A stretch of 64,000 nucleotides of DNA, from NCBI RefSeq assembly GCF_021732705.1, contig NZ_JAKFUM010000010.1, positions 248,001-312,000 on the forward strand. The letters are read 5' to 3'. The position numbers and the translations under genes are program-made. This document shows positions 1 to 64,000 of the stretch, piece after piece; the stretch's first letter is position 1; each line of letters begins with the position of its first letter. The stretch comes from Nevskia sp. GTDB lineage: Bacteria; Pseudomonadota; Gammaproteobacteria; Nevskiales; Nevskiaceae. The notes beneath the pieces are model-generated. The model saw nothing but the letters and a program-made list of their open reading frames with translations, searched no databases and was not told the DNA's origin.

Positions 1-223
1 CCGGGCAGCCGTACGCGCGGAACCGGGCGTCGGCGACCATGCCGGCGTCCACGCGCAGTTCCAGCCGCAGCACCGAGCGCGCTGCCGGCGTGCCCGCTTC
101 GGCCGCGACCACGCCATCGGTGCCCGGCGGGAAGGCGCCGGCGTTCGGTGCCGTGCGGAACAGCCGCCAGATTTCCGGCGCGTAGCCGTACGGATTGTCG
201 AGATCAGAATCGCGAGCGGTCAT
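1..223 (-). CDS. IscU/NifU-N-like Fe-S cluster scaffold (partial, N-terminal part)
   Basis: The gene enters the window at its start codon (ATG, 223-221) and runs off the left edge, so only about 74 residues are visible. They end in RFRAYGCP, which matches the region around the first cluster-binding cysteine of IscU/NifU N-terminal domains. Such scaffolds assemble Fe-S clusters from sulfide delivered by a cysteine desulfurase. The ATG overlaps the TGA of the upstream desulfurase gene (ATGA), so the two are almost certainly translated in tandem. The N-terminal part (DLDNPYGYAPEIWRLFRTA) is not like E. coli IscU, so this may be one of the divergent scaffolds found beside NifS-like genes. The remaining two ligand cysteines lie outside the window. 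Confidence 0.75.
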   Translation of the reverse strand, partial: MTARDSDLDNPYGYAPEIWRLFRTAPNAGAFPPGTDGVVAAEAGTPAARSVLRLELRVDAGMVADARFRAYGCP

Positions 224-1416
224 CGCGTCACCGCCGGAACGGGCAGCGGTGACAGTTCGCGCAGCCACGCCACCTGCGCGATGACGGTCTTCGCGACCTG
301 CTCGATCTGCGCCAGGGTCGTGGCGCGGCCGACCGAAAACCGCAGGCTGGCGTTGGCCAGTTCGTCGTCGCGGCCGAGTGCCCGCAGCACGTACGACGGC
401 TCGGCCGTGGCCGATGAGCAGGCCGAGCCGCTCGAGACCGCGATCGCCGGCAGCGAGGCCCGCAGCGCTTCGCCCTCGACACCCGGGAAGCTCAGGTTCA
501 GCACGTGCGGCGCCACGCGGTGCTCGCCATCGCCGCCATCCGGACCGTTGCGCAGCACGCCCGGAATGTCGCGCAGGCCGGCCCACAGCGCATCGCGCAG
601 GCCGCGCCAGTGGGCGACATCGGCATCGAACTGCTGCATCGCCAGCGCGCAGGCCGCCCCCATGCCGACCACCTGATGCGTGGCCAGCGTGCCCGAGCGC
701 ATGCCCTGCTCGTGTCCGCCACCGTGCATCTGCGGTGCCAGTCGCGCGCGCGGCTTGCGGCGCACGAACAGCGCGCCGACCCCTTTCGGCCCGTACAGCT
801 TGTGCGCGGACAGGCTCAGCAGATCGATCGGCACGGCTTTCAGATCGATCGCCAGCTTGCCGGCCGCCTGGGCGGCGTCGACATGCAGCATCACGCCGCG
901 CTCGCGCAGCCGCGGCGCCAGTCGCTCGATGTCGTTGACCGCGCCGATCTCGTTGTTCACCCACATCAGCGAGACCAGCACCGTGTCCGGCGTGATCGCC
1001 GCCATCACCGCCTCCGGCGTGACCCGGCCGAGCGCGTCCGGCTTCAGGTACGTGACGCGCGCACCGAGCGTTTCGAGATGTCGGCAGGTATCGAGCACGC
1101 ACTTGTGCTCGATCCGCGAGGTGACGATGTGCGCGGCCTTCGCGTTCTTCGGAAAGCCGCGGAACTCGAGCGCCCCCTTGATCGCGAGGTTGTTCGATTC
1201 GGTGGCGCCGGAGGTCCAGACGATTTCGGCGGCGTCCGCGCCGATGAGCCCGGCGACCTGCGCCCGCGCCTTCTCCACCGCCGCCCGCGCCTTGAAGCCC
1301 GGACCGTGGGTCGAAGCCGGATTGCCGTGGAAACCGTCCGGCTTCAGGTACGGCAGCATCGCGTCGAAGACCCGCTCGTCAAGCGGCGTCGTCGCGGCAT
1401 AGTCGAGATAGATCAA
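220..1416 (-). CDS. iscS: IscS-type cysteine desulfurase
   Basis: A 398-residue PLP enzyme that converts L-cysteine to alanine and passes the persulfide sulfur to a scaffold. Visible family features are the N-terminal LDYAATTPLD, the ATESNN segment near residue 70, the PLP lysine in SLSAHKLYGPKG, and the mobile-loop cysteine (about Cys333) in SSGSACSS. The C-terminal GRDDELANASLRFSVGR matches IscS better than SufS. The start is TTG (1416-1414), overlapping the TGA of the upstream desulfurase as TTGA, so expression depends on translational coupling. It lies between a second desulfurase and an IscU-like scaffold. The assignment to group I desulfurases is firm. The iscS name is by similarity, because no iscR, hscBA or fdx is visible. 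Confidence 0.88.
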   Translation of the reverse strand: MIYLDYAATTPLDERVFDAMLPYLKPDGFHGNPASTHGPGFKARAAVEKARAQVAGLIGADAAEIVWTSGATESNNLAIKGALEFRGFPKNAKAAHIVTSRIEHKCVLDTCRHLETLGARVTYLKPDALGRVTPEAVMAAITPDTVLVSLMWVNNEIGAVNDIERLAPRLRERGVMLHVDAAQAAGKLAIDLKAVPIDLLSLSAHKLYGPKGVGALFVRRKPRARLAPQMHGGGHEQGMRSGTLATHQVVGMGAACALAMQQFDADVAHWRGLRDALWAGLRDIPGVLRNGPDGGDGEHRVAPHVLNLSFPGVEGEALRASLPAIAVSSGSACSSATAEPSYVLRALGRDDELANASLRFSVGRATTLAQIEQVAKTVIAQVAWLRELSPLPVPAVTR

Positions 1417-2555
1417 GCCGCCACCTGCATTTTCAGTTCACCCAGCACGATCAGGAAGCGGTCGATTTCGGCCTCGGTCGAGGCAAGCCCCAAGCTGACG
1501 CGGATCGCCGAGAACGCGATGTCGCGCGGCCAGCCCATCGCCAGCAGGACATGGCTCGGCTCGCCGGTGCCGCTGGCGCAGGCGGAACCGCTGGACACGG
1601 CGATGCCCTTGCGATCCAGCGCCATCAGCAGCGCTTCGCCTTCCCAGCCCTCGACGCCGAACTGCACCGTGTTGGCCAGACGCGCCACGCCATCGCCGAA
1701 GATCGTGATGCCGGGAAGCCGGCGCAGACCGGCCTCCAGACGCGCCTTGAGTTCGGTCCAGCGCGCCATCCGGCCTTCGACTTCCGCCGCCGCCAGCGCG
1801 CAGGCCGCGCCGAAGCCGACGATCGCGGCGAGGTTTTCGGTGCCGCCGCGCAGGCCGCGCTCCTGGCCACCGCCGTGCAACTGCGTCGCAAGACCGACGT
1901 GCGATTTCACCAGCAGCGCGCCGACGCCTTTCGGACCGTACAGCTTGTGCGCCGACAGGCTCATCAGATCGGCGCCACTGCTGCCGAAATCGAACGCGAG
2001 CTTGCCGGCGGCCTGCACCGCGTCGACATGCAGCAGGCCACCGCGGGCGTGAACCAGGGCTGCCGCGCGCGCGGTATCGTGGATCACGCCGGTTTCGTTG
2101 TTCGCGAGCATCAGCGCCGCGAGCCGCACCGGGCCACCCGCCAGCTGCGCCTCGAACGCCGGCCAGTCGATGACGCCGGAACGGTCGACGGCGATGGTCT
2201 CGACCGGCCAGCCCTGGCCACGCAGCGCTTCCGCCGCCTCGAGCACCGCGGGATGTTCGGTGCCGCCGTACAGGATGCGCGCGGCATCCGCGGCCCGCGG
2301 CACGCCGTCGGCCAGCCCCTTCAGCGCCAGGTTGTTCGATTCGGTGGCGCCGCTGGTGAACGTCACTTCCGAGGCTTCGGCCCCGGCCAGCGCCGCCACC
2401 TGCACCCGCGCGGCCTCGATGGCATCGCGGGCGGCGCGGCCGTAGCGGTGCACGCTGGACGCGTTGCCGTACGGCCCGCTGAGGTACGGCAGCATCGCAT
2501 CCAGCACCCGCGGGTCCAGCGGCGTGGTCGCGTTGTGGTCGAAATAGATCGGCAT
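1413..2555 (-). CDS. NifS/IscS-family cysteine desulfurase (second, tandem copy)
   Basis: A 380-residue aminotransferase class V enzyme, a diverged paralogue of the next gene downstream. It keeps the N-terminal FDHNATTPLD, the ATESNN motif, the PLP lysine in SLSAHKLYGPKG and a catalytic cysteine (about Cys326) in SSGSACAS, so it should be an active sulfur donor. Its C-terminus (AMGWPRDIAFSAIRVSLG) differs from typical IscS and resembles NifS-like proteins. It starts at ATG 2555 and its TGA overlaps the TTG start of the following desulfurase. The oxygenase gene ends 57 bp upstream on the same strand. Two complete adjacent desulfurases imply either a heteromeric or a specialised sulfur-transfer role, which is inferred. 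Confidence 0.88.
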   Translation of the reverse strand: MPIYFDHNATTPLDPRVLDAMLPYLSGPYGNASSVHRYGRAARDAIEAARVQVAALAGAEASEVTFTSGATESNNLALKGLADGVPRAADAARILYGGTEHPAVLEAAEALRGQGWPVETIAVDRSGVIDWPAFEAQLAGGPVRLAALMLANNETGVIHDTARAAALVHARGGLLHVDAVQAAGKLAFDFGSSGADLMSLSAHKLYGPKGVGALLVKSHVGLATQLHGGGQERGLRGGTENLAAIVGFGAACALAAAEVEGRMARWTELKARLEAGLRRLPGITIFGDGVARLANTVQFGVEGWEGEALLMALDRKGIAVSSGSACASGTGEPSHVLLAMGWPRDIAFSAIRVSLGLASTEAEIDRFLIVLGELKMQVAA

Positions 2556-2611
2556 GCGCGGAGTTTACCGCTCCGCCCCGGCTGCCCCCGACGACAGCCC
2601 CGACGCGGCGC

Positions 2612-3544
2612 TCAGGTCAGCTTGATCTCGCGCAACCGCTCCCACAGGTAATCGTTCGCGGTGATCGGCGTCGGATACCGGCTCGGGTTGTCCGGGGTGA
2701 TGCACGACGGCAGCACGTCGATCAGGAAATCCGGATTCGGATGCAGGAAATACGGCACCGAGAACCGGGCGCGGCGCGCGGCCTCGCCTTTCGGATTGAC
2801 CACGCGGTGCGTCGTCGATGGGTACACGTGGTTGGTCAGCCGCTGCAGCATGTCGCCGATGTTGACGACGATGGCATCGCCCTCGGTGGTGATCGGCAGC
2901 CACTCGCCCTTGCGGGTCTTGACCTCGAGCCCGCCCTCGCTGGCGCCCACCAGCAGCGTGATCAGGTTGATGTCCTCGTGGGCGCCGGCGCGCACGTTCG
3001 GGATGTCGTCCGACGTGATCGGCGGATAGTGGATCGCGCGCAGGATGGCGTTGCCGCTGTCAATCTTGTCGTCGAACCAGTGTTCCGGCAGGCCGATGTG
3101 CAGCGCCAGCGCCGACAGCACGCGGGCGCCGAGTTCGCCCAGCGCGGTGTACAGCGCATAGCCCTTCTCGCGGAAGCCCGGCACTTCGGCCGGCCAGACG
3201 TTCGGCGCCATGATCGCCGCGTACTTCGAATCGCGCGGGATTTCACGCCCGATGTGCCAGAACTCCTTGAGGTCCGGCAGGCTCGCGCCCTTCGCGGTCT
3301 CGACCTTGAACGGCGTCAGGCCGCGCGTGCCGCCGGGGCCGGCGACGTACTGCAGCTTCGCTTCCTGCGGCAGCGCGAAGAACGCCTGGAAGACCGAATA
3401 GGCCTCGTCGATCAGGGCTTTCGGGATGCCGTGGTGGCTCAGGCCACAGAAACCGTATTCGCGATACGCCGCGCCGAGTTCGGCGACGAAGGCGGCACGG
3501 TCCGTGTGGTAGCGGCGGAAATCGAGAGTCGGGACGCCGTTCAT
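2612..3544 (-). CDS. 2-oxoglutarate/Fe(II)-dependent dioxygenase, isopenicillin N synthase family
   Basis: A 310-residue non-haem iron oxygenase. It has the N-terminal DIOX_N-like segment (residues 4-110, with YGFCGLSHHGIP) and a C-terminal double-stranded beta-helix. The iron ligands are His189 and Asp191 (AHED) and His246 (STTHRVV). Arg260 and Ser262 (RFSVPYF) form the RxS co-substrate motif. ATG at 3544 overlaps the trmJ TGA (ATGA), and this sets the start; the open frame upstream is only trmJ read in another frame. It sits between trmJ and the cysteine desulfurases, where many gammaproteobacteria carry iscR. The substrate cannot be told from sequence. Family members hydroxylate or desaturate small molecules, and few of this bacterial type have a known function. 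Confidence 0.85.
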   Translation of the reverse strand: MNGVPTLDFRRYHTDRAAFVAELGAAYREYGFCGLSHHGIPKALIDEAYSVFQAFFALPQEAKLQYVAGPGGTRGLTPFKVETAKGASLPDLKEFWHIGREIPRDSKYAAIMAPNVWPAEVPGFREKGYALYTALGELGARVLSALALHIGLPEHWFDDKIDSGNAILRAIHYPPITSDDIPNVRAGAHEDINLITLLVGASEGGLEVKTRKGEWLPITTEGDAIVVNIGDMLQRLTNHVYPSTTHRVVNPKGEAARRARFSVPYFLHPNPDFLIDVLPSCITPDNPSRYPTPITANDYLWERLREIKLT

Positions 3545-4335
3545 GGCTGCTCTTTCTGGGTCTGTGCGTGGAGCGGGAGGTGGGGAAAGGTCTTGGTCGT
3601 CGGCTTGATCCCGAGCGCTTCCTCGACCGAGGTCAGGATGCCTCGAAGAATATTGATTTCGTGGCTGTCCGGCGCGGCGCGGCCGAACATCCGTCGCATC
3701 CGCCGCATGATGAAGCGCGGCGCAGCCGGATCGACGAACGTGGTCGCGATCAGCACCTTCTCCAGATGATCGAAGAAATGCTCCATCTGGCCCTGCGGCA
3801 CCGGCTGGTGCTCGGGCATTTCCGGAATCCTGGCACCCGCGGCCAGCCGCAGTTCGTAGGCCATGATCTGCACGGCGGCGGCCAGGTTCATCGAGCCGAA
3901 TTGCGGATCGGTCGGGATCGCGACCGCTTCGCGGCAATGGTCGAGCTCCTCGTTGGTCAGCCCGGTGCGCTCGCGGCCGAAGACGATCGCGACCTTCCCC
4001 GGATGCTGGCCGGCGGCGAGTCGCGCCACGCACTCGCGCGGCTCGGAAAACGGGATCGACACGTAGCGCACGCGCGCGGTCGTTGCGATCACGTGCTCGC
4101 AGTCGGCAATGGCATCGACCAGCGTCGCGTGCACCGTCGCGCTGTCCAGAATGCTGTCGGCGCCACTGGCCAGCGCGGTCGCTTCAGGGTCCGGAAAGCG
4201 GTGCGGATCGACCAGCGCGAGATCGGTCAGGCCCATGTTGCGCATCGCGCGGGCGGCGGAGCCGATGTTGCCCGGATGGCGGGTGGCAACGAGTACAACG
4301 CGGATGCGGGATAATAGTTCCACTTCTTGATTCAT
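3541..4335 (-). CDS. trmJ: tRNA (cytidine/uridine-32-2'-O)-methyltransferase TrmJ
   Basis: A SPOUT-class methyltransferase of about 264 residues that 2'-O-methylates position 32 of tRNA. The N-terminal RIRVVLVATRHPGNIGSAAR and the trefoil-knot SAM-binding segments FGRERTGLTNEEL and IPTDPQFGSMNLAAAVQ are diagnostic. ATG at 4335 was chosen over an in-frame TTG at 4344 because it places RIRVVLV close to the N-terminus as in characterised TrmJ. The gene is divergent from suhB, an arrangement shared with E. coli, where the next gene is iscR. Here the downstream gene is an oxygenase coupled by ATGA. The C-terminal helical tail resembles that of E. coli TrmJ. Confidence is high. Confidence 0.92.
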   Translation of the reverse strand: MNQEVELLSRIRVVLVATRHPGNIGSAARAMRNMGLTDLALVDPHRFPDPEATALASGADSILDSATVHATLVDAIADCEHVIATTARVRYVSIPFSEPRECVARLAAGQHPGKVAIVFGRERTGLTNEELDHCREAVAIPTDPQFGSMNLAAAVQIMAYELRLAAGARIPEMPEHQPVPQGQMEHFFDHLEKVLIATTFVDPAAPRFIMRRMRRMFGRAAPDSHEINILRGILTSVEEALGIKPTTKTFPHLPLHAQTQKEQP

Positions 4336-4420
4336 CGACGGCAAAGCCGGAAGTTTCCGGCTTTGAACGCGCGGATGCCAGTTCCGCGCCGCGCCACACG
4401 ATCACCGGACCCGATTTTCC

Positions 4421-5221
4421 ATGCATCCGCTCGTCAACATCGCCACCAGCGCAGCGCGCTCGGCCGGCAACTTCATCATGCGCAGCCTCGATCGCGTCGA
4501 CCAGCTGACGATCGAATCGAAGGGCCGCAACGATTTCGTGACCCAGGTCGATCGCAGCGCGGAAGCGGAGATCATCAAGATCATCCGCAAGGCCTACCCG
4601 AACCACGCGGTGCTCGGCGAGGAATCCGGTGCGACCGGGGACAACGAAGTGGTCTGGATCGTCGATCCGCTCGACGGCACGACCAACTTCCTGCACGGCC
4701 TGCCGCATTTCGCGGTGTCGATCGGCATCCAGGTGCGCGGCAAGCTCGAACACGGCGTGATCTACGCCCCGTGCACGCAGGACCTGTACTGCGCCACGCG
4801 CGGCTCCGGCGCCACGCTGAACAATCGCAAGATCCGCGGCAGCCAGGCCAAGGAACTCGACAGCGCCCTGATCGGCACCGGCGTGCCGATCCGCGCCGAC
4901 CTGCTCGACGCCTATCTGCCGATGCTGAAGACCATCGCCGGCAACTCGGCCGGCATTCGCCGCGCCGGCTCGGCCGCACTCGATCTGGCCTACGTCGCCG
5001 CCGGCCGTCTCGACGGCTTCTTCGAACTGGGCTTGAAGCCCTGGGACATGGCTGCCGGCGTGGTGCTAGTGCAGGAAGCCGGCGGCACCGTCAGCGAACT
5101 GTTCGGCGGACTCGACCCGATGACCACCGGTCATGTGCTGGCCGCGCCGCACAAGCTGCACGCGCAGCTGGCGGAAGCGCTGCGCGGCGTGGCGCAGCCG
5201 ATCGTCAGCGATCCGGCCTGA
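4421..5221 (+). CDS. suhB: Inositol-1-monophosphatase family protein SuhB
   Basis: A 266-residue Mg2+/Li+-sensitive phosphatase of the IMPase fold. Metal-binding motifs are visible: LGEESG (Glu67/Glu68), VDPLDGTTNF (Asp82, Asp85) and, in the C-terminal half, KPWDMAAGVVLVQEAGG. E. coli SuhB hydrolyses inositol monophosphate in vitro and also joins the rRNA antitermination complex in vivo. This protein has the same length and the same divergent trmJ neighbour, so the orthology is likely. It is followed after 39 bp by a strong hairpin terminator shared with the convergent secF gene. No promoter stands out in the 85 bp between trmJ and suhB. Confidence 0.93.
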   Translation: MHPLVNIATSAARSAGNFIMRSLDRVDQLTIESKGRNDFVTQVDRSAEAEIIKIIRKAYPNHAVLGEESGATGDNEVVWIVDPLDGTTNFLHGLPHFAVSIGIQVRGKLEHGVIYAPCTQDLYCATRGSGATLNNRKIRGSQAKELDSALIGTGVPIRADLLDAYLPMLKTIAGNSAGIRRAGSAALDLAYVAAGRLDGFFELGLKPWDMAAGVVLVQEAGGTVSELFGGLDPMTTGHVLAAPHKLHAQLAEALRGVAQPIVSDPA

Positions 5222-5260
5222 AGCGCCGGCACCGGTCAGCGACCGGGACATCGCGCCGAC

Positions 5261-5288
5261 AAAAAACCCCGCCGCAGCGGGGTTTTTT
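5261..5288. terminator. Bidirectional Rho-independent terminator
   Basis: A perfect palindrome: A6, CCCCGC, loop CGCA, GCGGGG, T6. It lies between convergent suhB and secF. The A-run on one side and the T-run on the other let it stop transcription in both directions. Confidence 0.92.
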
Positions 5289-5305
5289 GCATGCGCTGCG
5301 GTGGA

Positions 5306-6265
5306 TCAGACCACCGCGCCGTCGTTCTCGGCCTTGGCCAGCTTTTCGGCCTTGATCTTCTCGTCCTTCTCTTCCGGCGGCAGCAGGTCGTCGCGCTTGA
5401 CGCCGAGCGCCACGGCCAGACCGGTCGAGACGTAGATCGATGAGTACGTTGCCACGATCACGCCGACGATCATCGACACCGAGAAGCTGTGCACGCTGGA
5501 ACCGCCGAGCAGGAACAGTGCGGTACAGACCAGCAGGGTCGTGACGTGGGTGATGATCGAGCGCAGCAGGGTCTGGTTGACCGACAGATTCACCACCTCG
5601 AACACCGTGGCCTTGCGGGTCTTGATCAGGTTTTCGCGAACGCGGTCGAAGATGACGATGGTCTCGTTGTTCGAATAGCCGATCAGCGCGAGGATCGCCG
5701 CCAGCGTGGTCAGGTCGAACTCGACCCAGAACGCCGACAGGAAGCCGAGCACCATCACCGCGTCGTGGATCAGGGCCGCGATGGCGCCCAGCGCGAACTT
5801 CCATTCGAAGCGGAAGGCGATGAACGCGGCGATCAGGCCGAACGCGACCAGCATCGCGATCGAGCCCTTCTGGCTCAGTTCCTCGCCGACCTGCGGGCCG
5901 ACGAACTCGATGCGGCGCATGCCTTCCTTCGCCACGCCGACCGCGGCGAGCACCTTCGTGCTCAGCTCCGCCGACGTGTCCTCGTTCGGCGGCAGGCGGA
6001 TCAGCACGGTGGACGAGCCGCCGAAGTACTGGACGATGCCGTGCTCGTAACCGCCCTTGGCGAGATCCTCGCGGACCTTTTCGAGCTCGACCGACTGCGG
6101 AAAGTTGACTTCGACCAGCACGCCGCCGGTGAAGTCGATGCCGAAGTTCAGGCCGCGGAAGATCACCAGCAGGATCGACGCTGTCGTCAGCAGCGCCGAG
6201 ATCGCAAGGCCGACCTTGCGCTGCGCCATGAAGTCGAACTTCGGGACATTCGAGAAGATTTTCAT
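5306..6265 (-). CDS. secF: Protein translocase subunit SecF
   Basis: A 319-residue inner-membrane RND-type protein that works with SecD to drive the late, proton-powered stage of Sec export. The N-terminal membrane segment (about residues 18-36) is followed by the DFTGG motif (FGIDFTGGVLVEV), a periplasmic domain, then five further membrane helices from about residue 130. The segment DRVRENLIKTR is the typical cytoplasmic loop of SecF. The charged tail (ERDEKIKAEKLAKAE-like) is longer than in E. coli. It starts 18 bp after secD stops, in the usual yajC-secD-secF order. Confidence 0.95.
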   Translation of the reverse strand: MKIFSNVPKFDFMAQRKVGLAISALLTTASILLVIFRGLNFGIDFTGGVLVEVNFPQSVELEKVREDLAKGGYEHGIVQYFGGSSTVLIRLPPNEDTSAELSTKVLAAVGVAKEGMRRIEFVGPQVGEELSQKGSIAMLVAFGLIAAFIAFRFEWKFALGAIAALIHDAVMVLGFLSAFWVEFDLTTLAAILALIGYSNNETIVIFDRVRENLIKTRKATVFEVVNLSVNQTLLRSIITHVTTLLVCTALFLLGGSSVHSFSVSMIVGVIVATYSSIYVSTGLAVALGVKRDDLLPPEEKDEKIKAEKLAKAENDGAVV

Positions 6266-6283
6266 GCGTTCAATGTCCTCTGC

Positions 6284-8152
6284 TTACCAGATCGGCAGGT
6301 CTTTCAGGTTGGTGCGCTTGCCGAACACCCAGTGGGCGAGCGTGCGCGAACCGACGATGGCGGTGAACTGCGAGGTCACGATGCCGATGGCCAGCGTGAT
6401 CGCGAAGCCCTTCAGCGCGCCGGCGCCGAGGAAGAACAGGATCAGCGTGCCGATCAGCACGGTGACGTTGGCGTCGGCGATGGTCAGGAATGCGCGGTCG
6501 TAGCCGGCGTCAATCGCCTGATGCGGCTTGAGTCCCGCCCGCAGTTCTTCGCGAATGCGCTCGTAGATCAGCACGTTGGCGTCGACCGCGATACCCATGT
6601 GCAGCACGATGCCGGCGATGCCGGGCATCGACAGTGTCGCCTGGAACAGCGACAGCACGGCGGTCAGCAGCAGCAGGTTGACGGTGAGCGCGGCGATCGC
6701 GAACAGGCCGAACACGCGGTAGTAGATGACCATGAACGCCATCACCAGGCCCAGGCCGAGCACGGCGGCCGAGAAGCCGCGGCGGATGTTGTCGGCGCCG
6801 AGGCTCGGGCCGACGGTACGTTCCTCGATGATCTCGATCGGTGCCACCAGCGCACCCGCCTTCAGCAGCTGGGCCAGCGTGCTGGCTTCGCGGCTGCCGA
6901 GACCGGTGGTCTGGAACTGCGCGCCGAACACGCCGCGGATGGTCGCGGCCGAAATCACTTCCTGCACGTCCTTCCGCTCGCGGATCGGTTCGCCCTTCGC
7001 ATTGTACGTGGTCCTGATCTCGGTTTCCTTGTAGACGACGGCCATCAGCTTGCCGACGTTCTTCGACGTGAAGTCGAGCATCTTCTTGGCGCCGCTGCTG
7101 TCGAGCTTGACGCTGACCGCCGGGGTGCCGGATTCCTGATCGATCGTCGGCGTGGCGCTGGTCAGTTCGGCGCCGCTGGCGATGGTTTCGCGCTTCAGCA
7201 GGAACGGCCGACGCGTGCCGCGCTCGTAGAACAGTTCGTCGCCGACCGGGATCACGCCGCTGGCAGCCGCCGCGTTGGCATCCGCGGCTTCGTCGACCGC
7301 ACGGTATTCGAGCGTGGCGGTGGCGCCGAGCAGTTCCTTGACCCGGGTCGGGTCCTGCACGCCGGGCAGCTGGACGACGATGCGGTCTGCGCCCTGGCGC
7401 TGCACGATCGGCTCGGCCACGCCGAACTGGTTGACGCGGTTGCGCAGGGTGATGAGGTTCTTCTCGACGGCGTCGTCGATCAGGCGCTTGGCGGCGACTT
7501 CCGACAGCGTGACCTGCAGCGACGGCGCCGTGGCGTCAGCCGGCGGGGTCAGGGTCAGGTCCGGATTGTCCTTGGCGATGGCGGCACGGGCCTTTTCAAG
7601 CCGATCGGCATCGGCGAATTCGATCACGATCGACTCGCCGGCCTTGCGCCGGCCGGTGTAGCGGATGTCCTTGTCGCGCAGCAGCTTCGGCACGTCGTTG
7701 AACAGGCGGTCGACCGCGGCCTTCTTGACGTCCTCGATCGCGACCTGCAGCAGGAAATGCACGCCGCCACGCAGATCGAGGCCCAGCGACATCGGCTTGC
7801 CGCCGATGGCCCGCAGCCAGTTCGGCGTCGTCGACACGAAATTGAGGGCAGCGACGTAACCCTGACCATCGAGATCGCGCTTGATCGCGTCAACCGCCTT
7901 CAGCTGCGTTTCCGGGTCGGCGAAGCGGACGATCCACTGGTTGCCTTCGAGGCGCGAACCCTTGGCCACGATCTGCTTGGCTTCGAGCGTCGCCGCGACC
8001 GTGTCGCCGAGGCTGGCCGGCACCGGATCACCGGAGGTCGTGCTGATCTGCACGGCCACGTCTTCGCGATAGACGTTCGGCAGCGCGTACAGCGCGCCGA
8101 GCAAGGTGACGATGACCAGCGTCACGGGTTTCCAGAAAGGGTAGTGATGCAT
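6284..8152 (-). CDS. secD: Protein translocase subunit SecD
   Basis: A 622-residue partner of SecF. The N-terminal helix (residues about 8-27) is followed by the periplasmic P1 domain with LGLDLRGGVHFLLQV, a hallmark of SecD, and then by the second P1/P4-like region. Five helices occupy the last 200 residues, including GIAVDANVLIYERIREELR, the conserved functional segment of TM4. Length and order are normal for gammaproteobacteria. The gap to yajC is 93 bp, and the gap to secF is 18 bp. Confidence 0.96.
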   Translation of the reverse strand: MHHYPFWKPVTLVIVTLLGALYALPNVYREDVAVQISTTSGDPVPASLGDTVAATLEAKQIVAKGSRLEGNQWIVRFADPETQLKAVDAIKRDLDGQGYVAALNFVSTTPNWLRAIGGKPMSLGLDLRGGVHFLLQVAIEDVKKAAVDRLFNDVPKLLRDKDIRYTGRRKAGESIVIEFADADRLEKARAAIAKDNPDLTLTPPADATAPSLQVTLSEVAAKRLIDDAVEKNLITLRNRVNQFGVAEPIVQRQGADRIVVQLPGVQDPTRVKELLGATATLEYRAVDEAADANAAAASGVIPVGDELFYERGTRRPFLLKRETIASGAELTSATPTIDQESGTPAVSVKLDSSGAKKMLDFTSKNVGKLMAVVYKETEIRTTYNAKGEPIRERKDVQEVISAATIRGVFGAQFQTTGLGSREASTLAQLLKAGALVAPIEIIEERTVGPSLGADNIRRGFSAAVLGLGLVMAFMVIYYRVFGLFAIAALTVNLLLLTAVLSLFQATLSMPGIAGIVLHMGIAVDANVLIYERIREELRAGLKPHQAIDAGYDRAFLTIADANVTVLIGTLILFFLGAGALKGFAITLAIGIVTSQFTAIVGSRTLAHWVFGKRTNLKDLPIW

Positions 8153-8245
8153 GGGATTCGTCAGGCTGCGAGGCGGGACCGGCGGCTGACCGGCCGGTGC
8201 GTGAAGGCAGGCGCGCCGGGTGGACCGGCGGCCGGACGCCGGGAA

Positions 8246-8599
8246 TTACAGGTTCTTGAGCGTGCCCTTCGGCAGGACGCTGCCGATGGCCGATTTCTGA
8301 AGCTTGACCTCGACCTTGTCGGCGATTTCGAGGGTGATGTAGTTCTCCCCGATCGTCGTGATCCGGCCGGCGAGGCCGCCGCTGGACACCACCTCGTCGC
8401 CCTTGGCGAGCTTGCCGAGCATTTCGCGGGCTTCCTTGGCGCGCTTCATCTGCGGCCGGAGCAGCATGAAATAGAACAGCGGCAGCAGCACGAACAGCGG
8501 CCAGATCGCGGCCAGGACTCCCGGCGGGGACGCGGAGCCGGCAGCGCCCGTGCCCTGGGCCTGCGCCACGGGAATCAGAAAGTCGAGAATTTCCAGCAC
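8246..8599 (-). CDS. yajC: Sec translocon accessory protein YajC
   Basis: A 117-residue single-pass membrane protein found in the SecDF-YajC complex. The helix at about residues 28-47 is followed by LRPQMKRAKEAREMLGKLAKGDEV, the highly conserved YajC cytoplasmic segment. The start is GTG at 8599, giving MLEILDFLIPVAQAQ. An AGG eight bases upstream is the only Shine-Dalgarno-like match. In most relatives tgt lies directly upstream; here tgt is about 5 kb away. Confidence 0.94.
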   Translation of the reverse strand: MLEILDFLIPVAQAQGTGAAGSASPPGVLAAIWPLFVLLPLFYFMLLRPQMKRAKEAREMLGKLAKGDEVVSSGGLAGRITTIGENYITLEIADKVEVKLQKSAIGSVLPKGTLKNL

Positions 8600-8634
8600 G
8601 TTGAAAACCTGATGTTCGTGGAAAAAGGGGCTGG

Positions 8635-8666
8635 ATTATGCCACACGGTCCGCAGCGCTCTTTCAA
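8635..8666 (-). promoter_or_regulatory. yajCp: Probable sigma-70 promoter of yajC-secD-secF (extended -10)
   Basis: Read on the minus strand, CATAAT at 8640-8635 is preceded by TGG, giving an extended -10 element. TTGAAA at 8666-8661 could be the -35, but the spacing is 20 bases, longer than ideal. It lies about 36 bp upstream of the yajC start. Confidence 0.45.
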
Positions 8667-8940
8667 GGTGCATTTCGGGGCAAATCCGGGCTCCTGACGC
8701 GGACTTTTCGTCGAACTTCCGCGCCGGCTTCCCTGCTGTGCGGCCGCCGCCGCGGAGATTCAAGGCTGCACGCGATCACGGTGGATCGGCCTTGATCCGG
8801 ATCGCATCCGTGCTCGCCGGTCGATATCCCGGTCGACACCTTGCCCGAACCAGGTGCAGCGCCGTCGGCTCGGGATCGACGGTGATAATCTGCCGACCCG
8901 GCATCCGTTCTGCCCTGCCATCTCCCGACGAGCCCTTCCG
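8667..8940. other. Intergenic region between yajC promoter and the 8941 gene
   Basis: About 270 bp without a supportable gene. A GATAAT at 8884-8889 could be a -10 for the plus-strand gene at 8941, but no matching -35 was found. Nothing else stands out. Confidence 0.4.
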
Positions 8941-9516
8941 ATGAGCACGCCTGCCCCGACTCCGCCGCCGTCCGCAACGCCCTCCGCGTCGAGCACCGGC
9001 CCGCAGGGACCGTTCGGACCGACGCATCGCGGCGACAAGCGCACGGCCGGCGTCATCTGCGTGGCGATCGCGGCGGCGCTGCTGCTGGCCTACCGTGCGC
9101 CGTCCGCGGAAGCGGTCGCGGCGGCGCAGACACCGGCCGTGTCCGATGCCGAACCGTTCAATCTGAACGCGGCCATGCGGCTGGCCGGCGAACAAGTGCC
9201 GGCCGAGGTCGAGAGCTACTACTTCTTCGCATTCACCGACGACAAGCCGGCCAGCGAGGAGATTGCCGAATTGGGCGAGAAACTGGTGCTGGCCGCTGCC
9301 GAGAACGACTTTCTCGGCATTTCCGGGCCGGACGCCGAGCGCAATCGCCGCAACCTGCTCGGCGCGCTGGCGGCGCACCGGGACGAAAGCCTGAGCGGCC
9401 TGACCATCATCTATGTCGGCCCGGCCGTGCATGCCACGGAACTGACCGGTGCAGCCAAGGCCGCCGGCGCGGAACTGCGATACGTCGTCTACCCGGCTGC
9501 CAAGTCCCCGATCTGA
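8941..9516 (+). CDS. Single-pass membrane protein of unknown function
   Basis: A 191-residue protein. The Pro/Ser/Thr-rich N-terminus (residues 1-35) is followed by one hydrophobic helix (about residues 38-53, ICVAIAAALLLAY) and then a soluble domain of about 140 residues. This domain contains ESYYFFAFTDD and ends LRYVVYPAAKSPI. The soluble part alternates helices and strands and would lie in the periplasm if the helix is an anchor. ATG 8941 was chosen over an in-frame upstream ATG at 8854, because the extension has no recognisable sequence and the 8941 start gives the membrane anchor a normal placement. I do not recognise the family. The yajC promoter is divergent, and the acyl-CoA dehydrogenase gene follows after 274 bp. 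Confidence 0.65.
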   Translation: MSTPAPTPPPSATPSASSTGPQGPFGPTHRGDKRTAGVICVAIAAALLLAYRAPSAEAVAAAQTPAVSDAEPFNLNAAMRLAGEQVPAEVESYYFFAFTDDKPASEEIAELGEKLVLAAAENDFLGISGPDAERNRRNLLGALAAHRDESLSGLTIIYVGPAVHATELTGAAKAAGAELRYVVYPAAKSPI

Positions 9517-9790
9517 CGGCATTTCCGGGCGCGTTCGGCATCACGCGCCACGCGCCAGCGGCCGCCCGCGGCGTGTGTTGACGCCCCGGCCGGCGTGCGG
9601 CCGACACGCCACGCGCCGAGTCTGATCCGCGGACGGCAGCGTCCCGCGGACGACGCAGCCTGCGCCGGATTCGACACGATGGGCACATCCTGACCGGGGC
9701 CAAACCGGGTCCGGATCGGGTGGCCTGTGTTAGCCTTTCGTTCAATAAATTTCCCTTTCCATTCACCCCAAACCCGGAGTTGCTTGATCC

Positions 9791-11536
9791 ATGGCGACCT
9801 ATACAGCGCCCGTGCGCGAAATCCAGTTCGTGCTCAACGATGTCCTGAATGTCGGTCAGCTGACCGAGATGCCGGCCCTCGCCGATGCGACGCCGGACAC
9901 CCTCAACGGTCTGGTCGAGGAAGCCGCGAAGTTCATCCAGAACCAGATCGCGCCGCTGAACGCGCCGGGCGATGCCGAAGGCTGCAAGCTGGCCAACGGT
10001 GAAGTCACCGTGCCGAAGGGCTTCGTCGAAGCCTACAAGCAGTATTGGGAAGGCGGCTGGGTCGGCATCGCCAACCCGGCGGAATGGGGCGGCGCCGGCC
10101 TGCCGTACACGCTGGCCAAGGTCATCGACGAGATGCTGTGCTCGGCGGACGTGGCGTTCGCGCTGTACCCGGGCCTGACCGTCGGCTGCTTCGAGGGCAT
10201 CCTCGCCAGCGGTTCGGACGAGATCAAGCAGAAGTACCTGCCGAAGCTCGCGACCGGCGAGTGGACCGGCACCATGTGCCTGACCGAGCCGCAGGCCGGT
10301 TCGGACCTCGGCGCGGTGAAGACCAAGGCGACGCCGAACGGCGACGGCTCGTTCTCGCTGGAAGGCGGCAAGATCTTCATCACCTCTGGCGAACACCAGA
10401 TGGCCGACAACATCATCCACTTCGTGCTGGCCCGGGCCACCGATTCGCCGCCGGGCGTGAAGGGCCTGTCGACCTTCGTGGTGCCGAAGTTCCTGGTCAA
10501 CGATGACGGCACGCTGGGCGCGCGCAACGGCATTCGCTGCACCTCGATCGAGCACAAGATGGGCATCCACGGCTCGTGCACCTGCTCGCTGCAGTTCGAG
10601 GGTGCCAAGGGCTGGCTGGTCGGTGCGCAGAACACCGGCATCCAGAACATGTTCGTGATGATGAACCTCGCGCGCATCCTGGTCGGCATGCAGGGCCTCG
10701 GCCTGTGCGAGCTGGCCACGCAGAACGCCATCGCGTACGCCAAGGACCGCAAGCAGGGCAAGGCCTTCAACGGCGGCACCGCGATCATCGACCACCCGGA
10801 CGTGCGCAGGATGCTGCTGACGATGAAGGCGACCACCGAAGGTGCCCGCGTGCTGGCCTACGAGACCGGCATGTACGTCGACATGTCGCACCACCACCCG
10901 GACCCGGCGGTGCGCGAGGAAGCGAACGACTGGGTCGAACTGAACACGCCGCTGGTCAAGAGCTTCTGCACCGACGCGGCGGTGGAACTGGGCTCGACCG
11001 CGATCCAGGTCTACGGCGGCCACGGCTTCATCCGCGAACACGGGGTCGAGCAGATCATGCGCGACGCCAAGATCCTGTGCCTGTACGAAGGCACCAACGG
11101 CATCCAGGCGATGGATCTGGTGCGGCGCAAGCTGATGATGCACAACGGCCGTCTCGCGCAGCGCTTCTTCGCCAAGGTCCGTTCGGAATCGACCGGCGAC
11201 GCGCCGCTCGGCTTCATCGCCAAGCCGCTGCGCGAAGCGCTGGACGATCTGGAAAAGACCGCCACCTGGCTGCAGGAATCGTTCAAGACCAACCCGAACG
11301 ATGCCGGCTTCGGCGCCGTCGACTTCCAGCGCGCGTTCTGCCTGACCTATCTCGGCTACAACTGGCTGCGCATGGCCAAGGCGGCGATCAATTCGAGCGA
11401 CGAGCTGTTCAAGCAGCAGAAGCTCAACACCGCGCAGTTCTTCGCGGCGCGCATGCTGCCGCAGGTGCACAGCCTGTGCGCAAACGTGCGGATGCCGGCC
11501 AGCGAGCTGATGGAACTGGAAGCGGCCAACTTCTGA
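9791..11536 (+). CDS. Acyl-CoA dehydrogenase (long ~580-residue family)
   Basis: A 581-residue flavoprotein that oxidises acyl-CoA thioesters to 2-enoyl-CoA. Domains in order: an N-terminal extension (1-75), an alpha-helical domain, a central beta domain with MCLTEPQAGSDLGAVKTKA (about residues 160-178) and GEHQMADNIIHFVLAR, a C-terminal helical domain with QVYGGHGFIREHGVEQIMRD and the catalytic-glutamate loop LYEGTNGIQAMDL (near residue 435), then an extra C-terminal domain. This architecture is shared with DmdC-type 3-methylmercaptopropionyl-CoA dehydrogenases and with many uncharacterised fatty-acid enzymes. The substrate cannot be assigned. GGAG lies 11 bases before the ATG. A terminator follows the gene. 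Confidence 0.9.
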   Translation: MATYTAPVREIQFVLNDVLNVGQLTEMPALADATPDTLNGLVEEAAKFIQNQIAPLNAPGDAEGCKLANGEVTVPKGFVEAYKQYWEGGWVGIANPAEWGGAGLPYTLAKVIDEMLCSADVAFALYPGLTVGCFEGILASGSDEIKQKYLPKLATGEWTGTMCLTEPQAGSDLGAVKTKATPNGDGSFSLEGGKIFITSGEHQMADNIIHFVLARATDSPPGVKGLSTFVVPKFLVNDDGTLGARNGIRCTSIEHKMGIHGSCTCSLQFEGAKGWLVGAQNTGIQNMFVMMNLARILVGMQGLGLCELATQNAIAYAKDRKQGKAFNGGTAIIDHPDVRRMLLTMKATTEGARVLAYETGMYVDMSHHHPDPAVREEANDWVELNTPLVKSFCTDAAVELGSTAIQVYGGHGFIREHGVEQIMRDAKILCLYEGTNGIQAMDLVRRKLMMHNGRLAQRFFAKVRSESTGDAPLGFIAKPLREALDDLEKTATWLQESFKTNPNDAGFGAVDFQRAFCLTYLGYNWLRMAKAAINSSDELFKQQKLNTAQFFAARMLPQVHSLCANVRMPASELMELEAANF

Positions 11537-11556
11537 GGCCTCGACAGGCGGAATCG

Positions 11557-11587
11557 GCGGGCCGACACCAGTCGGCCCGCTTTCGTT
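11557..11587 (+). terminator. Rho-independent terminator after the acyl-CoA dehydrogenase gene
   Basis: A perfect 10-bp stem GCGGGCCGAC/GTCGGCCCGC with an ACCA loop is followed by TTTCGTT. It starts 20 bp after the stop codon and ends 28 bp before the glutathione peroxidase start. Confidence 0.82.
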
Positions 11588-11615
11588 GCACCACCGGTTC
11601 AACACGGAGCGACCG

Positions 11616-12098
11616 ATGACCACTCTTTACGATTTCAGCGCCAAGACCATCACCGGCAGCACGACCACGCTCGACGCCTACAAGGGCAAGGTCCTGCTGA
11701 TCGTCAACGTCGCATCGAAGTGCGGCTTCACGCCACAGTACAAGGGCCTCGAAGCGATCTACCGGCAGTACAAGGACAAGGGTCTGGAAATCCTCGGCTT
11801 CCCGTGCGACCAGTTCGGTCATCAGGAGCCGGGCGACGAAAAGGAAATCCAGCAGTTCTGCTCGCTGACCTACGAAGTGAGCTTCCCGATGTTCGCCAAG
11901 ATCAAGGTCAACGGCGACGATGCCCATCCGCTCTACAAGTTTCTGAAGAGCGAGGAGAAGGGTATCCTCGGCTCGGAAGCGATCAAGTGGAACTTCACCA
12001 AGTTCCTGGTCGGCAAGGACGGCACGGTGCTCAAGCGCTACGGCTCGATCGATACCCCGGCGTCGATCGCCAAGGACATCGAACCGCTGCTCGCCTGA
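11616..12098 (+). CDS. Glutathione peroxidase family protein (BtuE-like)
   Basis: A 160-residue thioredoxin-fold peroxidase that reduces H2O2 or lipid hydroperoxides, in bacteria often using thioredoxin. The catalytic residues are Cys36 (VASKCGFTPQY), the Gln in GFPCDQFG and the Trp-Asn pair in KWNFTKFLV. The second cysteine in FPCDQFG (about residue 70) is typical of the thioredoxin-dependent subclass. The enzyme uses Cys, not selenocysteine. ATG 11616 was chosen because CGGAGC lies just upstream; the longer frame from 11586 adds only ten unconserved residues. A membrane-protein gene follows after 22 bp. Confidence 0.92.
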   Translation: MTTLYDFSAKTITGSTTTLDAYKGKVLLIVNVASKCGFTPQYKGLEAIYRQYKDKGLEILGFPCDQFGHQEPGDEKEIQQFCSLTYEVSFPMFAKIKVNGDDAHPLYKFLKSEEKGILGSEAIKWNFTKFLVGKDGTVLKRYGSIDTPASIAKDIEPLLA

Positions 12099-12120
12099 AC
12101 CCTGCGCGCCCGCTGCCGAC

Positions 12121-12762
12121 ATGCGTCAGCTTCGCGATGGTCTGATCCTGAACCTGCTGTTCGGCGCCGCAGCGTTCGCGGTGTTCCGCTTCCTGCATGC
12201 GCCGGTGCTGGGGCTGGGCATTCTCGCCCTCGTCATCGGCTACAACGTGCTGCTGCCGCTGATCGCCCGCAGCGGCGGCCACGGCGACTGGTTCGATCTG
12301 TGGGCGTTCCTGCTGCCGCTGTCGGTGTTCCAGGTGGTGCCGGACTGGGTGCTGTCGCAGCTGCTCGGCATCCTCGTGTTTCCCGATGTCGGCGCACCGC
12401 GCATCGGCACGGTGCCGGTCTACATGGCCGGCATGTGGGTGATCCCGCTGTTCTGGATCCTGTGGCTCGGCGGCCGGTCGACCGCGCTGTGCGGCCTGCT
12501 CGCGCTGCTGGTGTTCGGGGCGTCGGAGTGGGCCGCGCCAATCTTCCACCTGTGGCGCCCGCAGAACGTGGCCATGCATTACGGCATTGCCGATTACGTG
12601 CTGATTCCGGAAGCGCTGCTCGGCTGGGCGGCCGCCTTCGCGTATCGCGAAACCGCATCGGCGCACCCGCTGGCGCGGGTGGCGGCGGCCGCGGCGGTCA
12701 GCGTGTTCTATACCGGCGCGCTGATCGTGTCGTACTTCCTGATGACGCGCGCCGCCATCTAG
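12121..12762 (+). CDS. Polytopic membrane protein of unknown function
   Basis: A 213-residue protein with about seven hydrophobic stretches (near residues 8-25, 29-47, 60-78, 98-118, 122-138, 155-175 and 190-208). Polar connectors include LIARSGGHGDWFDL and HLWRPQNVAMHYGIADYVLIPEAL. The latter two have conserved-looking His/Tyr/Asp/Glu residues in the membrane-water interface and might be functional. I do not recognise the family. It starts 22 bp after the glutathione peroxidase gene and may be co-transcribed with it. No cofactor motif is visible. Confidence 0.75.
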   Translation: MRQLRDGLILNLLFGAAAFAVFRFLHAPVLGLGILALVIGYNVLLPLIARSGGHGDWFDLWAFLLPLSVFQVVPDWVLSQLLGILVFPDVGAPRIGTVPVYMAGMWVIPLFWILWLGGRSTALCGLLALLVFGASEWAAPIFHLWRPQNVAMHYGIADYVLIPEALLGWAAAFAYRETASAHPLARVAAAAAVSVFYTGALIVSYFLMTRAAI

Positions 12763-12833
12763 GGCCCGCCGGCGTCATCCGCGCACCGGCGTCAATGCCT
12801 CGCGACTGACGCCCCGGCCGGGCTGCACCCGAT

Positions 12834-13706
12834 CTACAGGCGCGCAGCCGAGAACGTGTCGCAGCCGGCGATCTGCCCGCCATCGAATCCGGTGCGGAAC
12901 CAGGTCACGCGCTGGCGCGAGGTGCCGTGCGAGAACGATTCCGGACTGACCGTGCCGCGGGCCTGCTTCTGCAGCCGGTCGTCGCCGATCGCGGTCGCCG
13001 TGTTCAGCGCTTCCTCGATGTCGCCCGGCTGCAGCCACTGGTGCCGCGCCTGCGCGTGATGCGCCCAGACACCGGCCAGGCAGTCCGCCTGCAGTTCCTG
13101 CCGAACCAGCAGGCCGCCGTCCCCGAGCACGTCCTCGCCGCGCTGCCGCGCCGCGTTGACCTTGGCCGACACGCCGAGCAGCGTCTGCACGTGATGACCG
13201 ACCTCGTGCGCAATGACATAGGCCTCGGCGAAATCGCCGCCGCCGCCGAGCTGCGTGCGCATCTGCTCGAAGAAGCCGAGGTCGAGATAGACCTGCTGGT
13301 CGCCCGGGCAATAGAACGGCCCGGATGAGGCCGAGGCGCTGCCGCAGGCCGACTGCACCTGATCGAGGAACAGCACGAGCCGCGGCTGCGCATAGCGGGC
13401 GTTCGCGTTCTGGAAGATCGTGCCCCAGACGTCTTCGGTGTCACCGAGGATGCGGGCAACGAATTCGGCGCCGGGATCATCCGCCGCCGGGGCGTCGCCG
13501 GCGGGCTGCTGCTGGGTCGGCGCGCCAGCGAGCCCGGACTGTTCGAGCAGGCCGATCATCTCCAGCGGGTTCTTGCCGAGCAGCACGCTGACCACGACCA
13601 CGGCGAGCAGCGCCCCGGCACTCAGCTTGCCGCCGCCCCCTCCGCCGCCACCGCCGCGGCGTCGGTCCTCGACATTGTCGCTGCGGCGTCCTTGTTTCCA
13701 GTCCAT
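12834..13706 (-). CDS. ypfJ: Neutral zinc metallopeptidase, YpfJ family
   Basis: A 290-residue protein. A short basic N-terminus (MDWKQGRRSDNVEDRR) is followed by a run of nine glycines, one membrane helix (about residues 28-45) and a catalytic domain with the zinc motif HEVGH (His167-His171) in AYVIAHEVGHHVQTLLG. The downstream RQELQADCLAGVWAHHA supplies the third-ligand region. The family (DUF/peptidase with HExxH, E. coli YpfJ) is conserved but its substrates are unknown. The catalytic domain is predicted periplasmic. ATG 13706 gives the family N-terminus; the large open frame extending upstream is tgt read out of frame. The poly-Gly tract is encoded by GGC/GGG repeats and could be slippage-prone. 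Confidence 0.88.
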   Translation of the reverse strand: MDWKQGRRSDNVEDRRRGGGGGGGGGKLSAGALLAVVVVSVLLGKNPLEMIGLLEQSGLAGAPTQQQPAGDAPAADDPGAEFVARILGDTEDVWGTIFQNANARYAQPRLVLFLDQVQSACGSASASSGPFYCPGDQQVYLDLGFFEQMRTQLGGGGDFAEAYVIAHEVGHHVQTLLGVSAKVNAARQRGEDVLGDGGLLVRQELQADCLAGVWAHHAQARHQWLQPGDIEEALNTATAIGDDRLQKQARGTVSPESFSHGTSRQRVTWFRTGFDGGQIAGCDTFSAARL

Positions 13707-13747
13707 GGCGTGCTCCGGTGACGGGTGTCGGGTGGGTCGATGGGCGA

Positions 13748-15013
<1,266 letters not shown>

Positions 15014-15085
15014 CTATGATCGACGCCCGCCCGCGCCGGAACCGCCGGACGCGCCGCCCCGCCCGCTGCCACTCAGGAACACCGC

Positions 15086-15700
15086 ATGCTCCGTCTGCAT
15101 TCCCATCCGTTCTCGACCTTCGGCCGTCGCGTCGAGATCGCCCTGATCGAGAAGAACGTGCCGTACGAACGGGTCGAAATCGACCTCGCCGGTCGCCAGC
15201 ACAAAACGCCGGAGTACAAGGCGATCAACCCGTACTCGCGGGTGCCGACGCTCGAGGACCACGGCTTCTACCTGTACGAATCGTCGGCGATCCTGCAATA
15301 CCTCGAGGCCGAGCACCCGGAACCGGCGCTGACGCCGGCCGACAACAAGGGCCGCGCCAAGGTCGACATGCACCTACGGCTGTGCGACGGGCAGATGGCC
15401 GGCCCGGCCGGCGTGATCATCTTCCAAAAGCGCTTCTTCCCGGAAGCGAAGTGGAATCTGGACTCGATCGCCAAGGCCTCGAAGGACATCGCGGCCCATC
15501 TGGAAATCGTCAATCAGGCGCTCGAAGGTCAGGACTATCTGGTCAACGACCGCTACACGCTGGCCGACATCGCCTACATCCCGTTCCTGCACTTCCTCCC
15601 GCTGATGGTCGATCCGGCAACGGTGCCGGCGAACGTCGCGAAGTGGTCGGCGCAGTTGCTGGCCCGTCCGAGCAGCCAGCAGACGATCCCGGCGAAGTAG
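15086..15700 (+). CDS. Glutathione S-transferase family protein
   Basis: A 204-residue protein. Its N-terminal thioredoxin-like domain (about 1-80) has LRLHSHPFSTFGRRVEIALIEK, the cis-proline region NPYSRVPTLED and the glutathione-anchoring ESSAILQYL. It is followed by an all-helical domain (about 90-204) with the DYLVNDRYTLADIAYIPFL capping segment. A Ser/Thr in the N-terminal SHPFSTFG region is the likely catalytic residue. The substrate is not predictable. It is divergent from tgt, with the start codons about 140 bp apart. Confidence 0.9.
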   Translation: MLRLHSHPFSTFGRRVEIALIEKNVPYERVEIDLAGRQHKTPEYKAINPYSRVPTLEDHGFYLYESSAILQYLEAEHPEPALTPADNKGRAKVDMHLRLCDGQMAGPAGVIIFQKRFFPEAKWNLDSIAKASKDIAAHLEIVNQALEGQDYLVNDRYTLADIAYIPFLHFLPLMVDPATVPANVAKWSAQLLARPSSQQTIPAK

Positions 15701-15809
15701 GCCCCCACGCGGGCAAGGCCGACGCGGCGGGTCACGACCGCTCGTCGGCACGTTCGGCGGGACCGGAGCTTGCAAGGGAGCGGCTCAGGTCACCGGTCGA
15801 GACGGAAAA

Positions 15810-16883
15810 ATGCCATCCCAGAGTGCGCTGCGGCTGCCCGAGCCGCAGTTGTCGACACACCAGCTTTTACAATCGATTGCGGAGGTGACCGACAGTCAGG
15901 ACTGCCGGCGCTTCCGCCGCAGTCTGGCCGACACCATCCGCGAGCTGCTGCCGGTGCAGGAACTGGCGTTCTCCAAGCCGGTGCGGCATGACGGCGTGGT
16001 TGAATACCGCGTGCTGTTTTCCGATGCCGCGTACGTGCGCCGCGGCCCGCAGCGCAACGGCCCGACGGATTGGCACACGCTGCTGACCGCCGACAACATC
16101 CTGACGATGATGAGCAGCGGCCAGTACGTGGCGGTCGACGCCCATTCGGCGCTGGCGCTGCTGCCGGTGATCCATCGCGACAGCCTGGTCGAGGTCGTCA
16201 TCGTGCGCGCGCTGGCGATCCCGCAGGCCACGCTCGACGTGATGAAGTCGTTCATCCGCCTGTACCGCAACTTCCGGGCGCTGATCTTCGAAAGCGAGAC
16301 CGATGCGCTGACCGGCCTGCTGAACCGCAAGACGCTCGAAACCGAGCTGCGCCAGCTGGTGCGGGACTCGGCCGAGCAGGCCGCGAGCGATGCGCTGGCC
16401 GTCGCCGGCGACGGCCGCCGCCCGGCGCTGCATCCGCGGCCGTTCCTGGCGGTGGTCGACATCGACAACTTCAAGCGGATCAACGACACGCTCGGGCACC
16501 TGTTCGGCGACGAGGTGATCCTGCTGGTGTCGCGGCTGATGCGGGAATCGTTCCGCGACCACGACCTGCTGTTCCGCTATGGCGGCGAGGAATTCGTCAT
16601 CGTGCTGATGGCCGAGGATGCGGCCGCGGCATTGGCGGCGCTCGAGCGGCTGTGCCTGCGCATTGCCCAGCATCGCTTTCCGCAGCTCGATCAGGTGACG
16701 GTCAGCGTCGGCTTCGTCGAGGTCGACCTGCAGGACGTCGTGGCCAGCGTCATCGGCCGCGCCGACAAGGCGCTGTACCACGCCAAGCGTCACGGCAAGA
16801 ACCGCGTGACCCATTACCGCGACCTGCTGACCAGCGGCACCGTCACCGAAACGCGGGTGTTCGGCGGCGTCGACCTGTTCTAG
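15810..16883 (+). CDS. Diguanylate cyclase (GGDEF domain) with an N-terminal sensory region
   Basis: A 357-residue protein. Residues 1-160 look like a GAF-type sensory domain with no recognised ligand (LFSDAAYVRRGPQRNGPTDW then TADNILTMMSSGQYVAV). Residues 175-345 form a GGDEF domain. The active site is GGEEF at 258-262 (FRYGGEEFVIV), and an intact product-inhibition I-site, Arg249-Asp-His-Asp252, lies five residues before it. It should therefore be an active c-di-GMP synthase under feedback control. No membrane segment or signal peptide is visible, so it is cytoplasmic. It stands alone between a GST gene and convergent coaX. Confidence 0.9.
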   Translation: MPSQSALRLPEPQLSTHQLLQSIAEVTDSQDCRRFRRSLADTIRELLPVQELAFSKPVRHDGVVEYRVLFSDAAYVRRGPQRNGPTDWHTLLTADNILTMMSSGQYVAVDAHSALALLPVIHRDSLVEVVIVRALAIPQATLDVMKSFIRLYRNFRALIFESETDALTGLLNRKTLETELRQLVRDSAEQAASDALAVAGDGRRPALHPRPFLAVVDIDNFKRINDTLGHLFGDEVILLVSRLMRESFRDHDLLFRYGGEEFVIVLMAEDAAAALAALERLCLRIAQHRFPQLDQVTVSVGFVEVDLQDVVASVIGRADKALYHAKRHGKNRVTHYRDLLTSGTVTETRVFGGVDLF

Positions 16884-16884
16884 T

Positions 16885-16920
16885 GCCCGTGCTGGTGCCG
16901 GTCGCGAACCGGCGACGGGC
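16885..16920. other. GC-rich hairpin between convergent genes
   Basis: Nested inverted repeats (outer GCCCGT/ACGGGC, inner GCCGGT/ACCGGC with loop CGCGA) lie between the diguanylate cyclase stop and the coaX stop. There is no T-run, so intrinsic termination is only a possibility. Confidence 0.35.
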
Positions 16921-16923
16921 GCG

Positions 16924-17649
16924 CTAGCGGCTGGCCAGCCGCGCCAGCCCGGCGATCACCAGATCGCCGGCGACGGTCCAGTCGCCGTCGAGAAACGGTC
17001 GCAGCACGGCGGCATCGCCGCCGGTCAGATAGCGCCGCTCGCCGCCGTGACGCGCCGCCAGCCGTTCGACCAGCCCGGCGCAGGCGTGCAGCGCGCCCTG
17101 CCGCACGCAGGCTTCGGTGTCGGTTCCCAGATGGTCGCCGTAGACATGCGCCGGGCCGGCCGCGGCGAAGCGCGTGGCCCCCAGCACCGCCTGCTGCGCG
17201 GTGAGCAGGCCCGGCGCGATGATGCCGCCGAGGTGCTGGCCCGCGGCATCGACGGCATCGAAGGTCAGCGCCGTGCCGGCACTGGCGACACAGGCCGCGG
17301 TCCCGCCTTCGGCCCAGGCCGCCAGCAGCCCGAGCCAGCGATCGACGCCGAGCCGCGTCGGCTCGGCATAGGCGATGCGCAGACCGAGCAGGCCATCGAC
17401 CGGCTGCGCGAATTCCGGCACGCGCCCGAAGCGCGCGACGAGCGCGGCGCGCAGTGCCTCCGCGTGGGCGGCCCCGGTGACGTTGGCGACGACGATGCGA
17501 TCGACCGCGCCGGCATCGATCGACGCGATGGTCTCGGCCGGGGCGCCGTGATGGCTGATTGCCGTGGCTGGCGTGCGCCCCGTGTCATCGAGCAGCGCCC
17601 ACTTCAGCCGGCTGTTGCCGACATCGATCAGCAGGCGTCGCGCGCTCAC
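16924..17649 (-). CDS. coaX: Type III pantothenate kinase
   Basis: A 241-residue ASKHA-fold enzyme for the first step of coenzyme A synthesis, insensitive to CoA feedback. The phosphate-binding LLIDVGNSRLKWAL is at the N-terminus, and the pantothenate/dimer region includes PTRLGVDRWLGLLAAW and SAGTALTFDAVDAAGQHLGG. The start is GTG at 17649, overlapping the birA TGA as GTGA. The open frame extending further upstream is birA out of frame. A birA-coaX pair is common in beta/gammaproteobacteria and supports the call. Confidence 0.92.
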   Translation of the reverse strand: MSARRLLIDVGNSRLKWALLDDTGRTPATAISHHGAPAETIASIDAGAVDRIVVANVTGAAHAEALRAALVARFGRVPEFAQPVDGLLGLRIAYAEPTRLGVDRWLGLLAAWAEGGTAACVASAGTALTFDAVDAAGQHLGGIIAPGLLTAQQAVLGATRFAAAGPAHVYGDHLGTDTEACVRQGALHACAGLVERLAARHGGERRYLTGGDAAVLRPFLDGDWTVAGDLVIAGLARLASR

Positions 17650-18677
17650 GGTGCGGCCGCGACCGGCAGGCGCAGGCTGACGTCGCCCGCGTGCAGATGA
17701 TGGCGCGCGCCATCGTCGGCCTGCACGATCAAGGCCCCGTGCGCGTCGATGCCGCAGGCCACGCCGTCGAGCCCGCTGCCGGCCGGGCCAAGGCCGCTGC
17801 CGTCGATCCGCACGCGGCGGCCGGTGGCGATGTCGAAGCGGTTCCAGCCGTCGACGAACGGCGCGAAGCCCGCGTGCTGGAAGCGATCGAGCATCGCCAG
17901 CACGGCATCGAGCAGCGCCGCCGCCAGCCCATTGCGCGACAGCGGCGGCAGGCCATGCGCAGCGCGCACCGCCTGCACCGAGGTCCACGGCTGGCCGACA
18001 TCGGCCGCCTGCGCAGCCGTCATCGCGACATTCAGGCCGATGCCGATGACCACGCGGCAGGCGCCGCCGAACTCGCCGCGCTGCTCGATCAGGATGCCGC
18101 CGAGCTTGTCGTTGCCGACGCGCAGATCGTTCGGCCACTTGAGCCCGAGCCCTGGCACGCCCGCGCCCGCCAGCGCCGTGGCGCAGGCCACGCCGACCGC
18201 GAGCGGCAAGGTGCCGAGCGCCGGCGGCCATGCCGGAAAGCTCCAGCCGAGCGACAGGTACAGATTGGCGCCAAACGGCGAGCGCCAGTCCCGCCCGCGC
18301 CGGCCCCGGCCGGCCGTCTGGGCTTCGGCGAACAGCGCCTGCGGATCGTGATCCGGGTTCGCATGCAGTTGCTGCTGATTGGTCGAATCGACGCGCAGCG
18401 CCACGTCCAGCCGCTTCAGCGCGGCCCGCGCGTGCGGAGCGAGGGCCGCGAGAATCCGGGCGTCATCGAGCCGTTCGAGTGGTGCCGCCAGCCGATAGCC
18501 GAGACCCGGCCGCGCCTCGATGTCGAGGCCCCAGGCTTCGATCTGATCGATGCGCTTGGCCAGTGCCGCGCGACTGACGCCGGCCGCGGCGGCCAGCGCT
18601 TCCCCGGACAGCCATGCGCCCGGCGCCAGTGCATCGACCAGCGGCAGCAGCGCCTCGTCGTCGAGCGCGCGGGTCAA
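17646..18677 (-). CDS. birA: Biotin-[acetyl-CoA-carboxylase] ligase / biotin operon repressor
   Basis: A 343-residue protein. An N-terminal winged helix (about residues 1-65, WLSGEALAAAAGVSRAALAKRI) suggests repressor ability. The ligase domain carries AQTAGRGRRGRDWRSPFGANLY, the biotinyl-AMP loop, and KWPNDLRVGNDKLGGILIE. A C-terminal SH3-like domain follows. The start is TTG at 18677, overlapping the plsY TGA as TTGA. This start gives a family-like N-terminus; the frame continues upstream only within plsY. The order plsY-birA-coaX with two overlapping junctions points to one transcript. Confidence 0.92.
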   Translation of the reverse strand: MTRALDDEALLPLVDALAPGAWLSGEALAAAAGVSRAALAKRIDQIEAWGLDIEARPGLGYRLAAPLERLDDARILAALAPHARAALKRLDVALRVDSTNQQQLHANPDHDPQALFAEAQTAGRGRRGRDWRSPFGANLYLSLGWSFPAWPPALGTLPLAVGVACATALAGAGVPGLGLKWPNDLRVGNDKLGGILIEQRGEFGGACRVVIGIGLNVAMTAAQAADVGQPWTSVQAVRAAHGLPPLSRNGLAAALLDAVLAMLDRFQHAGFAPFVDGWNRFDIATGRRVRIDGSGLGPAGSGLDGVACGIDAHGALIVQADDGARHHLHAGDVSLRLPVAAAP

Positions 18678-19336
18678 GTCGGGTTGTCCGGCTTGCGCGC
18701 CAGCCAGCGGCCAAGCACGCGGGCCTTCTCGAAACGCGATTCGGTGCCGCGCACCAGCCGCAGCAGATTGTCGCGATGCTTGAACAGGATCAGGGCCAGC
18801 ATCGCCGCGGTGAAGGCGCCCGTCACGGTCCACAGGCCGGCGCCGAAACAGGTCACGTAGAACAGCGCGACCACGCCGCCGGTGATCGAGGCCAGACTGA
18901 CATAGCCGCTGAGCAGCACGACCGCCGCGAACGCGGCGATGATCCACGGCAGTGCGGCCGGCAGCAGCGCGCCGAACACGCCGGTCAGCGTGGCCACGCC
19001 CTTGCCGCCGCGGAATTTCTGGAACACCGGATAGCAGTGGCCGAGCGCCGCGCCGAGGCCGCAGGCATACGGCAGCCACGGCCGCAGCGCGGCATCGCTG
19101 GCCAGCGGCCACGGCAGCGACGGCAGCGCCAGCGCGGCCAGCACGCCCTTGCCGATGTCGATGGCCAGCACGCCCAACGCGAACTTCGCGCCGCGCGTGC
19201 GCAGCGCATTGGTCGCGCCGACATTGCCCGAACCGGCCGCGCGCAAGTCGCTGCCGCCAACGAGGCGGCGCATGACGTCGCCGCCCATGACGCCGCCGAG
19301 CAGGTAGGCCAGCAGGAATTTCGCGATCAGTTCCAC
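18674..19336 (-). CDS. plsY: Glycerol-3-phosphate acyltransferase PlsY
   Basis: A 220-residue integral membrane enzyme that transfers acyl groups from acyl-phosphate to glycerol-3-phosphate. The three family motifs are visible: GSGNVGATNALRTRG, GHCYPVFQKFRGGKGVAT, and the later FKHRDNLLRLVRGTE. About five membrane helices are predicted. GTG 19336 (MELIAKFLLAYLLGG after initiation) is taken as start, since it places the first helix at the N-terminus. The longer frame from an ATG at 19420 runs into the end of the peptidase gene. It is 40 bp downstream of that gene. Confidence 0.92.
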   Translation of the reverse strand: MELIAKFLLAYLLGGVMGGDVMRRLVGGSDLRAAGSGNVGATNALRTRGAKFALGVLAIDIGKGVLAALALPSLPWPLASDAALRPWLPYACGLGAALGHCYPVFQKFRGGKGVATLTGVFGALLPAALPWIIAAFAAVVLLSGYVSLASITGGVVALFYVTCFGAGLWTVTGAFTAAMLALILFKHRDNLLRLVRGTESRFEKARVLGRWLARKPDNPT

Positions 19337-19376
19337 GGGGCAGCCCGGCTGCGGGATCGGAGGGTGGCCGTTGCGT

Positions 19377-21170
19377 TCAGGCGCCGAGCCAGGCGCGGCG
19401 CCGCGCCAGTTCGTCGCCATCGACTTCCGCGAGGGTCAGGGTCCAGGTGTCCGATGGCCACGCGGCAGCGGTGATCTCGGCCTGCAGCAGTTCGTCGCCG
19501 CGGAAATAGCTGACGGCCACGCGCTGGCCGACCGCCAGCGCCTCGAGCCGGTTGGCCCAGTTGCCGGCGGTGAGCTTCAGGCCATCGAGCGCGATCAGTA
19601 CGTCGCCACCGGCCAGTCCGGCCGCCGCCGCGGGCCCGGTCGACAGCACGCTGGCAATCGTCGTTTCGCCGCCCCTCAGGGTCAGCCCGAGCCACGCCAC
19701 CGGATGCGGTTTGACTTCGCCGCGGCCGCCTTCGTCGGCGAGGCCGCGGGTCGGATGCCGGTTGGCGAGAATGCCGAACTCGGACAGCAGCTCCGCCAGC
19801 GGCAGTTCGTCCGTGCTGCGCAGCCAGCGATCGAACTGCGGCTTCAGATCGAGCCCGGACAGCTCGCAGGCCACCGCTTCGAGCCCGCCTTCCGGCACGC
19901 CGAGATCATGGCGGCCGTAGCGCTGCCACAGGCCGCGCATGACATCGTCCAGCGTGATCGCCGAATGGCGGCGCAGGGTCAGGTCGAGGCACAAGGTCGC
20001 CAAAGCACCCTTGACGTAGTAATTCACCGCCGCGTTTGGCGTCTGCTCGTCCGGCTGGTAGTACTTGATCCAGGCTTCGAAGCTGGCATCGGCCAGGGTC
20101 TGCACGCGGCGGCCCGGTGTCCGTTCGAGGCGGGTGGCGGCTTCGGCGACGAGATCGAGATAGCTCGCCGCGTCGATCAGCCCGGCGCGCAGGAGCATCA
20201 GGTCGTCGTAGTACGAGGTCGTGCCCTCGTAGGCCCACAGGTCTTCGGAATAGGCCTCGGCGGCGAGGTCGGAATCGGCGAAGCGTGCCGGCGTGATCCG
20301 CTTGACGTTCCACAGGTGGAAATACTCGTGGCTGACCAGCCCGAGAAAGCCGCGATAACCCTTGCGCAGGCCGGCCTGACCAGGCCGCGGCAGCGCATCG
20401 CGCGCAGTGACCAGCGCGGTGGACGTGCGATGTTCCAGCCCGCCGTAGCCGTTGCCGGTGACCTGCGTCAGGAACAGGTACTTCGGCATGGCCGGTTCCT
20501 GCCCGAACATCTCGCGCTGCACGTGGCAGACCCGCGTGATGTCGGCCGCGAGGCGCGGCAGGTCCGGCTCGCAGCGGCCGGACAGGATCAGGCTGTGCGG
20601 AATGCCGTCGACGTCGAAATCGACGCGCTGGAACGCCGCCATCTCGACCGGACAGTCGATCAGTTCCTCGTAGTGCGCGGCGCGGTAGCGGCCGAAGCCG
20701 GCAGCGTCGACCTCGACCGCAGTCAGCGCGGTGGCGAGCTGCCAATCCGGCGCGACCGCGGCATCCGGCCGGGCGATGGCGACCTCGAACGGCGACTGCG
20801 CATGGCCTGCCGGGCAGTAGAACAGCGAGCTGCCGTTGAAGAAGCCGCGCCGGGTGTCGAGGTAGGCCTTGCGCACCGACGGGTCCCAGGCATGGACGCG
20901 GTAGGCCAGCACCACGGTCCCGGCGGCCGGGCAGGCCACGTCGAAGCTGCGCTTGTCGATGCGGGTGATTGTGGCCGGTGCGCCGTCGAGGGTCGCGACC
21001 AGCCCTTGCACGTGCTTGGCAAAGTCGCGGACCAGATAGCTGCCGCGAATCCACGACGGCAGGCTGAAGCGCTGCGCGCCCGGTGTCGTGACCGCGAGTT
21101 CAAGCGTGACGTGGAAGGCATGCGCCAGCGGATCGGGCGCGACGGTGCAGCGAATCGATGCGGAAGTCAT
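19377..21170 (-). CDS. M61 (glycyl aminopeptidase) family metallopeptidase with PDZ domain
   Basis: A 597-residue protein. The N-terminal beta-rich domain (about 1-170) has PSWIRGSYLVRDFAKHV, typical of M61. The catalytic domain has the zinc motif HEYFH (His281-His285) in SHEYFHLWNVKR, a preceding GGLEHRTST, and the third-ligand glutamate in EDLWAYEGTTSYYDDL. A PDZ domain occupies about residues 495-575 (STGPAAAAGLAGGDVLIALDG). No signal peptide is evident, so it may be cytoplasmic. ATG 21170 was chosen (MTSASIRC); an earlier in-frame ATG at 21218 adds 16 residues. M61 enzymes remove N-terminal glycine or act on unstructured substrates. Confidence 0.9.
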   Translation of the reverse strand: MTSASIRCTVAPDPLAHAFHVTLELAVTTPGAQRFSLPSWIRGSYLVRDFAKHVQGLVATLDGAPATITRIDKRSFDVACPAAGTVVLAYRVHAWDPSVRKAYLDTRRGFFNGSSLFYCPAGHAQSPFEVAIARPDAAVAPDWQLATALTAVEVDAAGFGRYRAAHYEELIDCPVEMAAFQRVDFDVDGIPHSLILSGRCEPDLPRLAADITRVCHVQREMFGQEPAMPKYLFLTQVTGNGYGGLEHRTSTALVTARDALPRPGQAGLRKGYRGFLGLVSHEYFHLWNVKRITPARFADSDLAAEAYSEDLWAYEGTTSYYDDLMLLRAGLIDAASYLDLVAEAATRLERTPGRRVQTLADASFEAWIKYYQPDEQTPNAAVNYYVKGALATLCLDLTLRRHSAITLDDVMRGLWQRYGRHDLGVPEGGLEAVACELSGLDLKPQFDRWLRSTDELPLAELLSEFGILANRHPTRGLADEGGRGEVKPHPVAWLGLTLRGGETTIASVLSTGPAAAAGLAGGDVLIALDGLKLTAGNWANRLEALAVGQRVAVSYFRGDELLQAEITAAAWPSDTWTLTLAEVDGDELARRRAWLGA

Positions 21171-21257
21171 GCCCGGATTATGCCGCGCGACGAAGGCCGA
21201 TCGGGCGCCTTCGCGCACCGTCTCGTCGGCTGGACGACACAGGTCCGCCGAAATGAC

Positions 21258-21281
21258 GAAGCCCGCCGGGTGGCGGGCTTC
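21258..21281 (-). terminator. Candidate terminator after the DUF4394 gene
   Basis: A perfect 10-bp inverted repeat GAAGCCCGCC/GGCGGGCTTC lies about 21 bp past the DUF4394 stop. On the minus strand it is followed by GTCATTTC, a weak T-run. Confidence 0.6.
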
Positions 21282-21302
21282 GAGGCAGCGGCGCGGCGCG
21301 GA

Positions 21303-22178
21303 TCAGAGCGCGAAGCCGTTGCGCTCCGGCGGGTTCAGGTCCACCGCCATCCCACGGATGATGCGATCGCCGTCGATCCGGTCTTCCTGGCTGGTGTTGG
21401 CGCTCGACAGATTGAAGTTGTAAAAGCGCGAGGTGCCGCCACGCGGCGCGATGATGACGTACGGCGTGCCGACTTCATCGTTGTCCTGGTCACCGCGGTC
21501 GCGAACGATGTCGAAGCCGGCCTGCGAGACGAAGCCGCGATCCAGCGCACCGACCGTCGTCAGCACGCCGGCGTTGGTGATCCGCACCAGGGTCTGCGTC
21601 GTCACTTCGAGGCCGTACAGCGTCGTCGTCGTCGCGTTCGTGCGGCTGTTGGTGTACGCGATGGCGGCCAGCTGCGGCACTTCGCCGTCGTTGACGTCGT
21701 CCGGATCGAAGATCGGCGCGGCATCGGTCTGGATCAGCATGCCGTTGGTGGGATTGACCCGGCCGTTGAATGCCGCCGTGCTGCCGCTGGACGACGAGAT
21801 CACGCGCAGGTAGTCATCGATGGCGTTCACGTCCATCACCGGCGACACCAGCGTGGCCGTCGTGAACGGCGTGGTCGACACCAGAGTGGCAGCGCCGGAG
21901 GTCGGATCGATCGTGACGATGCGGTTGTTGCTGGTCAGGCCGTACAGCTGCTCGTTGGCCGGGCGGAAATCGATCTGCACCACGGTTTCGTTGGCAGCCA
22001 GACCGGTGAACGACACTTCGCTGTCGATTCTCGTGGCGTTGTCAGTCTGGAAGCTGATCAGGGTATTGGTGTTGGTGATGGCATAGGCCACGCGGCCGTC
22101 CTGGCAGCCGGCCAGCACGAGTCCGGCGGTGATGACAGCCGCCAGGCGCAACAGAGATTTTGAATTCGGGAAGCGCAT
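21303..22178 (-). CDS. DUF4394-family lipoprotein
   Basis: A 291-residue exported lipoprotein. The signal sequence ends in LVLAGC, with the lipidated cysteine at about residue 25. The rest is beta-rich and matches DUF4394, with AYAITNTNTLISFQTDN, ANETVVQIDFRPANEQLYGLTSN and the C-terminal PYVIIAPRGGTSRFYNFNLS. The domain probably forms a beta-propeller and its function is unknown; similar proteins are often cell-surface or periplasmic. It is followed by a hairpin terminator and then the M61 peptidase gene, whose start is 133 bp downstream. Confidence 0.85.
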   Translation of the reverse strand: MRFPNSKSLLRLAAVITAGLVLAGCQDGRVAYAITNTNTLISFQTDNATRIDSEVSFTGLAANETVVQIDFRPANEQLYGLTSNNRIVTIDPTSGAATLVSTTPFTTATLVSPVMDVNAIDDYLRVISSSSGSTAAFNGRVNPTNGMLIQTDAAPIFDPDDVNDGEVPQLAAIAYTNSRTNATTTTLYGLEVTTQTLVRITNAGVLTTVGALDRGFVSQAGFDIVRDRGDQDNDEVGTPYVIIAPRGGTSRFYNFNLSSANTSQEDRIDGDRIIRGMAVDLNPPERNGFAL

Positions 22179-22441
22179 CGCTCAGGTCCTGGTGTCGGCC
22201 GGGGGCGGCCGCGGGGCGGGGTTCGGCGGTGATCCAGCATCGGCCGGGCACAATGCCAGATGATAACGACCCTGGCTCAACGCTGGGTCGCCCGGCAATG
22301 GACCTTTGGCCTGCGCCGATGTTCCGCATCGGGCCTTCGCGCAGGGCGTGGCCCCGGCGGCGGACAATCGGGATTGTCGTCTCGTCCGACGGTGGATGAT
22401 CGGCTACGCTTTCCGACCGCTCCCTGACCCGATCTCGCCCG

Positions 22442-23344
22442 ATGACCGTGACCCTTAGCCTGCGCGCCCGCCTGTTCGGCCCTGTCTGCCAGTTGCTGCT
22501 GCAGCCGGTGCTCGCCAAGCCGGCCGAGCAGATGCGGCCACAGCTCGACGCCATCGCCCGGCTGATCACCCGCATCCCGCGCGGCACGACGATCTCGCCG
22601 ACGATGCTCGGCGCACGCCCAGCCGAGATGCTGACGCCCGCGAAGCTGGAATCGGACACCGTCATCTACTATCTGCACGGTGGCGCCTATCTCGGCGGCT
22701 CGCCGCGCTCGCACCGCGGCATGCTCGCGCACTTCGCCAAGGCGGCGGGCTGCAAGGTCATCGCGCTCGACTACCGGCTGGCTCCGGAAGACCCGTACCC
22801 GGCACCGCTCGAAGACGCAGTGGCCGGCTACAAGGCGCTGCTGGCGCAGGGCATTCCGGCTTCGAAGATCGTCATCGCCGGCGATTCGGCCGGCGGCAAC
22901 CTGAGCATCGTCACCGCCATCGCGCTGCGCGACGGCGGCCTGCCGGCACCCGCGGGCCTCGTGCTGCTGTCGCCGTGGACGGATCTGTCGTCGAGCGGCC
23001 GCTCGATGGGCAGCCGCGCCGAGCGCGACCGCATCCTCACCGTCCTCGGCATCAGCAAGGCCGCCGAAGTCTTCGCCAATGGCCGCAAGCTGACCGACCC
23101 GCTGCTGTCGCCGCTGTTCGCGGACCTGAAGGGCCTGCCGAAGATGCTGATCCAGGTCGGCGACGACGAAGTGCTGCTCGACGATTCCACCCGCTTCGCC
23201 GCCGCCGCCCGCAAGGCTGGCGTCGACGTCACCCTCGACGTCAAGCCCAAGCTCTGGCACGTCTGGCAGATCCTCGCCGGCTGGATGCCGGAAGCGGACG
23301 ACGCGGTCGAGGAGATGGGGGCTTTTGTGCGGGCGGTGGTCTGA
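22442..23344 (+). CDS. Alpha/beta hydrolase, hormone-sensitive-lipase (HSL) family esterase
   Basis: A 300-residue esterase of the HSL/bacterial family IV type. The oxyanion-hole motif HGGAY is at residues 79-83 (YYLHGGAYLGGS). The nucleophile is Ser149 in GDSAGGN. The acid is in QVGDDEVLLDD and the base in KLWHVWQ. It probably hydrolyses short- to medium-chain acyl esters. The DNA upstream (22179-22441, 263 bp) separates it from the divergent DUF4394 gene and shows no clear promoter. The convergent ROK kinase gene ends 20 bp after it. Confidence 0.9.
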   Translation: MTVTLSLRARLFGPVCQLLLQPVLAKPAEQMRPQLDAIARLITRIPRGTTISPTMLGARPAEMLTPAKLESDTVIYYLHGGAYLGGSPRSHRGMLAHFAKAAGCKVIALDYRLAPEDPYPAPLEDAVAGYKALLAQGIPASKIVIAGDSAGGNLSIVTAIALRDGGLPAPAGLVLLSPWTDLSSSGRSMGSRAERDRILTVLGISKAAEVFANGRKLTDPLLSPLFADLKGLPKMLIQVGDDEVLLDDSTRFAAAARKAGVDVTLDVKPKLWHVWQILAGWMPEADDAVEEMGAFVRAVV

Positions 23345-23364
23345 ACGCCGTGATCTAGCGGCCG

Positions 23365-24300
23365 TCAGACCGGCAACGGCCACAGCCACGCCGCGCCGCG
23401 GACGCCGCTGGCGTCGCCGTGGACGGCCGGCAGCAGGCGGGTGGTGACGGAATCGGAAAACACCCAGCGCTTCCAGCGCAGCGGGATCTGCGTGTACAGC
23501 CGCGCGATGCGCGACAGGCCGCCGCCGAGGACGATGATGTCCGGGTCGAGCACGTTGATGACCGAGGCCAGCGCCCGCGCCAGCCGGTCCTCGTAGCGCG
23601 TCAGGGTGTCCGAGCACGCGGGGTCGCCGGCCAGCGCGCCGCGCACGATCGCTTCGCCGTCGAGCCTCTGGCGGGTCACGTCGTGGTGGTCGCGGGCCAG
23701 CGCCACGCCGGAGCACCAGTCCTCGATGGCGCCATGACGGCCATCCCAGCCGAGCGGGCCCGGCATCTCGCCCCATTCCGGGCGCGGCCAAGGCAGCGGG
23801 TTGTGGCCCCATTCGCCGGCGATGGCGTTCGGCCCGGCGCGGAGTTTTCCGTCGATGACGATGCCGCCGCCGACGCCGGTGCCGAGAATCACGCCGAACA
23901 CGCACGGCGCGCCGAGCGCCGCGCCGTCTTCCTGCGCTTCGCTGAGGGCGAGACAGTCGGCATCGTTGGCCATGCGCACGGCGCGGCCGAGCGCGGCTTC
24001 CAGATCACGCTGGAGTGGCTGATCGTTGAGACAGGTGGAATTGGCGTTCTTGATCCGGCCGGTGAACAGCGAGGTCGCGCCCGGATGCCCGATGCCGACC
24101 GGCAGGTGGCCGGCACCGACTTCGCGTTCGAGATTCGCGACCAGTGTGGCGACCGCCGCCACCGTGGCGGCGTAATCACCGGCGGGTGTCGCGATGCGCT
24201 GACGGGCGACGACGGCTGCCGCACCGCGCAGCACGACACCTTCGATCTTGGTGCCGCCGAGGTCGATGCCGATCCTGAGCACGGCAGTGCGGCCGACCAT
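23365..24300 (-). CDS. ROK-family sugar kinase-like protein lacking the zinc cysteines
   Basis: A 311-residue ASKHA-fold protein of the N-acetylglucosamine kinase/fructokinase group. It has phosphate-1 RIGIDLGGTKIEG, the nucleotide-site GVILGTGVGGGIVIDGKL, the sugar-site GEWGHNPLPWP, and the adenosine motif DIIVLGGGLS. The ROK zinc motif (C-x-CG-x2-GC-x-E) is replaced by GWDGRHGAIE, with all three cysteines missing. The E and the following SG remain. Either zinc has been dispensed with or activity is changed. The first possible start is ATG 24300; a GTG at 24282 would give the tighter family N-terminus. It lies 3 bp after the DUF1499 gene and is probably co-transcribed with it. Confidence 0.85.
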   Translation of the reverse strand: MVGRTAVLRIGIDLGGTKIEGVVLRGAAAVVARQRIATPAGDYAATVAAVATLVANLEREVGAGHLPVGIGHPGATSLFTGRIKNANSTCLNDQPLQRDLEAALGRAVRMANDADCLALSEAQEDGAALGAPCVFGVILGTGVGGGIVIDGKLRAGPNAIAGEWGHNPLPWPRPEWGEMPGPLGWDGRHGAIEDWCSGVALARDHHDVTRQRLDGEAIVRGALAGDPACSDTLTRYEDRLARALASVINVLDPDIIVLGGGLSRIARLYTQIPLRWKRWVFSDSVTTRLLPAVHGDASGVRGAAWLWPLPV

Positions 24301-24303
24301 GCC

Positions 24304-24774
24304 TCAGCCGCCGCCAACGGCGAAGGCTGCGCGGATCGCTTCGACCCGTTTCCGGTTGGCGCCGAAATCGTGGTAGCCGATGCGGCTCGACGAGCGCACC
24401 TGGATCACGCCGGGCTGGGTCGCGGTGGCGACGAATTCGGCGTCGTCGACGAACTTCATCAGCGCCGTGGTGAAGGTGGCGTGGATGTAGCCTTCGCTGC
24501 GGGTCACGACGGCTGCACCCGGCATTGCCGCGATCACCTTCGCCAGCCGTGCCATGGCCGCGTCGGGGGCGTCGTCATGACGCAGGGGCGCGACCTGGCG
24601 TTCGACATTGGCCTCCTCCGAACTGACGCAGTGCGGGCCGTCATCGCAGGGCTGGAGCTTGCCCTGGCTGTCGCGCAGTGTCGGCGTGCCGGCACCGCAG
24701 CCGCTCAGGCCGATGAGCAGCAGGCTCGAACCCAGCAGCCGGGCGACCTGGGAGGTCGTGAAAATCTTGCGCAT
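24304..24774 (-). CDS. DUF1499-family lipoprotein
   Basis: A 156-residue protein. The signal sequence ends in LIGLSGCGAG (lipobox LSGC). The mature part has CDDGPHCVSSEE at its start and ends SSRIGYHDFGANRKRVEAIR. Both segments are characteristic of DUF1499, whose C-terminal RxGxxDxGxNRxRVExLR signature is matched. The function is unknown. It is 3 bp upstream of the ROK kinase and divergent from the TonB-receptor operon, whose first gene begins 289 bp away. Confidence 0.87.
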   Translation of the reverse strand: MRKIFTTSQVARLLGSSLLLIGLSGCGAGTPTLRDSQGKLQPCDDGPHCVSSEEANVERQVAPLRHDDAPDAAMARLAKVIAAMPGAAVVTRSEGYIHATFTTALMKFVDDAEFVATATQPGVIQVRSSSRIGYHDFGANRKRVEAIRAAFAVGGG

Positions 24775-24928
24775 TGCCTGTCCCTCGGGTGATGTCCAAA
24801 CCGGAACCCCGATGATCGCCCGAAAAGCCGCGGGCCGCGATCATCGCGACACCCGGAAAAGCACGCCGCTGCGGCGAAGTCCGGCGGCAAAGGGGCTCGG
24901 ACGCTTGAACATCAAAACCGGTCATTCG

Positions 24929-24950
24929 GTGACAGACGATCGTCTGGCAC
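24929..24950. promoter_or_regulatory. 22-bp near-perfect palindrome, candidate operator
   Basis: GTGACAGACGA/TCGTCTGGCAC has 10 of 11 pairs complementary; the inner 14 bases, CAGACGATCGTCTG, are perfect. It lies 113 bp upstream of the TonB-receptor start and about 155 bp from the divergent DUF1499 gene. The operon ends with an ArsR-family regulator gene, so it is a natural candidate for that repressor's site. No clear sigma-70 promoter was found nearby. Confidence 0.5.
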
Positions 24951-25063
24951 GGTGCAAGACTTTTGCGCGATCGTGCGGGAGCCGGACGCAGCCCTGAGTC
25001 CCGCTGTCACCCGCCTTCCGCAATCGAACTCGATCCGACCAGCCAGCACTGCATTTTCCGCAC

Positions 25064-27484
25064 ATGCGACAGATGAAATTTCCTTCATGCGAATTACCGC
25101 TCGCGACGCTGCTGGTCCTTGTCGTCATCAGCGCGGACCTGAACGCGGCGGAGCCCGTTGCCGGCCGTGACGAGCCGCCGGCCGTGGTCGCGCTCGATCC
25201 CGTCGTCGTGGAAGGCGCACGCGAAGCCACCGGGAACGGGCCATCGAAGCAGTCGGTGGAGGGCGTCTTCGGCGATCAGCGCAAGCTCGTCGACGTGCCG
25301 CGATCAGTGACCGCGATTGGCGCCGATCTGATCGACCGGGCGGCGATCGTCGAACTGCGCGACCTTCAGCGTCTGGTGCCGAACAGCTACGGTGCGAACA
25401 CCTTCGGCGCCAGCAGCCTGCCGACCCTGCGCGGCCAGTTCGGCGAGCTGTATCAGGACGGCCTGCGCCGACAGGGTGGCAACAACGGCCTGGGGCTTCC
25501 GCTGTCGTTCAATTCCATCGAGCAGATCGATGTCATCAAGGGACCGCCACCGGTGGCGTTCGGCAGCAGTCAGCGGGTCGGCGGTTTCATCAACCTGGCA
25601 CCGAAGCGCCCGGACCTCGACACCTCCCGCGCCGACATCCAGGTGCAAGCCGGGAGCTGGGACCGTTATCGGCAATCGCTGGACTGGTCGCAGCCGATCA
25701 AGGCCGGGCAGTCGGCGGTGCGTCTTTCTGCCGAGAACCGCAACGAAGGCAGCTACTACGACTTCGTGAACTATCGCAGCCAGAGCCTGTTCACGGCCTA
25801 CCGCCTCAAGCCGGATCGCGATTCGCAGCTCGATGTCGGCGTCGAATACTTCAACGTCGATTTCGCCGACAACGCGGGCTTCAACCGGCCGACCCAGCAA
25901 CTCATCGACGACGGCCTGTACATCACCGGGCAAGGCGTTCAGGCCGACGGCTCGACCGTGCCCGCCGCCGGTTCCGTGGTGTCCCCGACCGGACTGACCC
26001 GCATTTCGCGCCGCCGCGTCTTCACCGACCCGGATGACCGCAACAGCGCCGAAACGGTGATCGGCAACCTGCGCTACGAGCGAACGCTGGACGAGGGTTT
26101 CCGCTGGGTGACGCGGGCCTTGTACCAGCACCTGGAGCGCGAGGAAATCGCGCGCAACAGCTTCGTCGAAATCATCGATGGCGCCGACACCTTCAACCTG
26201 CGCAGCGAACTGAGCCTCGATACCGAGTTCCCGCTGGCCGCGTTCGCGGCGGCGCAGACCACGACGTTCGGCGTCGAATATCGCTTCCACGACATCCTCG
26301 GCTACAGCCAGTTCACGACCGAAGCGGACAATCCGATCGATCTGACCGGCCCGATCGAGAACCGCCGCATCCCGCTGAGCGCCGCCCAGCAGGCCCGGCT
26401 GGTGGAACTCAGGCCGGGCCTGTTCGTGTCGCCCGGTGCGCAGTACGACGTCGACGGCGATGGCAGCGGCGATTTCAACACCTCCGACACCACCGATTCG
26501 ACGAGCCACCAGACCGGCGTGTTCGTCCAGCATTCGATCCGCCCGAATGCCGCGTGGGAACTGCTGCTGGGTGCGCGCGGCGACTGGTTCGATGTCGATG
26601 CCGGCGATGGCGCGCCGCCACCGGGCGTGACCGCCGCACGCGACGGCATCAATCGCTGGCTCAAGGCCGGCAACGCCGCCCTGCTGTTCAAGCCGCAGAC
26701 CGACATCACGCTGTTCGCGACGGCCAACTACAGCGAATCGACATCGAACAGCCTCGGCGGCGGCTTCGTGCTCGGCGCCGGCAACGAGATCGCGCGCGAG
26801 AACTTCGCCACCGAAAGCCGGCTGTACGAGGCGGGCATCAAATGGGCGCCGGCAAACGGGGCCTGGTACGCCGACCTGAGCCTGTTCGATCAGACCCGAA
26901 GCCTGCGCAACCGCGACGGCAGCAACAGCGGCATCCAGACCCACGGTGCCGAAAGCCGTATCGCCTGGACGCCAGACCGCCACTGGTTCCTGCAGGTGGC
27001 CGGCAGCTGGATCGATGTCAGCTTCGACGACTCGGTAGCGTTCCAGGACAGCAGCAACGTGCTGGACGCCTTTGACGACTCGCGCCCGGATCTGGTCGCC
27101 GGCACCGGGGTCGGCAGCCCCAGCTTTGCGGTGTTTCCCGCCAGCAGCAATCGCGTGCCGGGCATTCCGAGAGTGCAGGCGTCGGGACTGCTGAGCCACG
27201 AAACCGCGTTTGGCCTGGGCGTCGCGATCAATGCCCTGTACACCAGCGAATTCCCGCTGGATTACCAGCAGACCGTGAAGATTCGCGAACAGATCACGGT
27301 CAACGCCTCCGTTCACTGGGACGTCAAGGCGATCGCCACCGACTTCCGCTTCGATGTCTTCAACCTGACCAACGAGGACAACTTCTCCCCGGTGTTCGAA
27401 GGCGGCTTCTTCGGCTCGACCCTGGTGTTTCCGGAGCAGCCGATCAACGTGCTGTTCTCGATCCGGCACCGGTTCAGCCTGTGA
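25064..27484 (+). CDS. TonB-dependent outer-membrane receptor
   Basis: An 806-residue receptor. The signal peptide covers about residues 1-29 (hydrophobic ATLLVLVVISA, then NAAE). A TonB-box-like LDPVVVEGA is at about 44-52. The plug domain spans about 60-175, with DVPRSVTAIGADLI and a plug end VIKGPPPVAFGSSQRVGGFINL of the siderophore-receptor type. A 22-strand barrel follows, ending FSIRHRFSL. It should import a substrate too large or scarce for porins, using TonB energy. It is the first gene of an operon running to 33856, and its TGA overlaps the GTG of the binding-protein gene, so receptor and transporter are produced together. No Fur box or known riboswitch was seen upstream. The substrate is unknown. 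Confidence 0.93.
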   Translation: MRQMKFPSCELPLATLLVLVVISADLNAAEPVAGRDEPPAVVALDPVVVEGAREATGNGPSKQSVEGVFGDQRKLVDVPRSVTAIGADLIDRAAIVELRDLQRLVPNSYGANTFGASSLPTLRGQFGELYQDGLRRQGGNNGLGLPLSFNSIEQIDVIKGPPPVAFGSSQRVGGFINLAPKRPDLDTSRADIQVQAGSWDRYRQSLDWSQPIKAGQSAVRLSAENRNEGSYYDFVNYRSQSLFTAYRLKPDRDSQLDVGVEYFNVDFADNAGFNRPTQQLIDDGLYITGQGVQADGSTVPAAGSVVSPTGLTRISRRRVFTDPDDRNSAETVIGNLRYERTLDEGFRWVTRALYQHLEREEIARNSFVEIIDGADTFNLRSELSLDTEFPLAAFAAAQTTTFGVEYRFHDILGYSQFTTEADNPIDLTGPIENRRIPLSAAQQARLVELRPGLFVSPGAQYDVDGDGSGDFNTSDTTDSTSHQTGVFVQHSIRPNAAWELLLGARGDWFDVDAGDGAPPPGVTAARDGINRWLKAGNAALLFKPQTDITLFATANYSESTSNSLGGGFVLGAGNEIARENFATESRLYEAGIKWAPANGAWYADLSLFDQTRSLRNRDGSNSGIQTHGAESRIAWTPDRHWFLQVAGSWIDVSFDDSVAFQDSSNVLDAFDDSRPDLVAGTGVGSPSFAVFPASSNRVPGIPRVQASGLLSHETAFGLGVAINALYTSEFPLDYQQTVKIREQITVNASVHWDVKAIATDFRFDVFNLTNEDNFSPVFEGGFFGSTLVFPEQPINVLFSIRHRFSL

Positions 27485-28704
27485 AACGCGGGCTTGTCGC
27501 ATGCGCGTTGGCGATGGCGGCGGTGCTGCTCGCCGCCTGCTCGCGCACGCCGCCGCCGCTGTCGGATGCGGCCCTTGCCGCCATGGACTGGCCGCAGGTC
27601 GAAGCCGCGGCGCGCGGTCGCACCGTCACTTTCGTGATGTGGACCGGCGATCCGGCGATCAATGCCTACATCGATGGTTACCTCCGGCCAAGGCTCGAAC
27701 GCCTGCACGACATCCGCCTGCGGGTCATTCCCGGACAGGCTGATATCGCCAATCAGGTGATCGCCGAGCGCGACGCCGGACGGCGAACCAGCAGTCTGGA
27801 TCTGCTGTGGATCAATGGCGAAACCTTCTTCAAGCTGCGCCAGTTGCAGTCGCTGCACGGCCCGTTCACCGAGCGCCTGCCCAACAACCGCTACGTGCGC
27901 TGGTCCGATCCAACCATCGCCCGGGATTTCCAGCAACCGGTCGACGGCTACGAGATGCCATGGGGCAACGTGCAACTGCTGCTGATCGCCGATCGCGAAA
28001 AGGTGTCGCCGCCACCGGACACGCCGGCGGCGCTCGCCGACTGGATCCACGCGCATCCCGGCCGCTTCAGCTTCGATTCCGGCTTCACCGGCCTGAGCTT
28101 CCTGAAATCGCTGATGCATGCCTTCGCGGCTTCGCCGGACATGCTCGAAGGACCGTTCGACGAAGCGCGCTACCTGCGCCTGCGCGATCCCGTGTTCGCA
28201 TGGCTGCGCGACGTGCGGGCCGACCTGTGGCGACAGGGCCGGACCTTTCCCCGTGATGTCGCGCAGCTGCATCAGCTGTTCGCCGCCGGCGAACTCGACT
28301 TCACGATGAGCTTCAATGACGGCGAGGTCGACAACAAGATCGCGCTCGGCCAGTTCCCGGTCAGCGCCGAGGGCTACGCGCTGCGCACCGGCATGCTGCG
28401 CAACTCGCATTACCTCGGCATTCCCGCAGCCTCGCTCGAACGGGCCGCGGCGATGGTGGTGATCAACGAGCTGCTGTCGCCGGAAGCGCAGTTCGAGAAG
28501 CTTCAGCCGTCGGTCTGGGGCGACGGCACGGTGCTCGATGTCGAGCGCCTGCCCGCGCCGTGGCCGGCCCGCTTCGCCGCAGCCGCCGAACGGCGACGGG
28601 TGCCGAGTCGCGCGGCGCTGGCTGCCATCGCCCGGCCCGAGCCATCGCCGGAATTGATGATCCGCCTGGAGCAGGATTTCCGCCGTGCTTTCATCGAGCA
28701 CTGA
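27481..28704 (+). CDS. ABC-transporter substrate-binding lipoprotein, YnjB-like
   Basis: A 407-residue periplasmic lipoprotein. The signal sequence ends LLAACS with lipidation at Cys20. The mature protein follows the extracellular solute-binding family 1 pattern, with VTFVMWTGDPAINAYIDGYLRPRL, SSLDLLWINGETFFKLRQ and PWGNVQLLLIAD. These match the YnjB group, whose E. coli relative (YnjBCD) is annotated as thiamine-like transport without firm biochemical proof. The GTG start at 27481 overlaps the receptor stop (GTGA). It delivers substrate to the two permeases encoded next. Substrate specificity is not visible. Confidence 0.88.
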   Translation: MKRGLVACALAMAAVLLAACSRTPPPLSDAALAAMDWPQVEAAARGRTVTFVMWTGDPAINAYIDGYLRPRLERLHDIRLRVIPGQADIANQVIAERDAGRRTSSLDLLWINGETFFKLRQLQSLHGPFTERLPNNRYVRWSDPTIARDFQQPVDGYEMPWGNVQLLLIADREKVSPPPDTPAALADWIHAHPGRFSFDSGFTGLSFLKSLMHAFAASPDMLEGPFDEARYLRLRDPVFAWLRDVRADLWRQGRTFPRDVAQLHQLFAAGELDFTMSFNDGEVDNKIALGQFPVSAEGYALRTGMLRNSHYLGIPAASLERAAAMVVINELLSPEAQFEKLQPSVWGDGTVLDVERLPAPWPARFAAAAERRRVPSRAALAAIARPEPSPELMIRLEQDFRRAFIEH

Positions 28705-29530
28705 TCGCGCAGCCCGCCTGCTGTTCGGCGTCGCCACCGGCGGCGTCGTGCTGCTGGCGCTGGTGGTGGCGGCCGCCGGCAGCGTCGGCATCATCGGCGG
28801 CATCGAGCCCGCGTTCACCACCGCCCACTGGCTGGCAGTCCTGTCGACGCCGACGCTGTGGCTGTCGCTCGCCTACTCGGCGTTGATCGCGATGGCCAGC
28901 CTGCTGCCGAGCGTGCTGCTGGCCCTGCTCATCGTGCTGGCGGCGGGCGAACGCCTGCGCCGCGCGCCACTGGGGGCGCTGCTCTACCTGCCGCTGGCGT
29001 TTCCGGGCGTGGTCGCGGCACTGGTGGCGGTGCAAGTGCTCGGCGGCGCCGGGTGGCTGTCGCGCATCGCCCACACGGCCGGCGTGCTGGCGGCGCCGGA
29101 GGAGTTCCCGGCGCTGGTGCAGGATCGCATCGGTGTCGGCATCGTCATCACCCACATGCTGATGGTGACGCCGTTCTTCGTGCTGCTGATCGATCGCCTG
29201 TCGACGCTGGAACGGCTCGATGCCCTCGCCGCGCTGGGTCGCTCGCTCGGCGCGACTTCGGCGCAGGTGCTGTGGACGATCCGGCTGCCGATACTGCTGC
29301 GCGGCCTGACACCGGTCTGCACGGTGTACGGCGCGGCGCTGCTGGCGTCTTTCGAGGTGCCGCTGCTGATCGGTGCCCAGCATCCGGCGATGATCGCTGT
29401 GGAAATCGACCGCCACCTGCATCCGCTCGACCTGAGCACGCAGGGTCAGGGATACGCGATGGCCTGCGTGCACGTGATGCTGCTGACCGGCATCTGGTGG
29501 CGGATGTCCAGACCCGCGGCCCGCCGATGA
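28685..29530 (+). CDS. ABC-transporter permease, YnjC N-half-like
   Basis: A 281-residue inner-membrane permease with about six helices. The EAA loop lies near LGRSLGATSAQVLWTIRLPILL (about residues 180-201), where the ATPase docks. The GTG start at 28685 lies 20 bp inside the upstream gene. It pairs with the next permease. In E. coli these two halves are one fused protein (YnjC); here they are separate proteins joined by an ATGA overlap. The C-terminus (WWRMSRPAARR) is cytoplasmic and basic. Confidence 0.87.
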   Translation: MLSSSTDRAARLLFGVATGGVVLLALVVAAAGSVGIIGGIEPAFTTAHWLAVLSTPTLWLSLAYSALIAMASLLPSVLLALLIVLAAGERLRRAPLGALLYLPLAFPGVVAALVAVQVLGGAGWLSRIAHTAGVLAAPEEFPALVQDRIGVGIVITHMLMVTPFFVLLIDRLSTLERLDALAALGRSLGATSAQVLWTIRLPILLRGLTPVCTVYGAALLASFEVPLLIGAQHPAMIAVEIDRHLHPLDLSTQGQGYAMACVHVMLLTGIWWRMSRPAARR

Positions 29531-30324
29531 TCCGCGCCACCGCATCGCGTCGGGCCGCCGTGATCGCCTGGGGACTGGCGGTTCTGATCGTGCTGCCCTA
29601 CGCGGTGCTGGCCTTCGGTGCGTTCGCCCAGCAGTGGCGATATCCGGCACTCCTGCCGGCCGGCTGGTCGATGCGGGCCTGGACCGCGCTGGCGGGCGGC
29701 GGCGCGCTGCTCGACGCCGCCGGACGCTCGGCAGTGATCGCGCTGGCGGTGTCGCTGCTGTCGGTGACGGCCGCACTGATCACCTCGCAGGCACTGGCGA
29801 TCGCGCGTCACCGCGAGCGTATGCAGGCACTGGCGCTGCTGCCGTTCTTCGTGTCGCCGGTGGTGATCGGCATGAGCCTGCAGCAGCTGCTGCTGCGCAG
29901 CGGCCTCGATCATGGCGCGCTCGGCGTGCTGCTGGCCCAGAGTTTCATTGCCTACGCCTATGCAGTGCTGCTCATGAACGCGCTGTGGTCGCCGACGCTT
30001 CTGGCGATGGGCGATGCGGCCGCAGGGCTGGGGGCTTCGAAGCTTGCGATCTGGCGCGAGGTCTGGCTGCCGGCCGGTGCCGGCGTGATCGCGATGGCGC
30101 TGTTCCAGACCTTTTCCCTGTCCTGGTTCGACTACGCGCTGGCGCGCGTGATCGGCGGCGGGCGGGTAGTGACGCTGCCGATCCGGGTGTTCGAAGCGCT
30201 GAGTGCCGGCGACCTGCGGGTCGCCAGCGCCGGCAGCCTGCTGCTGGTGCTGCCGCCGGCGGTCGCATTCCTGCTCGCCAGACGCCTGGTGGCAGCCTCG
30301 CCGCTGCTGAAGGTGTCGCAATGA
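29527..30324 (+). CDS. ABC-transporter permease, YnjC C-half-like
   Basis: A 265-residue permease with about six helices. The EAA-loop motif AAAGLGASKLAIWREVWLP (about residues 163-181) is of the binding-protein-dependent transport type. ATG 29527 overlaps the TGA of the first permease, and its own TGA overlaps the ATPase ATG. The frame extending upstream of 29527 is the first permease read in another frame. Together with the first permease it should form the heterodimeric channel. Confidence 0.87.
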   Translation: MIRATASRRAAVIAWGLAVLIVLPYAVLAFGAFAQQWRYPALLPAGWSMRAWTALAGGGALLDAAGRSAVIALAVSLLSVTAALITSQALAIARHRERMQALALLPFFVSPVVIGMSLQQLLLRSGLDHGALGVLLAQSFIAYAYAVLLMNALWSPTLLAMGDAAAGLGASKLAIWREVWLPAGAGVIAMALFQTFSLSWFDYALARVIGGGRVVTLPIRVFEALSAGDLRVASAGSLLLVLPPAVAFLLARRLVAASPLLKVSQ

Positions 30325-31103
30325 TCGCGGGCCTCGATGTCGACGGCATGAGCAAGCGCTTCGACGGCCGGCCGGTGCTGGACGCCGTCTCCCTGTCAGT
30401 GCCGCGCGGCGAGCTGATGGCCGTGCTCGGGCCGTCGGGCTGCGGCAAGTCGACACTGCTGCGCGGCATCGCCGGCCTGATCGCGATCGACAGCGGCACG
30501 GTGACCGTCGCCGGACGCCGCGTGGACCATCTGCCGGTGCGCGAGCGCGGCATCGTCTATCTCGGTCAGGAGCCGCTGCTGTTTCCGCATCTGGATGTCG
30601 GCGGCAACCTCGCTTTCGGACTCCGGCTGTCGCGGCGACCGGCGCAGGAGATCGAGGACCGGGTCCGGCAACTGGTCGAGGAACTCGGCCTGCCCGGGAT
30701 GGAACGGCGGAACCCGGCCGACCTGTCGGGCGGCGAACGTCAGCGCGTCGCGTTCGGCCGCGCACTGGCGATCGAACCGGCCGTGCTGCTGCTCGACGAG
30801 CCGTTCAGCAGCCTTGACGCCATGACGCGCAGCAGAATGCAAGGCTTGTTTCGTCGCGTGGCCCGCCGCCATGCGATCACCACCGTGCTGGTGACGCACG
30901 ATCTGAAGGAGGCGCTGGTCATGGGCGATCGTTTCGGGCTGATGCAAAACGGGCGGCTGCTGAGTCATCCCGACCGTGCTGCATTCGCGGCCGCGCCGGG
31001 CAGCGGCGTTGCCGCCGAGCGGGCGTTCTGGGACCTGCTCGACACCGGCCCATCGGCCCAATCGGGCCCGGCGGCGCGTGGCCACGGAGACCGTGATGCT
31101 TGA
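30321..31103 (+). CDS. ABC-transporter ATP-binding protein, YnjD-like
   Basis: A 260-residue ATPase. Walker A GPSGCGKST is at residues 37-45, the Q-loop is in YLGQEPLLFPHL, the signature is LSGGERQRVAFGRAL, Walker B plus catalytic Glu is VLLLDEPFSSLD, and the switch His is in VTHDLKEAL. The fold belongs to the thiamine/spermidine/iron importer class. Its last 8 bp overlap the start of the next gene (ATG 31096). This completes a full importer: a lipoprotein, two permeases and an ATPase. Confidence 0.93.
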   Translation: MIAGLDVDGMSKRFDGRPVLDAVSLSVPRGELMAVLGPSGCGKSTLLRGIAGLIAIDSGTVTVAGRRVDHLPVRERGIVYLGQEPLLFPHLDVGGNLAFGLRLSRRPAQEIEDRVRQLVEELGLPGMERRNPADLSGGERQRVAFGRALAIEPAVLLLDEPFSSLDAMTRSRMQGLFRRVARRHAITTVLVTHDLKEALVMGDRFGLMQNGRLLSHPDRAAFAAAPGSGVAAERAFWDLLDTGPSAQSGPAARGHGDRDA

Positions 31104-31725
31104 CGTCATCCTGATCGACAACGGTGTTCACGGCCTGCGCGACTACTTCGTCGACGGCGCCGCAGTGCGGTATCGGCCGGCGCGCATCGGTGGGCAATGG
31201 CCGCCGGATCTTGCCGGCGCCGACCTGGTCATCGCACCGAATGGCACCGATCATGTCGCGCTGCATGCAGCGCGCGAGGCGGTCGCCGCACACCTGCAGG
31301 GCGGCGGTGCGCTGGCCTGCTTCTGCGGCTTCTTCACGCCGTGGATACCCGGCAACCGCTGGGTGCATGACACCGGCCGGCCGCTCAACGAGCTCGAGTA
31401 TCACGCCGTCGACGATCGGCTGGGCCTGCTCGACGGCGTCGATCTCGAGCGCTTCGCCGCCGGTCGTCACGGCATTCGCGGCGGCTGGGCATGCGGGCGC
31501 ATCGAAACCGACCATGCGGAATCGGTGCTGCTGCGCGACAGCCATCACCGCGTGATCATGGTGGCCGACACCCGCTCGACCCCCGGCCTGATCGTCGCCA
31601 CCGCCAGCGGCCCGCTGGGCGATGCCGCACCCGATCAGCCGCTGCCGGCTGACGGTGGTGATCTCACCCGGATCTATCGAAACCTGCTCAACGTCGTTCG
31701 GCAACGCAAGGAGAGCCGTCAATGA
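31096..31725 (+). CDS. ThuA / class I glutamine amidotransferase-like protein A
   Basis: A 209-residue soluble protein. The N-terminal half looks like a flavodoxin-like amidotransferase-1 or ThuA fold: LDVILIDNG, then ADLVIAPNGTDHVALHAAREAVAAHL (about residues 42-67) and GGGALACFCGFFTPWIPG, where Cys75 and Cys77 sit near the nucleophile-elbow position. The C-terminal half is rich in His/Asp (WACGRIETDHAES, SHHRVIMVADTRS). It has no signal peptide. The next gene encodes a diverged paralogue. It starts inside the ATPase gene and its stop overlaps the next ATG. Function is unknown; an amidase, glycosidase-like or metal-binding role is possible. The link to transport is by operon only. Confidence 0.72.
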   Translation: MLDVILIDNGVHGLRDYFVDGAAVRYRPARIGGQWPPDLAGADLVIAPNGTDHVALHAAREAVAAHLQGGGALACFCGFFTPWIPGNRWVHDTGRPLNELEYHAVDDRLGLLDGVDLERFAAGRHGIRGGWACGRIETDHAESVLLRDSHHRVIMVADTRSTPGLIVATASGPLGDAAPDQPLPADGGDLTRIYRNLLNVVRQRKESRQ

Positions 31726-32420
31726 GCCGCAAGCCCATCGCGATGATCTTCAACGGCGTATGGTCGCAGTACGCGGTCGCCACCGCGCCGAAGTACCGGG
31801 ATCTCATCGATCTGGTCTACGTGCACGATCTCGCCGCCGTCGACTGGTCCGACTATCGCGGCGTGATCGTGCCATTCCAGAACGATCATGCAGCGCTCGC
31901 CGCCCACCGGGATCGCCTTTACGGCTTTCTCGCCGGAGGCGGCAGGGTCGCGGTGTTCGGCGATGCCCATCACTGGATCGATGCCGAGTGGGCGGACCGG
32001 CCCGTCGACAATCACTGGTGGACCCGCCAGCCCGATTCGCCGCCGGTGGTCACGCTGGATTTCGACCATCCGCTGTTCGCCGGCCTCACGCCGCGTCAGG
32101 CCGGCTGGCATCACCATGGTGTCTACCTGCGCCTGCCGGCGCGCGCGCGGGTGCTGCAACGCTCGCGCGAGGATGAAGTGGTGTGCTGGACCACCACCGA
32201 GTACGGCGGCGAATTACTGGCCGGCACCCAGGACCCGATCGTCGAGCACGGCGTGCAGCAGATCCGCCATCTCGATCATTTCGTCGATCAGCTCGTGCTG
32301 TGGCTGGGCGGCGAGCGCCCGTCCCCAGCCCGGCTGACGGTTGATGAAAGCGCCTATGGCGTGCCGTTTCCGAGGCGCGCGCGGGCAACGGCCGATGCCC
32401 GCCAGCCGAACCGCGCCTGA
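31722..32420 (+). CDS. ThuA / class I glutamine amidotransferase-like protein B
   Basis: A 232-residue soluble paralogue of the preceding gene. The two align over IMIFNGVWSQY / DYRGVIVPFQNDHAALAAHRDRLYGFLAGGGRVAVFGDAHHWI, followed by LDFDHPLFAGLTPRQAGWHHHGVYLRL, a histidine-rich stretch (HHH at about residue 128). It lacks the cysteines present in protein A at the elbow. A basic proline-rich tail (PFPRRARATADARQPNRA) follows. ATG overlaps the upstream TGA (ATGA), and the radical SAM gene starts 6 bp after its stop. Function is unknown. The pair may form a heterodimer. Confidence 0.72.
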   Translation: MSRKPIAMIFNGVWSQYAVATAPKYRDLIDLVYVHDLAAVDWSDYRGVIVPFQNDHAALAAHRDRLYGFLAGGGRVAVFGDAHHWIDAEWADRPVDNHWWTRQPDSPPVVTLDFDHPLFAGLTPRQAGWHHHGVYLRLPARARVLQRSREDEVVCWTTTEYGGELLAGTQDPIVEHGVQQIRHLDHFVDQLVLWLGGERPSPARLTVDESAYGVPFPRRARATADARQPNRA

Positions 32421-32426
32421 TCGCCC

Positions 32427-33518
32427 ATGGAAAGCATTTACTGGGTCCTGACCTGGGCCTGCCATCGCAAATGCGATCACTGTTACGACGCGCGCTTCCG
32501 GCCGTATGTGCGCAGCGGCCTGAGTCGGGTGCTGGCCGAAGGCCAGACGGCCTACCGGCGAATCGTCGAGCATCTGCCGGATGACTTCAGCTACGTCCAG
32601 CCGCTGGCCGATGGCCGGAGCGAACGCCGTCGGGGCCGGCTGATCCTGGCAGGCGGGGAGCTTCTGATCGACGCGGTACGCGAGCCGCTGCTTTACCCGG
32701 TGCTCGATGCCTTGCGCGACAAGTACGGCAGTGGTGGCCCGAGGCTGTCGCTGCAGACCACCGGCGACGTTCTCACCGACCACCATCTGGAAGCGTTGCT
32801 GGCGCGCGGCATCTGGATGATCGGCATCGCCTCGATCGACGATCATCACGTCGGCATGAAGGGCGAGCGCAAGTTCGCGTTCATGCAGCGCATCCGCGAA
32901 ATGATGGCGCGGCACGGCGTGGAGGAAGCCAGCCTGGGCGGTGCGCGCGATCACCGCGTCGAACTTCCGGCGCGGCCGGCCGATGCCGCGCGCGACTATC
33001 TTCAGGAAGACGGCCCGTTCTTCGTCTTCTTCGGCGCCCAGCCGGAACTCTGGGTCGGTGAACTGTGGCCGCGCGGTCGCGCCTGGAGCAACGGCCTGTC
33101 GAATGCCGACTACAGCACCAATTTCTGCGCGCGCTGGTCCGGAGGCCGGAATTTTCTCCACCACGGCCAGGCCGGTTCGGAAGTCTCGATCGAGCCCGAT
33201 GGCTCGGTCTATCCCTGCTGCATCAAGACCCGCGTGCCGCTGGGCAGCGTCGTCGAGGAGCCGCTGATCGACATGCTCGACAGCCTGCGCGAGGAGCCGG
33301 CGCTGCAAGCTCTGAACAACGGCGATCCCGAAGGCATGGGCCTGCATCACGGCTGGACGCGTGCGCAGTTCCGCGCGTCAGCGCATGTCACCGATCCCAC
33401 GGGGCGTCCGTACGGCAATCCCTGCATCGGCTGCGATGCCTATTTCGACGCTCACCTCGGTGCGCGTCTGGTCGCGCTTCGCGAACAGCGCAGGCAGCTG
33501 CGCGAGGCGCGGGCATGA
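32427..33518 (+). CDS. Radical SAM protein with SPASM-like C-terminal cysteines
   Basis: A 363-residue radical S-adenosylmethionine enzyme. The [4Fe-4S] motif CHRKCDHC is Cys12, Cys16, Cys19. The SAM-interacting GGE is in LILAGGELLI (about residues 72-81), and the core strands continue through LSLQTTGDVLTDHH. The C-terminal part has Cys234, Cys264, Cys265, Cys333 and Cys336 around IEPDGSVYPCCIKTRVPLGSV, resembling the auxiliary-cluster (SPASM/Twitch) pattern of peptide- or small-molecule-modifying enzymes. No precursor peptide gene was seen beside it. It lies after the amidotransferase-like pair and before the regulator (ATGA overlap). Likely substrate: whatever the importer brings in, by inference only. 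Confidence 0.85.
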   Translation: MESIYWVLTWACHRKCDHCYDARFRPYVRSGLSRVLAEGQTAYRRIVEHLPDDFSYVQPLADGRSERRRGRLILAGGELLIDAVREPLLYPVLDALRDKYGSGGPRLSLQTTGDVLTDHHLEALLARGIWMIGIASIDDHHVGMKGERKFAFMQRIREMMARHGVEEASLGGARDHRVELPARPADAARDYLQEDGPFFVFFGAQPELWVGELWPRGRAWSNGLSNADYSTNFCARWSGGRNFLHHGQAGSEVSIEPDGSVYPCCIKTRVPLGSVVEEPLIDMLDSLREEPALQALNNGDPEGMGLHHGWTRAQFRASAHVTDPTGRPYGNPCIGCDAYFDAHLGARLVALREQRRQLREARA

Positions 33519-33856
33519 CCGCGCCGCGCGCGCTGAATCCGGGACCGTCGCGGCCGGGCGGCGTGAGCGTCGGCACGCGGCAGTGCGCGAGCCTGCTGCG
33601 CGTGGTCGCCGAGCCGACGCGGCTGGCGGTGCTGCGGCTGATCGCCACGGCACCGCTGTCGGTCAACGAGATCGCGGGGCAGCTCGATGTGGAGCAGACC
33701 CTGCTGTCGCATCACCTCGCGCTGTTGCGGCGCAATGGCCTGGTCAGCGTGCATCGCGACGGCAAGCGTCAGTTGTATGAACTGGCCGACGGCGTGAAGT
33801 TGAACGACGCGGCGGATGTCATCGATTTCGGCTGCTGTCGCCTTCAGTTCTTCTAG
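33515..33856 (+). CDS. ArsR-family winged-helix transcriptional regulator
   Basis: A 113-residue regulator. The helix-turn-helix is visible in LLRVVAEPTRLAVLRLIATAP (about residues 27-47), LSVNEIAGQLDVEQTLLSHHLALLRRNGLV and the wing VHRDGKRQLYEL. The classical metal motif ELCVCDL in the recognition region is absent. Instead Cys24 precedes the first core helix and Cys107-Cys108 end the protein (DFGCCRLQFF). C-terminal Cys pairs form part of the arsenite or methylarsenite site in some ArsR proteins, so metal(loid) sensing is plausible but unproven. It is the last gene of the operon, coupled to the radical SAM gene by ATGA. Autoregulation via the palindrome at 24929 is the simplest model. Confidence 0.85.
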   Translation: MTAPRALNPGPSRPGGVSVGTRQCASLLRVVAEPTRLAVLRLIATAPLSVNEIAGQLDVEQTLLSHHLALLRRNGLVSVHRDGKRQLYELADGVKLNDAADVIDFGCCRLQFF

Positions 33857-33875
33857 AAGCCCGACAGCGCACCTT

Positions 33876-33907
33876 TCAGCGCGCCTTCAGCTCAGCGCGC
33901 CTTCAGC
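33876..33907. repeat. 16-bp direct tandem repeat (two copies)
   Basis: TCAGCGCGCCTTCAGC occurs twice, head to tail, around the stop codon of the hydrolase gene (TGA at 33905-33903). Read on the minus strand, extra copies encode KAR-stop again, so a small duplication extended the 3' end. Confidence 0.7.
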
Positions 33908-34793
33908 GAGCTTTCGGGCGCGGCACGGCATGCTCATCCGCCCATTCGGCGATGCAGCGCGCCACCTTGTCGGGGTGGCTGAGCAGCAGCCAGTGGCCGG
34001 CGTCGATCGCGCGGCGGCGCAACGTGGGTACCCAGCGCGGCAGGCTTTCGAACACTTCCGGGCCGACGAAGCGATCGCGCAGCGGAATGATCAGCTGGAC
34101 CGGCACCGCGGCGTGGCGCGGCTCCGGTTTCAGCAGCTTTTTCAAGATGTTGGCGCGATACAGCTGGATGCCGTTGCGGCCGTCGTCGGCCTGCGTCGGG
34201 CTCAGGTCGACAGCCGTGCCTTCGAGCCGCTTCAGCACCGTGGCCCAGTGCTTGCCCAGTGCCAGCTTCCACGCCGCCGGCGCCAGGCCCGGCAGCTGGA
34301 ACGCGACGATGTACCACGAGCGCAGCAGCTGCTTCAGCACCTGCCGGCCGCGCCAGCCCGGCTTGGCGTTGTCCCGCAGCCAGTAGCCGACGTGATCCAG
34401 ACACGGCCCGCTGATGCTGGTGTAGGTGGCGATGCGGGCGCTCAGCGGCACGGTGGTGACGCCTTCCCAGCACTGGATCGAGCCCCAGTCGTGGCCGACC
34501 AGATGAACCTTGCGGCCGGGTGCTGCGGCATCGAGCACGGCGCCGAGATCGGCCATCAGTTCCTTGATCGCGTAATCCTGCCGGCGCGTCGGTGCACTGG
34601 ACGCACCGGCGCCGCGCACGTCGTAGGCCACGACATGGAACTGCGCGGCGAGCTTGTCGGCAATCGCATCCCAGACCCGCGCGGAATCCGGGTAGCCGTG
34701 GACGAGCGCGACGGTCGGGCCGGATTCGACGGTGCCGCGTTCGTAGACGGCGAGTTCGACCGGGCCACGGGTCACGGTGCGGGTGGGTGTCAT
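33903..34793 (-). CDS. Alpha/beta hydrolase, epoxide-hydrolase-like (Asp nucleophile)
   Basis: A 296-residue alpha/beta hydrolase. Asp102 in LVGHDWGSIQCW occupies the nucleophile position, as in epoxide hydrolases and haloalkane dehalogenases, rather than the serine of esterases. HGYPDSARVWD (about 32-42) supplies the oxyanion hole, and the base is in DAGHWLLLSHPDKV. A helical cap lies at about 140-220 (SWYIVAFQLPGLAP). The DIRGAG-equivalent YDVRGAGASSAP is conserved. The real substrate is unknown, and it may be an inactive or promiscuous member. It is convergent to the ArsR gene, 46 bp away. Confidence 0.86.
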   Translation of the reverse strand: MTPTRTVTRGPVELAVYERGTVESGPTVALVHGYPDSARVWDAIADKLAAQFHVVAYDVRGAGASSAPTRRQDYAIKELMADLGAVLDAAAPGRKVHLVGHDWGSIQCWEGVTTVPLSARIATYTSISGPCLDHVGYWLRDNAKPGWRGRQVLKQLLRSWYIVAFQLPGLAPAAWKLALGKHWATVLKRLEGTAVDLSPTQADDGRNGIQLYRANILKKLLKPEPRHAAVPVQLIIPLRDRFVGPEVFESLPRWVPTLRRRAIDAGHWLLLSHPDKVARCIAEWADEHAVPRPKAR

Positions 34794-34933
34794 CGGGCGG
34801 CATCTTCAAGGGGTTGAGGTGCGCATGATGTCCGGCGACGGGCGATTTATGAAGCCTCTCGACCCGGCGGCCGGTGATGCGCGCCGGTTCCGGCTCGCTA
34901 TCATCCGGATACCACCTTTTCGAGATGCCGCCG

Positions 34934-35329
34934 ATGGCTGCCGATGCTTCCTCCGCACCGCGCCCGACCCTGAACGTGCTCGGCACGCCGCTGGCGTGCT
35001 GCTGCCTGTCGCCGTTGACCGGCTTCTATCGCGATGGCGATTGCCGCACCGGCCCGCAGGATGTCGGCCGGCATCTGGTCTGCGCGCAGGTCACGGCGGA
35101 ATTCCTCGCGTTTTCGGTCAGCGTCGGCAACGACCTGAGCACGCCGCGGCCGGAATACCAGTTCCCCGGCCTGAAACCCGGCGACAAGTGGTGCCTGTGC
35201 GTGCTGCGCTGGAAGCAGGCGCTGGACGCCGGGCTGGCGCCGCCCATCGTGCTCGCGGCCACCCATCAGAAGGCGCTCGAATATGTCGATCTCGCGGTGC
35301 TCAGCGCCCATGCGCTGGATCAGGCCTGA
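34934..35329 (+). CDS. DUF2237-family protein
   Basis: A 131-residue protein matching DUF2237 over nearly its whole length: NVLGTPLACCCLSPLTGFYRDGDC, GPQDVGRHLVCAQVTAEFLAFS, GNDLSTPRPEYQFPGLKPGDKWCLC and ATHQKALEYVDLAVL. The family is small, cytoplasmic and cysteine-rich, with a conserved CxxP region and no assigned role. ATG 34934 is preceded by GAG at a suitable distance; an ATG nine bases earlier (34925) is in frame but its upstream spacing is poor. It faces away from the hydrolase gene. Confidence 0.85.
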   Translation: MAADASSAPRPTLNVLGTPLACCCLSPLTGFYRDGDCRTGPQDVGRHLVCAQVTAEFLAFSVSVGNDLSTPRPEYQFPGLKPGDKWCLCVLRWKQALDAGLAPPIVLAATHQKALEYVDLAVLSAHALDQA

Positions 35330-35408
35330 GCCGTCGCCACACGATTTCGATAGATGACATCCGGACCTTGACCGCAACCCGCCGTAAGCCCCGCCCAGGA
35401 GAAGCGCG

Positions 35409-35900
35409 ATGTCCGATGCCTGCACGCCACAAGCCTTTCAGCCAAGCCCGGCCCACACTGCCCTTGCCGCGATGGCCGGCGACTGGGAAGGCCGAACGCA
35501 GGTCTGGTTCGAGCCGGGCACGGTGCCGGACGATTCGCCCGTGCGCGGCACCGTGCGCAGCGTGCTCGAGGGCCGCTTCATCGTCTGGGATTACGTCGGC
35601 AGCCTCGGCGGCAAGCCGCTGTCCGGGCAGTTCCTGATCGGCTGGCACGTCGACAAGCGCCGCTTCGAATCCTCGTGGATCGACAGCTTCCACACCGGCA
35701 CCTCGATCCTGATCAGCAACGGCCTGCCGGATGATCCGGCGATCTCCGTGCTCGGCCACTACGGCCCGGAAGGCGGCGAATGGGGCTGGCGCACGGCATT
35801 CGAACTGGAAGCGCCGGATGCGCTGGTGATCCGCGCGTGGAACATCATGCCGGGCGGCGAGGACATGCTGGCAGTCGAAACGCGGCTTCGTCGGCGCTGA
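35409..35900 (+). CDS. DUF1579-family protein
   Basis: A 163-residue protein of the DUF1579 type, with LAAMAGDWEGRTQVWFEPG at the N-terminus, RSVLEGRFIVWDYVGSLGGKPLSG in the middle and WGWRTAFELEAPDALVIRAWN late. The fold is likely a lipocalin-like beta barrel. Function is unknown. GGAG lies upstream of ATG. It has no export signal, and the DUF2237 gene lies 79 bp upstream. Confidence 0.83.
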   Translation: MSDACTPQAFQPSPAHTALAAMAGDWEGRTQVWFEPGTVPDDSPVRGTVRSVLEGRFIVWDYVGSLGGKPLSGQFLIGWHVDKRRFESSWIDSFHTGTSILISNGLPDDPAISVLGHYGPEGGEWGWRTAFELEAPDALVIRAWNIMPGGEDMLAVETRLRRR

Positions 35901-35927
35901 TTGCGGCGGCCCCGGACCGCGGGCCGG

Positions 35928-36308
35928 TCACAGATCGACCTGCCAGCGGATCGGCAGCGCCAGATCGATCCGCAGCCGGCCGTCGTCGATCCGGAACGGC
36001 AGCGCGGTGCGGTGCCGGTCGCGCTCGTCCAGCCCGCGGCAGCCGGCGAAGAAGCGCGCAACGTAGCGCAGTTCGGCAACGCCGGCCGCGCCGTCGTCAT
36101 CGAGCGTGACCGTGTCGATGCCGATGTCGTCGACCGGCACGGTGACGCCCGCCTCGCCGGTGTCGACCAGCCGTTCGAGCAGCGGCAGCAGCGCCGCCCG
36201 GTGATCGCGCAGCGCGCTGGCGACGCCGGCAGCGATCGGCCCGTTGCCGGCCGGCAGCGGCAGGTCGAGTCTCAGGCGGTCTTCGCAATGGTCGGCGGTG
36301 TCGGTCAT
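35928..36308 (-). CDS. Small hypothetical protein
   Basis: A 126-residue acidic protein starting MTDTADHCEDRLRLDLPLPA. It is predicted to be mostly beta with a central helix (IAAGVASALRDHRAALLPLLERLV). It ends DDGRLRIDLALPIRWQVDL. No family is recognised. Support comes from an in-frame ATG, a good codon pattern, and position between a convergent DUF1579 gene and a divergent membrane-protein gene, where no other reading frame is better. Confidence is moderate. Confidence 0.6.
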   Translation of the reverse strand: MTDTADHCEDRLRLDLPLPAGNGPIAAGVASALRDHRAALLPLLERLVDTGEAGVTVPVDDIGIDTVTLDDDGAAGVAELRYVARFFAGCRGLDERDRHRTALPFRIDDGRLRIDLALPIRWQVDL

Positions 36309-36460
36309 CGGTCAGGTTGGGGCGTCGGGTCCGGCTTGCGGCGAAGTCCGGGCCCCGCCGGCGGATCGGGGGCCGGGCCGTTCGTGCACGTGGCACTCGG
36401 CTTGCGCCCGTCATTTCATCCGGGCTAGTTTCGTCCGAGACCTTACCCCCGAATTCCGCG

Positions 36461-37606
36461 ATGAGCACCACTGCCGCGCCCGGCCTCGAACGGCCGACCG
36501 CCCCAGCCTCCGCGCCGCCCAAGACCGGGTTTGCGCAGGAGCCGGGCTATCTGTTCAGCCCGTGGATCGATTTCTTCTGCCTCGGCGGCGCCACGCTGCT
36601 GCTGATTCCGTGGTTCGCGCTGCTGCCGAAGGATCTGGCGCCGTACGCCGACGTGCTGGTGATGACCACGGCCGTTGCGCATTTCATCAACAACCCGCAC
36701 TTCGCGCATTCCTATCACCTGTTCTACCGCGACTTCGGCAAGCGCGGCTTCAATGCCGAGTACCCGCGCGAATGGCGGCTGCGCTACCTGATGGCGGGCG
36801 TGGCGGTGCCGATCGCGCTGATCGCGTTCTTCGTCTACTGCCTGGCCGCGCCGAACCCGCGGGCGCTGGGCTACAGCGTGAACCTGATGTTCTTCACCGT
36901 CGGCTGGCACTACGTGAAGCAGGGCTACGGCATGCTGATGCTGGATTCGGTGCTGAAGCGCCAGTTCTTCCAGGAATCCGAGAAGAAGGTGCTGCTGTGG
37001 AACGCCTACGCGGTCTGGATGCTGTCGTACTTCCTCGCCAACTCGATCGCCTACAAGGCCGACTACTGGGGCATCTCGTACTACACCTTCGCCGCGCCGG
37101 AATGGCTGCTGACGGCGCTGACCGTGCTGACCGTCGCAACGTCGGCGGCGGTCGTCGCCGTGCTCGGCCTGAAATGGCGGGCGACGAAGAAACTGCCGCC
37201 GATCAATGGCCTGGTCGGCTACACGGTCGCGCTGTATCTATGGCTGCTGTATCGCGAGCCGGTGCTGACCCTGATCTTCCCGGCGATGCACTCGATCCAG
37301 TACATGGTCGTGGTCTGGCGCTACGAGCTGAACTACCAGCAGGACCAGACGGCGGACGCGAAATCGAGCGGCGCATTCAGCCTGCGGATGGCGCTGTTCT
37401 ACACGCTGGCACTGGGGCTGGGCTATCTCGGCTTCTGGAAAGGCCCGGAACTGCTCGGCAAGGCCTTCCCCGGGGTGCTGACCGGCGTCGGCAGCGGCGC
37501 GATCCTGCTGGCCGCGTGGGTGTTCATCAACGTGCACCACTACTTTCTCGACAGCGTGGTCTGGCGCAAGGGCAATCCGGAGACCGGGCGGTACCTGTTC
37601 CGCTGA
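36461..37606 (+). CDS. Polytopic membrane protein of unknown function
   Basis: A 381-residue protein. The Pro/Ala-rich N-terminus (residues 1-30) precedes YLFSPWIDFFCLGGATLLLIPWFALL. About nine or ten helices follow. Charged or aromatic loops contain conserved-looking His residues: AHFINNPHFAHSYHLFYRDFGKRGFN (residues about 70-95), VGWHYVKQGYG, and INVHHYFLDSVVWRKG near the C-terminus. The multiple His/Tyr motifs near the membrane edge suggest a metal- or quinone-linked role, but none is established. ATG 36461 is favoured; the longer frame upstream has no RBS or recognisable sequence. The family is not recognised by me. Confidence 0.8.
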   Translation: MSTTAAPGLERPTAPASAPPKTGFAQEPGYLFSPWIDFFCLGGATLLLIPWFALLPKDLAPYADVLVMTTAVAHFINNPHFAHSYHLFYRDFGKRGFNAEYPREWRLRYLMAGVAVPIALIAFFVYCLAAPNPRALGYSVNLMFFTVGWHYVKQGYGMLMLDSVLKRQFFQESEKKVLLWNAYAVWMLSYFLANSIAYKADYWGISYYTFAAPEWLLTALTVLTVATSAAVVAVLGLKWRATKKLPPINGLVGYTVALYLWLLYREPVLTLIFPAMHSIQYMVVVWRYELNYQQDQTADAKSSGAFSLRMALFYTLALGLGYLGFWKGPELLGKAFPGVLTGVGSGAILLAAWVFINVHHYFLDSVVWRKGNPETGRYLFR

Positions 37607-37812
37607 CGGCGACGCACCGGCGCGGGCACGCCGCCTGCATCCAACTCCGGCACCGCCATCCGTCCGGCAACACGGCACACCGCGCCGGCCGGGGCGGCGT
37701 CGAGCGGCGGTTGCACTAGCCTCGGACCGTTGCGCGGTGTAGCTTCCGCGCTTCCGCAACCGTTGTTCATCTTTCGTCGGGCGACCGGCTCATCGTCGGC
37801 AAGGGACTTTTT

Positions 37813-39549
37813 GTGGCGACCAACTTCCAGGCCAATCCTCCGATCACCACCTTCATCGGCGGCCTGCCGCGCCGGCTGATCAGTGACGGCCTGTTGACGG
37901 AAGACCAGGCCCGCGACGCCCAGAACAAGGCGGCGAAGTCCGGCTCGCACTTCGTCTCGGTGGTGGTCGAATCGAAGATGGTCAGCGCCGCGCGGCTGGC
38001 CGAGATCGCCAGCATCGAGTTCGGCACGCCGCTGCTCGATCTGAACGCGATCACGGTGGACGCGGCGATCGCCCGCGAAGTCAACGAAAAGCTGATGCGC
38101 AAGCATCACGTGCTGCCGGTCTACAAGCGCGACCGCAAGCTGTTCGTCGCGCTGTCCGACCCGACCCGCCTGCAGTCGCTCGATGAAGTGAAGTTCGCGA
38201 CCGGCTATCTGGTCGAGGGCATCCTGGTCGAGGAAGACAAGCTGGTGAAGGCCATCGAGACCGCGATCACCGCGGTTCAGGCCACGGCCCTGTCCGGCGG
38301 CGACGAGGACCTCGAAAACCTCGAGATCGAAGGCGGCGAAACCGATCCCGGCGCCGATGCCGGCACCAACGACGGGACCGACGACGCGCCGATCATTCGC
38401 TACGTCAACAAGGTGCTGATCGACGCGATCAACCGCGGCGCCTCGGACATCCACTTCGAGCCGTACGAAAAGAAGTACCGCGTGCGTTACCGCATCGACG
38501 GCGAGCTGCGCGAGATCGCGACCCCGCCGGTGCAGATGGGCGGCCGCCTCGCGGCACGCCTGAAGGTCATGTCCCGGCTCGATCTCGCCGAGCGGCGCGT
38601 GCCGCAGGACGGCCGCATCAAGCTGAAGCTCTCCGCCAACAAGGCGATCGACTTCCGCGTCTCCACCTGCCCGACGCTGTGGGGCGAAAAGGTCGTGATG
38701 CGTATCCTCGATGCGTCGAGCGCGATGCTCGGCATCGACGCGCTCGGCTACGAGCCAGAGCAGAAGGAGCTGTACCTGAAGGCGCTGGCCAAGCCGCAGG
38801 GCATGATCCTGGTCACCGGGCCGACCGGCTCGGGCAAGACCGTGTCGCTGTACACCGGCCTGAACATCCTGAACGACGACGGCACGAACATCTCGACCGC
38901 CGAAGACCCCTGCGAAATCAATCTGCCGGGCATCAATCAGGTCAATGTCAACGTCAAGCAGGGCCTGACCTTTGCCGCGGCGCTGAAGGCGTTCCTGCGT
39001 CAGGACCCGGACGTGATCATGGTCGGCGAGGTCCGCGACCTGGAGACCGCCGAGATCGCGATCAAGGCCGCTCAGACCGGTCACCTCGTGCTGTCGACCC
39101 TGCACACCAATGACGCGCCGCAGACCCTGACCCGCCTGCTGAACATGGGCGTGCCGGCGTACAACGTGGCGAGCTGCATCACCCTGATCATCGCCCAGCG
39201 TCTGGCCCGCAAGCTGTGCAAGTTCTGCCGCAAGCCGGACGTGATTCCGCGCGAAGAACTGCTGAAGGAGGGTTTCACCCCGGCGCAGGTTGATGCCCCC
39301 GGCTTCACCATCTACCGCGCGACCGGCTGCGATCAGTGCAACAGCGGCTACAAGGGCCGGACCGGCATCTACCAGGTCATGCCGGTGACCGACGCGATCT
39401 CGCGCGTGATCATGGAAGGCGGCAACGCCATCGACATCGCCGACCAGGCGGCGCGCGAAGGCGTGAAGACGCTCCGTCAATCGGCACTCAAGAAGGTCCT
39501 GGACGGCGTGATCGACCTGACCGAGGCCAACCGCGTCACCGTTGACTGA
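37813..39549 (+). CDS. pilB: Type IV pilus assembly ATPase PilB
   Basis: A 578-residue secretion ATPase (GspE/PilB) that powers pilus extension. An N-terminal MshEN domain (about 1-150) precedes the N2-type domain. The C-terminal ATPase has Walker A GPTGSGKT at residues 336-343, the Asp box in STAEDPCEIN, Walker B in DPDVIMVGEVRD and the tetracysteine zinc site KFCRKPD...GCDQCNSGYKG. The start is GTG 37813 with AAGGGA upstream. It is followed by pilC 66 bp later. PilA and the prepilin peptidase are not next to it in this window. Confidence 0.95.
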   Translation: MATNFQANPPITTFIGGLPRRLISDGLLTEDQARDAQNKAAKSGSHFVSVVVESKMVSAARLAEIASIEFGTPLLDLNAITVDAAIAREVNEKLMRKHHVLPVYKRDRKLFVALSDPTRLQSLDEVKFATGYLVEGILVEEDKLVKAIETAITAVQATALSGGDEDLENLEIEGGETDPGADAGTNDGTDDAPIIRYVNKVLIDAINRGASDIHFEPYEKKYRVRYRIDGELREIATPPVQMGGRLAARLKVMSRLDLAERRVPQDGRIKLKLSANKAIDFRVSTCPTLWGEKVVMRILDASSAMLGIDALGYEPEQKELYLKALAKPQGMILVTGPTGSGKTVSLYTGLNILNDDGTNISTAEDPCEINLPGINQVNVNVKQGLTFAAALKAFLRQDPDVIMVGEVRDLETAEIAIKAAQTGHLVLSTLHTNDAPQTLTRLLNMGVPAYNVASCITLIIAQRLARKLCKFCRKPDVIPREELLKEGFTPAQVDAPGFTIYRATGCDQCNSGYKGRTGIYQVMPVTDAISRVIMEGGNAIDIADQAAREGVKTLRQSALKKVLDGVIDLTEANRVTVD

Positions 39550-39615
39550 GCTATCCTTTTTTTCATCGGCGATGCACGGCGCTCGCTTGGATGAAAGCGG
39601 CGAGGATTGACGGTC

Positions 39616-40839
39616 ATGGCGGCAGCAACGACACCCCCGAAGGAATTCACGTTCGCCTGGGAAGGCGTGGACCGCAAGGGTACGCGGGTCAAGGGCGTGT
39701 CCGACGGCCCGACCGAAGCCTTCATCAAGCTGCAGCTGCGCAAGCAGGGCATCAATCCGACCCGCGTCCGCAAGAAGTCCTCGCTGTTCGGCAAGGGCAA
39801 GAAGGCGATCGGCGGGCAGGACATCGCCGTGTTCAGCCGCCAGCTCGCCACGATGATGTCGGCCGGCGTGCCGCTGGTGCAGTCGCTCGAGATCGTCGGT
39901 CGCGGCCACGCCAATCCGTCGATGGGCGAGATGGTGCTGGGGGTCAAGGGCAGCATCGAAGGCGGCGCCACGCTCGCCGAATCGCTGGCCAAGTATCCGC
40001 GCCAGTTCGATGACCTGTTCGTCAATCTGGTCGATGCCGGCGAGAAATCCGGCGCGCTGGAAACCCTGCTCGACAAGATCGCCACGTACAAGGAAAAGAC
40101 CGAGTCGCTGAAAAAGAAGGTCAAGAAGGCGATGACCTATCCGGCGGCGGTGATCGTGGTCGCGATGATCGTCACCGCGATCCTGTTGTACTTCGTCGTG
40201 CCGCAGTTCGCCTCGCTGTTCAAGGGCTTCGGCGCCGATCTGCCGGCGTTCACGAAGTTCGTGATCTCGCTGTCCGAGTTCATTCAGGACGACTGGTGGG
40301 TGATCCTGCTGGCCGGCCTCGGCACCTTCTTCGGCCTGCGCGAGGCGCACATCCGGTCAGAAAAGGTGCGCCGCTTCACCGACCGCCTGCTGCTGCGCCT
40401 GCCGGTGGTCGGCGACATCCTCTACAAGTCCGCTGTCGCCCGTTACGCCCGCACCCTGTCGACGATGTTCGCGGCCGGCGTGCCGCTGGTCGAAGCGATG
40501 GATTCGGTGGCCAAGGCCGCCGGCAACATCGTGTTCACCGAAGCGATCTTCCAGATGCGCGATCAGGTCTCCACCGGCCAGCAGCTGCAGCTGACGATGC
40601 AGCAGAGCGGCCTGTTCCCGGCGATGGCGGTGCAGATGGTCGCCATCGGCGAGGAATCCGGCTCGCTCGACCACATGTGCGCGAAGCTCGCCGACTTCTA
40701 CGAGGAAGAGGTGGACGCTCTCGTCGACAACCTCACCGCCCTGCTCGAACCGATGATCATGGTCGTGCTCGGCGTGCTGGTCGGCGGTCTCGTCGTCGCG
40801 ATGTATCTGCCGATCTTCAAGATCGGTCAGGCGATCTGA
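39616..40839 (+). CDS. pilC: Type IV pilus inner-membrane platform protein PilC
   Basis: A 407-residue GspF/PilC-family protein with two GspF repeats. Cytoplasmic segments include FSRQLATMMSAGVPLVQSLEIVGRGH, and the second repeat YARTLSTMFAAGVPLVEAMDSVAKAAGN. Three transmembrane helices are predicted (about 175-200, 220-245, 375-400). ATG 39616 with GAGG upstream is preferred over the TTG at 39607. It is predicted to couple PilB to the growing pilus. The gene is followed by a GC-rich hairpin and then a secreted-protein gene rather than pilD. Confidence 0.94.
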   Translation: MAAATTPPKEFTFAWEGVDRKGTRVKGVSDGPTEAFIKLQLRKQGINPTRVRKKSSLFGKGKKAIGGQDIAVFSRQLATMMSAGVPLVQSLEIVGRGHANPSMGEMVLGVKGSIEGGATLAESLAKYPRQFDDLFVNLVDAGEKSGALETLLDKIATYKEKTESLKKKVKKAMTYPAAVIVVAMIVTAILLYFVVPQFASLFKGFGADLPAFTKFVISLSEFIQDDWWVILLAGLGTFFGLREAHIRSEKVRRFTDRLLLRLPVVGDILYKSAVARYARTLSTMFAAGVPLVEAMDSVAKAAGNIVFTEAIFQMRDQVSTGQQLQLTMQQSGLFPAMAVQMVAIGEESGSLDHMCAKLADFYEEEVDALVDNLTALLEPMIMVVLGVLVGGLVVAMYLPIFKIGQAI

Positions 40840-40859
40840 CGTCACGGCCTGAGTGACCG

Positions 40860-40879
40860 ACGGGCGTCATCACGCCCGT
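40860..40879 (+). terminator. Possible terminator after pilC
   Basis: An 8-bp inverted repeat ACGGGCGT/ACGCCCGT with loop CATC lies 21 bp after the pilC stop. Only a single T follows, so termination would be weak. Confidence 0.45.
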
Positions 40880-40967
40880 TGGCGCGCCGCTGCGATGAGC
40901 CCGGTCAAGCTCGCGGCAACGCCGCTCCACTACCATGAGCGCTCGACCTGACTGCCGAGTCCGCTCC

Positions 40968-42230
40968 ATGTCCGCACGCCTGCGCCTGCACGCCGCTTCT
41001 GCCGCGCTGTTCGGCGTGACGCTGGCACTGCGACCCGGCGTCGCACGAGCCGCCGCCGGCGATCCGCTGACGCCCGAGCTTCGCGTCAATCGCATCGACG
41101 CCAGCAGCGACTCGCTGGATACGGCGGATGTCGCGCGCAGCGCTTCCGGCCTGACCGTCGTGGTCTGGACGGCGATCGGGGATTCCGCCAATCCGCCGCG
41201 GCCGGCCGGCAACGAAATCACCGTTTCCGAAGCGCGCATCAACAACGACTCGAAGCCGGTGGTGGCGATGAATGCCGGCGGCAGCTTCGCCGTTGCCTGG
41301 CGCACCGAGTATCAATCGGAGGCGGCGATCGCGATGCGCCTGTATGGTCCCGATGGCACGCCGCGCTGCGCGATCACCCGCGTCAGCACGGCGGCAACGT
41401 CGCAGGTGACCGAACGCTCGGACATCGCGATGGATGACGGCGGCCGGGTCACGGTCGCCTTCCAGCCGCCGTCCTTCGCCGACATCCGCATTCGCCAATT
41501 CGATGCCGCCGGTGTCGCACTCAGCGATCGCGAGTCCGTGGTCAGCGATGGCGATGGCGATTTCGTCGACGCCCCGGTGCTCGCTGCGCAACCGGCCGGC
41601 GATTTCGTGCTGGGTTGGCACCGTGTGGTCCGCCTGCCTGCGATCCCGGTGCCGTTTGCGGGCCCGTATCCGATCTTCATCAGCCCGCAGCGCGAGGAAA
41701 TCCGGTTCCGGCGCTTTGCGGCCAACGGTCTGCCGAAAGCGGCTTCGACGGTGGTCGATCAGGCGTTCTCGGCCGATCCGTTCCTCGCCGGCGGCATCGC
41801 CGGATCCCCGATTGGCGAACCGGGGATCGGCGTCGATGCCGACGGCGATGTCGTGATCGCGTGGCCGGCTTCCACGGTCGGCGCGCTGGACACCATCCGC
41901 GCCCGGCGCTACGACGCCGCCGGCCGCCCGGTGGGTTCGATCATCACCGTCGGGCCGCTGACCAGCCGCACCACTGCGCACGTCGCGGTGTCTTCGAGCC
42001 GCGCCGGCGATGTCGCATTGAGCTGGAAAAACGACGGCCAAGTGCTCGCGCGCCGCTACCGTGCCGACGGCCGCGCGGCCGGCCCCGCGTTCGTGGTCAA
42101 TCCGATCTTCGCGAGCGGCCGGGGCGATCCCAGCCGCACCGCCGTGGCCCATGACGCCGCCGGCAACTTCGGGATTGTCTGGACCGCCGCGAACCTCGAC
42201 GTGCTGTTGCGGCTGTACGAAGGGCCCTGA
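40968..42230 (+). CDS. Secreted beta-propeller-like hypothetical protein
   Basis: A 420-residue protein with a signal peptide (about residues 1-30, MSARLRLHAASAALFGVTLA ending ARAAAG). The mature part has repeated segments ending in FDAAG, YDAAGRPVG and YRADGRAAG, with VVVWTAIGDS, FAVAWRTEY, VVIAWPAS and VALSWKND phrases spaced about 50-70 residues apart. Such repeats suggest a beta-propeller of six or seven blades. Function is unknown. ATG 40968 was chosen because it starts a signal peptide; an upstream ATG at 40935 adds 11 residues. It may be extracellular or outer-membrane associated. Confidence 0.8.
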   Translation: MSARLRLHAASAALFGVTLALRPGVARAAAGDPLTPELRVNRIDASSDSLDTADVARSASGLTVVVWTAIGDSANPPRPAGNEITVSEARINNDSKPVVAMNAGGSFAVAWRTEYQSEAAIAMRLYGPDGTPRCAITRVSTAATSQVTERSDIAMDDGGRVTVAFQPPSFADIRIRQFDAAGVALSDRESVVSDGDGDFVDAPVLAAQPAGDFVLGWHRVVRLPAIPVPFAGPYPIFISPQREEIRFRRFAANGLPKAASTVVDQAFSADPFLAGGIAGSPIGEPGIGVDADGDVVIAWPASTVGALDTIRARRYDAAGRPVGSIITVGPLTSRTTAHVAVSSSRAGDVALSWKNDGQVLARRYRADGRAAGPAFVVNPIFASGRGDPSRTAVAHDAAGNFGIVWTAANLDVLLRLYEGP

Positions 42231-42437
42231 ACCCAGCCGATCCGCCGTCCATTCCGGACTGCCATGCCCATGTCGTCGAACCCGCACAGACAAACGATTG
42301 CACCGATGTGATGGATGCCCCGCTAACCCGGTGCCGCATGACCTGCAACGGCTGTCGACTTGGTACCGTACGCCCGCGTTTCCATGCCCGATGCTGGATC
42401 GGGTCTGGAGCCGGAAACTCCCACACTCTCTGCTGAC

Positions 42438-45400
42438 ATGCCCGGCGCAAGACCGCTGCTTCGAACGCTACACGCTTGTCTCCTGTTTGCCCTGCCGCTG
42501 CTGGCACTGGCGATCCCGCCCGATGTGCCGCTGCGCACGCTGGCGCATCAAAGCTGGAGCCTCGAAGCCGGGCTGCCGCAATCCTCGGCCAACGACATCG
42601 CGTTCGATCACGACGGCTTCGTCTGGATCGGCACCGAAAACGGTCTGGCCAGGTTCGATGGCAACCAGTTCCAGGTTTTCCACGAACGCGATGTGCCGGC
42701 GCTGAAGTCCAGCTTCGTCACGCGCCTGTATCGCGACCGCGGCGGGCGCCTGTGGATCGGCACGATCAAGAACCTCGCGTATCACGAGGCCAGCGGCTTC
42801 CAGTCGGTGAGCATCGACCGCAGCGGCGTCGGCACCGAGGCAACCGGCACCCCTGCGGGCGACAAAGCGGCCCCCGCCGACGTCGGCCGCGTCAACGGTT
42901 TCGCCGAAGATGCCGGTGGCGACCTGTACGTCGCCGCCGATGCCGGCCTGTTCCGATTCCGCTCAGACCGCCTTCAGCCAGTGCCGGGCTGGTCCGACCG
43001 GGCGACGGCCGCAGCCGTCAGCGAGCACGCCGTATGGATCGCGGGCAGCGGCCGCGTCAGCCGGTTCAGCGATGGCCAGCAGCACGACCTGCCGCTGCCC
43101 GCGCGCTTCGCGACCGCCGTCGTCACCAGTCTGTCCTGGTCGGACAACGCGCTGTGGCTCGGCACCAGCCGTGGCCTGCTGCGCCTGCGCGGCGAGCAGT
43201 TCGACGTGCAGACACTCGAGCCCGGCGGCACCGAGCCGAACATCCAGAGCGTGTCCGGCGATGGCGACGCCGGCCTCTGGGTCGGCACCGACAAGATGCT
43301 GTATCGCCTCGACCGCGGGCGGATGATCGACCGCATTCCGGCGCGCACGCCCGGCGTGGTGCCGTGGCCGATGACGATGAAGACCGGACCGGACGATCTC
43401 TGGATCGGCAGCGAAACCGACGGCCTGCAGCATTTCTGGATGAGCGGCAATCACCGGATCGGCATCGAGCACGGCCTGATCGATCCGATCGTCTGGAGCT
43501 ACGCGCAGGACGGCGAGCGGCTGTTCGTCGGCACCAATTCCGGCGTGGCGGTGATCGAAGGCAACAAGGCCCGGCCGTTCATCCCGCGCGAGGCCCTGCC
43601 CTACCCGGTCGCGTATTCGCTGCTGCGGGCGGCCGAAGGCCGGCTGTGGGTCGGCACCTTCGCCGGTCTCGCCCGGTTCACGGCGGACGGTCGCATCGAT
43701 CGCACGCTGCCGGAGCTCGACAGCATCAGCATCAACGGACTGGCGCAGGACCATGCCGGCACCATCTGGGCCGCCACCAGCAGCGGCCTGTTCCGGATCG
43801 ACGGCGATGCGGTGCAGGCACTCGGTGCGGACACCGGCCTGCCGGACAAGGGCGCCCGCTACGTGCTGCACACGCGCCGCGGCGGCTTCTGGGTGGGCTT
43901 CGAGGACGGCCTGTACCGCCGGAATGACGACCGCTTCGAAGCGGTCAAGCCGAAGGAACTGGACGGCGCCTTCATCACCAGCCTGCTCGAACTGGATGAC
44001 GAACGGCTCGTCGCCGGCACCATCGATCGCGGCCTGTTCCTGCTCGATGCGCAAGGCTGGCGCCAGTTCAGCCTGGCGCAGGGTCTGCCGTCGAACAGCG
44101 TCTATTTTCTCGGCGCGACCAAGCGGCATCTGATCGTCGCCGGCGAAGGCGGCGCCTACCGCATCGCGCTCGACGCCCTCGGCCACCCGGCTGGCCACGC
44201 GACCGGCGAGGGCCTGCCGCTCGACAATCTCGTCAGCAATCCCGGCGAGCATCAGGGCAACAGCCGCCTGCGCTGCTGCAATGGCGGCGGCAACGGCAAG
44301 GGCATCCTGATCGGCAACGAACTCTGGCTGCCGACCATCGACGGCGCCCTGCGCATGAATACCGACACCCCGTCGCTGCCGCCGCCGGTCGCCCACATCG
44401 TCGGACTGGATCAGAACGGCGTGCCGCTGACGCCCGGCGCCGCGATCACCGTTGCCGGGCCATCGCGCGACGTCGCGATCCGGTACGGGGCGATCGACTA
44501 TCGGCAGACCTCGCCGCTGCAATTCCGCTATCGCCTGAACGGCTTCGATGCCCAGTGGATCGAGGCCGGCGACCGCCGCACCGCGTTCTACACCAACCTG
44601 CCGCCGGGCCGCTTCACGCTGGAAGTGACCGCCCGCCGCGCCTTCGAGGCCTGGGGACCGCTGGCCACCGTCACGCTCGACGTGCCGCGCAAGTTCACCG
44701 AAACCTGGATCTCGCGCCTGCTCTACATCGTGGTCGCCCTGCTGCTGATCGCGCTGATCATCCGCTCCCGCGTCAGCCATGTGAACGCGCAGAAGCTGGC
44801 GCTGGAGGCGATCGTGGCCGAGCGCACGCGCGAACTCGAACAGGCCAACCAGAGCCTGCGCGAAATGAGCGTCACCGACCCGCTGACCGGCCTGCACAAC
44901 CGCCGCTTCCTCGAACAGACGCTGCCGATGCTGCTGGCCAAGATCACCCGTCACCGCGCGGAGACCGGTCGCGACCTCGTGATCGGCGTGCTGGTCGTCG
45001 ACATCGACCATTTCAAGCGCATCAACGACCAGTATGGCCACGGCGTCGGCGATGCCGTGCTCCAGCGCGCCGCCAGCGCCCTGCGCACCTCCGTGCGCGA
45101 CGGCGAATTCCTGCTGCGCTGGGGCGGCGAGGAATTCCTCGCGGTGATCGACGTGGTCGAACGCACGCATCTGGTCGACATCGCCCGCCGCCTGCACAAG
45201 GCCATCGCCAACAGCTGCACCAACTGGGAAGCCACCCCCGGAACCGCCTTCGCCGGCATCACCTGCTCCATCGGCTACGCCGCACTGCCGATCACGCCCA
45301 CCACGCCAACGCCGGTCTGGTCAGACGCGATCCAGCTGGCCGACTACGCCCTGTATTCCGCCAAGGCCGCCGGCCGCAATCGCTACGTCACCATCGACCC

Positions 45401-45455
45401 GGAAACCCTGCCGCCCGAGTCATGGCGAAATGGCATGGATGGCGACGGACGCTGA
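42438..45455 (+). CDS. Membrane diguanylate cyclase with periplasmic beta-propeller (Reg_prop/Y_Y_Y) sensor
   Basis: A 1005-residue sensor. The signal peptide (MPGARPLLRTLHACLLFALP) is followed by two-component-regulator propeller repeats (DHDGFVWIGTENGLARFDGNQF and many LWIGT/LWVGT repeats) over about residues 35-640, then a Y_Y_Y domain (FRYRLNGFDAQWIEAGDRRTAFYTNLPPG, about 690-745), a helix at about 758-777, a short coiled coil, and a GGDEF domain from about 805. The active site is GGEEF at residues 896-900. The I-site position is RDGE (887-890) rather than RxxD, so product inhibition may be lost. The propeller probably senses a carbohydrate or polymer, by analogy with hybrid sensors. ATG 42438 is chosen because it starts a signal peptide. 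Confidence 0.9.
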   Translation: MPGARPLLRTLHACLLFALPLLALAIPPDVPLRTLAHQSWSLEAGLPQSSANDIAFDHDGFVWIGTENGLARFDGNQFQVFHERDVPALKSSFVTRLYRDRGGRLWIGTIKNLAYHEASGFQSVSIDRSGVGTEATGTPAGDKAAPADVGRVNGFAEDAGGDLYVAADAGLFRFRSDRLQPVPGWSDRATAAAVSEHAVWIAGSGRVSRFSDGQQHDLPLPARFATAVVTSLSWSDNALWLGTSRGLLRLRGEQFDVQTLEPGGTEPNIQSVSGDGDAGLWVGTDKMLYRLDRGRMIDRIPARTPGVVPWPMTMKTGPDDLWIGSETDGLQHFWMSGNHRIGIEHGLIDPIVWSYAQDGERLFVGTNSGVAVIEGNKARPFIPREALPYPVAYSLLRAAEGRLWVGTFAGLARFTADGRIDRTLPELDSISINGLAQDHAGTIWAATSSGLFRIDGDAVQALGADTGLPDKGARYVLHTRRGGFWVGFEDGLYRRNDDRFEAVKPKELDGAFITSLLELDDERLVAGTIDRGLFLLDAQGWRQFSLAQGLPSNSVYFLGATKRHLIVAGEGGAYRIALDALGHPAGHATGEGLPLDNLVSNPGEHQGNSRLRCCNGGGNGKGILIGNELWLPTIDGALRMNTDTPSLPPPVAHIVGLDQNGVPLTPGAAITVAGPSRDVAIRYGAIDYRQTSPLQFRYRLNGFDAQWIEAGDRRTAFYTNLPPGRFTLEVTARRAFEAWGPLATVTLDVPRKFTETWISRLLYIVVALLLIALIIRSRVSHVNAQKLALEAIVAERTRELEQANQSLREMSVTDPLTGLHNRRFLEQTLPMLLAKITRHRAETGRDLVIGVLVVDIDHFKRINDQYGHGVGDAVLQRAASALRTSVRDGEFLLRWGGEEFLAVIDVVERTHLVDIARRLHKAIANSCTNWEATPGTAFAGITCSIGYAALPITPTTPTPVWSDAIQLADYALYSAKAAGRNRYVTIDPETLPPESWRNGMDGDGR

Positions 45456-45699
45456 GCGGTGGCGTCGAGGCGAACACAGCGATCGATCGGTACCGTGGTG
45501 CCGGCCCGGCCCGGCCCGGCCATAGTCCTGCGTCGACAAGCTCGCGCCAAACGCAATCAGGACTGCACGGAAGCATTCAACCCGACCGGATACCCGCCGC
45601 CCGCTTCGAAGGGTCCGACAGGCCCAACGGGTCCGAATCATTCCGCAGGTCAGTAGCCGCCCTTGTCGTGGCGCTGATGGTGGCGCCACATGCACGACG

Positions 45700-46056
45700 C
45701 TAGGCGTCGGGCCTCAGTGCGCGCAACGCGTCTCCCTCGAACTTCACGCCACCCCAACCGCTCCGCAAGAAATTGCGGATGTTCGGGTGGTCGCTGCCGT
45801 CTGGATGCTTCAGCACGTCGTCGCGGTAGTAGCGGCCGAAGCAGGCGAGGGTTTCGGGCTCGCTCAGCGCATGCAGCCTGGCGAACGCGAGAATCTTGCA
45901 GGAACCGCCATTCTGGCCGGCGCCATTCTCGACCTCGCCGTTGCGGAAGGCGGTGGGCGTGTAGTCGTAATGGCTTTCGATCGCGGCGATGGTATCGGCG
46001 AATTCGATCCGCTCGGGCGTTTCACGCAGGCGCTGCAGGTAGGCGGTCAGGGACAT
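45700..46056 (-). CDS. HopJ type III effector family protein
   Basis: A 118-residue protein matching the HopJ family: FADTIAAIESHYDYTPTAFRNG, NGGSCKILAFARLHALSEPETLACFGRYYRDDVL, and HPNIRNFLRSGW. Despite the name, most homologues are in non-pathogens and lack type III export. It is probably a small cytoplasmic protein of unknown role. No type III apparatus is present here. Its start is 49 bp downstream of the glmS stop, on the same strand. Confidence 0.85.
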   Translation of the reverse strand: MSLTAYLQRLRETPERIEFADTIAAIESHYDYTPTAFRNGEVENGAGQNGGSCKILAFARLHALSEPETLACFGRYYRDDVLKHPDGSDHPNIRNFLRSGWGGVKFEGDALRALRPDA

Positions 46057-46104
46057 GGATGACGGGATTCAGAAGTTGGTTGTTCGATCCGGCGTCGCCC
46101 CGCC

Positions 46105-47940
46105 TCACTCCACCGTGACCGACTTCGCGAGGTTGCGCGGCTGATCGACATCGGTGCCGCGCAGCAGGGCGACGTGGTACGCAAGCATCTGCAGCGGCAG
46201 CGTGTAGACGATCGGGGCCTGCAGCGGCGTGATGTGCTCGGGCATGGTGATCACGTCCACACCGTCGCTTTCGGTGAAGCCGGATTCCGGGTCCGCGAAC
46301 ACGTAGAGCTTGCCGCCGCGGGCGCGGACTTCTTCGAGATTGGACTTGAGCTTTTCGAGCAGGGCGTTGTTCGGGGCGACGGCGATCACCGGCATGTCGT
46401 CGTCGACCAGCGCCAGCGGGCCGTGCTTCAGTTCGCCGGCCGGATAGGCCTCGGCGTGGATGTACGAGATTTCCTTGAGCTTCAGCGCCCCTTCGAGCGC
46501 CACCGGCCAGGTTGGGCCACGGCCCAAAAATAGTGCGTGGCGCTTGTCGGCGAAGTGCTTGGCCAGTTCCTTGATCTGCGGTTCCAGCTTCAGGGTGCGT
46601 TCGACCATTTCCGGCACATGGGCGATCTGGCGCACGTACTGCGCTTCCACCGCGGCCGTCATGCCGTTGTGGCGAGCCAGCGCAACGCCGAGGATGCCGA
46701 GGGCGGCCAGCTGTGTCGTGAAGGCCTTGGTCGAGGCAACACCAATCTCCGGGCCGGCGCGGGTCATCAGCACCAGATCGGCTTCGCGCACCAGCGAGGA
46801 TTCGGGGACGTTGCAGATGGCCGCGGTCGCGAGATAGCCGAGCTTCTTCGCTTCGCGCAGCGCCGCCAGCGTGTCTGCCGTTTCACCGCTCTGGGAGATC
46901 GCGAGGAACAGCGTGTCTTTCGGCACGACCGGGTTGCGGTAGCGGTATTCGCTGGCCACTTCGACCGTGCATGGCAGTTCCGCGCCCTGTTCGATGTAGT
47001 AACGGGCGATCAGGCCGGCGTGGTAGCTGGTGCCGCAGGCGACGATGTGGACATTGCGGATCTTCGGCAGCAGCGCCTCGGCGAGCGGGCCGAGCGCGGC
47101 TTCGAGCACGCGCTTGCCGGTGATGCGTTCGGCCAGGGTGTCCGCGATCGCGCGGGGCTGCTCGTGGATTTCCTTGAGCATGTAGTGCGCGTACTCGCCG
47201 CGCTCGACGGCATCGGCCGACAGGCTCGATTCGCGCACCGGACGATCGACGGCGTTGCCGTGCGCGTCGATGATGCGGACGCCGGTTTCGCGGATCTCGG
47301 CGACATCCCCTTCTTCGAGAAAGCTGAAGCTGCGCGTGACCGGCAGCAGCGCCTGCACGTCGGACGCGATGTAGTTCTCGCCATCGCCGTAGCCGACGAC
47401 CACCGGGCAGCCGGCGCGGGCGGCGACGACGCAGTCCGGGTCCTTCGGCGAGATCACGACGATGGCGTAGGCGCCGTGCAGGCGCTGCACCGAGGCCTGC
47501 ACGGCGGCCAGCAGCGAGCCACGCGTCGCCAGTTCATCGGCCACCAGATGGGCGACCACTTCGGTATCGGTCTCGCTGCTGAAACGGTAGCCCTTCGCGC
47601 GCAGTTCCTCGCGCAAGCCATCGTGGTTCTCGATGATGCCGTTGTGGACCAGCGCCACCGTATCGCCCGAGACATGCGGGTGGGCGTTGCGCTCGCTCGG
47701 CACGCCGTGCGTGGCCCAGCGCGTGTGGGAGATGCCGCGGCGGCCGGCGATCGGCAGGGCGGCGATGCCGTCGACCAACTGCTGGACCTTGCCCTGGGCG
47801 CGGCGGCGATCGAGCGAGCCGTCGGCCGTCAGCAAGGCGACGCCAGCCGAATCGTAGCCGCGGTATTCGAGACGGCGCAGGCCGTCGATCAGGATCGGGG
47901 TGACATCACGCGCCGCAACGACGCCGACGATTCCGCACAT
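46105..47940 (-). CDS. glmS: Glutamine-fructose-6-phosphate aminotransferase (isomerising)
   Basis: A 611-residue enzyme that makes glucosamine-6-phosphate from fructose-6-phosphate and glutamine. The N-terminal Cys2 nucleophile (MCGIVGVV) belongs to the class II amidotransferase domain (about 1-240) with TRWATHGVPSERNAHPH. Two SIS sugar-isomerase domains follow, with SQSGETADTLAALREAK and HGPLALVDDDMPVIAVAP, and it ends DQPRNLAKSVTVE. In gammaproteobacteria it usually follows glmU; here two small genes intervene on the opposite strand. No glmS ribozyme was seen. Confidence 0.97.
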   Translation of the reverse strand: MCGIVGVVAARDVTPILIDGLRRLEYRGYDSAGVALLTADGSLDRRRAQGKVQQLVDGIAALPIAGRRGISHTRWATHGVPSERNAHPHVSGDTVALVHNGIIENHDGLREELRAKGYRFSSETDTEVVAHLVADELATRGSLLAAVQASVQRLHGAYAIVVISPKDPDCVVAARAGCPVVVGYGDGENYIASDVQALLPVTRSFSFLEEGDVAEIRETGVRIIDAHGNAVDRPVRESSLSADAVERGEYAHYMLKEIHEQPRAIADTLAERITGKRVLEAALGPLAEALLPKIRNVHIVACGTSYHAGLIARYYIEQGAELPCTVEVASEYRYRNPVVPKDTLFLAISQSGETADTLAALREAKKLGYLATAAICNVPESSLVREADLVLMTRAGPEIGVASTKAFTTQLAALGILGVALARHNGMTAAVEAQYVRQIAHVPEMVERTLKLEPQIKELAKHFADKRHALFLGRGPTWPVALEGALKLKEISYIHAEAYPAGELKHGPLALVDDDMPVIAVAPNNALLEKLKSNLEEVRARGGKLYVFADPESGFTESDGVDVITMPEHITPLQAPIVYTLPLQMLAYHVALLRGTDVDQPRNLAKSVTVE

Positions 47941-47969
47941 GGCATGGAGGCTTCAGGGGGTGGCGCGCT

Positions 47970-47975
47970 ATTGTA
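47970..47975 (-). promoter_or_regulatory. Possible -10 of glmS
   Basis: On the minus strand TACAAT lies 30 bp upstream of the glmS ATG. The -35 is not recognisable, so it is a weak call. Confidence 0.3.
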
Positions 47976-48038
47976 TCGGCAGCGGTCCCCCGCCCCTGTT
48001 CCGGCCGGCGTGCCGCTTCGGGTGATGACCTTCGGAGA

Positions 48039-48386
48039 ATGCCTTTGAGCGTGTTGCTGGCAATGCTGTCGGTGCTGGTTCTGGTGCTGGCAGTCGCGCT
48101 GGGCTGGGTGCTCTGGCGCCTGCAGCGGCGGATCGAGGCGATGCATGCGCAGCTGGTCGGCGACATGCCGATGCCGGTGTCGCCGGGGCGCGCCGGCCCG
48201 GTGATCGAGATCGAGATCCTGAATCCGTACGAGCTGGCCGTGCGCGAAACGCCGCTGGCCGGGCCAGCGGCGAAGGTGGCGCCGCGGATGATCGAGCGCA
48301 TCGTCTACACCCGCGCGGCGGCACAGATCGCCGATCAGCTGAAGGCGCAGGGCGTGAACGCGCAGGTCACGACGCATGGCGTCTGA
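48039..48386 (+). CDS. Small single-pass membrane protein
   Basis: A 115-residue protein. The N-terminal helix (about residues 4-26, LLAMLSVLVLVLAVALGWVLW) is followed by a basic/amphipathic stretch (RRIEAMHAQLVGDMP) and then ILNPYELAVRETPLAGPAAKVAPRMIERIVYTRAAAQIADQLKAQGVNAQVTTHGV. No family is recognised. GGAG is too close to the ATG at 48039 but well spaced from a TTG at 48045, so the true start may be the TTG, which would delete two residues. The next gene overlaps it by 11 bp, and both are divergent from glmS. Confidence 0.65.
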   Translation: MPLSVLLAMLSVLVLVLAVALGWVLWRLQRRIEAMHAQLVGDMPMPVSPGRAGPVIEIEILNPYELAVRETPLAGPAAKVAPRMIERIVYTRAAAQIADQLKAQGVNAQVTTHGV

Positions 48387-48858
48387 GCTGGCCGCCCTCG
48401 CGCTGCTGATCGCGGCAGGCCTGCTGGTCTGGGCGCTGGCCTGGGCGCGCGGTGCGGCGCGCAGCGTCGATCAGCTCGACGAGGCCTTGCGCGCCTCGCT
48501 CGCGCAGGGTCGCGCGATGGCCGAGCGCATTGCCACGCTGGAATCGCTGCGCGACGCGCAGGCCAAGGCCGAGCAGGTGCTGGAAACCGGCGGTTCGGTG
48601 GTGCGCGAGGTCCACAAGGGCATCGCCAGGATTCCGTTCGACATCCTCGAAGCGATCCCGGCCACGCGCGACGCCAGCAAGCGCGTTCGCGACGTGCACG
48701 ACACGATCACCGACGGCGTCTACGGCGCGCTGTCCGGCCTGAACAAGGCGGTGGGGCGGGAACTGCGCAAGGGGATGAAGCTGGAGGAGACCCCAGCGCC
48801 GACCGATGCCCTCCCACCGGGTTCGAGCGACAGTCCAGGCAAGCTGCCGCCGAATTGA
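48376..48858 (+). CDS. Small membrane-anchored protein with coiled-coil tendency
   Basis: A 160-residue protein with an N-terminal helix (about 5-24, ELAALALLIAAGLLVWALAW). It is followed by a helical region rich in Ala, Leu, Arg and Glu (QLDEALRASLAQGRAMAERIATLESLRDAQAKAEQVLE) with coiled-coil character, then RVRDVHDTITDGVYGALSGLNKAVGRELRKGM and a Pro/Ser-rich tail. Function is unknown. It overlaps the preceding gene by 11 bp, so translation is probably coupled. It is convergent to glmU, which ends 24 bp away. Confidence 0.65.
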   Translation: MASELAALALLIAAGLLVWALAWARGAARSVDQLDEALRASLAQGRAMAERIATLESLRDAQAKAEQVLETGGSVVREVHKGIARIPFDILEAIPATRDASKRVRDVHDTITDGVYGALSGLNKAVGRELRKGMKLEETPAPTDALPPGSSDSPGKLPPN

Positions 48859-48882
48859 CCGCGGGCGGTCGACGCGATCGAC

Positions 48883-50259
48883 CTAACGCTTCCTCGGCCG
48901 CACCCAGCTGCTGATCGCGCGCTGATCGCGGGCCCGGTTGATCGTCAACTGATCCTCCGGTGCATCCTTGGCGATGGTGGACCCGGCGGCGATGTACGCA
49001 CCGCGGCCGATGGTGACCGGGGCGATCAGCTGGCTGTCGGTGCCGATGAAGGCATCATCGCCGATCACGGTCGTGAACTTGTTGGCGCCGTCGTAGTTGC
49101 AGGTGATGACGCCGGCGCCGATGTTCACGCGCTCGCCGACCACGGCATCGCCGACATAGGCCAGATGATTGGCCTTGGAGCCATCGCCGACGGTGGTCTT
49201 CTTCAGCTCGACGAAGTTGCCGATATGAACCTGATCGCCGAGCAGCGAGCCCGGCCGCAGGCGGGCGTACGGGCCGATGATGCAGTGGCTGCCGACGACG
49301 GCGTCGTCCAGCCAGGAGTGCGACTCGATCCGCGTGCCGGCGCCGACCCGCACGTTCCGCAGCACGCTGTACGGGCCGACGCTGACGCCATCCGCCAGTT
49401 CGACCGCACCTTCGATGATCACGCCGACATCGATGCGGACATCGCGGCCGATGGTGAGCGCACCGCGCAGATCGAAGCGCGAAGGGTCGGCCAGATACAG
49501 GCCGTCTCGCTGCAGCCGCTGGACCTCGCGGCGCTGGAACACGCGTTCGGCCCGGGCCAGCTGCAGCATGTCGTTCACGCCCTCGACTTCCTCGGGCGAC
49601 GCCGCCGACACCGTCCTGATCGACACGCCATCGCGTGCGGCCAGGCCGACGACATCGGTCAGGTAGTACTCGCGCTTGGCGTTGTTGTTGCCGACGTGCG
49701 ACAGCCAGCGCTTCAGCCGCCGCGCCGGCGCAACCATGAGGCCGGTATTGATCTCGCGGATCGCGCGCTGTTCCGCCGTCGCATCGTTTTCCTCGACGAT
49801 TCCGGTGACGCGACCGGCGCCATCGCGAAGGATGCGACCGTAGCCGCGTGGCTCATCGAGCGTGACCGTCAGCAGCGCGAAGCCGTCGGCCGCCGCCTCG
49901 ATCAGCGCTTCGAGCGTCGCCGCGCTGATCAGCGGAACGTCGCCGTAGAGGACGATGACCAGCGCGGTATCGGGCACGTCCGGCATCGCCTGCAGGACTG
50001 CGTGGGCGGTGCCGAGCTGCTGCCGCTGGATCACGGACTTCAGGGCATCGTCCGCGCGGGTTGCCAGCCAGTCCTGAACCTGGTCGGCACCATGGCCCAG
50101 CACCAGATGCGCCTGACGGATGCCGGCCGCGGCGGCGGTGTCCAGCACGTGTCCGAGCATCGGCTTGCCACCGACGGCGTGCAGCACTTTCGGTCGCAGG
50201 CTTTTCATCCTCGTGCCCTGCCCAGCGGCAAGTACGATGGCGTGAACGCGGTCAGTCAT
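48883..50259 (-). CDS. glmU: Bifunctional N-acetylglucosamine-1-phosphate uridyltransferase/acetyltransferase
   Basis: A 458-residue enzyme for the last two steps to UDP-N-acetylglucosamine. The N-terminal nucleotidyltransferase has LAAGQGTRMKSLRPKVLH. The C-terminal hexapeptide-repeat acetyltransferase has IGNFVELKKTTVGDGSKANHLAYVGD and IGAGVITCNYDGANKFTT, and ends RAISSWVRPRKR. ATG 50259 gives the normal N-terminus and length; the in-frame extension to 50307 adds 16 residues of non-family sequence. In most relatives glmU directly follows atpC; here the SulP-carbonic anhydrase unit intervenes. Confidence 0.96.
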   Translation of the reverse strand: MTDRVHAIVLAAGQGTRMKSLRPKVLHAVGGKPMLGHVLDTAAAAGIRQAHLVLGHGADQVQDWLATRADDALKSVIQRQQLGTAHAVLQAMPDVPDTALVIVLYGDVPLISAATLEALIEAAADGFALLTVTLDEPRGYGRILRDGAGRVTGIVEENDATAEQRAIREINTGLMVAPARRLKRWLSHVGNNNAKREYYLTDVVGLAARDGVSIRTVSAASPEEVEGVNDMLQLARAERVFQRREVQRLQRDGLYLADPSRFDLRGALTIGRDVRIDVGVIIEGAVELADGVSVGPYSVLRNVRVGAGTRIESHSWLDDAVVGSHCIIGPYARLRPGSLLGDQVHIGNFVELKKTTVGDGSKANHLAYVGDAVVGERVNIGAGVITCNYDGANKFTTVIGDDAFIGTDSQLIAPVTIGRGAYIAAGSTIAKDAPEDQLTINRARDQRAISSWVRPRKR

Positions 50260-50305
50260 GGCTTCAGGGCTCGAAAAGAGCCGCATGATAATTCGCAGCA
50301 CCAAC

Positions 50306-50335
50306 AAAAAGGACCACCGGCGGAGCCGGCGGTCC
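50306..50335 (-). terminator. Rho-independent terminator after the SulP gene
   Basis: On the minus strand GGACCGCCGG, loop CTCCG, CCGGTGGTCC (one G-U pair) is followed by TTTTTG. It lies about 41 bp after the SulP stop and upstream of glmU. Confidence 0.85.
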
Positions 50336-50375
50336 TCGCTTGCTGCGACGCTGCGCTGGAATCAGGACGCGCGGA

Positions 50376-51938
50376 TCAGCTGCTGACCTGCACCAGTTCG
50401 CGGCGTTCGTCGATGCCTTCCGAGCGGCTCTTCAGCGTTGGCCAATCGACGATCAGCTCCGAACCGCTGACCGGCGCCATCCGTCCCCAATCCTGCAGCA
50501 GCACGACCACGGCGTAATCGATGTGGCGCAGACGATCGATATCGAGCGTCAGCTTGGTGCCCGGCGGAATCTCGTCGAGGATCTTGGTGATCCACGGGAT
50601 GTTCAGGAACGTGGCAAACCCGACCATGCGCAGCGTCTTCTCGTTCGGGGCCTCACCATTCTTGAGGTTCAGGTGCAGTCGCGCCGATCGGAGCGACAGG
50701 CGAAGCAGCGCGAAACCGATGCCCACGATGACACCGGTCAGCAGGTCGGTGGCCACAATGGTCAGCGCGGTGACCACATACACGGACACGTTGCCACGGC
50801 CGTACTCGGCCAGTTCCTTGATCTGCGACGGCTTGATCATCTTGAAGCCGGTGAAGACCAGGATGCCGGCCAGCGCCGAGATCGGCGCCATCCGCAGCAG
50901 CCAAGGCAGCAGCAGCACGAAAGCCAGAATCCAGGTGCCGTGCATGATGGTCGAGCGGCGCGAGGTCGCACCGGCCTGGACGTTGGCGGCGGAACGCACG
51001 ATCACGCCGGTCATCGGCAAGGCGCCCATCAGGCCGCACAGGGTATTGCCGATGCCCTGAGCGGTCAGCTCGCGGCTGTACTGGGTCCGCGGACCATCAT
51101 GCATGCGATCGACCGCCGCCGCCGACAGCAGGGTTTCGGCACTGGCGATGAACGCGAACGCCAGAGCCGCCACAAGCAGCGCAGGCTTGCCGAACAGGCC
51201 CAGCATCTTTTCCGGCGTGACCCACTCGATACCGGCGATCAGGTTGTCCGGCAGGGTGACGCGGTTGACCGAAAGCTGCATCGCCTCGGCCACCACGGTG
51301 GCGAGGATGATCGCGATCAGCACGCCGGGCAGCAGCTTCAGCTTGGCCGGGCGCAGCTTTTCCCACAGCAGGATCATCGCGATCGTGCCCAGACCAAGCA
51401 GCGCGGCCTGCAGGCCGGCCCCGTTGCTGATCGAGTTGAAGACCAGCTTCGGCGCTGCCAGGAAGTTCTGGAACCCGGTCGGCAGCGGCTTGGCATCGAA
51501 CATCACGTGGAACTGCGACGCGATGATCAGGATGCCGATGCCGGCGAGCATGCCGTTGACCACGGCCGGCGACACCATGCGGAACCACATGCCGAGGCCG
51601 GTCAGACCGGCGGCCACCTGAATCAGCCCGGACAGCAGCACCACCGGGCCGAGCGCGATGATCCCGTGCGCCTGCACCAGCTCGAACACGAGCACCGCCA
51701 GACCCGCCGCCGGGCCGCTGACCAGCAGCGGCGAACCAGCGATCGCACCGACGGCGATGCCACCGACGATGCCGGTGATCAGACCTGCCGCAGGCGGTAC
51801 GCCGGACGCGATGGCGATGCCCATGCACAGCGGCACGGCCACCAGAAATACGACGATCGAGGCAAGGAAGTCCGCCAGCAGGTTCTGTCGGCCCGCGGCA
51901 GGCGGCGCCGCCGTGGAGTCCATCATCGCGGCGCTCAT
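50376..51938 (-). CDS. SulP-family inorganic anion transporter with STAS domain
   Basis: A 520-residue transporter with about 11-14 membrane helices. Family features include the N-terminal AVPLCMGIAIASGVPPAAGL, PLLVSGPAAGLAVLV, ALPMTGVIVRSAANVQAGA and a C-terminal STAS domain (about 425-510, KTLRMVGFATFLNIPWI). Its ATG overlaps the stop of the upstream beta-carbonic anhydrase gene (ATGA). Such pairings are common in BicA-like bicarbonate uptake, so HCO3- is the favoured substrate over sulfate, by inference. A strong terminator follows it. Confidence 0.92.
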   Translation of the reverse strand: MSAAMMDSTAAPPAAGRQNLLADFLASIVVFLVAVPLCMGIAIASGVPPAAGLITGIVGGIAVGAIAGSPLLVSGPAAGLAVLVFELVQAHGIIALGPVVLLSGLIQVAAGLTGLGMWFRMVSPAVVNGMLAGIGILIIASQFHVMFDAKPLPTGFQNFLAAPKLVFNSISNGAGLQAALLGLGTIAMILLWEKLRPAKLKLLPGVLIAIILATVVAEAMQLSVNRVTLPDNLIAGIEWVTPEKMLGLFGKPALLVAALAFAFIASAETLLSAAAVDRMHDGPRTQYSRELTAQGIGNTLCGLMGALPMTGVIVRSAANVQAGATSRRSTIMHGTWILAFVLLLPWLLRMAPISALAGILVFTGFKMIKPSQIKELAEYGRGNVSVYVVTALTIVATDLLTGVIVGIGFALLRLSLRSARLHLNLKNGEAPNEKTLRMVGFATFLNIPWITKILDEIPPGTKLTLDIDRLRHIDYAVVVLLQDWGRMAPVSGSELIVDWPTLKSRSEGIDERRELVQVSS

Positions 51939-52660
51939 CGAGCGTCACCCTTGCGGATCGGCGCCTGCAGCGCGCTTGCGCGCGGCGCCGTCGCGCGTCC
52001 ATTGCCGGCAACGACGGTTTCATCGGCCGCTTCGGTGCCTTCCTCGACCTCGATGGTGCGGAAGCAGCGGTTTTCGGCGTCGTAGACGTGGATGTCGGCC
52101 GATTCGATGTCGAACACCCAGCCGTGGATCCGCAGGCGGTTCGAGGCCAGACGAGCGGCGACCGACGGATGGGTGCGCAGATGGTCGAGCTGCGCGATGA
52201 CGTTCTCTTCGGTCAGCGCGAGCAGCTTCGAACGCTCGTCGCCTTCGTCGTAGTTCTCTTCGAACACGTGACGCGCGATCTGCGCGTGCTGCAACCAGGA
52301 CGTCACCGCCGGCATCCCTTCGGTGCTGCCCGGCTTCAGCGTGGCCTTCATCGCACCACAGTCGGAATGGCCGCAGACGACGATGTCCTTCACGCCGAGC
52401 ACGACAACCGCGTATTCGATCGCGGCCGAGACGCCACCGACGAATTGCGCGTACGGCGGCACGATGTTGCCGACGTTGCGCACCACGAAGATCTCGCCCG
52501 GATCGGACGAGGTGAAGTACTCCGGAACCACGCGGGAATCCGCGCAGGTGATGATCAGGGTGTGCGGCGCCTGGCCGCTGGCCAGCTTCTTGAACAGGCG
52601 TTCCTTGGTCGGATACGTGACCTTACGGAACTGGGCGAAACCTTCGATGAGCTTTTCCAC
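51935..52660 (-). CDS. Beta-class carbonic anhydrase
   Basis: A 241-residue zinc enzyme interconverting CO2 and bicarbonate. The zinc ligands are Cys39 (TCADSR), His98 and Cys101 (CGHSDCG), and Asp41/Arg43 form the catalytic dyad. GTG 52660 with GAGG seven bases upstream gives MEKLIEGFAQFRK, the family-typical N-terminus. A longer frame from ATG 52723 adds 21 unconserved residues. The C-terminus extends about 30 residues beyond the core, rich in acidic residues. The next gene (SulP transporter) is translationally coupled, so the enzyme probably supplies or traps bicarbonate during transport. Confidence 0.92.
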   Translation of the reverse strand: MEKLIEGFAQFRKVTYPTKERLFKKLASGQAPHTLIITCADSRVVPEYFTSSDPGEIFVVRNVGNIVPPYAQFVGGVSAAIEYAVVVLGVKDIVVCGHSDCGAMKATLKPGSTEGMPAVTSWLQHAQIARHVFEENYDEGDERSKLLALTEENVIAQLDHLRTHPSVAARLASNRLRIHGWVFDIESADIHVYDAENRCFRTIEVEEGTEAADETVVAGNGRATAPRASALQAPIRKGDAR

Positions 52661-52837
52661 GGATTGACCTCGGATGTCGTGCGTGCGCGTCGGCTGCGAC
52701 AGGGAGTCGGCCGGTGACGGCACAGCGGTGAATTCGAAAAACCTTGATGACCGCGCCCCGCGAACCGAGGGTTCGGGTGCTGCGCGGGTCGTCGCCTCGT
52801 TGACCGGCAGCCGGCGTTAGGCCGGCTGAGCGTCAGG

Positions 52838-53254
52838 TCAGGAAGCGAACAAACGCCCGACTAAGCCGACCAGCTGATCGGGTGGGCGGAAGGTTTCCGA
52901 CGACATGCGAAGGATCGCCGCGAGGTCCCGGTTACGGGGCATTCGGGCGACGACTGCTTGAAAGATGTGGGTGAATTCGCGGAGGAAGAAGACCTTGGCG
53001 TCATGCGTCTCGTCCAGCGCCACCGACTCGCATTCCGATTCTTCCGGGCAGTCCGCCGGCTGCGCGTCCGCCAAGGCGAGCTCGGTGTCCGCCTGCTCGG
53101 CCGCTGCCTTCAGGATGGCGACGGCGCGGCCGTCCTCCACTGCGGAGACCGCCTGTGCCACCCAGGTCACCGTGCACATCGCGAGCACGACGACCGCCGC
53201 GACACGCATCAGGCGTGACGTCGCGAAGTATCGAATGTGATCGAAGATGGACAT
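52838..53254 (-). CDS. Small membrane-anchored hypothetical protein
   Basis: A 138-residue protein with an N-terminal hydrophobic helix (about 17-35, VAAVVVLAMCTVTWVAQAV) that may be a signal anchor. The rest includes an acidic cysteine pair (PADCPEESECES) and a helical end (RNRDLAAILRMSSETFRPP). I do not recognise the family. ATG 53254 was chosen over an in-frame TTG at 53275. It lies between the carbonic anhydrase and the atpC terminator, with AT-rich DNA upstream (53300-53420) and no clear sigma-70 promoter. Confidence 0.65.
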   Translation of the reverse strand: MSIFDHIRYFATSRLMRVAAVVVLAMCTVTWVAQAVSAVEDGRAVAILKAAAEQADTELALADAQPADCPEESECESVALDETHDAKVFFLREFTHIFQAVVARMPRNRDLAAILRMSSETFRPPDQLVGLVGRLFAS

Positions 53255-53472
53255 GGAAAACTGGATGGCTCTCAACCGTACCGACTACAGACCTTGCGAA
53301 CCGCAAAAAGTGCGCCGCCGCGTGACTGTACTTGATGCCAATTCAGGAAATGTGAATTTCAAGTCAAACAAAATCATGAACTTGCATCCGCCTTTCGTGC
53401 TTTAGGGTAGCCCGAGGTGTTTTCAAGAGGACGACGGTATCGTGCCCGTTCGATGGCAACAGCCCCAACGCA

Positions 53473-53496
53473 AACGCCGACCCTGAGGTCGGCGTT
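53473..53496 (-). terminator. Terminator after the ATP synthase operon
   Basis: A 10-bp perfect inverted repeat AACGCCGACC/GGTCGGCGTT lies about 22 bp beyond the atpC stop. On the minus strand it is followed by TGCGTT, only partly T-rich. Confidence 0.7.
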
Positions 53497-53518
53497 CGAT
53501 CACACGGCAGCTGTCGAA

Positions 53519-53938
53519 TCAGTGCGTCGTCTTCTTGATCTTGGTCAGGAATTCGGCGAGTGCCGCGGCCTGCAGCAGCTCGACCTGAGCTTTCGCCAGA
53601 TCGACGTCGCTCTTGGCGTTGGCCAGCTTTTCCTCGGCACGGCGCTTGGCTTCCGACGCGAGCGCTTCATCGCAATCCTTGGCGCGGATCGCAGTGTCGG
53701 CCAGCACGGTCACCAGGTGCGGCTGCACTTCGAGAATGCCGCCGCCGACGAAGAACGCCTGCTCGCTGCCGTCCGCTTGCTTGACGCGAACCGCGCCCGG
53801 CTTCAGGCGCGTGAGCAGCGGCGCGTGGCGCGGGGCGATGCCCACTTCGCCCATTTCCGCCGGGGCGAACACCATCGACGCCTGACCGTGGTGAATCTGG
53901 CCTTCGGCGGAAACGATGTCGATTTCAATGGTTGCCAT
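53519..53938 (-). CDS. atpC: ATP synthase F1 subunit epsilon
   Basis: A 139-residue regulatory subunit of F1 that couples rotation and inhibits ATP hydrolysis. The N-terminal beta sandwich has [34 protein letters not shown] and [18 protein letters not shown], followed by a C-terminal helical hairpin ([18 protein letters not shown]). It is the last gene of the operon, 44 bp after atpD. Confidence 0.96.
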
Positions 53939-53982
53939 GGCTTGCTCGGGTACGGGTCGGTCTGATCAGGGAAAGCCGCCGA

Positions 53983-55440
<1,458 letters not shown>

Positions 55441-56304
55441 TTAAACCGCTGCCGCGCCGCCGACGATTTCCGCCAGTTCCTTGGTGATGCTGGCCTGGCG
55501 GGCCTTGTTGTAGGCGAGCTGCAAGCCGTTGATGATCTTGCCGGCGTTGTCGGTCGCAGCCTTCATCGCGACCATGCGGGCGCTCTGTTCGCTGGCGACG
55601 TTCTCGACCACGGCCTGATAGACCTGCGATTCGACATAGCGCTGCAGCACGGTGTCGAGCAGTTCCAGCGCGCTCGGCTCGTACAGGTAATCCCAGTTGT
55701 CGGCGAGCTTGCCGACACCGCCGTCGACTTCGACCGGCAGCACCTGACGGACACCCGGACGCTGCGTCATCGTGTTGACGAACTGCGTCGACGCCAGATA
55801 CAGGCGATCGATGCGGCCTTCGCGGTAGGCGTCGGTCAGCACCTTGATCGAGCCGAGCAGCTGCTCGAGATGCGGCTTGTCGCCCAGATTCGAGTTCTGC
55901 GCGACGACCTTGCCGCCGACGCGACGGAAGAACGACAGACCCTTGTTGCCGATGACGGCGTACTCGGCATCGATGCCCTTCTCGCGCCACTCGCGGATCG
56001 AACGGGTCAGCGCACGGAACAGGTTCGTGTTCAGACCGCCGCAGAGGCCGCGATCGGTCGAGATCACCAGCACGCCAACCCGCTTGATCGGCCGATCGGC
56101 CATGAACGGATGGGTGACTTCGGTGTTCGCCTGCGACAGGTGCGCGATGGTGCGACGGATCTTCTCGGCGTACGGACGCGCTTCGGTCATGCGGACCTGG
56201 GCGCGGCGCATCTTCGAGATCGCCACCTTCTCCATCGCGCGCGTGATCTTCTGCGTGTTCTTCACGCTCTTGATCTTGCTGCGGATTTCTTTGGCGCCTG
56301 CCAC
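55441..56304 (-). CDS. atpG: ATP synthase F1 subunit gamma
   Basis: A 287-residue central stalk subunit. The N-terminal [23 protein letters not shown] and the C-terminal [25 protein letters not shown] form the coiled-coil rotor. The start is GTG at 56304, unlike the ATG used by its neighbours. It lies 36 bp after atpA. Confidence 0.97.
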
Positions 56305-56340
56305 TGTAGTTCTCGGTCGTGCCTGAAGTTGAGGGCGTGC

Positions 56341-57894
<1,554 letters not shown>

Positions 57895-57978
57895 GTCATG
57901 TGCTCGGTTCTAGCTCGCCGTTTTGGGCCACGGCAGGCCGGGAAATTGGTTCGACCCTTCTCTAAGGCTTGCGCAGGG

Positions 57979-58515
57979 TCAGGCAATCAACTGCTGACGC
58001 AGACGATCGAGTTCGCCGACCGCCGAGCCGTCGATCACCAGATCGCCGGCGCGAATCACGGCACCGCCGAGCAGGCTTTCATCGACCTTGGTGGTGACGT
58101 TCAGCTTGCGCGACAGCCGCTTGGCGACCGCGTCGGTCAGCTGCGCGATGCGCGCCGGCTCGACCACCGATGCCGTGGTGATCTCGACATCGATCGTGGC
58201 CTCGGCTTCGGCCCGCAGCGCCTCGTATTCGGCTGCGATCGACGGCGCCAGCTTCAGCCGGCCGTTGTCGATCAGCAGATGCAGCAGGTTCGAGCCGTCG
58301 GCGCCGATCGTCGGGCCAATGGCGTCGATCAGGGCCTGCGACAGCTGACCCTTGCTGACGGCCGGGTGGCCGATCGCCGCAGCCACCGACGGATCCTTGA
58401 TCGCCTCGGACAGACCGCCGAGGATCGCCGACCAGTCGGCGAACCGGCCGGCGTCGCGCGCGAGCTCGAACACCGCTTTCGCGTAAGGCCGCGCCAGTGT
58501 GCTGAGCTCGGCCAT
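57979..58515 (-). CDS. atpH: ATP synthase subunit delta
   Basis: A 178-residue peripheral stalk subunit. The N-terminal helical domain has LARPYAKAVFELARD, and the C-terminal segment has KVDESLLGGAVIRAGDLVIDGSAVGELDRL, both family hallmarks. Its ATG overlaps the atpF stop by one base (TGATG). Confidence 0.97.
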   Translation of the reverse strand: MAELSTLARPYAKAVFELARDAGRFADWSAILGGLSEAIKDPSVAAAIGHPAVSKGQLSQALIDAIGPTIGADGSNLLHLLIDNGRLKLAPSIAAEYEALRAEAEATIDVEITTASVVEPARIAQLTDAVAKRLSRKLNVTTKVDESLLGGAVIRAGDLVIDGSAVGELDRLRQQLIA

Positions 58516-58988
58516 CAGACTTTCGCCGCCAGCTCGGAAATCAGCTCGGCGTGGGCACCGGCGTTGATTTCGCGCTTCAGGATCTTCGAGGCACCGGCAA
58601 TCGCCAGCTCGCCGACCTGCTGCCGCAGGGCGTCCTTCGCCTGCGTCAGTTCGCGAACGACTTCGGCGTGCCCGGCTTCGACGATCCGCTTCTTCTCGGA
58701 CTCGGCTTCGGCGCGGGCCTGCTCGACCAGCTGCGTCGCCTGCTTGTTCGCGGCGGCGACGATTTCCTGCGCCGTGATGCGTGCGGCCTTCAGGGCTTCA
58801 TCGCTGCGCGACGAGGCTTCGGTCAACGCCTTCTGACCCTTCTCCGCCGCAGCCAGACCATCGGCGATGCGCTTCTGACGCTCGTCGAGGGCCTTCGTGA
58901 TCGGCGGCCATACGAACTTCATCGTGAACCAGACGAAGATCGCGAACACGATCATCTGGCCGACGATGGATGGAATACTGGCCTGCAT
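58515..58988 (-). CDS. atpF: ATP synthase Fo subunit b
   Basis: A 157-residue stalk protein. One N-terminal helix (about 9-25, [20 protein letters not shown]) anchors it, and the long charged helix ([20 protein letters not shown] onward) forms the stator. It lies 52 bp after atpE and is coupled to atpH. Confidence 0.97.
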
Positions 58989-59040
58989 CGCTTAGGCTCC
59001 GAAAAAAAGGATCAACCGGCTTGTCTTGGGAACGACGCGC

Positions 59041-59391
<351 letters not shown>

Positions 59392-59410
59392 TTACAGCGG
59401 GGGCGACTGC

Positions 59411-60567
<1,157 letters not shown>

Positions 60568-60616
60568 GCGCCCTTTTCGGCCTTCGCGATGGCTCGGCCT
60601 GCGTTGAAGCGCGCGG

Positions 60617-60646
60617 AGTATACGCAGCAACGCCGCTGATCTTCAA
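60617..60646 (-). promoter_or_regulatory. atpIp: Sigma-70 promoter of the atp operon
   Basis: On the minus strand TTGAAG (60646-60641) and TATACT (60622-60617) are separated by 18 bases, close to consensus. The -10 lies 50 bp upstream of the atpI ATG, giving a leader of about 40 bases. Confidence 0.78.
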
Positions 60647-60991
60647 GCATTTCGATCCGAAATCCCTGCAAACTCCGCGTATTGCGCATTTCATAGGCTG
60701 TCCCATGCCTATGACATCTGTCCCGTCTCACGACAGCTTTCGAGCCCTCGACCCGCGTCGCGAAAGCGCCGTGTCAGACCCTGCAGGGCGCTGCGATCGT
60801 CGCGCGATCAATGCCTTCCGGCGGACGGCCCGACAGCGCTGTCAGGCGTCAGTCGGAGTCCGGCATCCCCGGCCGAAAACCCGGACTGTCACGTTCGCGG
60901 GTCAGACCGATCGATGGCCACGCATCGGGAATCGGCATCCGACCGCCGATGCCCGCGATCGAACGCCGTGGTCAGCGATCGCGGGCGGCGC
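60647..60991. other. Intergenic region between the SDR gene and the atp promoter
   Basis: About 345 bp with no gene I can support. An imperfect inverted repeat CATAGGC/GCCTATG with an 8-base loop is at 60692-60713. The rest is GC-rich and shows no tRNA, riboswitch or parS-like site. Confidence 0.5.
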
Positions 60992-61777
60992 TCAGCGCCG
61001 CATCAGGCGGCCGACGACGCGGGTCAGGATCGACCGCGGGATCACCGAACTCGCGGCCGCCCCGATCTTGGTCATGCCGCCGGGCACGACCAGGCGCTGC
61101 CGGGCGTCGAGACCGTCGAGCGCGGCGTCGACCACGAACTGCGCGGTCACCATCGAACCCTTCGGCACCTTCTTGCGCAGGTTGTGGACGCCGGTCGCCT
61201 CGAAGAACGCGGTGTCGACCGGGCCCGGGCAGACCGCCATCACGTGCACGCCGCGGTCGCGAACCTCCGCCCACAGCGCGTCACTGAAGGAATAGACGAA
61301 GGCCTTGGTCGCCGCGTAGACCGCGAAGTACGGCATCGGCTGGAACGCCGCCGACGAGGCGACGTTGATGATCGCGCCGTGCTTGGCGTCGAGCATCGGC
61401 GGCAGGAAGGCGTGCGACAGATCGACGACGGCCGATGCGTTCAGGCGGATTTCCTCCGCTTCCCGCGCCGGATCCTGCTTTTCGAACGCGCCGGTGGTGC
61501 CGAAGCCGGCGTTGTTGATCAGCAGATCGACCGACAGTTCCAGCGCATCGACCGCCTTGCGCAGCTTCGCGCCGCATTCCGGCTTCGACAGGTCGGCGGC
61601 GATCACCTGGATGTTGCGGCCGGTTTCCGAGGTCAGGCGGCTCGCCAGTTCCCGCAGCTTGCCTTCCGAACGGGCGACGAGGATCAGATCGCTGCCGGCA
61701 TGGGCCAGCGTTTCGGCGAACGCGGCACCAATGCCGCTGGAAGCGCCGGTGATCAGCGCCGTCTTGTAGGAAGTCAT
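60992..61777 (-). CDS. Short-chain dehydrogenase/reductase
   Basis: A 261-residue NAD(P)-dependent oxidoreductase. The nucleotide-binding TGASSGIGAAFA is near residue 10, the NNAG region is LLINNAGFG, and the catalytic Ser-Tyr-Lys are in NVASSAAF, YAATK and the following helix. Arg at the end of strand 2 (VARSEGK) favours NADP(H). The substrate is unknown; the sequence resembles the broad DltE/YdfG-type group. ATG 61777 gives the Rossmann fold at the N-terminus. It lies between parB and atpI, an uncommon insertion in this otherwise conserved block. Confidence 0.9.
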   Translation of the reverse strand: MTSYKTALITGASSGIGAAFAETLAHAGSDLILVARSEGKLRELASRLTSETGRNIQVIAADLSKPECGAKLRKAVDALELSVDLLINNAGFGTTGAFEKQDPAREAEEIRLNASAVVDLSHAFLPPMLDAKHGAIINVASSAAFQPMPYFAVYAATKAFVYSFSDALWAEVRDRGVHVMAVCPGPVDTAFFEATGVHNLRKKVPKGSMVTAQFVVDAALDGLDARQRLVVPGGMTKIGAAASSVIPRSILTRVVGRLMRR

Positions 61778-61928
61778 CGGGGAAGCCTCGCGTCGGGGTC
61801 GCAGAAATGCTGCGGTGCCGCAGTGTACGCAGCGAGGACGACACGGGGGATTACCGGCGATCCCGGCGGGTGCCGTGCGGCGCTTGCAGGTCACCGCACC
61901 ACGGGTGGCCCGCCAGCCGGGCAGCGGT

Positions 61929-62789
61929 TCAGCGCAGCAGCTTCAGCACCTGCTGCAGCTGGGCATGGTTCTCGAACGAGATCACCAGCTTGCCGCGGCC
62001 GCGCGGGTTCTGCGTCAGCGACACCGGCACGCCGATGCGCTCGCTGATCTCGCTGGCGATCGGCGACACCGGCCCCTTCTGGTGGGCCGGTGTCGGCGCC
62101 GGTGGCGGCGGACGCGACCCGGCGGCGACCAGCGCTTCGGTCTGGCGCACGGTCAGACCGCGTTCCACCACCTGCGTCGCCAGTTCCGCCTGCCGGCTCG
62201 GCGTTGCGCCGAGCAGCACCTTGGCGTGGCCGAGCGACAGCAGGCCGTTGCGGACCAGCGCCTGCACGCCGGGATCGAGGTCGATCAGGCGCAGCAGGTT
62301 CGACACCGCCGCCCGCGACTTGCCGACCGCTTCCGCCGCGGTCTCATGGGTCAGGCCGCATTCGTCGATCAGCCGGCGCAGCGCTTCGGCTTCTTCCAGC
62401 GGATTCAGATCGGCACGCTGGATGTTCTCGACCAGCGCCACGGCCATCGCCGTGCGGTCTTCCATCTTGCGGACGACGGCGGGTATGACGGCGAGGCCGG
62501 CGAGTTTCGACGCGCGCCAGCGGCGCTCGCCGGCCACGATCTCGTGCTTCCCGTTCGGCAGTTCGCGAACGATGATCGGCTGCACCACGCCCTGCGCCTT
62601 GATCGACTCGGCCAGCGCGTCGAGCGCGGCGGAATCGAACTGGCGACGCGGCTGATGCTGGCCGGCGACGAGGCTGTCGAGCGGCAGTTCGCGCAGCTCG
62701 TCGCCCGCGGTTTCCACGCCCTGCGCGGCGGAGCTGCTGCCCATCAGGGCATCGAGGCCGCGGCCGAGGCCGCGCTTCTTGACGATCAT
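61929..62789 (-). CDS. parB: Chromosome-partitioning protein ParB
   Basis: A 286-residue CTPase and centromere-binding protein. The N-terminal KKRGLGRGLDALMG binds ParA. The CTP-binding domain has GQHQPRRQFD and GERRWRASKLAG; the HTH is in LTHETAAEAVGKSRAAVSNLLRL. The C-terminal dimerisation region ends FENHAQLQQVLKLL. ATG 62789 was chosen because it yields the family N-terminus. It is 46 bp after parA. Confidence 0.96.
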   Translation of the reverse strand: MIVKKRGLGRGLDALMGSSSAAQGVETAGDELRELPLDSLVAGQHQPRRQFDSAALDALAESIKAQGVVQPIIVRELPNGKHEIVAGERRWRASKLAGLAVIPAVVRKMEDRTAMAVALVENIQRADLNPLEEAEALRRLIDECGLTHETAAEAVGKSRAAVSNLLRLIDLDPGVQALVRNGLLSLGHAKVLLGATPSRQAELATQVVERGLTVRQTEALVAAGSRPPPPAPTPAHQKGPVSPIASEISERIGVPVSLTQNPRGRGKLVISFENHAQLQQVLKLLR

Positions 62790-62835
62790 CGCTGTTCGGT
62801 TCCCGTTCCGGACTTCTTGTTGGAGGGCGCGTGCA

Positions 62836-63624
62836 TCACGCGCCGAGCCGCAACTGGCCGCCATCGTGGCGGCGCAGCACTTCGCCGGCCAGCGCGAGAT
62901 AGGCTTTCGCGCCGGCCGACGTCGGATCGTAGGCCATCACCGGCAGGCCGTGGCTCGGCGCCTCGGCCAGCCGCACGTTGCGCGGCACGATCGTGCGATA
63001 GACCTTGTCGCCGAAATGCTCGACCAGCTGGCCGGAAACATCGTTCGACAGGTTGTTGCGCGGATCGAACATCGTCCGCAGCAGGCCTTCGATCTCCAGC
63101 CGCGGATTGATCACGCGCTTGATCTTCTTGATCGTGTCGACCAGCGCCGTCAGGCCTTCGAGCGCGTAATACTCGCACTGCATCGGGATCAGCACGCCAT
63201 CGGACGCGACGAAGGCGTTGACGGTGAGCTTGGACAGGGCCGGCGGGCAGTCGATCAGGATGTAGTCGTACTCCGCCGCCACCACTTCCAGCGCCAGCTT
63301 CAGCGCGAAGTCACCGGCGGCGACCTCGCGCAGCTTGATCTCGGCCTCGGTCATGTCGGCGTTCGCCGGCAGCACCGAGAAGCCCAAGCCTTCCGGCGAC
63401 ACGATCGCCGCCGCCGGCGCCACCTGCTCCAGCAGCACGTCGCGAGCGCTGTGCACGAGCTGGTACTTGTTGACGCCGCAGCCCATCGTGGCATTGCCCT
63501 GGGCATCGAGATCGACCAGAAGCACCCGGCGCTTGGTCGCTGCCAGCGAGGCCGCGAGGTTGATCGTCGTGGTGGTCTTGCCGACGCCGCCTTTCTGGTT
63601 GGCGATGGCGATGATGCGGGTCAT
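62836..63624 (-). CDS. parA: Chromosome-partitioning ATPase ParA
   Basis: A 262-residue deviant-Walker ATPase that drives origin segregation with ParB. The Walker A motif is KGGVGKTT (about residues 11-18). Other motifs are VDLDAQGNAT (Walker A') and LIDCPPALS (Walker B). ATG 63624 gives the correct N-terminus MTRIIAIANQKGG. The upstream in-frame extension continues into rsmG and is not coding. Confidence 0.97.
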   Translation of the reverse strand: MTRIIAIANQKGGVGKTTTTINLAASLAATKRRVLLVDLDAQGNATMGCGVNKYQLVHSARDVLLEQVAPAAAIVSPEGLGFSVLPANADMTEAEIKLREVAAGDFALKLALEVVAAEYDYILIDCPPALSKLTVNAFVASDGVLIPMQCEYYALEGLTALVDTIKKIKRVINPRLEIEGLLRTMFDPRNNLSNDVSGQLVEHFGDKVYRTIVPRNVRLAEAPSHGLPVMAYDPTSAGAKAYLALAGEVLRRHDGGQLRLGA

Positions 63625-63661
63625 GGGCGTGGAGTCTGGCGAGCTGCGATGGCGCGAGTTT

Positions 63662-63689
63662 ACGGAAGTGCCTCGAATGGCACTTCCGT
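63662..63689. promoter_or_regulatory. 28-bp inverted repeat upstream of parA
   Basis: Perfect 11-bp arms ACGGAAGTGCC/GGCACTTCCGT with loop TCGAAT lie between rsmG and parA, 38 bp before the parA ATG. There is no T-run, so it may be an operator or mRNA hairpin rather than a terminator. It does not match parS (TGTTTCACGTGAAACA). Confidence 0.5.
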
Positions 63690-63751
63690 GCGCCATTCCA
63701 GCGGGCGGCAGCCCCGGGGAGGCTTTTGGCGAATCATGCGACGACAAAAGC

Positions 63752-64000
63752 TTACGCGGCGCGCGCGCCGGGCGCGTAGCCGATGACCAGCAGCTGGCGC
63801 ATCTCGTCGAGCCCCGGCACCAGCAGCCGATGGGTCGACTGCACCAACCAGCGCGCCGGCAACCCGGCCCGCTCGGCATCGTCGACGTGCGCCTTCATCG
63901 CCAGCCAGCGCGTGTCGGCATCGCCCAGATGCTCGGTCACGGTGGTGAAATCGTGCAGGCTGGCGAACGCGCGGCTGATGATCAGCGGATACGGCGCGGC
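63752..64000 (-). CDS. rsmG: 16S rRNA (guanine-527-N7)-methyltransferase RsmG (partial, C-terminal part)
   Basis: The frame enters at the right edge and ends at TAA 63754-63752, giving about 82 residues. They start AAPYPLIISRAFASLHDF, the RsmG SRAFASL motif, and end LLVIGYAPGARAA. It methylates G527 of 16S rRNA. rsmG directly upstream of parA is the standard gammaproteobacterial arrangement. The start lies beyond the window. Confidence 0.9.
   Translation of the reverse strand, partial: AAPYPLIISRAFASLHDFTTVTEHLGDADTRWLAMKAHVDDAERAGLPARWLVQSTHRLLVPGLDEMRQLLVIGYAPGARAA

Follow-up and report, generated by a model that had tools for sequence, protein, structure and literature searches.

The window analysed here (the whole 64,000-nucleotide stretch of Nevskia sp. 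DNA) harbors nine intact plus-strand open reading frames, spanning positions 25064-33856 and arranged as one operon, that very probably constitute a single uptake-plus-modification unit. On an even balance of judgement, they are best explained as a laterally mobile cassette that takes up a small chelate-like molecule and processes it in the cytoplasm. The predicted features are the following.

24929..24950, no strand: imperfect palindrome of 22 bp, 5' of the operon, a weak candidate operator
25064..27484, plus strand: TonB-dependent outer-membrane receptor, siderophore-receptor-like (PF07715 and PF00593 above cut-off; 84% identity to the copy in the second Nevskia genome, L007)
27481..28704, plus strand: YnjB-type substrate-binding protein, probable lipoprotein (NF008633/PRK11622; lipobox LAAC)
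28685..29530, plus strand: permease 1, predicted first half of a YnjC-type permease, GTG start (by position; NCBIfam permease models sub-threshold; 79% identity to the L007 copy)
29527..30324, plus strand: permease 2, predicted second half of a YnjC-type permease (PF00528 and PhnV/PotC-type models, all sub-threshold)
30321..31103, plus strand: ABC ATPase in the YnjD position (PF00005, 114 bits)
31096..31725, plus strand: Thu1, first member of an unnamed pair (E 5e-12 with a Thu1 profile built without Nevskia)
31722..32420, plus strand: Thu2, second member, with a W-H-x-H-G motif (E 6e-36 with a Thu2 profile built without Nevskia)
32427..33518, plus strand: radical SAM/SPASM enzyme of an unnamed family (PF13186 above cut-off; invariant cysteines; structure model)
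33515..33856, plus strand: ArsR/SmtB-type regulator (NF033788, 72.3 bits versus a cut-off of 55)

As read from the sequence, five of the eight junctions are overlaps of 4 nt: TonB receptor/binding protein at 27481, permease 1/permease 2 at 29527, permease 2/ATPase at 30321, Thu1/Thu2 at 31722 and radical SAM/ArsR at 33515. The ATPase and Thu1 genes overlap by 8 nt (31096), and the binding protein and permease 1 genes by 20 nt, provided that the GTG at 28685 is the permease 1 start. The unbroken joining of nine genes described in an earlier note on this DNA thus holds for seven overlapping junctions and fails at the Thu2/radical SAM junction, where a 6-nt gap occurs. The TonB receptor may start at 25073, the second ATG, which is kept in the other Nevskia copy, whereas the first (25064) is not. 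Alignment of the upstream regions revealed no base-for-base conservation of the palindrome in L007.

The second Nevskia genome carries all nine genes in unchanged order, with 73-90% identity, and each of them shows a dN/dS of 0.12-0.34 between the two copies, indicative of purifying selection; this repeated order, together with selection throughout, argues for a cassette beyond chance. The complete set was seen in these two Nevskia genomes only, so that its linkage is judged from two copies and is uninformative on longer time spans. When two of the genes were compared across 61 relatives, radical SAM and YnjB were present in exactly the same two. Four other Nevskia genomes retain genes of both flanks without the operon, revealing a variable site; one of them (L159) has, between these flanks, an unrelated-looking ABC ATPase (36% identity to the window ATPase over 187 residues), and the DUF1499-like gene adjoining the operon is unmatched in all four. 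Inheritance of the nine-gene block as a unit filling a variable genomic site is thus supported.

The TonB receptor reaches the cut-offs for the plug and barrel domains but not that of the siderophore receptor model TIGR01783 (101.7 bits versus 223.5). YnjB scores 381 bits against NF008633/PRK11622 (cut-off 203) and is 39% identical to its E. coli counterpart; it matches no B12- or heme-binding model, and the sequence search yielded no credible solved relative. The permease is encoded by two separate genes rather than by a single fused ynjC as in E. coli, an arrangement also annotated in Deinococcus (L131), and permease 1 has no Pfam match. The claim of a complete outer- and inner-membrane import path is supported, together with the presence of cytoplasmic modification genes. 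In the YnjB tree, the window protein falls outside all compared YnjBs except that of Deinococcus, and outside those linked to radical SAM genes, in a topology in which the long branches of Nevskia and Deinococcus come together, a join that the tree program flags as possibly false. YnjB relatives on other records (L130-L135) have other gene neighbours.

The radical SAM enzyme exceeds the cut-off for the SPASM domain (PF13186, 26.0 versus 21.5) and falls short of that for PF04055 (Radical_SAM, 20.7 versus 29.5). Over 37 sequences, Cys 12, 16, 19, 234, 265, 333 and 336 are invariant and Cys 264 nearly so, the first three forming the CxxxCxxC cluster motif. No credible solved relative was found by sequence, and ArsS (TIGR04167) was absent from its matches up to E 1. 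The structure model (pLDDT 86.7) has BtrN, EpeE, anSME and SkfB as best PDB folds, with PqqE and HemN among the weaker ones; the matches (E 2e-6 to 6e-5, TM 0.39-0.53 by query length) superpose with an rmsd of 7-14 A, and the likeness to SPASM/Twitch enzymes therefore concerns the overall fold only. The cysteine motif and the overall fold agree with the radical SAM enzyme with SPASM-like cysteines that had been read from the sequence. BtrN-like radical SAM chemistry on sugars may be possible.

A genome scan with two peptide patterns retained 80 of 110 relatives; viral-contig and plasmid searches with the radical SAM enzyme yielded none. A YnjB importer gene lies directly 3' of the radical SAM gene in 32 of the 79 non-Nevskia loci, the YnjB match starting 11-244 nt past the end of the radical SAM match. 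The records are alphaproteobacterial, gammaproteobacterial, or from Vicinamibacterales or Bacteroidota, and include many MAGs. The other 47 loci have no YnjB beside the radical SAM gene within the fetched flank (at most 10 kb), although five of these contigs (L021, L038, L041, L055, L080) stop less than 1.4 kb downstream of it. A YnjB match was wholly absent from 13 of the 15 genomes searched among those with an unlinked radical SAM gene, and none occurs in the searched genomes of the closest non-Nevskia relatives (Hyphomonadaceae and kin). The Nevskia enzyme is placed outside the YnjB-linked clade (AU test, p 4e-7, with 17 of the 32 linked and 17 of the 47 unlinked rows, leaving out L096, an unlinked row inside the linked clade, and run with the full tree already known). 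Since both the Nevskia radical SAM enzyme and its YnjB fall outside their linked counterparts, the pairing probably arose more than once. The Nevskia pairing looks independently assembled, which favors a functional tie over shared ancestry, in an argument that leans on the long-branched YnjB tree and on the post-hoc AU test.

Thu1 and Thu2 have no credible Pfam or NCBIfam match. Their paralogy is apparent from the Thu1 profile built without Nevskia sequences, which also matches the window Thu2 (2e-10). Among 13 Thu2 sequences, W129, H130 and G133 are invariant and H132 nearly so, and no cysteine is invariant or nearly invariant. PF06283 (ThuA) matches no window protein; the best value among relatives is that of an archaeal one (E 0.031), and PF13709/DUF4159 gives E 1.8e-4 with an Aliivibrio fusion and 1.3e-3 with the Thu2 of L016, all of them sub-threshold. 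Of the earlier description as two ThuA/amidotransferase-like paralogues, the paralogy therefore stands and the amidotransferase assignment is unsupported, the label reflecting a weak resemblance. The Thu2 structure model, made from two sequences, is too poor for use (pLDDT 46), and sequence searches gave no credible solved relatives for Thu2, for the fused Thu protein or for a third small protein that occurs at other loci. The idea that this third protein is FmdE-like gained no support in the searches made.

Thu genes, which in places are fused in either order, lie next to ABC importer genes in every one of the 18 plasmid records read (of 32 matching ones, and not independent, since two Martelella and a Labrenzia record are alike) and in all three other genome hits. 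The importers of these 21 loci are of FecBCD type in 16, Nik/Dpp/Opp in three, Ssu/Nrt in one and haloarchaeal iron-permease type in one; the loci include one in an archaeon. L125 was counted on its Thu2 match alone, the unannotated records (L105, L122, L123, L129) were judged by open reading frames and tblastn, and the Opp/Dpp label of L105 is a reading of the translation. TonB receptors are annotated nearby in L120 and L121, were detected by a family scan in L122 and were read from the translation in L017. Near L102 there are hemin uptake genes. Other contexts are not obviously metal-related, including C-P lyase genes (L100, L101, L128) and the Ssu-type importer of L102. Taken together, the mix of importers, TonB receptors and hemin genes leans towards metal chelates.

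Within the fetched stretches, the Thu pair and the radical SAM gene occur together in Nevskia only. Recurrence elsewhere was found for the radical SAM-YnjBCD and the Thu-importer links and not for the full combination. The earlier note had regarded unlinking of these proteins from the transporter as an argument against a system, and this was found in part, the radical SAM gene being unlinked in the 47 loci above and the Thu pair being partnered by importers other than YnjBCD in all 21 loci read. The proposal that the operon imports a compound that is then modified retains the support of the import path, the unit inheritance and the recurring importer links; the radical SAM enzyme, however, is not obligatorily tied to YnjBCD, given its unlinked loci and the genomes without a YnjB match, the other Thu importers and the restriction of the nine-gene set to two Nevskia genomes.

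The assignment of the last gene to the ArsR family was upheld by NF033788, and its Cys 24, 106 and 107 are shared by the other Nevskia copy. That the ligand is a metal(loid) or is thiophilic is a tentative suggestion, drawn solely from membership of the ArsR family and from these three cysteines conserved in two orthologues. The two operon-bearing Nevskia genomes, which were those checked, both encode ArsS elsewhere (TIGR04167 above cut-off), and in the window genome the contig that holds ArsS also carries a TIGR04283 gene above cut-off.

In the proposed mechanism, a chelate-like molecule whose size or scarcity precludes uptake through porins would be carried over the outer membrane by the TonB receptor and captured by the YnjB lipoprotein, the two-part permease and the ATPase then driving its inward transfer. 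Thu1 and Thu2, presumably as a pair, would bind or split the ligand, and the radical SAM/SPASM enzyme would alter it, or a piece of it, by a redox or rearrangement reaction. Repression of the operon by the ArsR-type protein would last until a thiophilic ion or reactive sulfur species is bound. What is transported and in which direction, the Thu1/Thu2 complex, the radical SAM reaction and the signal sensed by ArsR are all predicted. Action of the Thu pair on the imported ligand is somewhat probable; that the ligand is a metal chelate or metallophore is a tentative assignment, doubted rather more than believed.

Several rival explanations were weighed against this cassette. An organometal or organoarsenical system, importing or salvaging an arsenic-containing sugar or similar compound with ArsR sensing the released As(III), would accord with the C-terminal cysteine pair of the regulator, the ArsS and TIGR04283 genes just mentioned and, in some radical SAM-YnjBCD loci, 'arsenosugar biosynthesis' transferases above cut-off (TIGR04283 in L093, TIGR04282 in L065) as well as, in L093, a MerA-like oxidoreductase that scores below the MerA cut-off. 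However, it is unlikely: the operon itself contains no arsenic gene, ArsS and the operon are on different contigs in the window genome and far apart in the other (G384), and the annotated records read show no arsenic gene annotated beside the Thu pair. Salvage of a cofactor or vitamin-like compound (e.g. a tetrapyrrole, corrinoid or quinone cofactor), repaired or remodelled by the radical SAM enzyme, seems improbable. FecBCD-type importers, the main partners of the Thu pair, include B12 and heme transporters, and the hemin genes near L102 and the PqqE and HemN fold matches also count in its favor, yet a search for riboswitches as a substrate clue found none, the operon holds no recognised cofactor gene and YnjB matches no B12- or heme-binding model.

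Sugar or glycoside uptake, with processing as in ThuA-type trehalose utilisation and incidental metal sensing, could draw on the sub-threshold ThuA/DUF4159 resemblance of Thu relatives and on the presence of ABC importers in known ThuA operons; it is quite improbable, since the window proteins lack a ThuA family match and the Thu-partner importers are mostly not of sugar-importer type. Finding radical SAM and Thu-pair homologues apart in other genomes could also reflect a chance collection of unrelated genes behind one promoter, an explanation that is already disfavoured and scarcely credible in view of the order and selection conserved in two Nevskia genomes, the apparently repeated radical SAM-YnjBCD association and the Thu-importer adjacency in 21 of 21 loci read.

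Beyond the favored uptake-and-processing cassette, with slightly less confidence than doubt, we propose that Thu1/Thu2 is an undescribed, interchangeable two-part module of the cytoplasm, which takes over or splits the ligands brought in by ABC importers of at least five families, bacterial and archaeal, and that in Nevskia it has joined an undescribed radical SAM family paired more than once with YnjBCD, in a new uptake-and-remodelling pathway. An enzyme family that repeatedly travels with YnjBCD would offer a testable handle on the cargo of this importer, and the role of the Thu pair, once learned, would be of help in annotating loci that are at present labelled hypothetical.

Siderophore uptake operons carry out cytoplasmic processing after import, and radical SAM chemistry is unusual there. 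The Nevskia operon resembles them by analogy in its TonB receptor, binding protein, permease and ATPase followed by proposed cytoplasmic processing, but no esterase, reductase or Fur-type regulator was recognised among the nine genes and the importer is not of a siderophore family. The E. coli YnjBCD system, part of the ydjXYZ-ynjABCD operon described as FNR-activated (PMC3688515) and still termed uncharacterised in a 2022 paper (PMC9207381), likewise has a YnjB-type protein above the NF008633 cut-off, a permease and an ATPase in that order. It has one permease gene where Nevskia has two, and in the region read lacks the radical SAM gene, Thu pair, TonB receptor and ArsR gene that the Nevskia operon possesses. 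The radical SAM-YnjBCD operons of marine gammaproteobacteria, Bosea, Lutibaculum and others combine the same enzyme and importer families, adjacent and on one strand, with the radical SAM gene upstream of the importer rather than downstream as in Nevskia, and no Thu pair was found in them. Several have TIGR04283/TIGR04282-type transferases, the MerA-like oxidoreductase or neighbouring bufferin-type genes; the main text of the bufferin (MNIO) paper (PMC12452194) contains neither 'ABC transporter' nor 'TonB'. Many of the Thu1/Thu2-FecBCD loci of Rhizobiales, methanotrophs, Aliivibrio and others are accompanied by the third small unnamed protein, which was not found in Nevskia. No such radical SAM gene was seen in these loci and their importer belongs to a different family from that of Nevskia, but the same pair is encoded directly beside an ABC importer, sometimes together with TonB receptors.

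All nine genes described in the earlier note are present on the plus strand of the window at 25064-33856, confirming that observation.

Genes of the operon in order, all on the plus strand within 25064-33856, with the basis of each assignment
TonB-dependent receptor: family searches
YnjB-type binding protein: score well above the curated cut-off
two permeases: sub-threshold models only
ABC ATPase: family searches
Thu1 and Thu2, an unnamed protein pair: without any credible family
SPASM-type radical SAM protein (rSAM): family searches
ArsR/SmtB regulator: family searches

Adjacent genes overlap by 4 nt at five of the eight junctions, by 8 nt at one and by 20 nt at one, and the sole gap (6 nt) lies directly 5' of the radical SAM gene. 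No riboswitch was found for the operon.

The nine genes constitute one inherited unit. A second whole operon, the only other copy found, occurs in a Nevskia MAG (locus L007; L019, judged by length and matches, is the same contig), with the genes in the same order at 73-90% identity and dN/dS of 0.12-0.34 in each of them (Nei-Gojobori, window copy versus L007). Searches with rSAM and YnjB match the same two of 61 genomes, the window's own included, and no other. The regulator belongs to a metalloregulator family and has three Cys common to both Nevskia copies. The operon block is a cassette in a variable site, because its flanks are kept without it in four other Nevskia genomes (L156-L159), where synteny extends over ROK and hydrolase genes on the upstream side and a hydrolase gene on the downstream side. 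The intervals between these flanks (8.7, 6.3, 1.9 and 5.0 kb, respectively) contain none of the operon, and that of L159 encodes a different ABC ATPase, 36% identical to the window ATPase; in L160 and L161, from further Nevskia genomes, only the downstream flank was detected. Because L156-L159 carry differing DNA (1.9 to 8.7 kb) at this position, the interval bounded by the ROK gene and the downstream hydrolase (window 24304-33902) may be an insertion hotspot.

No close family model for the window rSAM was recovered in family searches. Its confidently predicted structure (pLDDT 86.7) resembles the SPASM/Twitch enzymes BtrN, EpeE, anSME and SkfB, with high rmsd, and Cys 12, 16 and 19 together with a second set (234, 265, 333, 336) are invariant across 37 relatives, Cys 264 being nearly so. 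Homologues are sparse by direct genome search, being limited to the window's own genome among 369 of the class, to two of 61 relatives, and to five of 398 phylum genomes, a figure that counts the window genome itself and a weak partial hit. Scanning a set of 84,980 species genomes for sequence patterns yielded 110 rSAM relatives, and 80 of these loci were retained. Outside Nevskia, 32 of 79 loci show a YnjB match that starts 11-244 nt past the end of the rSAM match (linked loci), usually followed by permease and ATPase; no YnjB match lies beside rSAM in the remaining 47, and in five of these the contig ends within 1.4 kb. Searching 15 genomes of this unlinked type located YnjB elsewhere in two and gave no match in 13. 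Ten rSAM loci, including L027 (6897-7514), carry a gene of a TetR-type regulator family directly 3' of rSAM on the same strand, as assigned by a Pfam scan of the L027 member.

The rSAM tree (81 rows) is divided by one well-supported branch into sets of 45 and 36 rows: every one of the 32 linked loci falls into the larger set along with 13 unlinked loci, and the smaller set consists of both Nevskia proteins plus 34 unlinked loci, mostly from Hyphomonadaceae and kin. Constraining the Nevskia rSAM with the linked rows was rejected (p-AU 4e-7; 36 rows, test run after the tree was seen). Since the YnjB tree (42 rows) likewise places the Nevskia protein outside the rest, where a long Deinococcus branch is its only partner, the simplest reading of the two trees is that the rSAM-YnjB pair was assembled separately in Nevskia. 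Possibly the importer was instead lost in many lineages, or the YnjB tree may contain a long-branch error.

Some YnjBCD loci have further neighbours. At L093 a bufferin-type set (MbnB/TglH/ChrH-family enzyme, DUF2063, DoxX and DUF2282, by Pfam) adjoins the rSAM-YnjBCD operon upstream; by clustering, all four families also flank L068, and three of them L067. The window genome (G000) and the other Nevskia genome carrying the operon (G384) have one MbnB/TglH/ChrH-family gene each. The rSAM-YnjBCD loci L065, L066, L068, L075, L078 and L093 harbor 'arsenosugar' transferases and/or a MerA-like FAD oxidoreductase, assigned by family scans in L093 (TIGR04283 and oxidoreductase) and L065 (TIGR04282 and CDP-alcohol phosphatidyltransferase) and by clustering only in the others. 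An E. coli IncC plasmid (L130, 120-10457) encodes a YnjBCD-type importer with a 'putative DNA-binding domain' protein, DoxX, TVP38, two FAD oxidoreductases and a CDP-alcohol phosphatidyltransferase, and plasmid YnjB matches also occur in Klebsiella, Salmonella and Citrobacter.

Thu1 and Thu2, labelled ThuA/amidotransferase-like in the earlier note, and their scanned relatives have no credible counterpart in Pfam, NCBIfam or PDB, and a limited search of the ThuA-like family literature found nothing on the pair. Profiles built without Nevskia sequences recover the window Thu1 (5e-12) and Thu2 (6e-36). In a W-H-x-H-G motif of Thu2 the W, first H and G are invariant and the second H nearly so; the aligned Thu2 sequences have no conserved Cys. 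Thu2 relatives occur in three other genomes among 398 of the phylum and in 32 plasmid records, with hosts including Rhizobiales, methanotrophs, Cupriavidus, Aliivibrio, Paenibacillus and the archaeon Natribaculum. ABC importer genes adjoin the Thu genes in all 21 neighbourhoods inspected (18 of the plasmid records and three genome loci), as judged by annotation and sequence matches. These are of FecBCD type in 16, Nik/Dpp/Opp in three, Ssu/Nrt in one and, at the archaeal locus, of extracellular-binding-protein/iron-permease type (1/21), so that, with the Nevskia YnjBCD added, five importer types accompany the pair. Thu1-Thu2 fusions in both orders, found in several records, suggest that the two proteins form a physical complex. 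The sequence retrieved around the 79 rSAM loci from outside Nevskia contained no match to Thu1 or Thu2. A third, likewise unnamed protein (about 170 aa), not found in Nevskia, is frequent beside Thu-importer genes (L016, 10454-10951; also L100, L101, L120, L121, L123, L124, L126 and L128), directly preceding phnG of C-P lyase genes in L101 and L128; a relative lies upstream of Thu1 in L105.

The Nevskia operon is best classed as an uptake operon whose set of processing genes is unusual. The earlier proposal of a single import and modification system is better supported than the sequence alone allowed, although in other genomes homologues of the two modules occur separately. Most likely, the TonB receptor and YnjBCD would import a ligand that Thu1/Thu2 would process and on which the radical SAM enzyme would act chemically, under control of the ArsR protein. 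The importer types that accompany the pair tend to point to metal chelates and metallophores as substrates; TonB receptors lie near Thu loci L120, L121 and L122 (and L017, by reading of the translation) and hemin uptake genes near L102, but L100, L101 and L128 have C-P lyase genes and L102 an Ssu-type importer, neither of which fits this leaning neatly. An arsenic link of the operon is a less likely alternative explanation, favored by an ArsS-type radical SAM gene that scores above cut-off in both Nevskia genomes, away from the operon (G000:C26:1315-7568; G384:C2:770203-771855), with a TIGR04283 gene nearby, above cut-off in G000 and just below it in G384. Only matches over or near cut-off were counted, because sub-threshold ones to these two models are common (14/14 control genomes).

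A literature search of limited reach found no description of rSAM-YnjBCD or Thu-importer links. In published work, YnjBCD is called uncharacterised (PMC9207381), the E. coli ynjABCD genes are induced with BaeR, perhaps indirectly (PMC2731931), and the E. coli YnjBCD operon is FNR-activated (PMC3688515). In the 42-row tree, the E. coli YnjB is positioned among YnjBs from linked loci.
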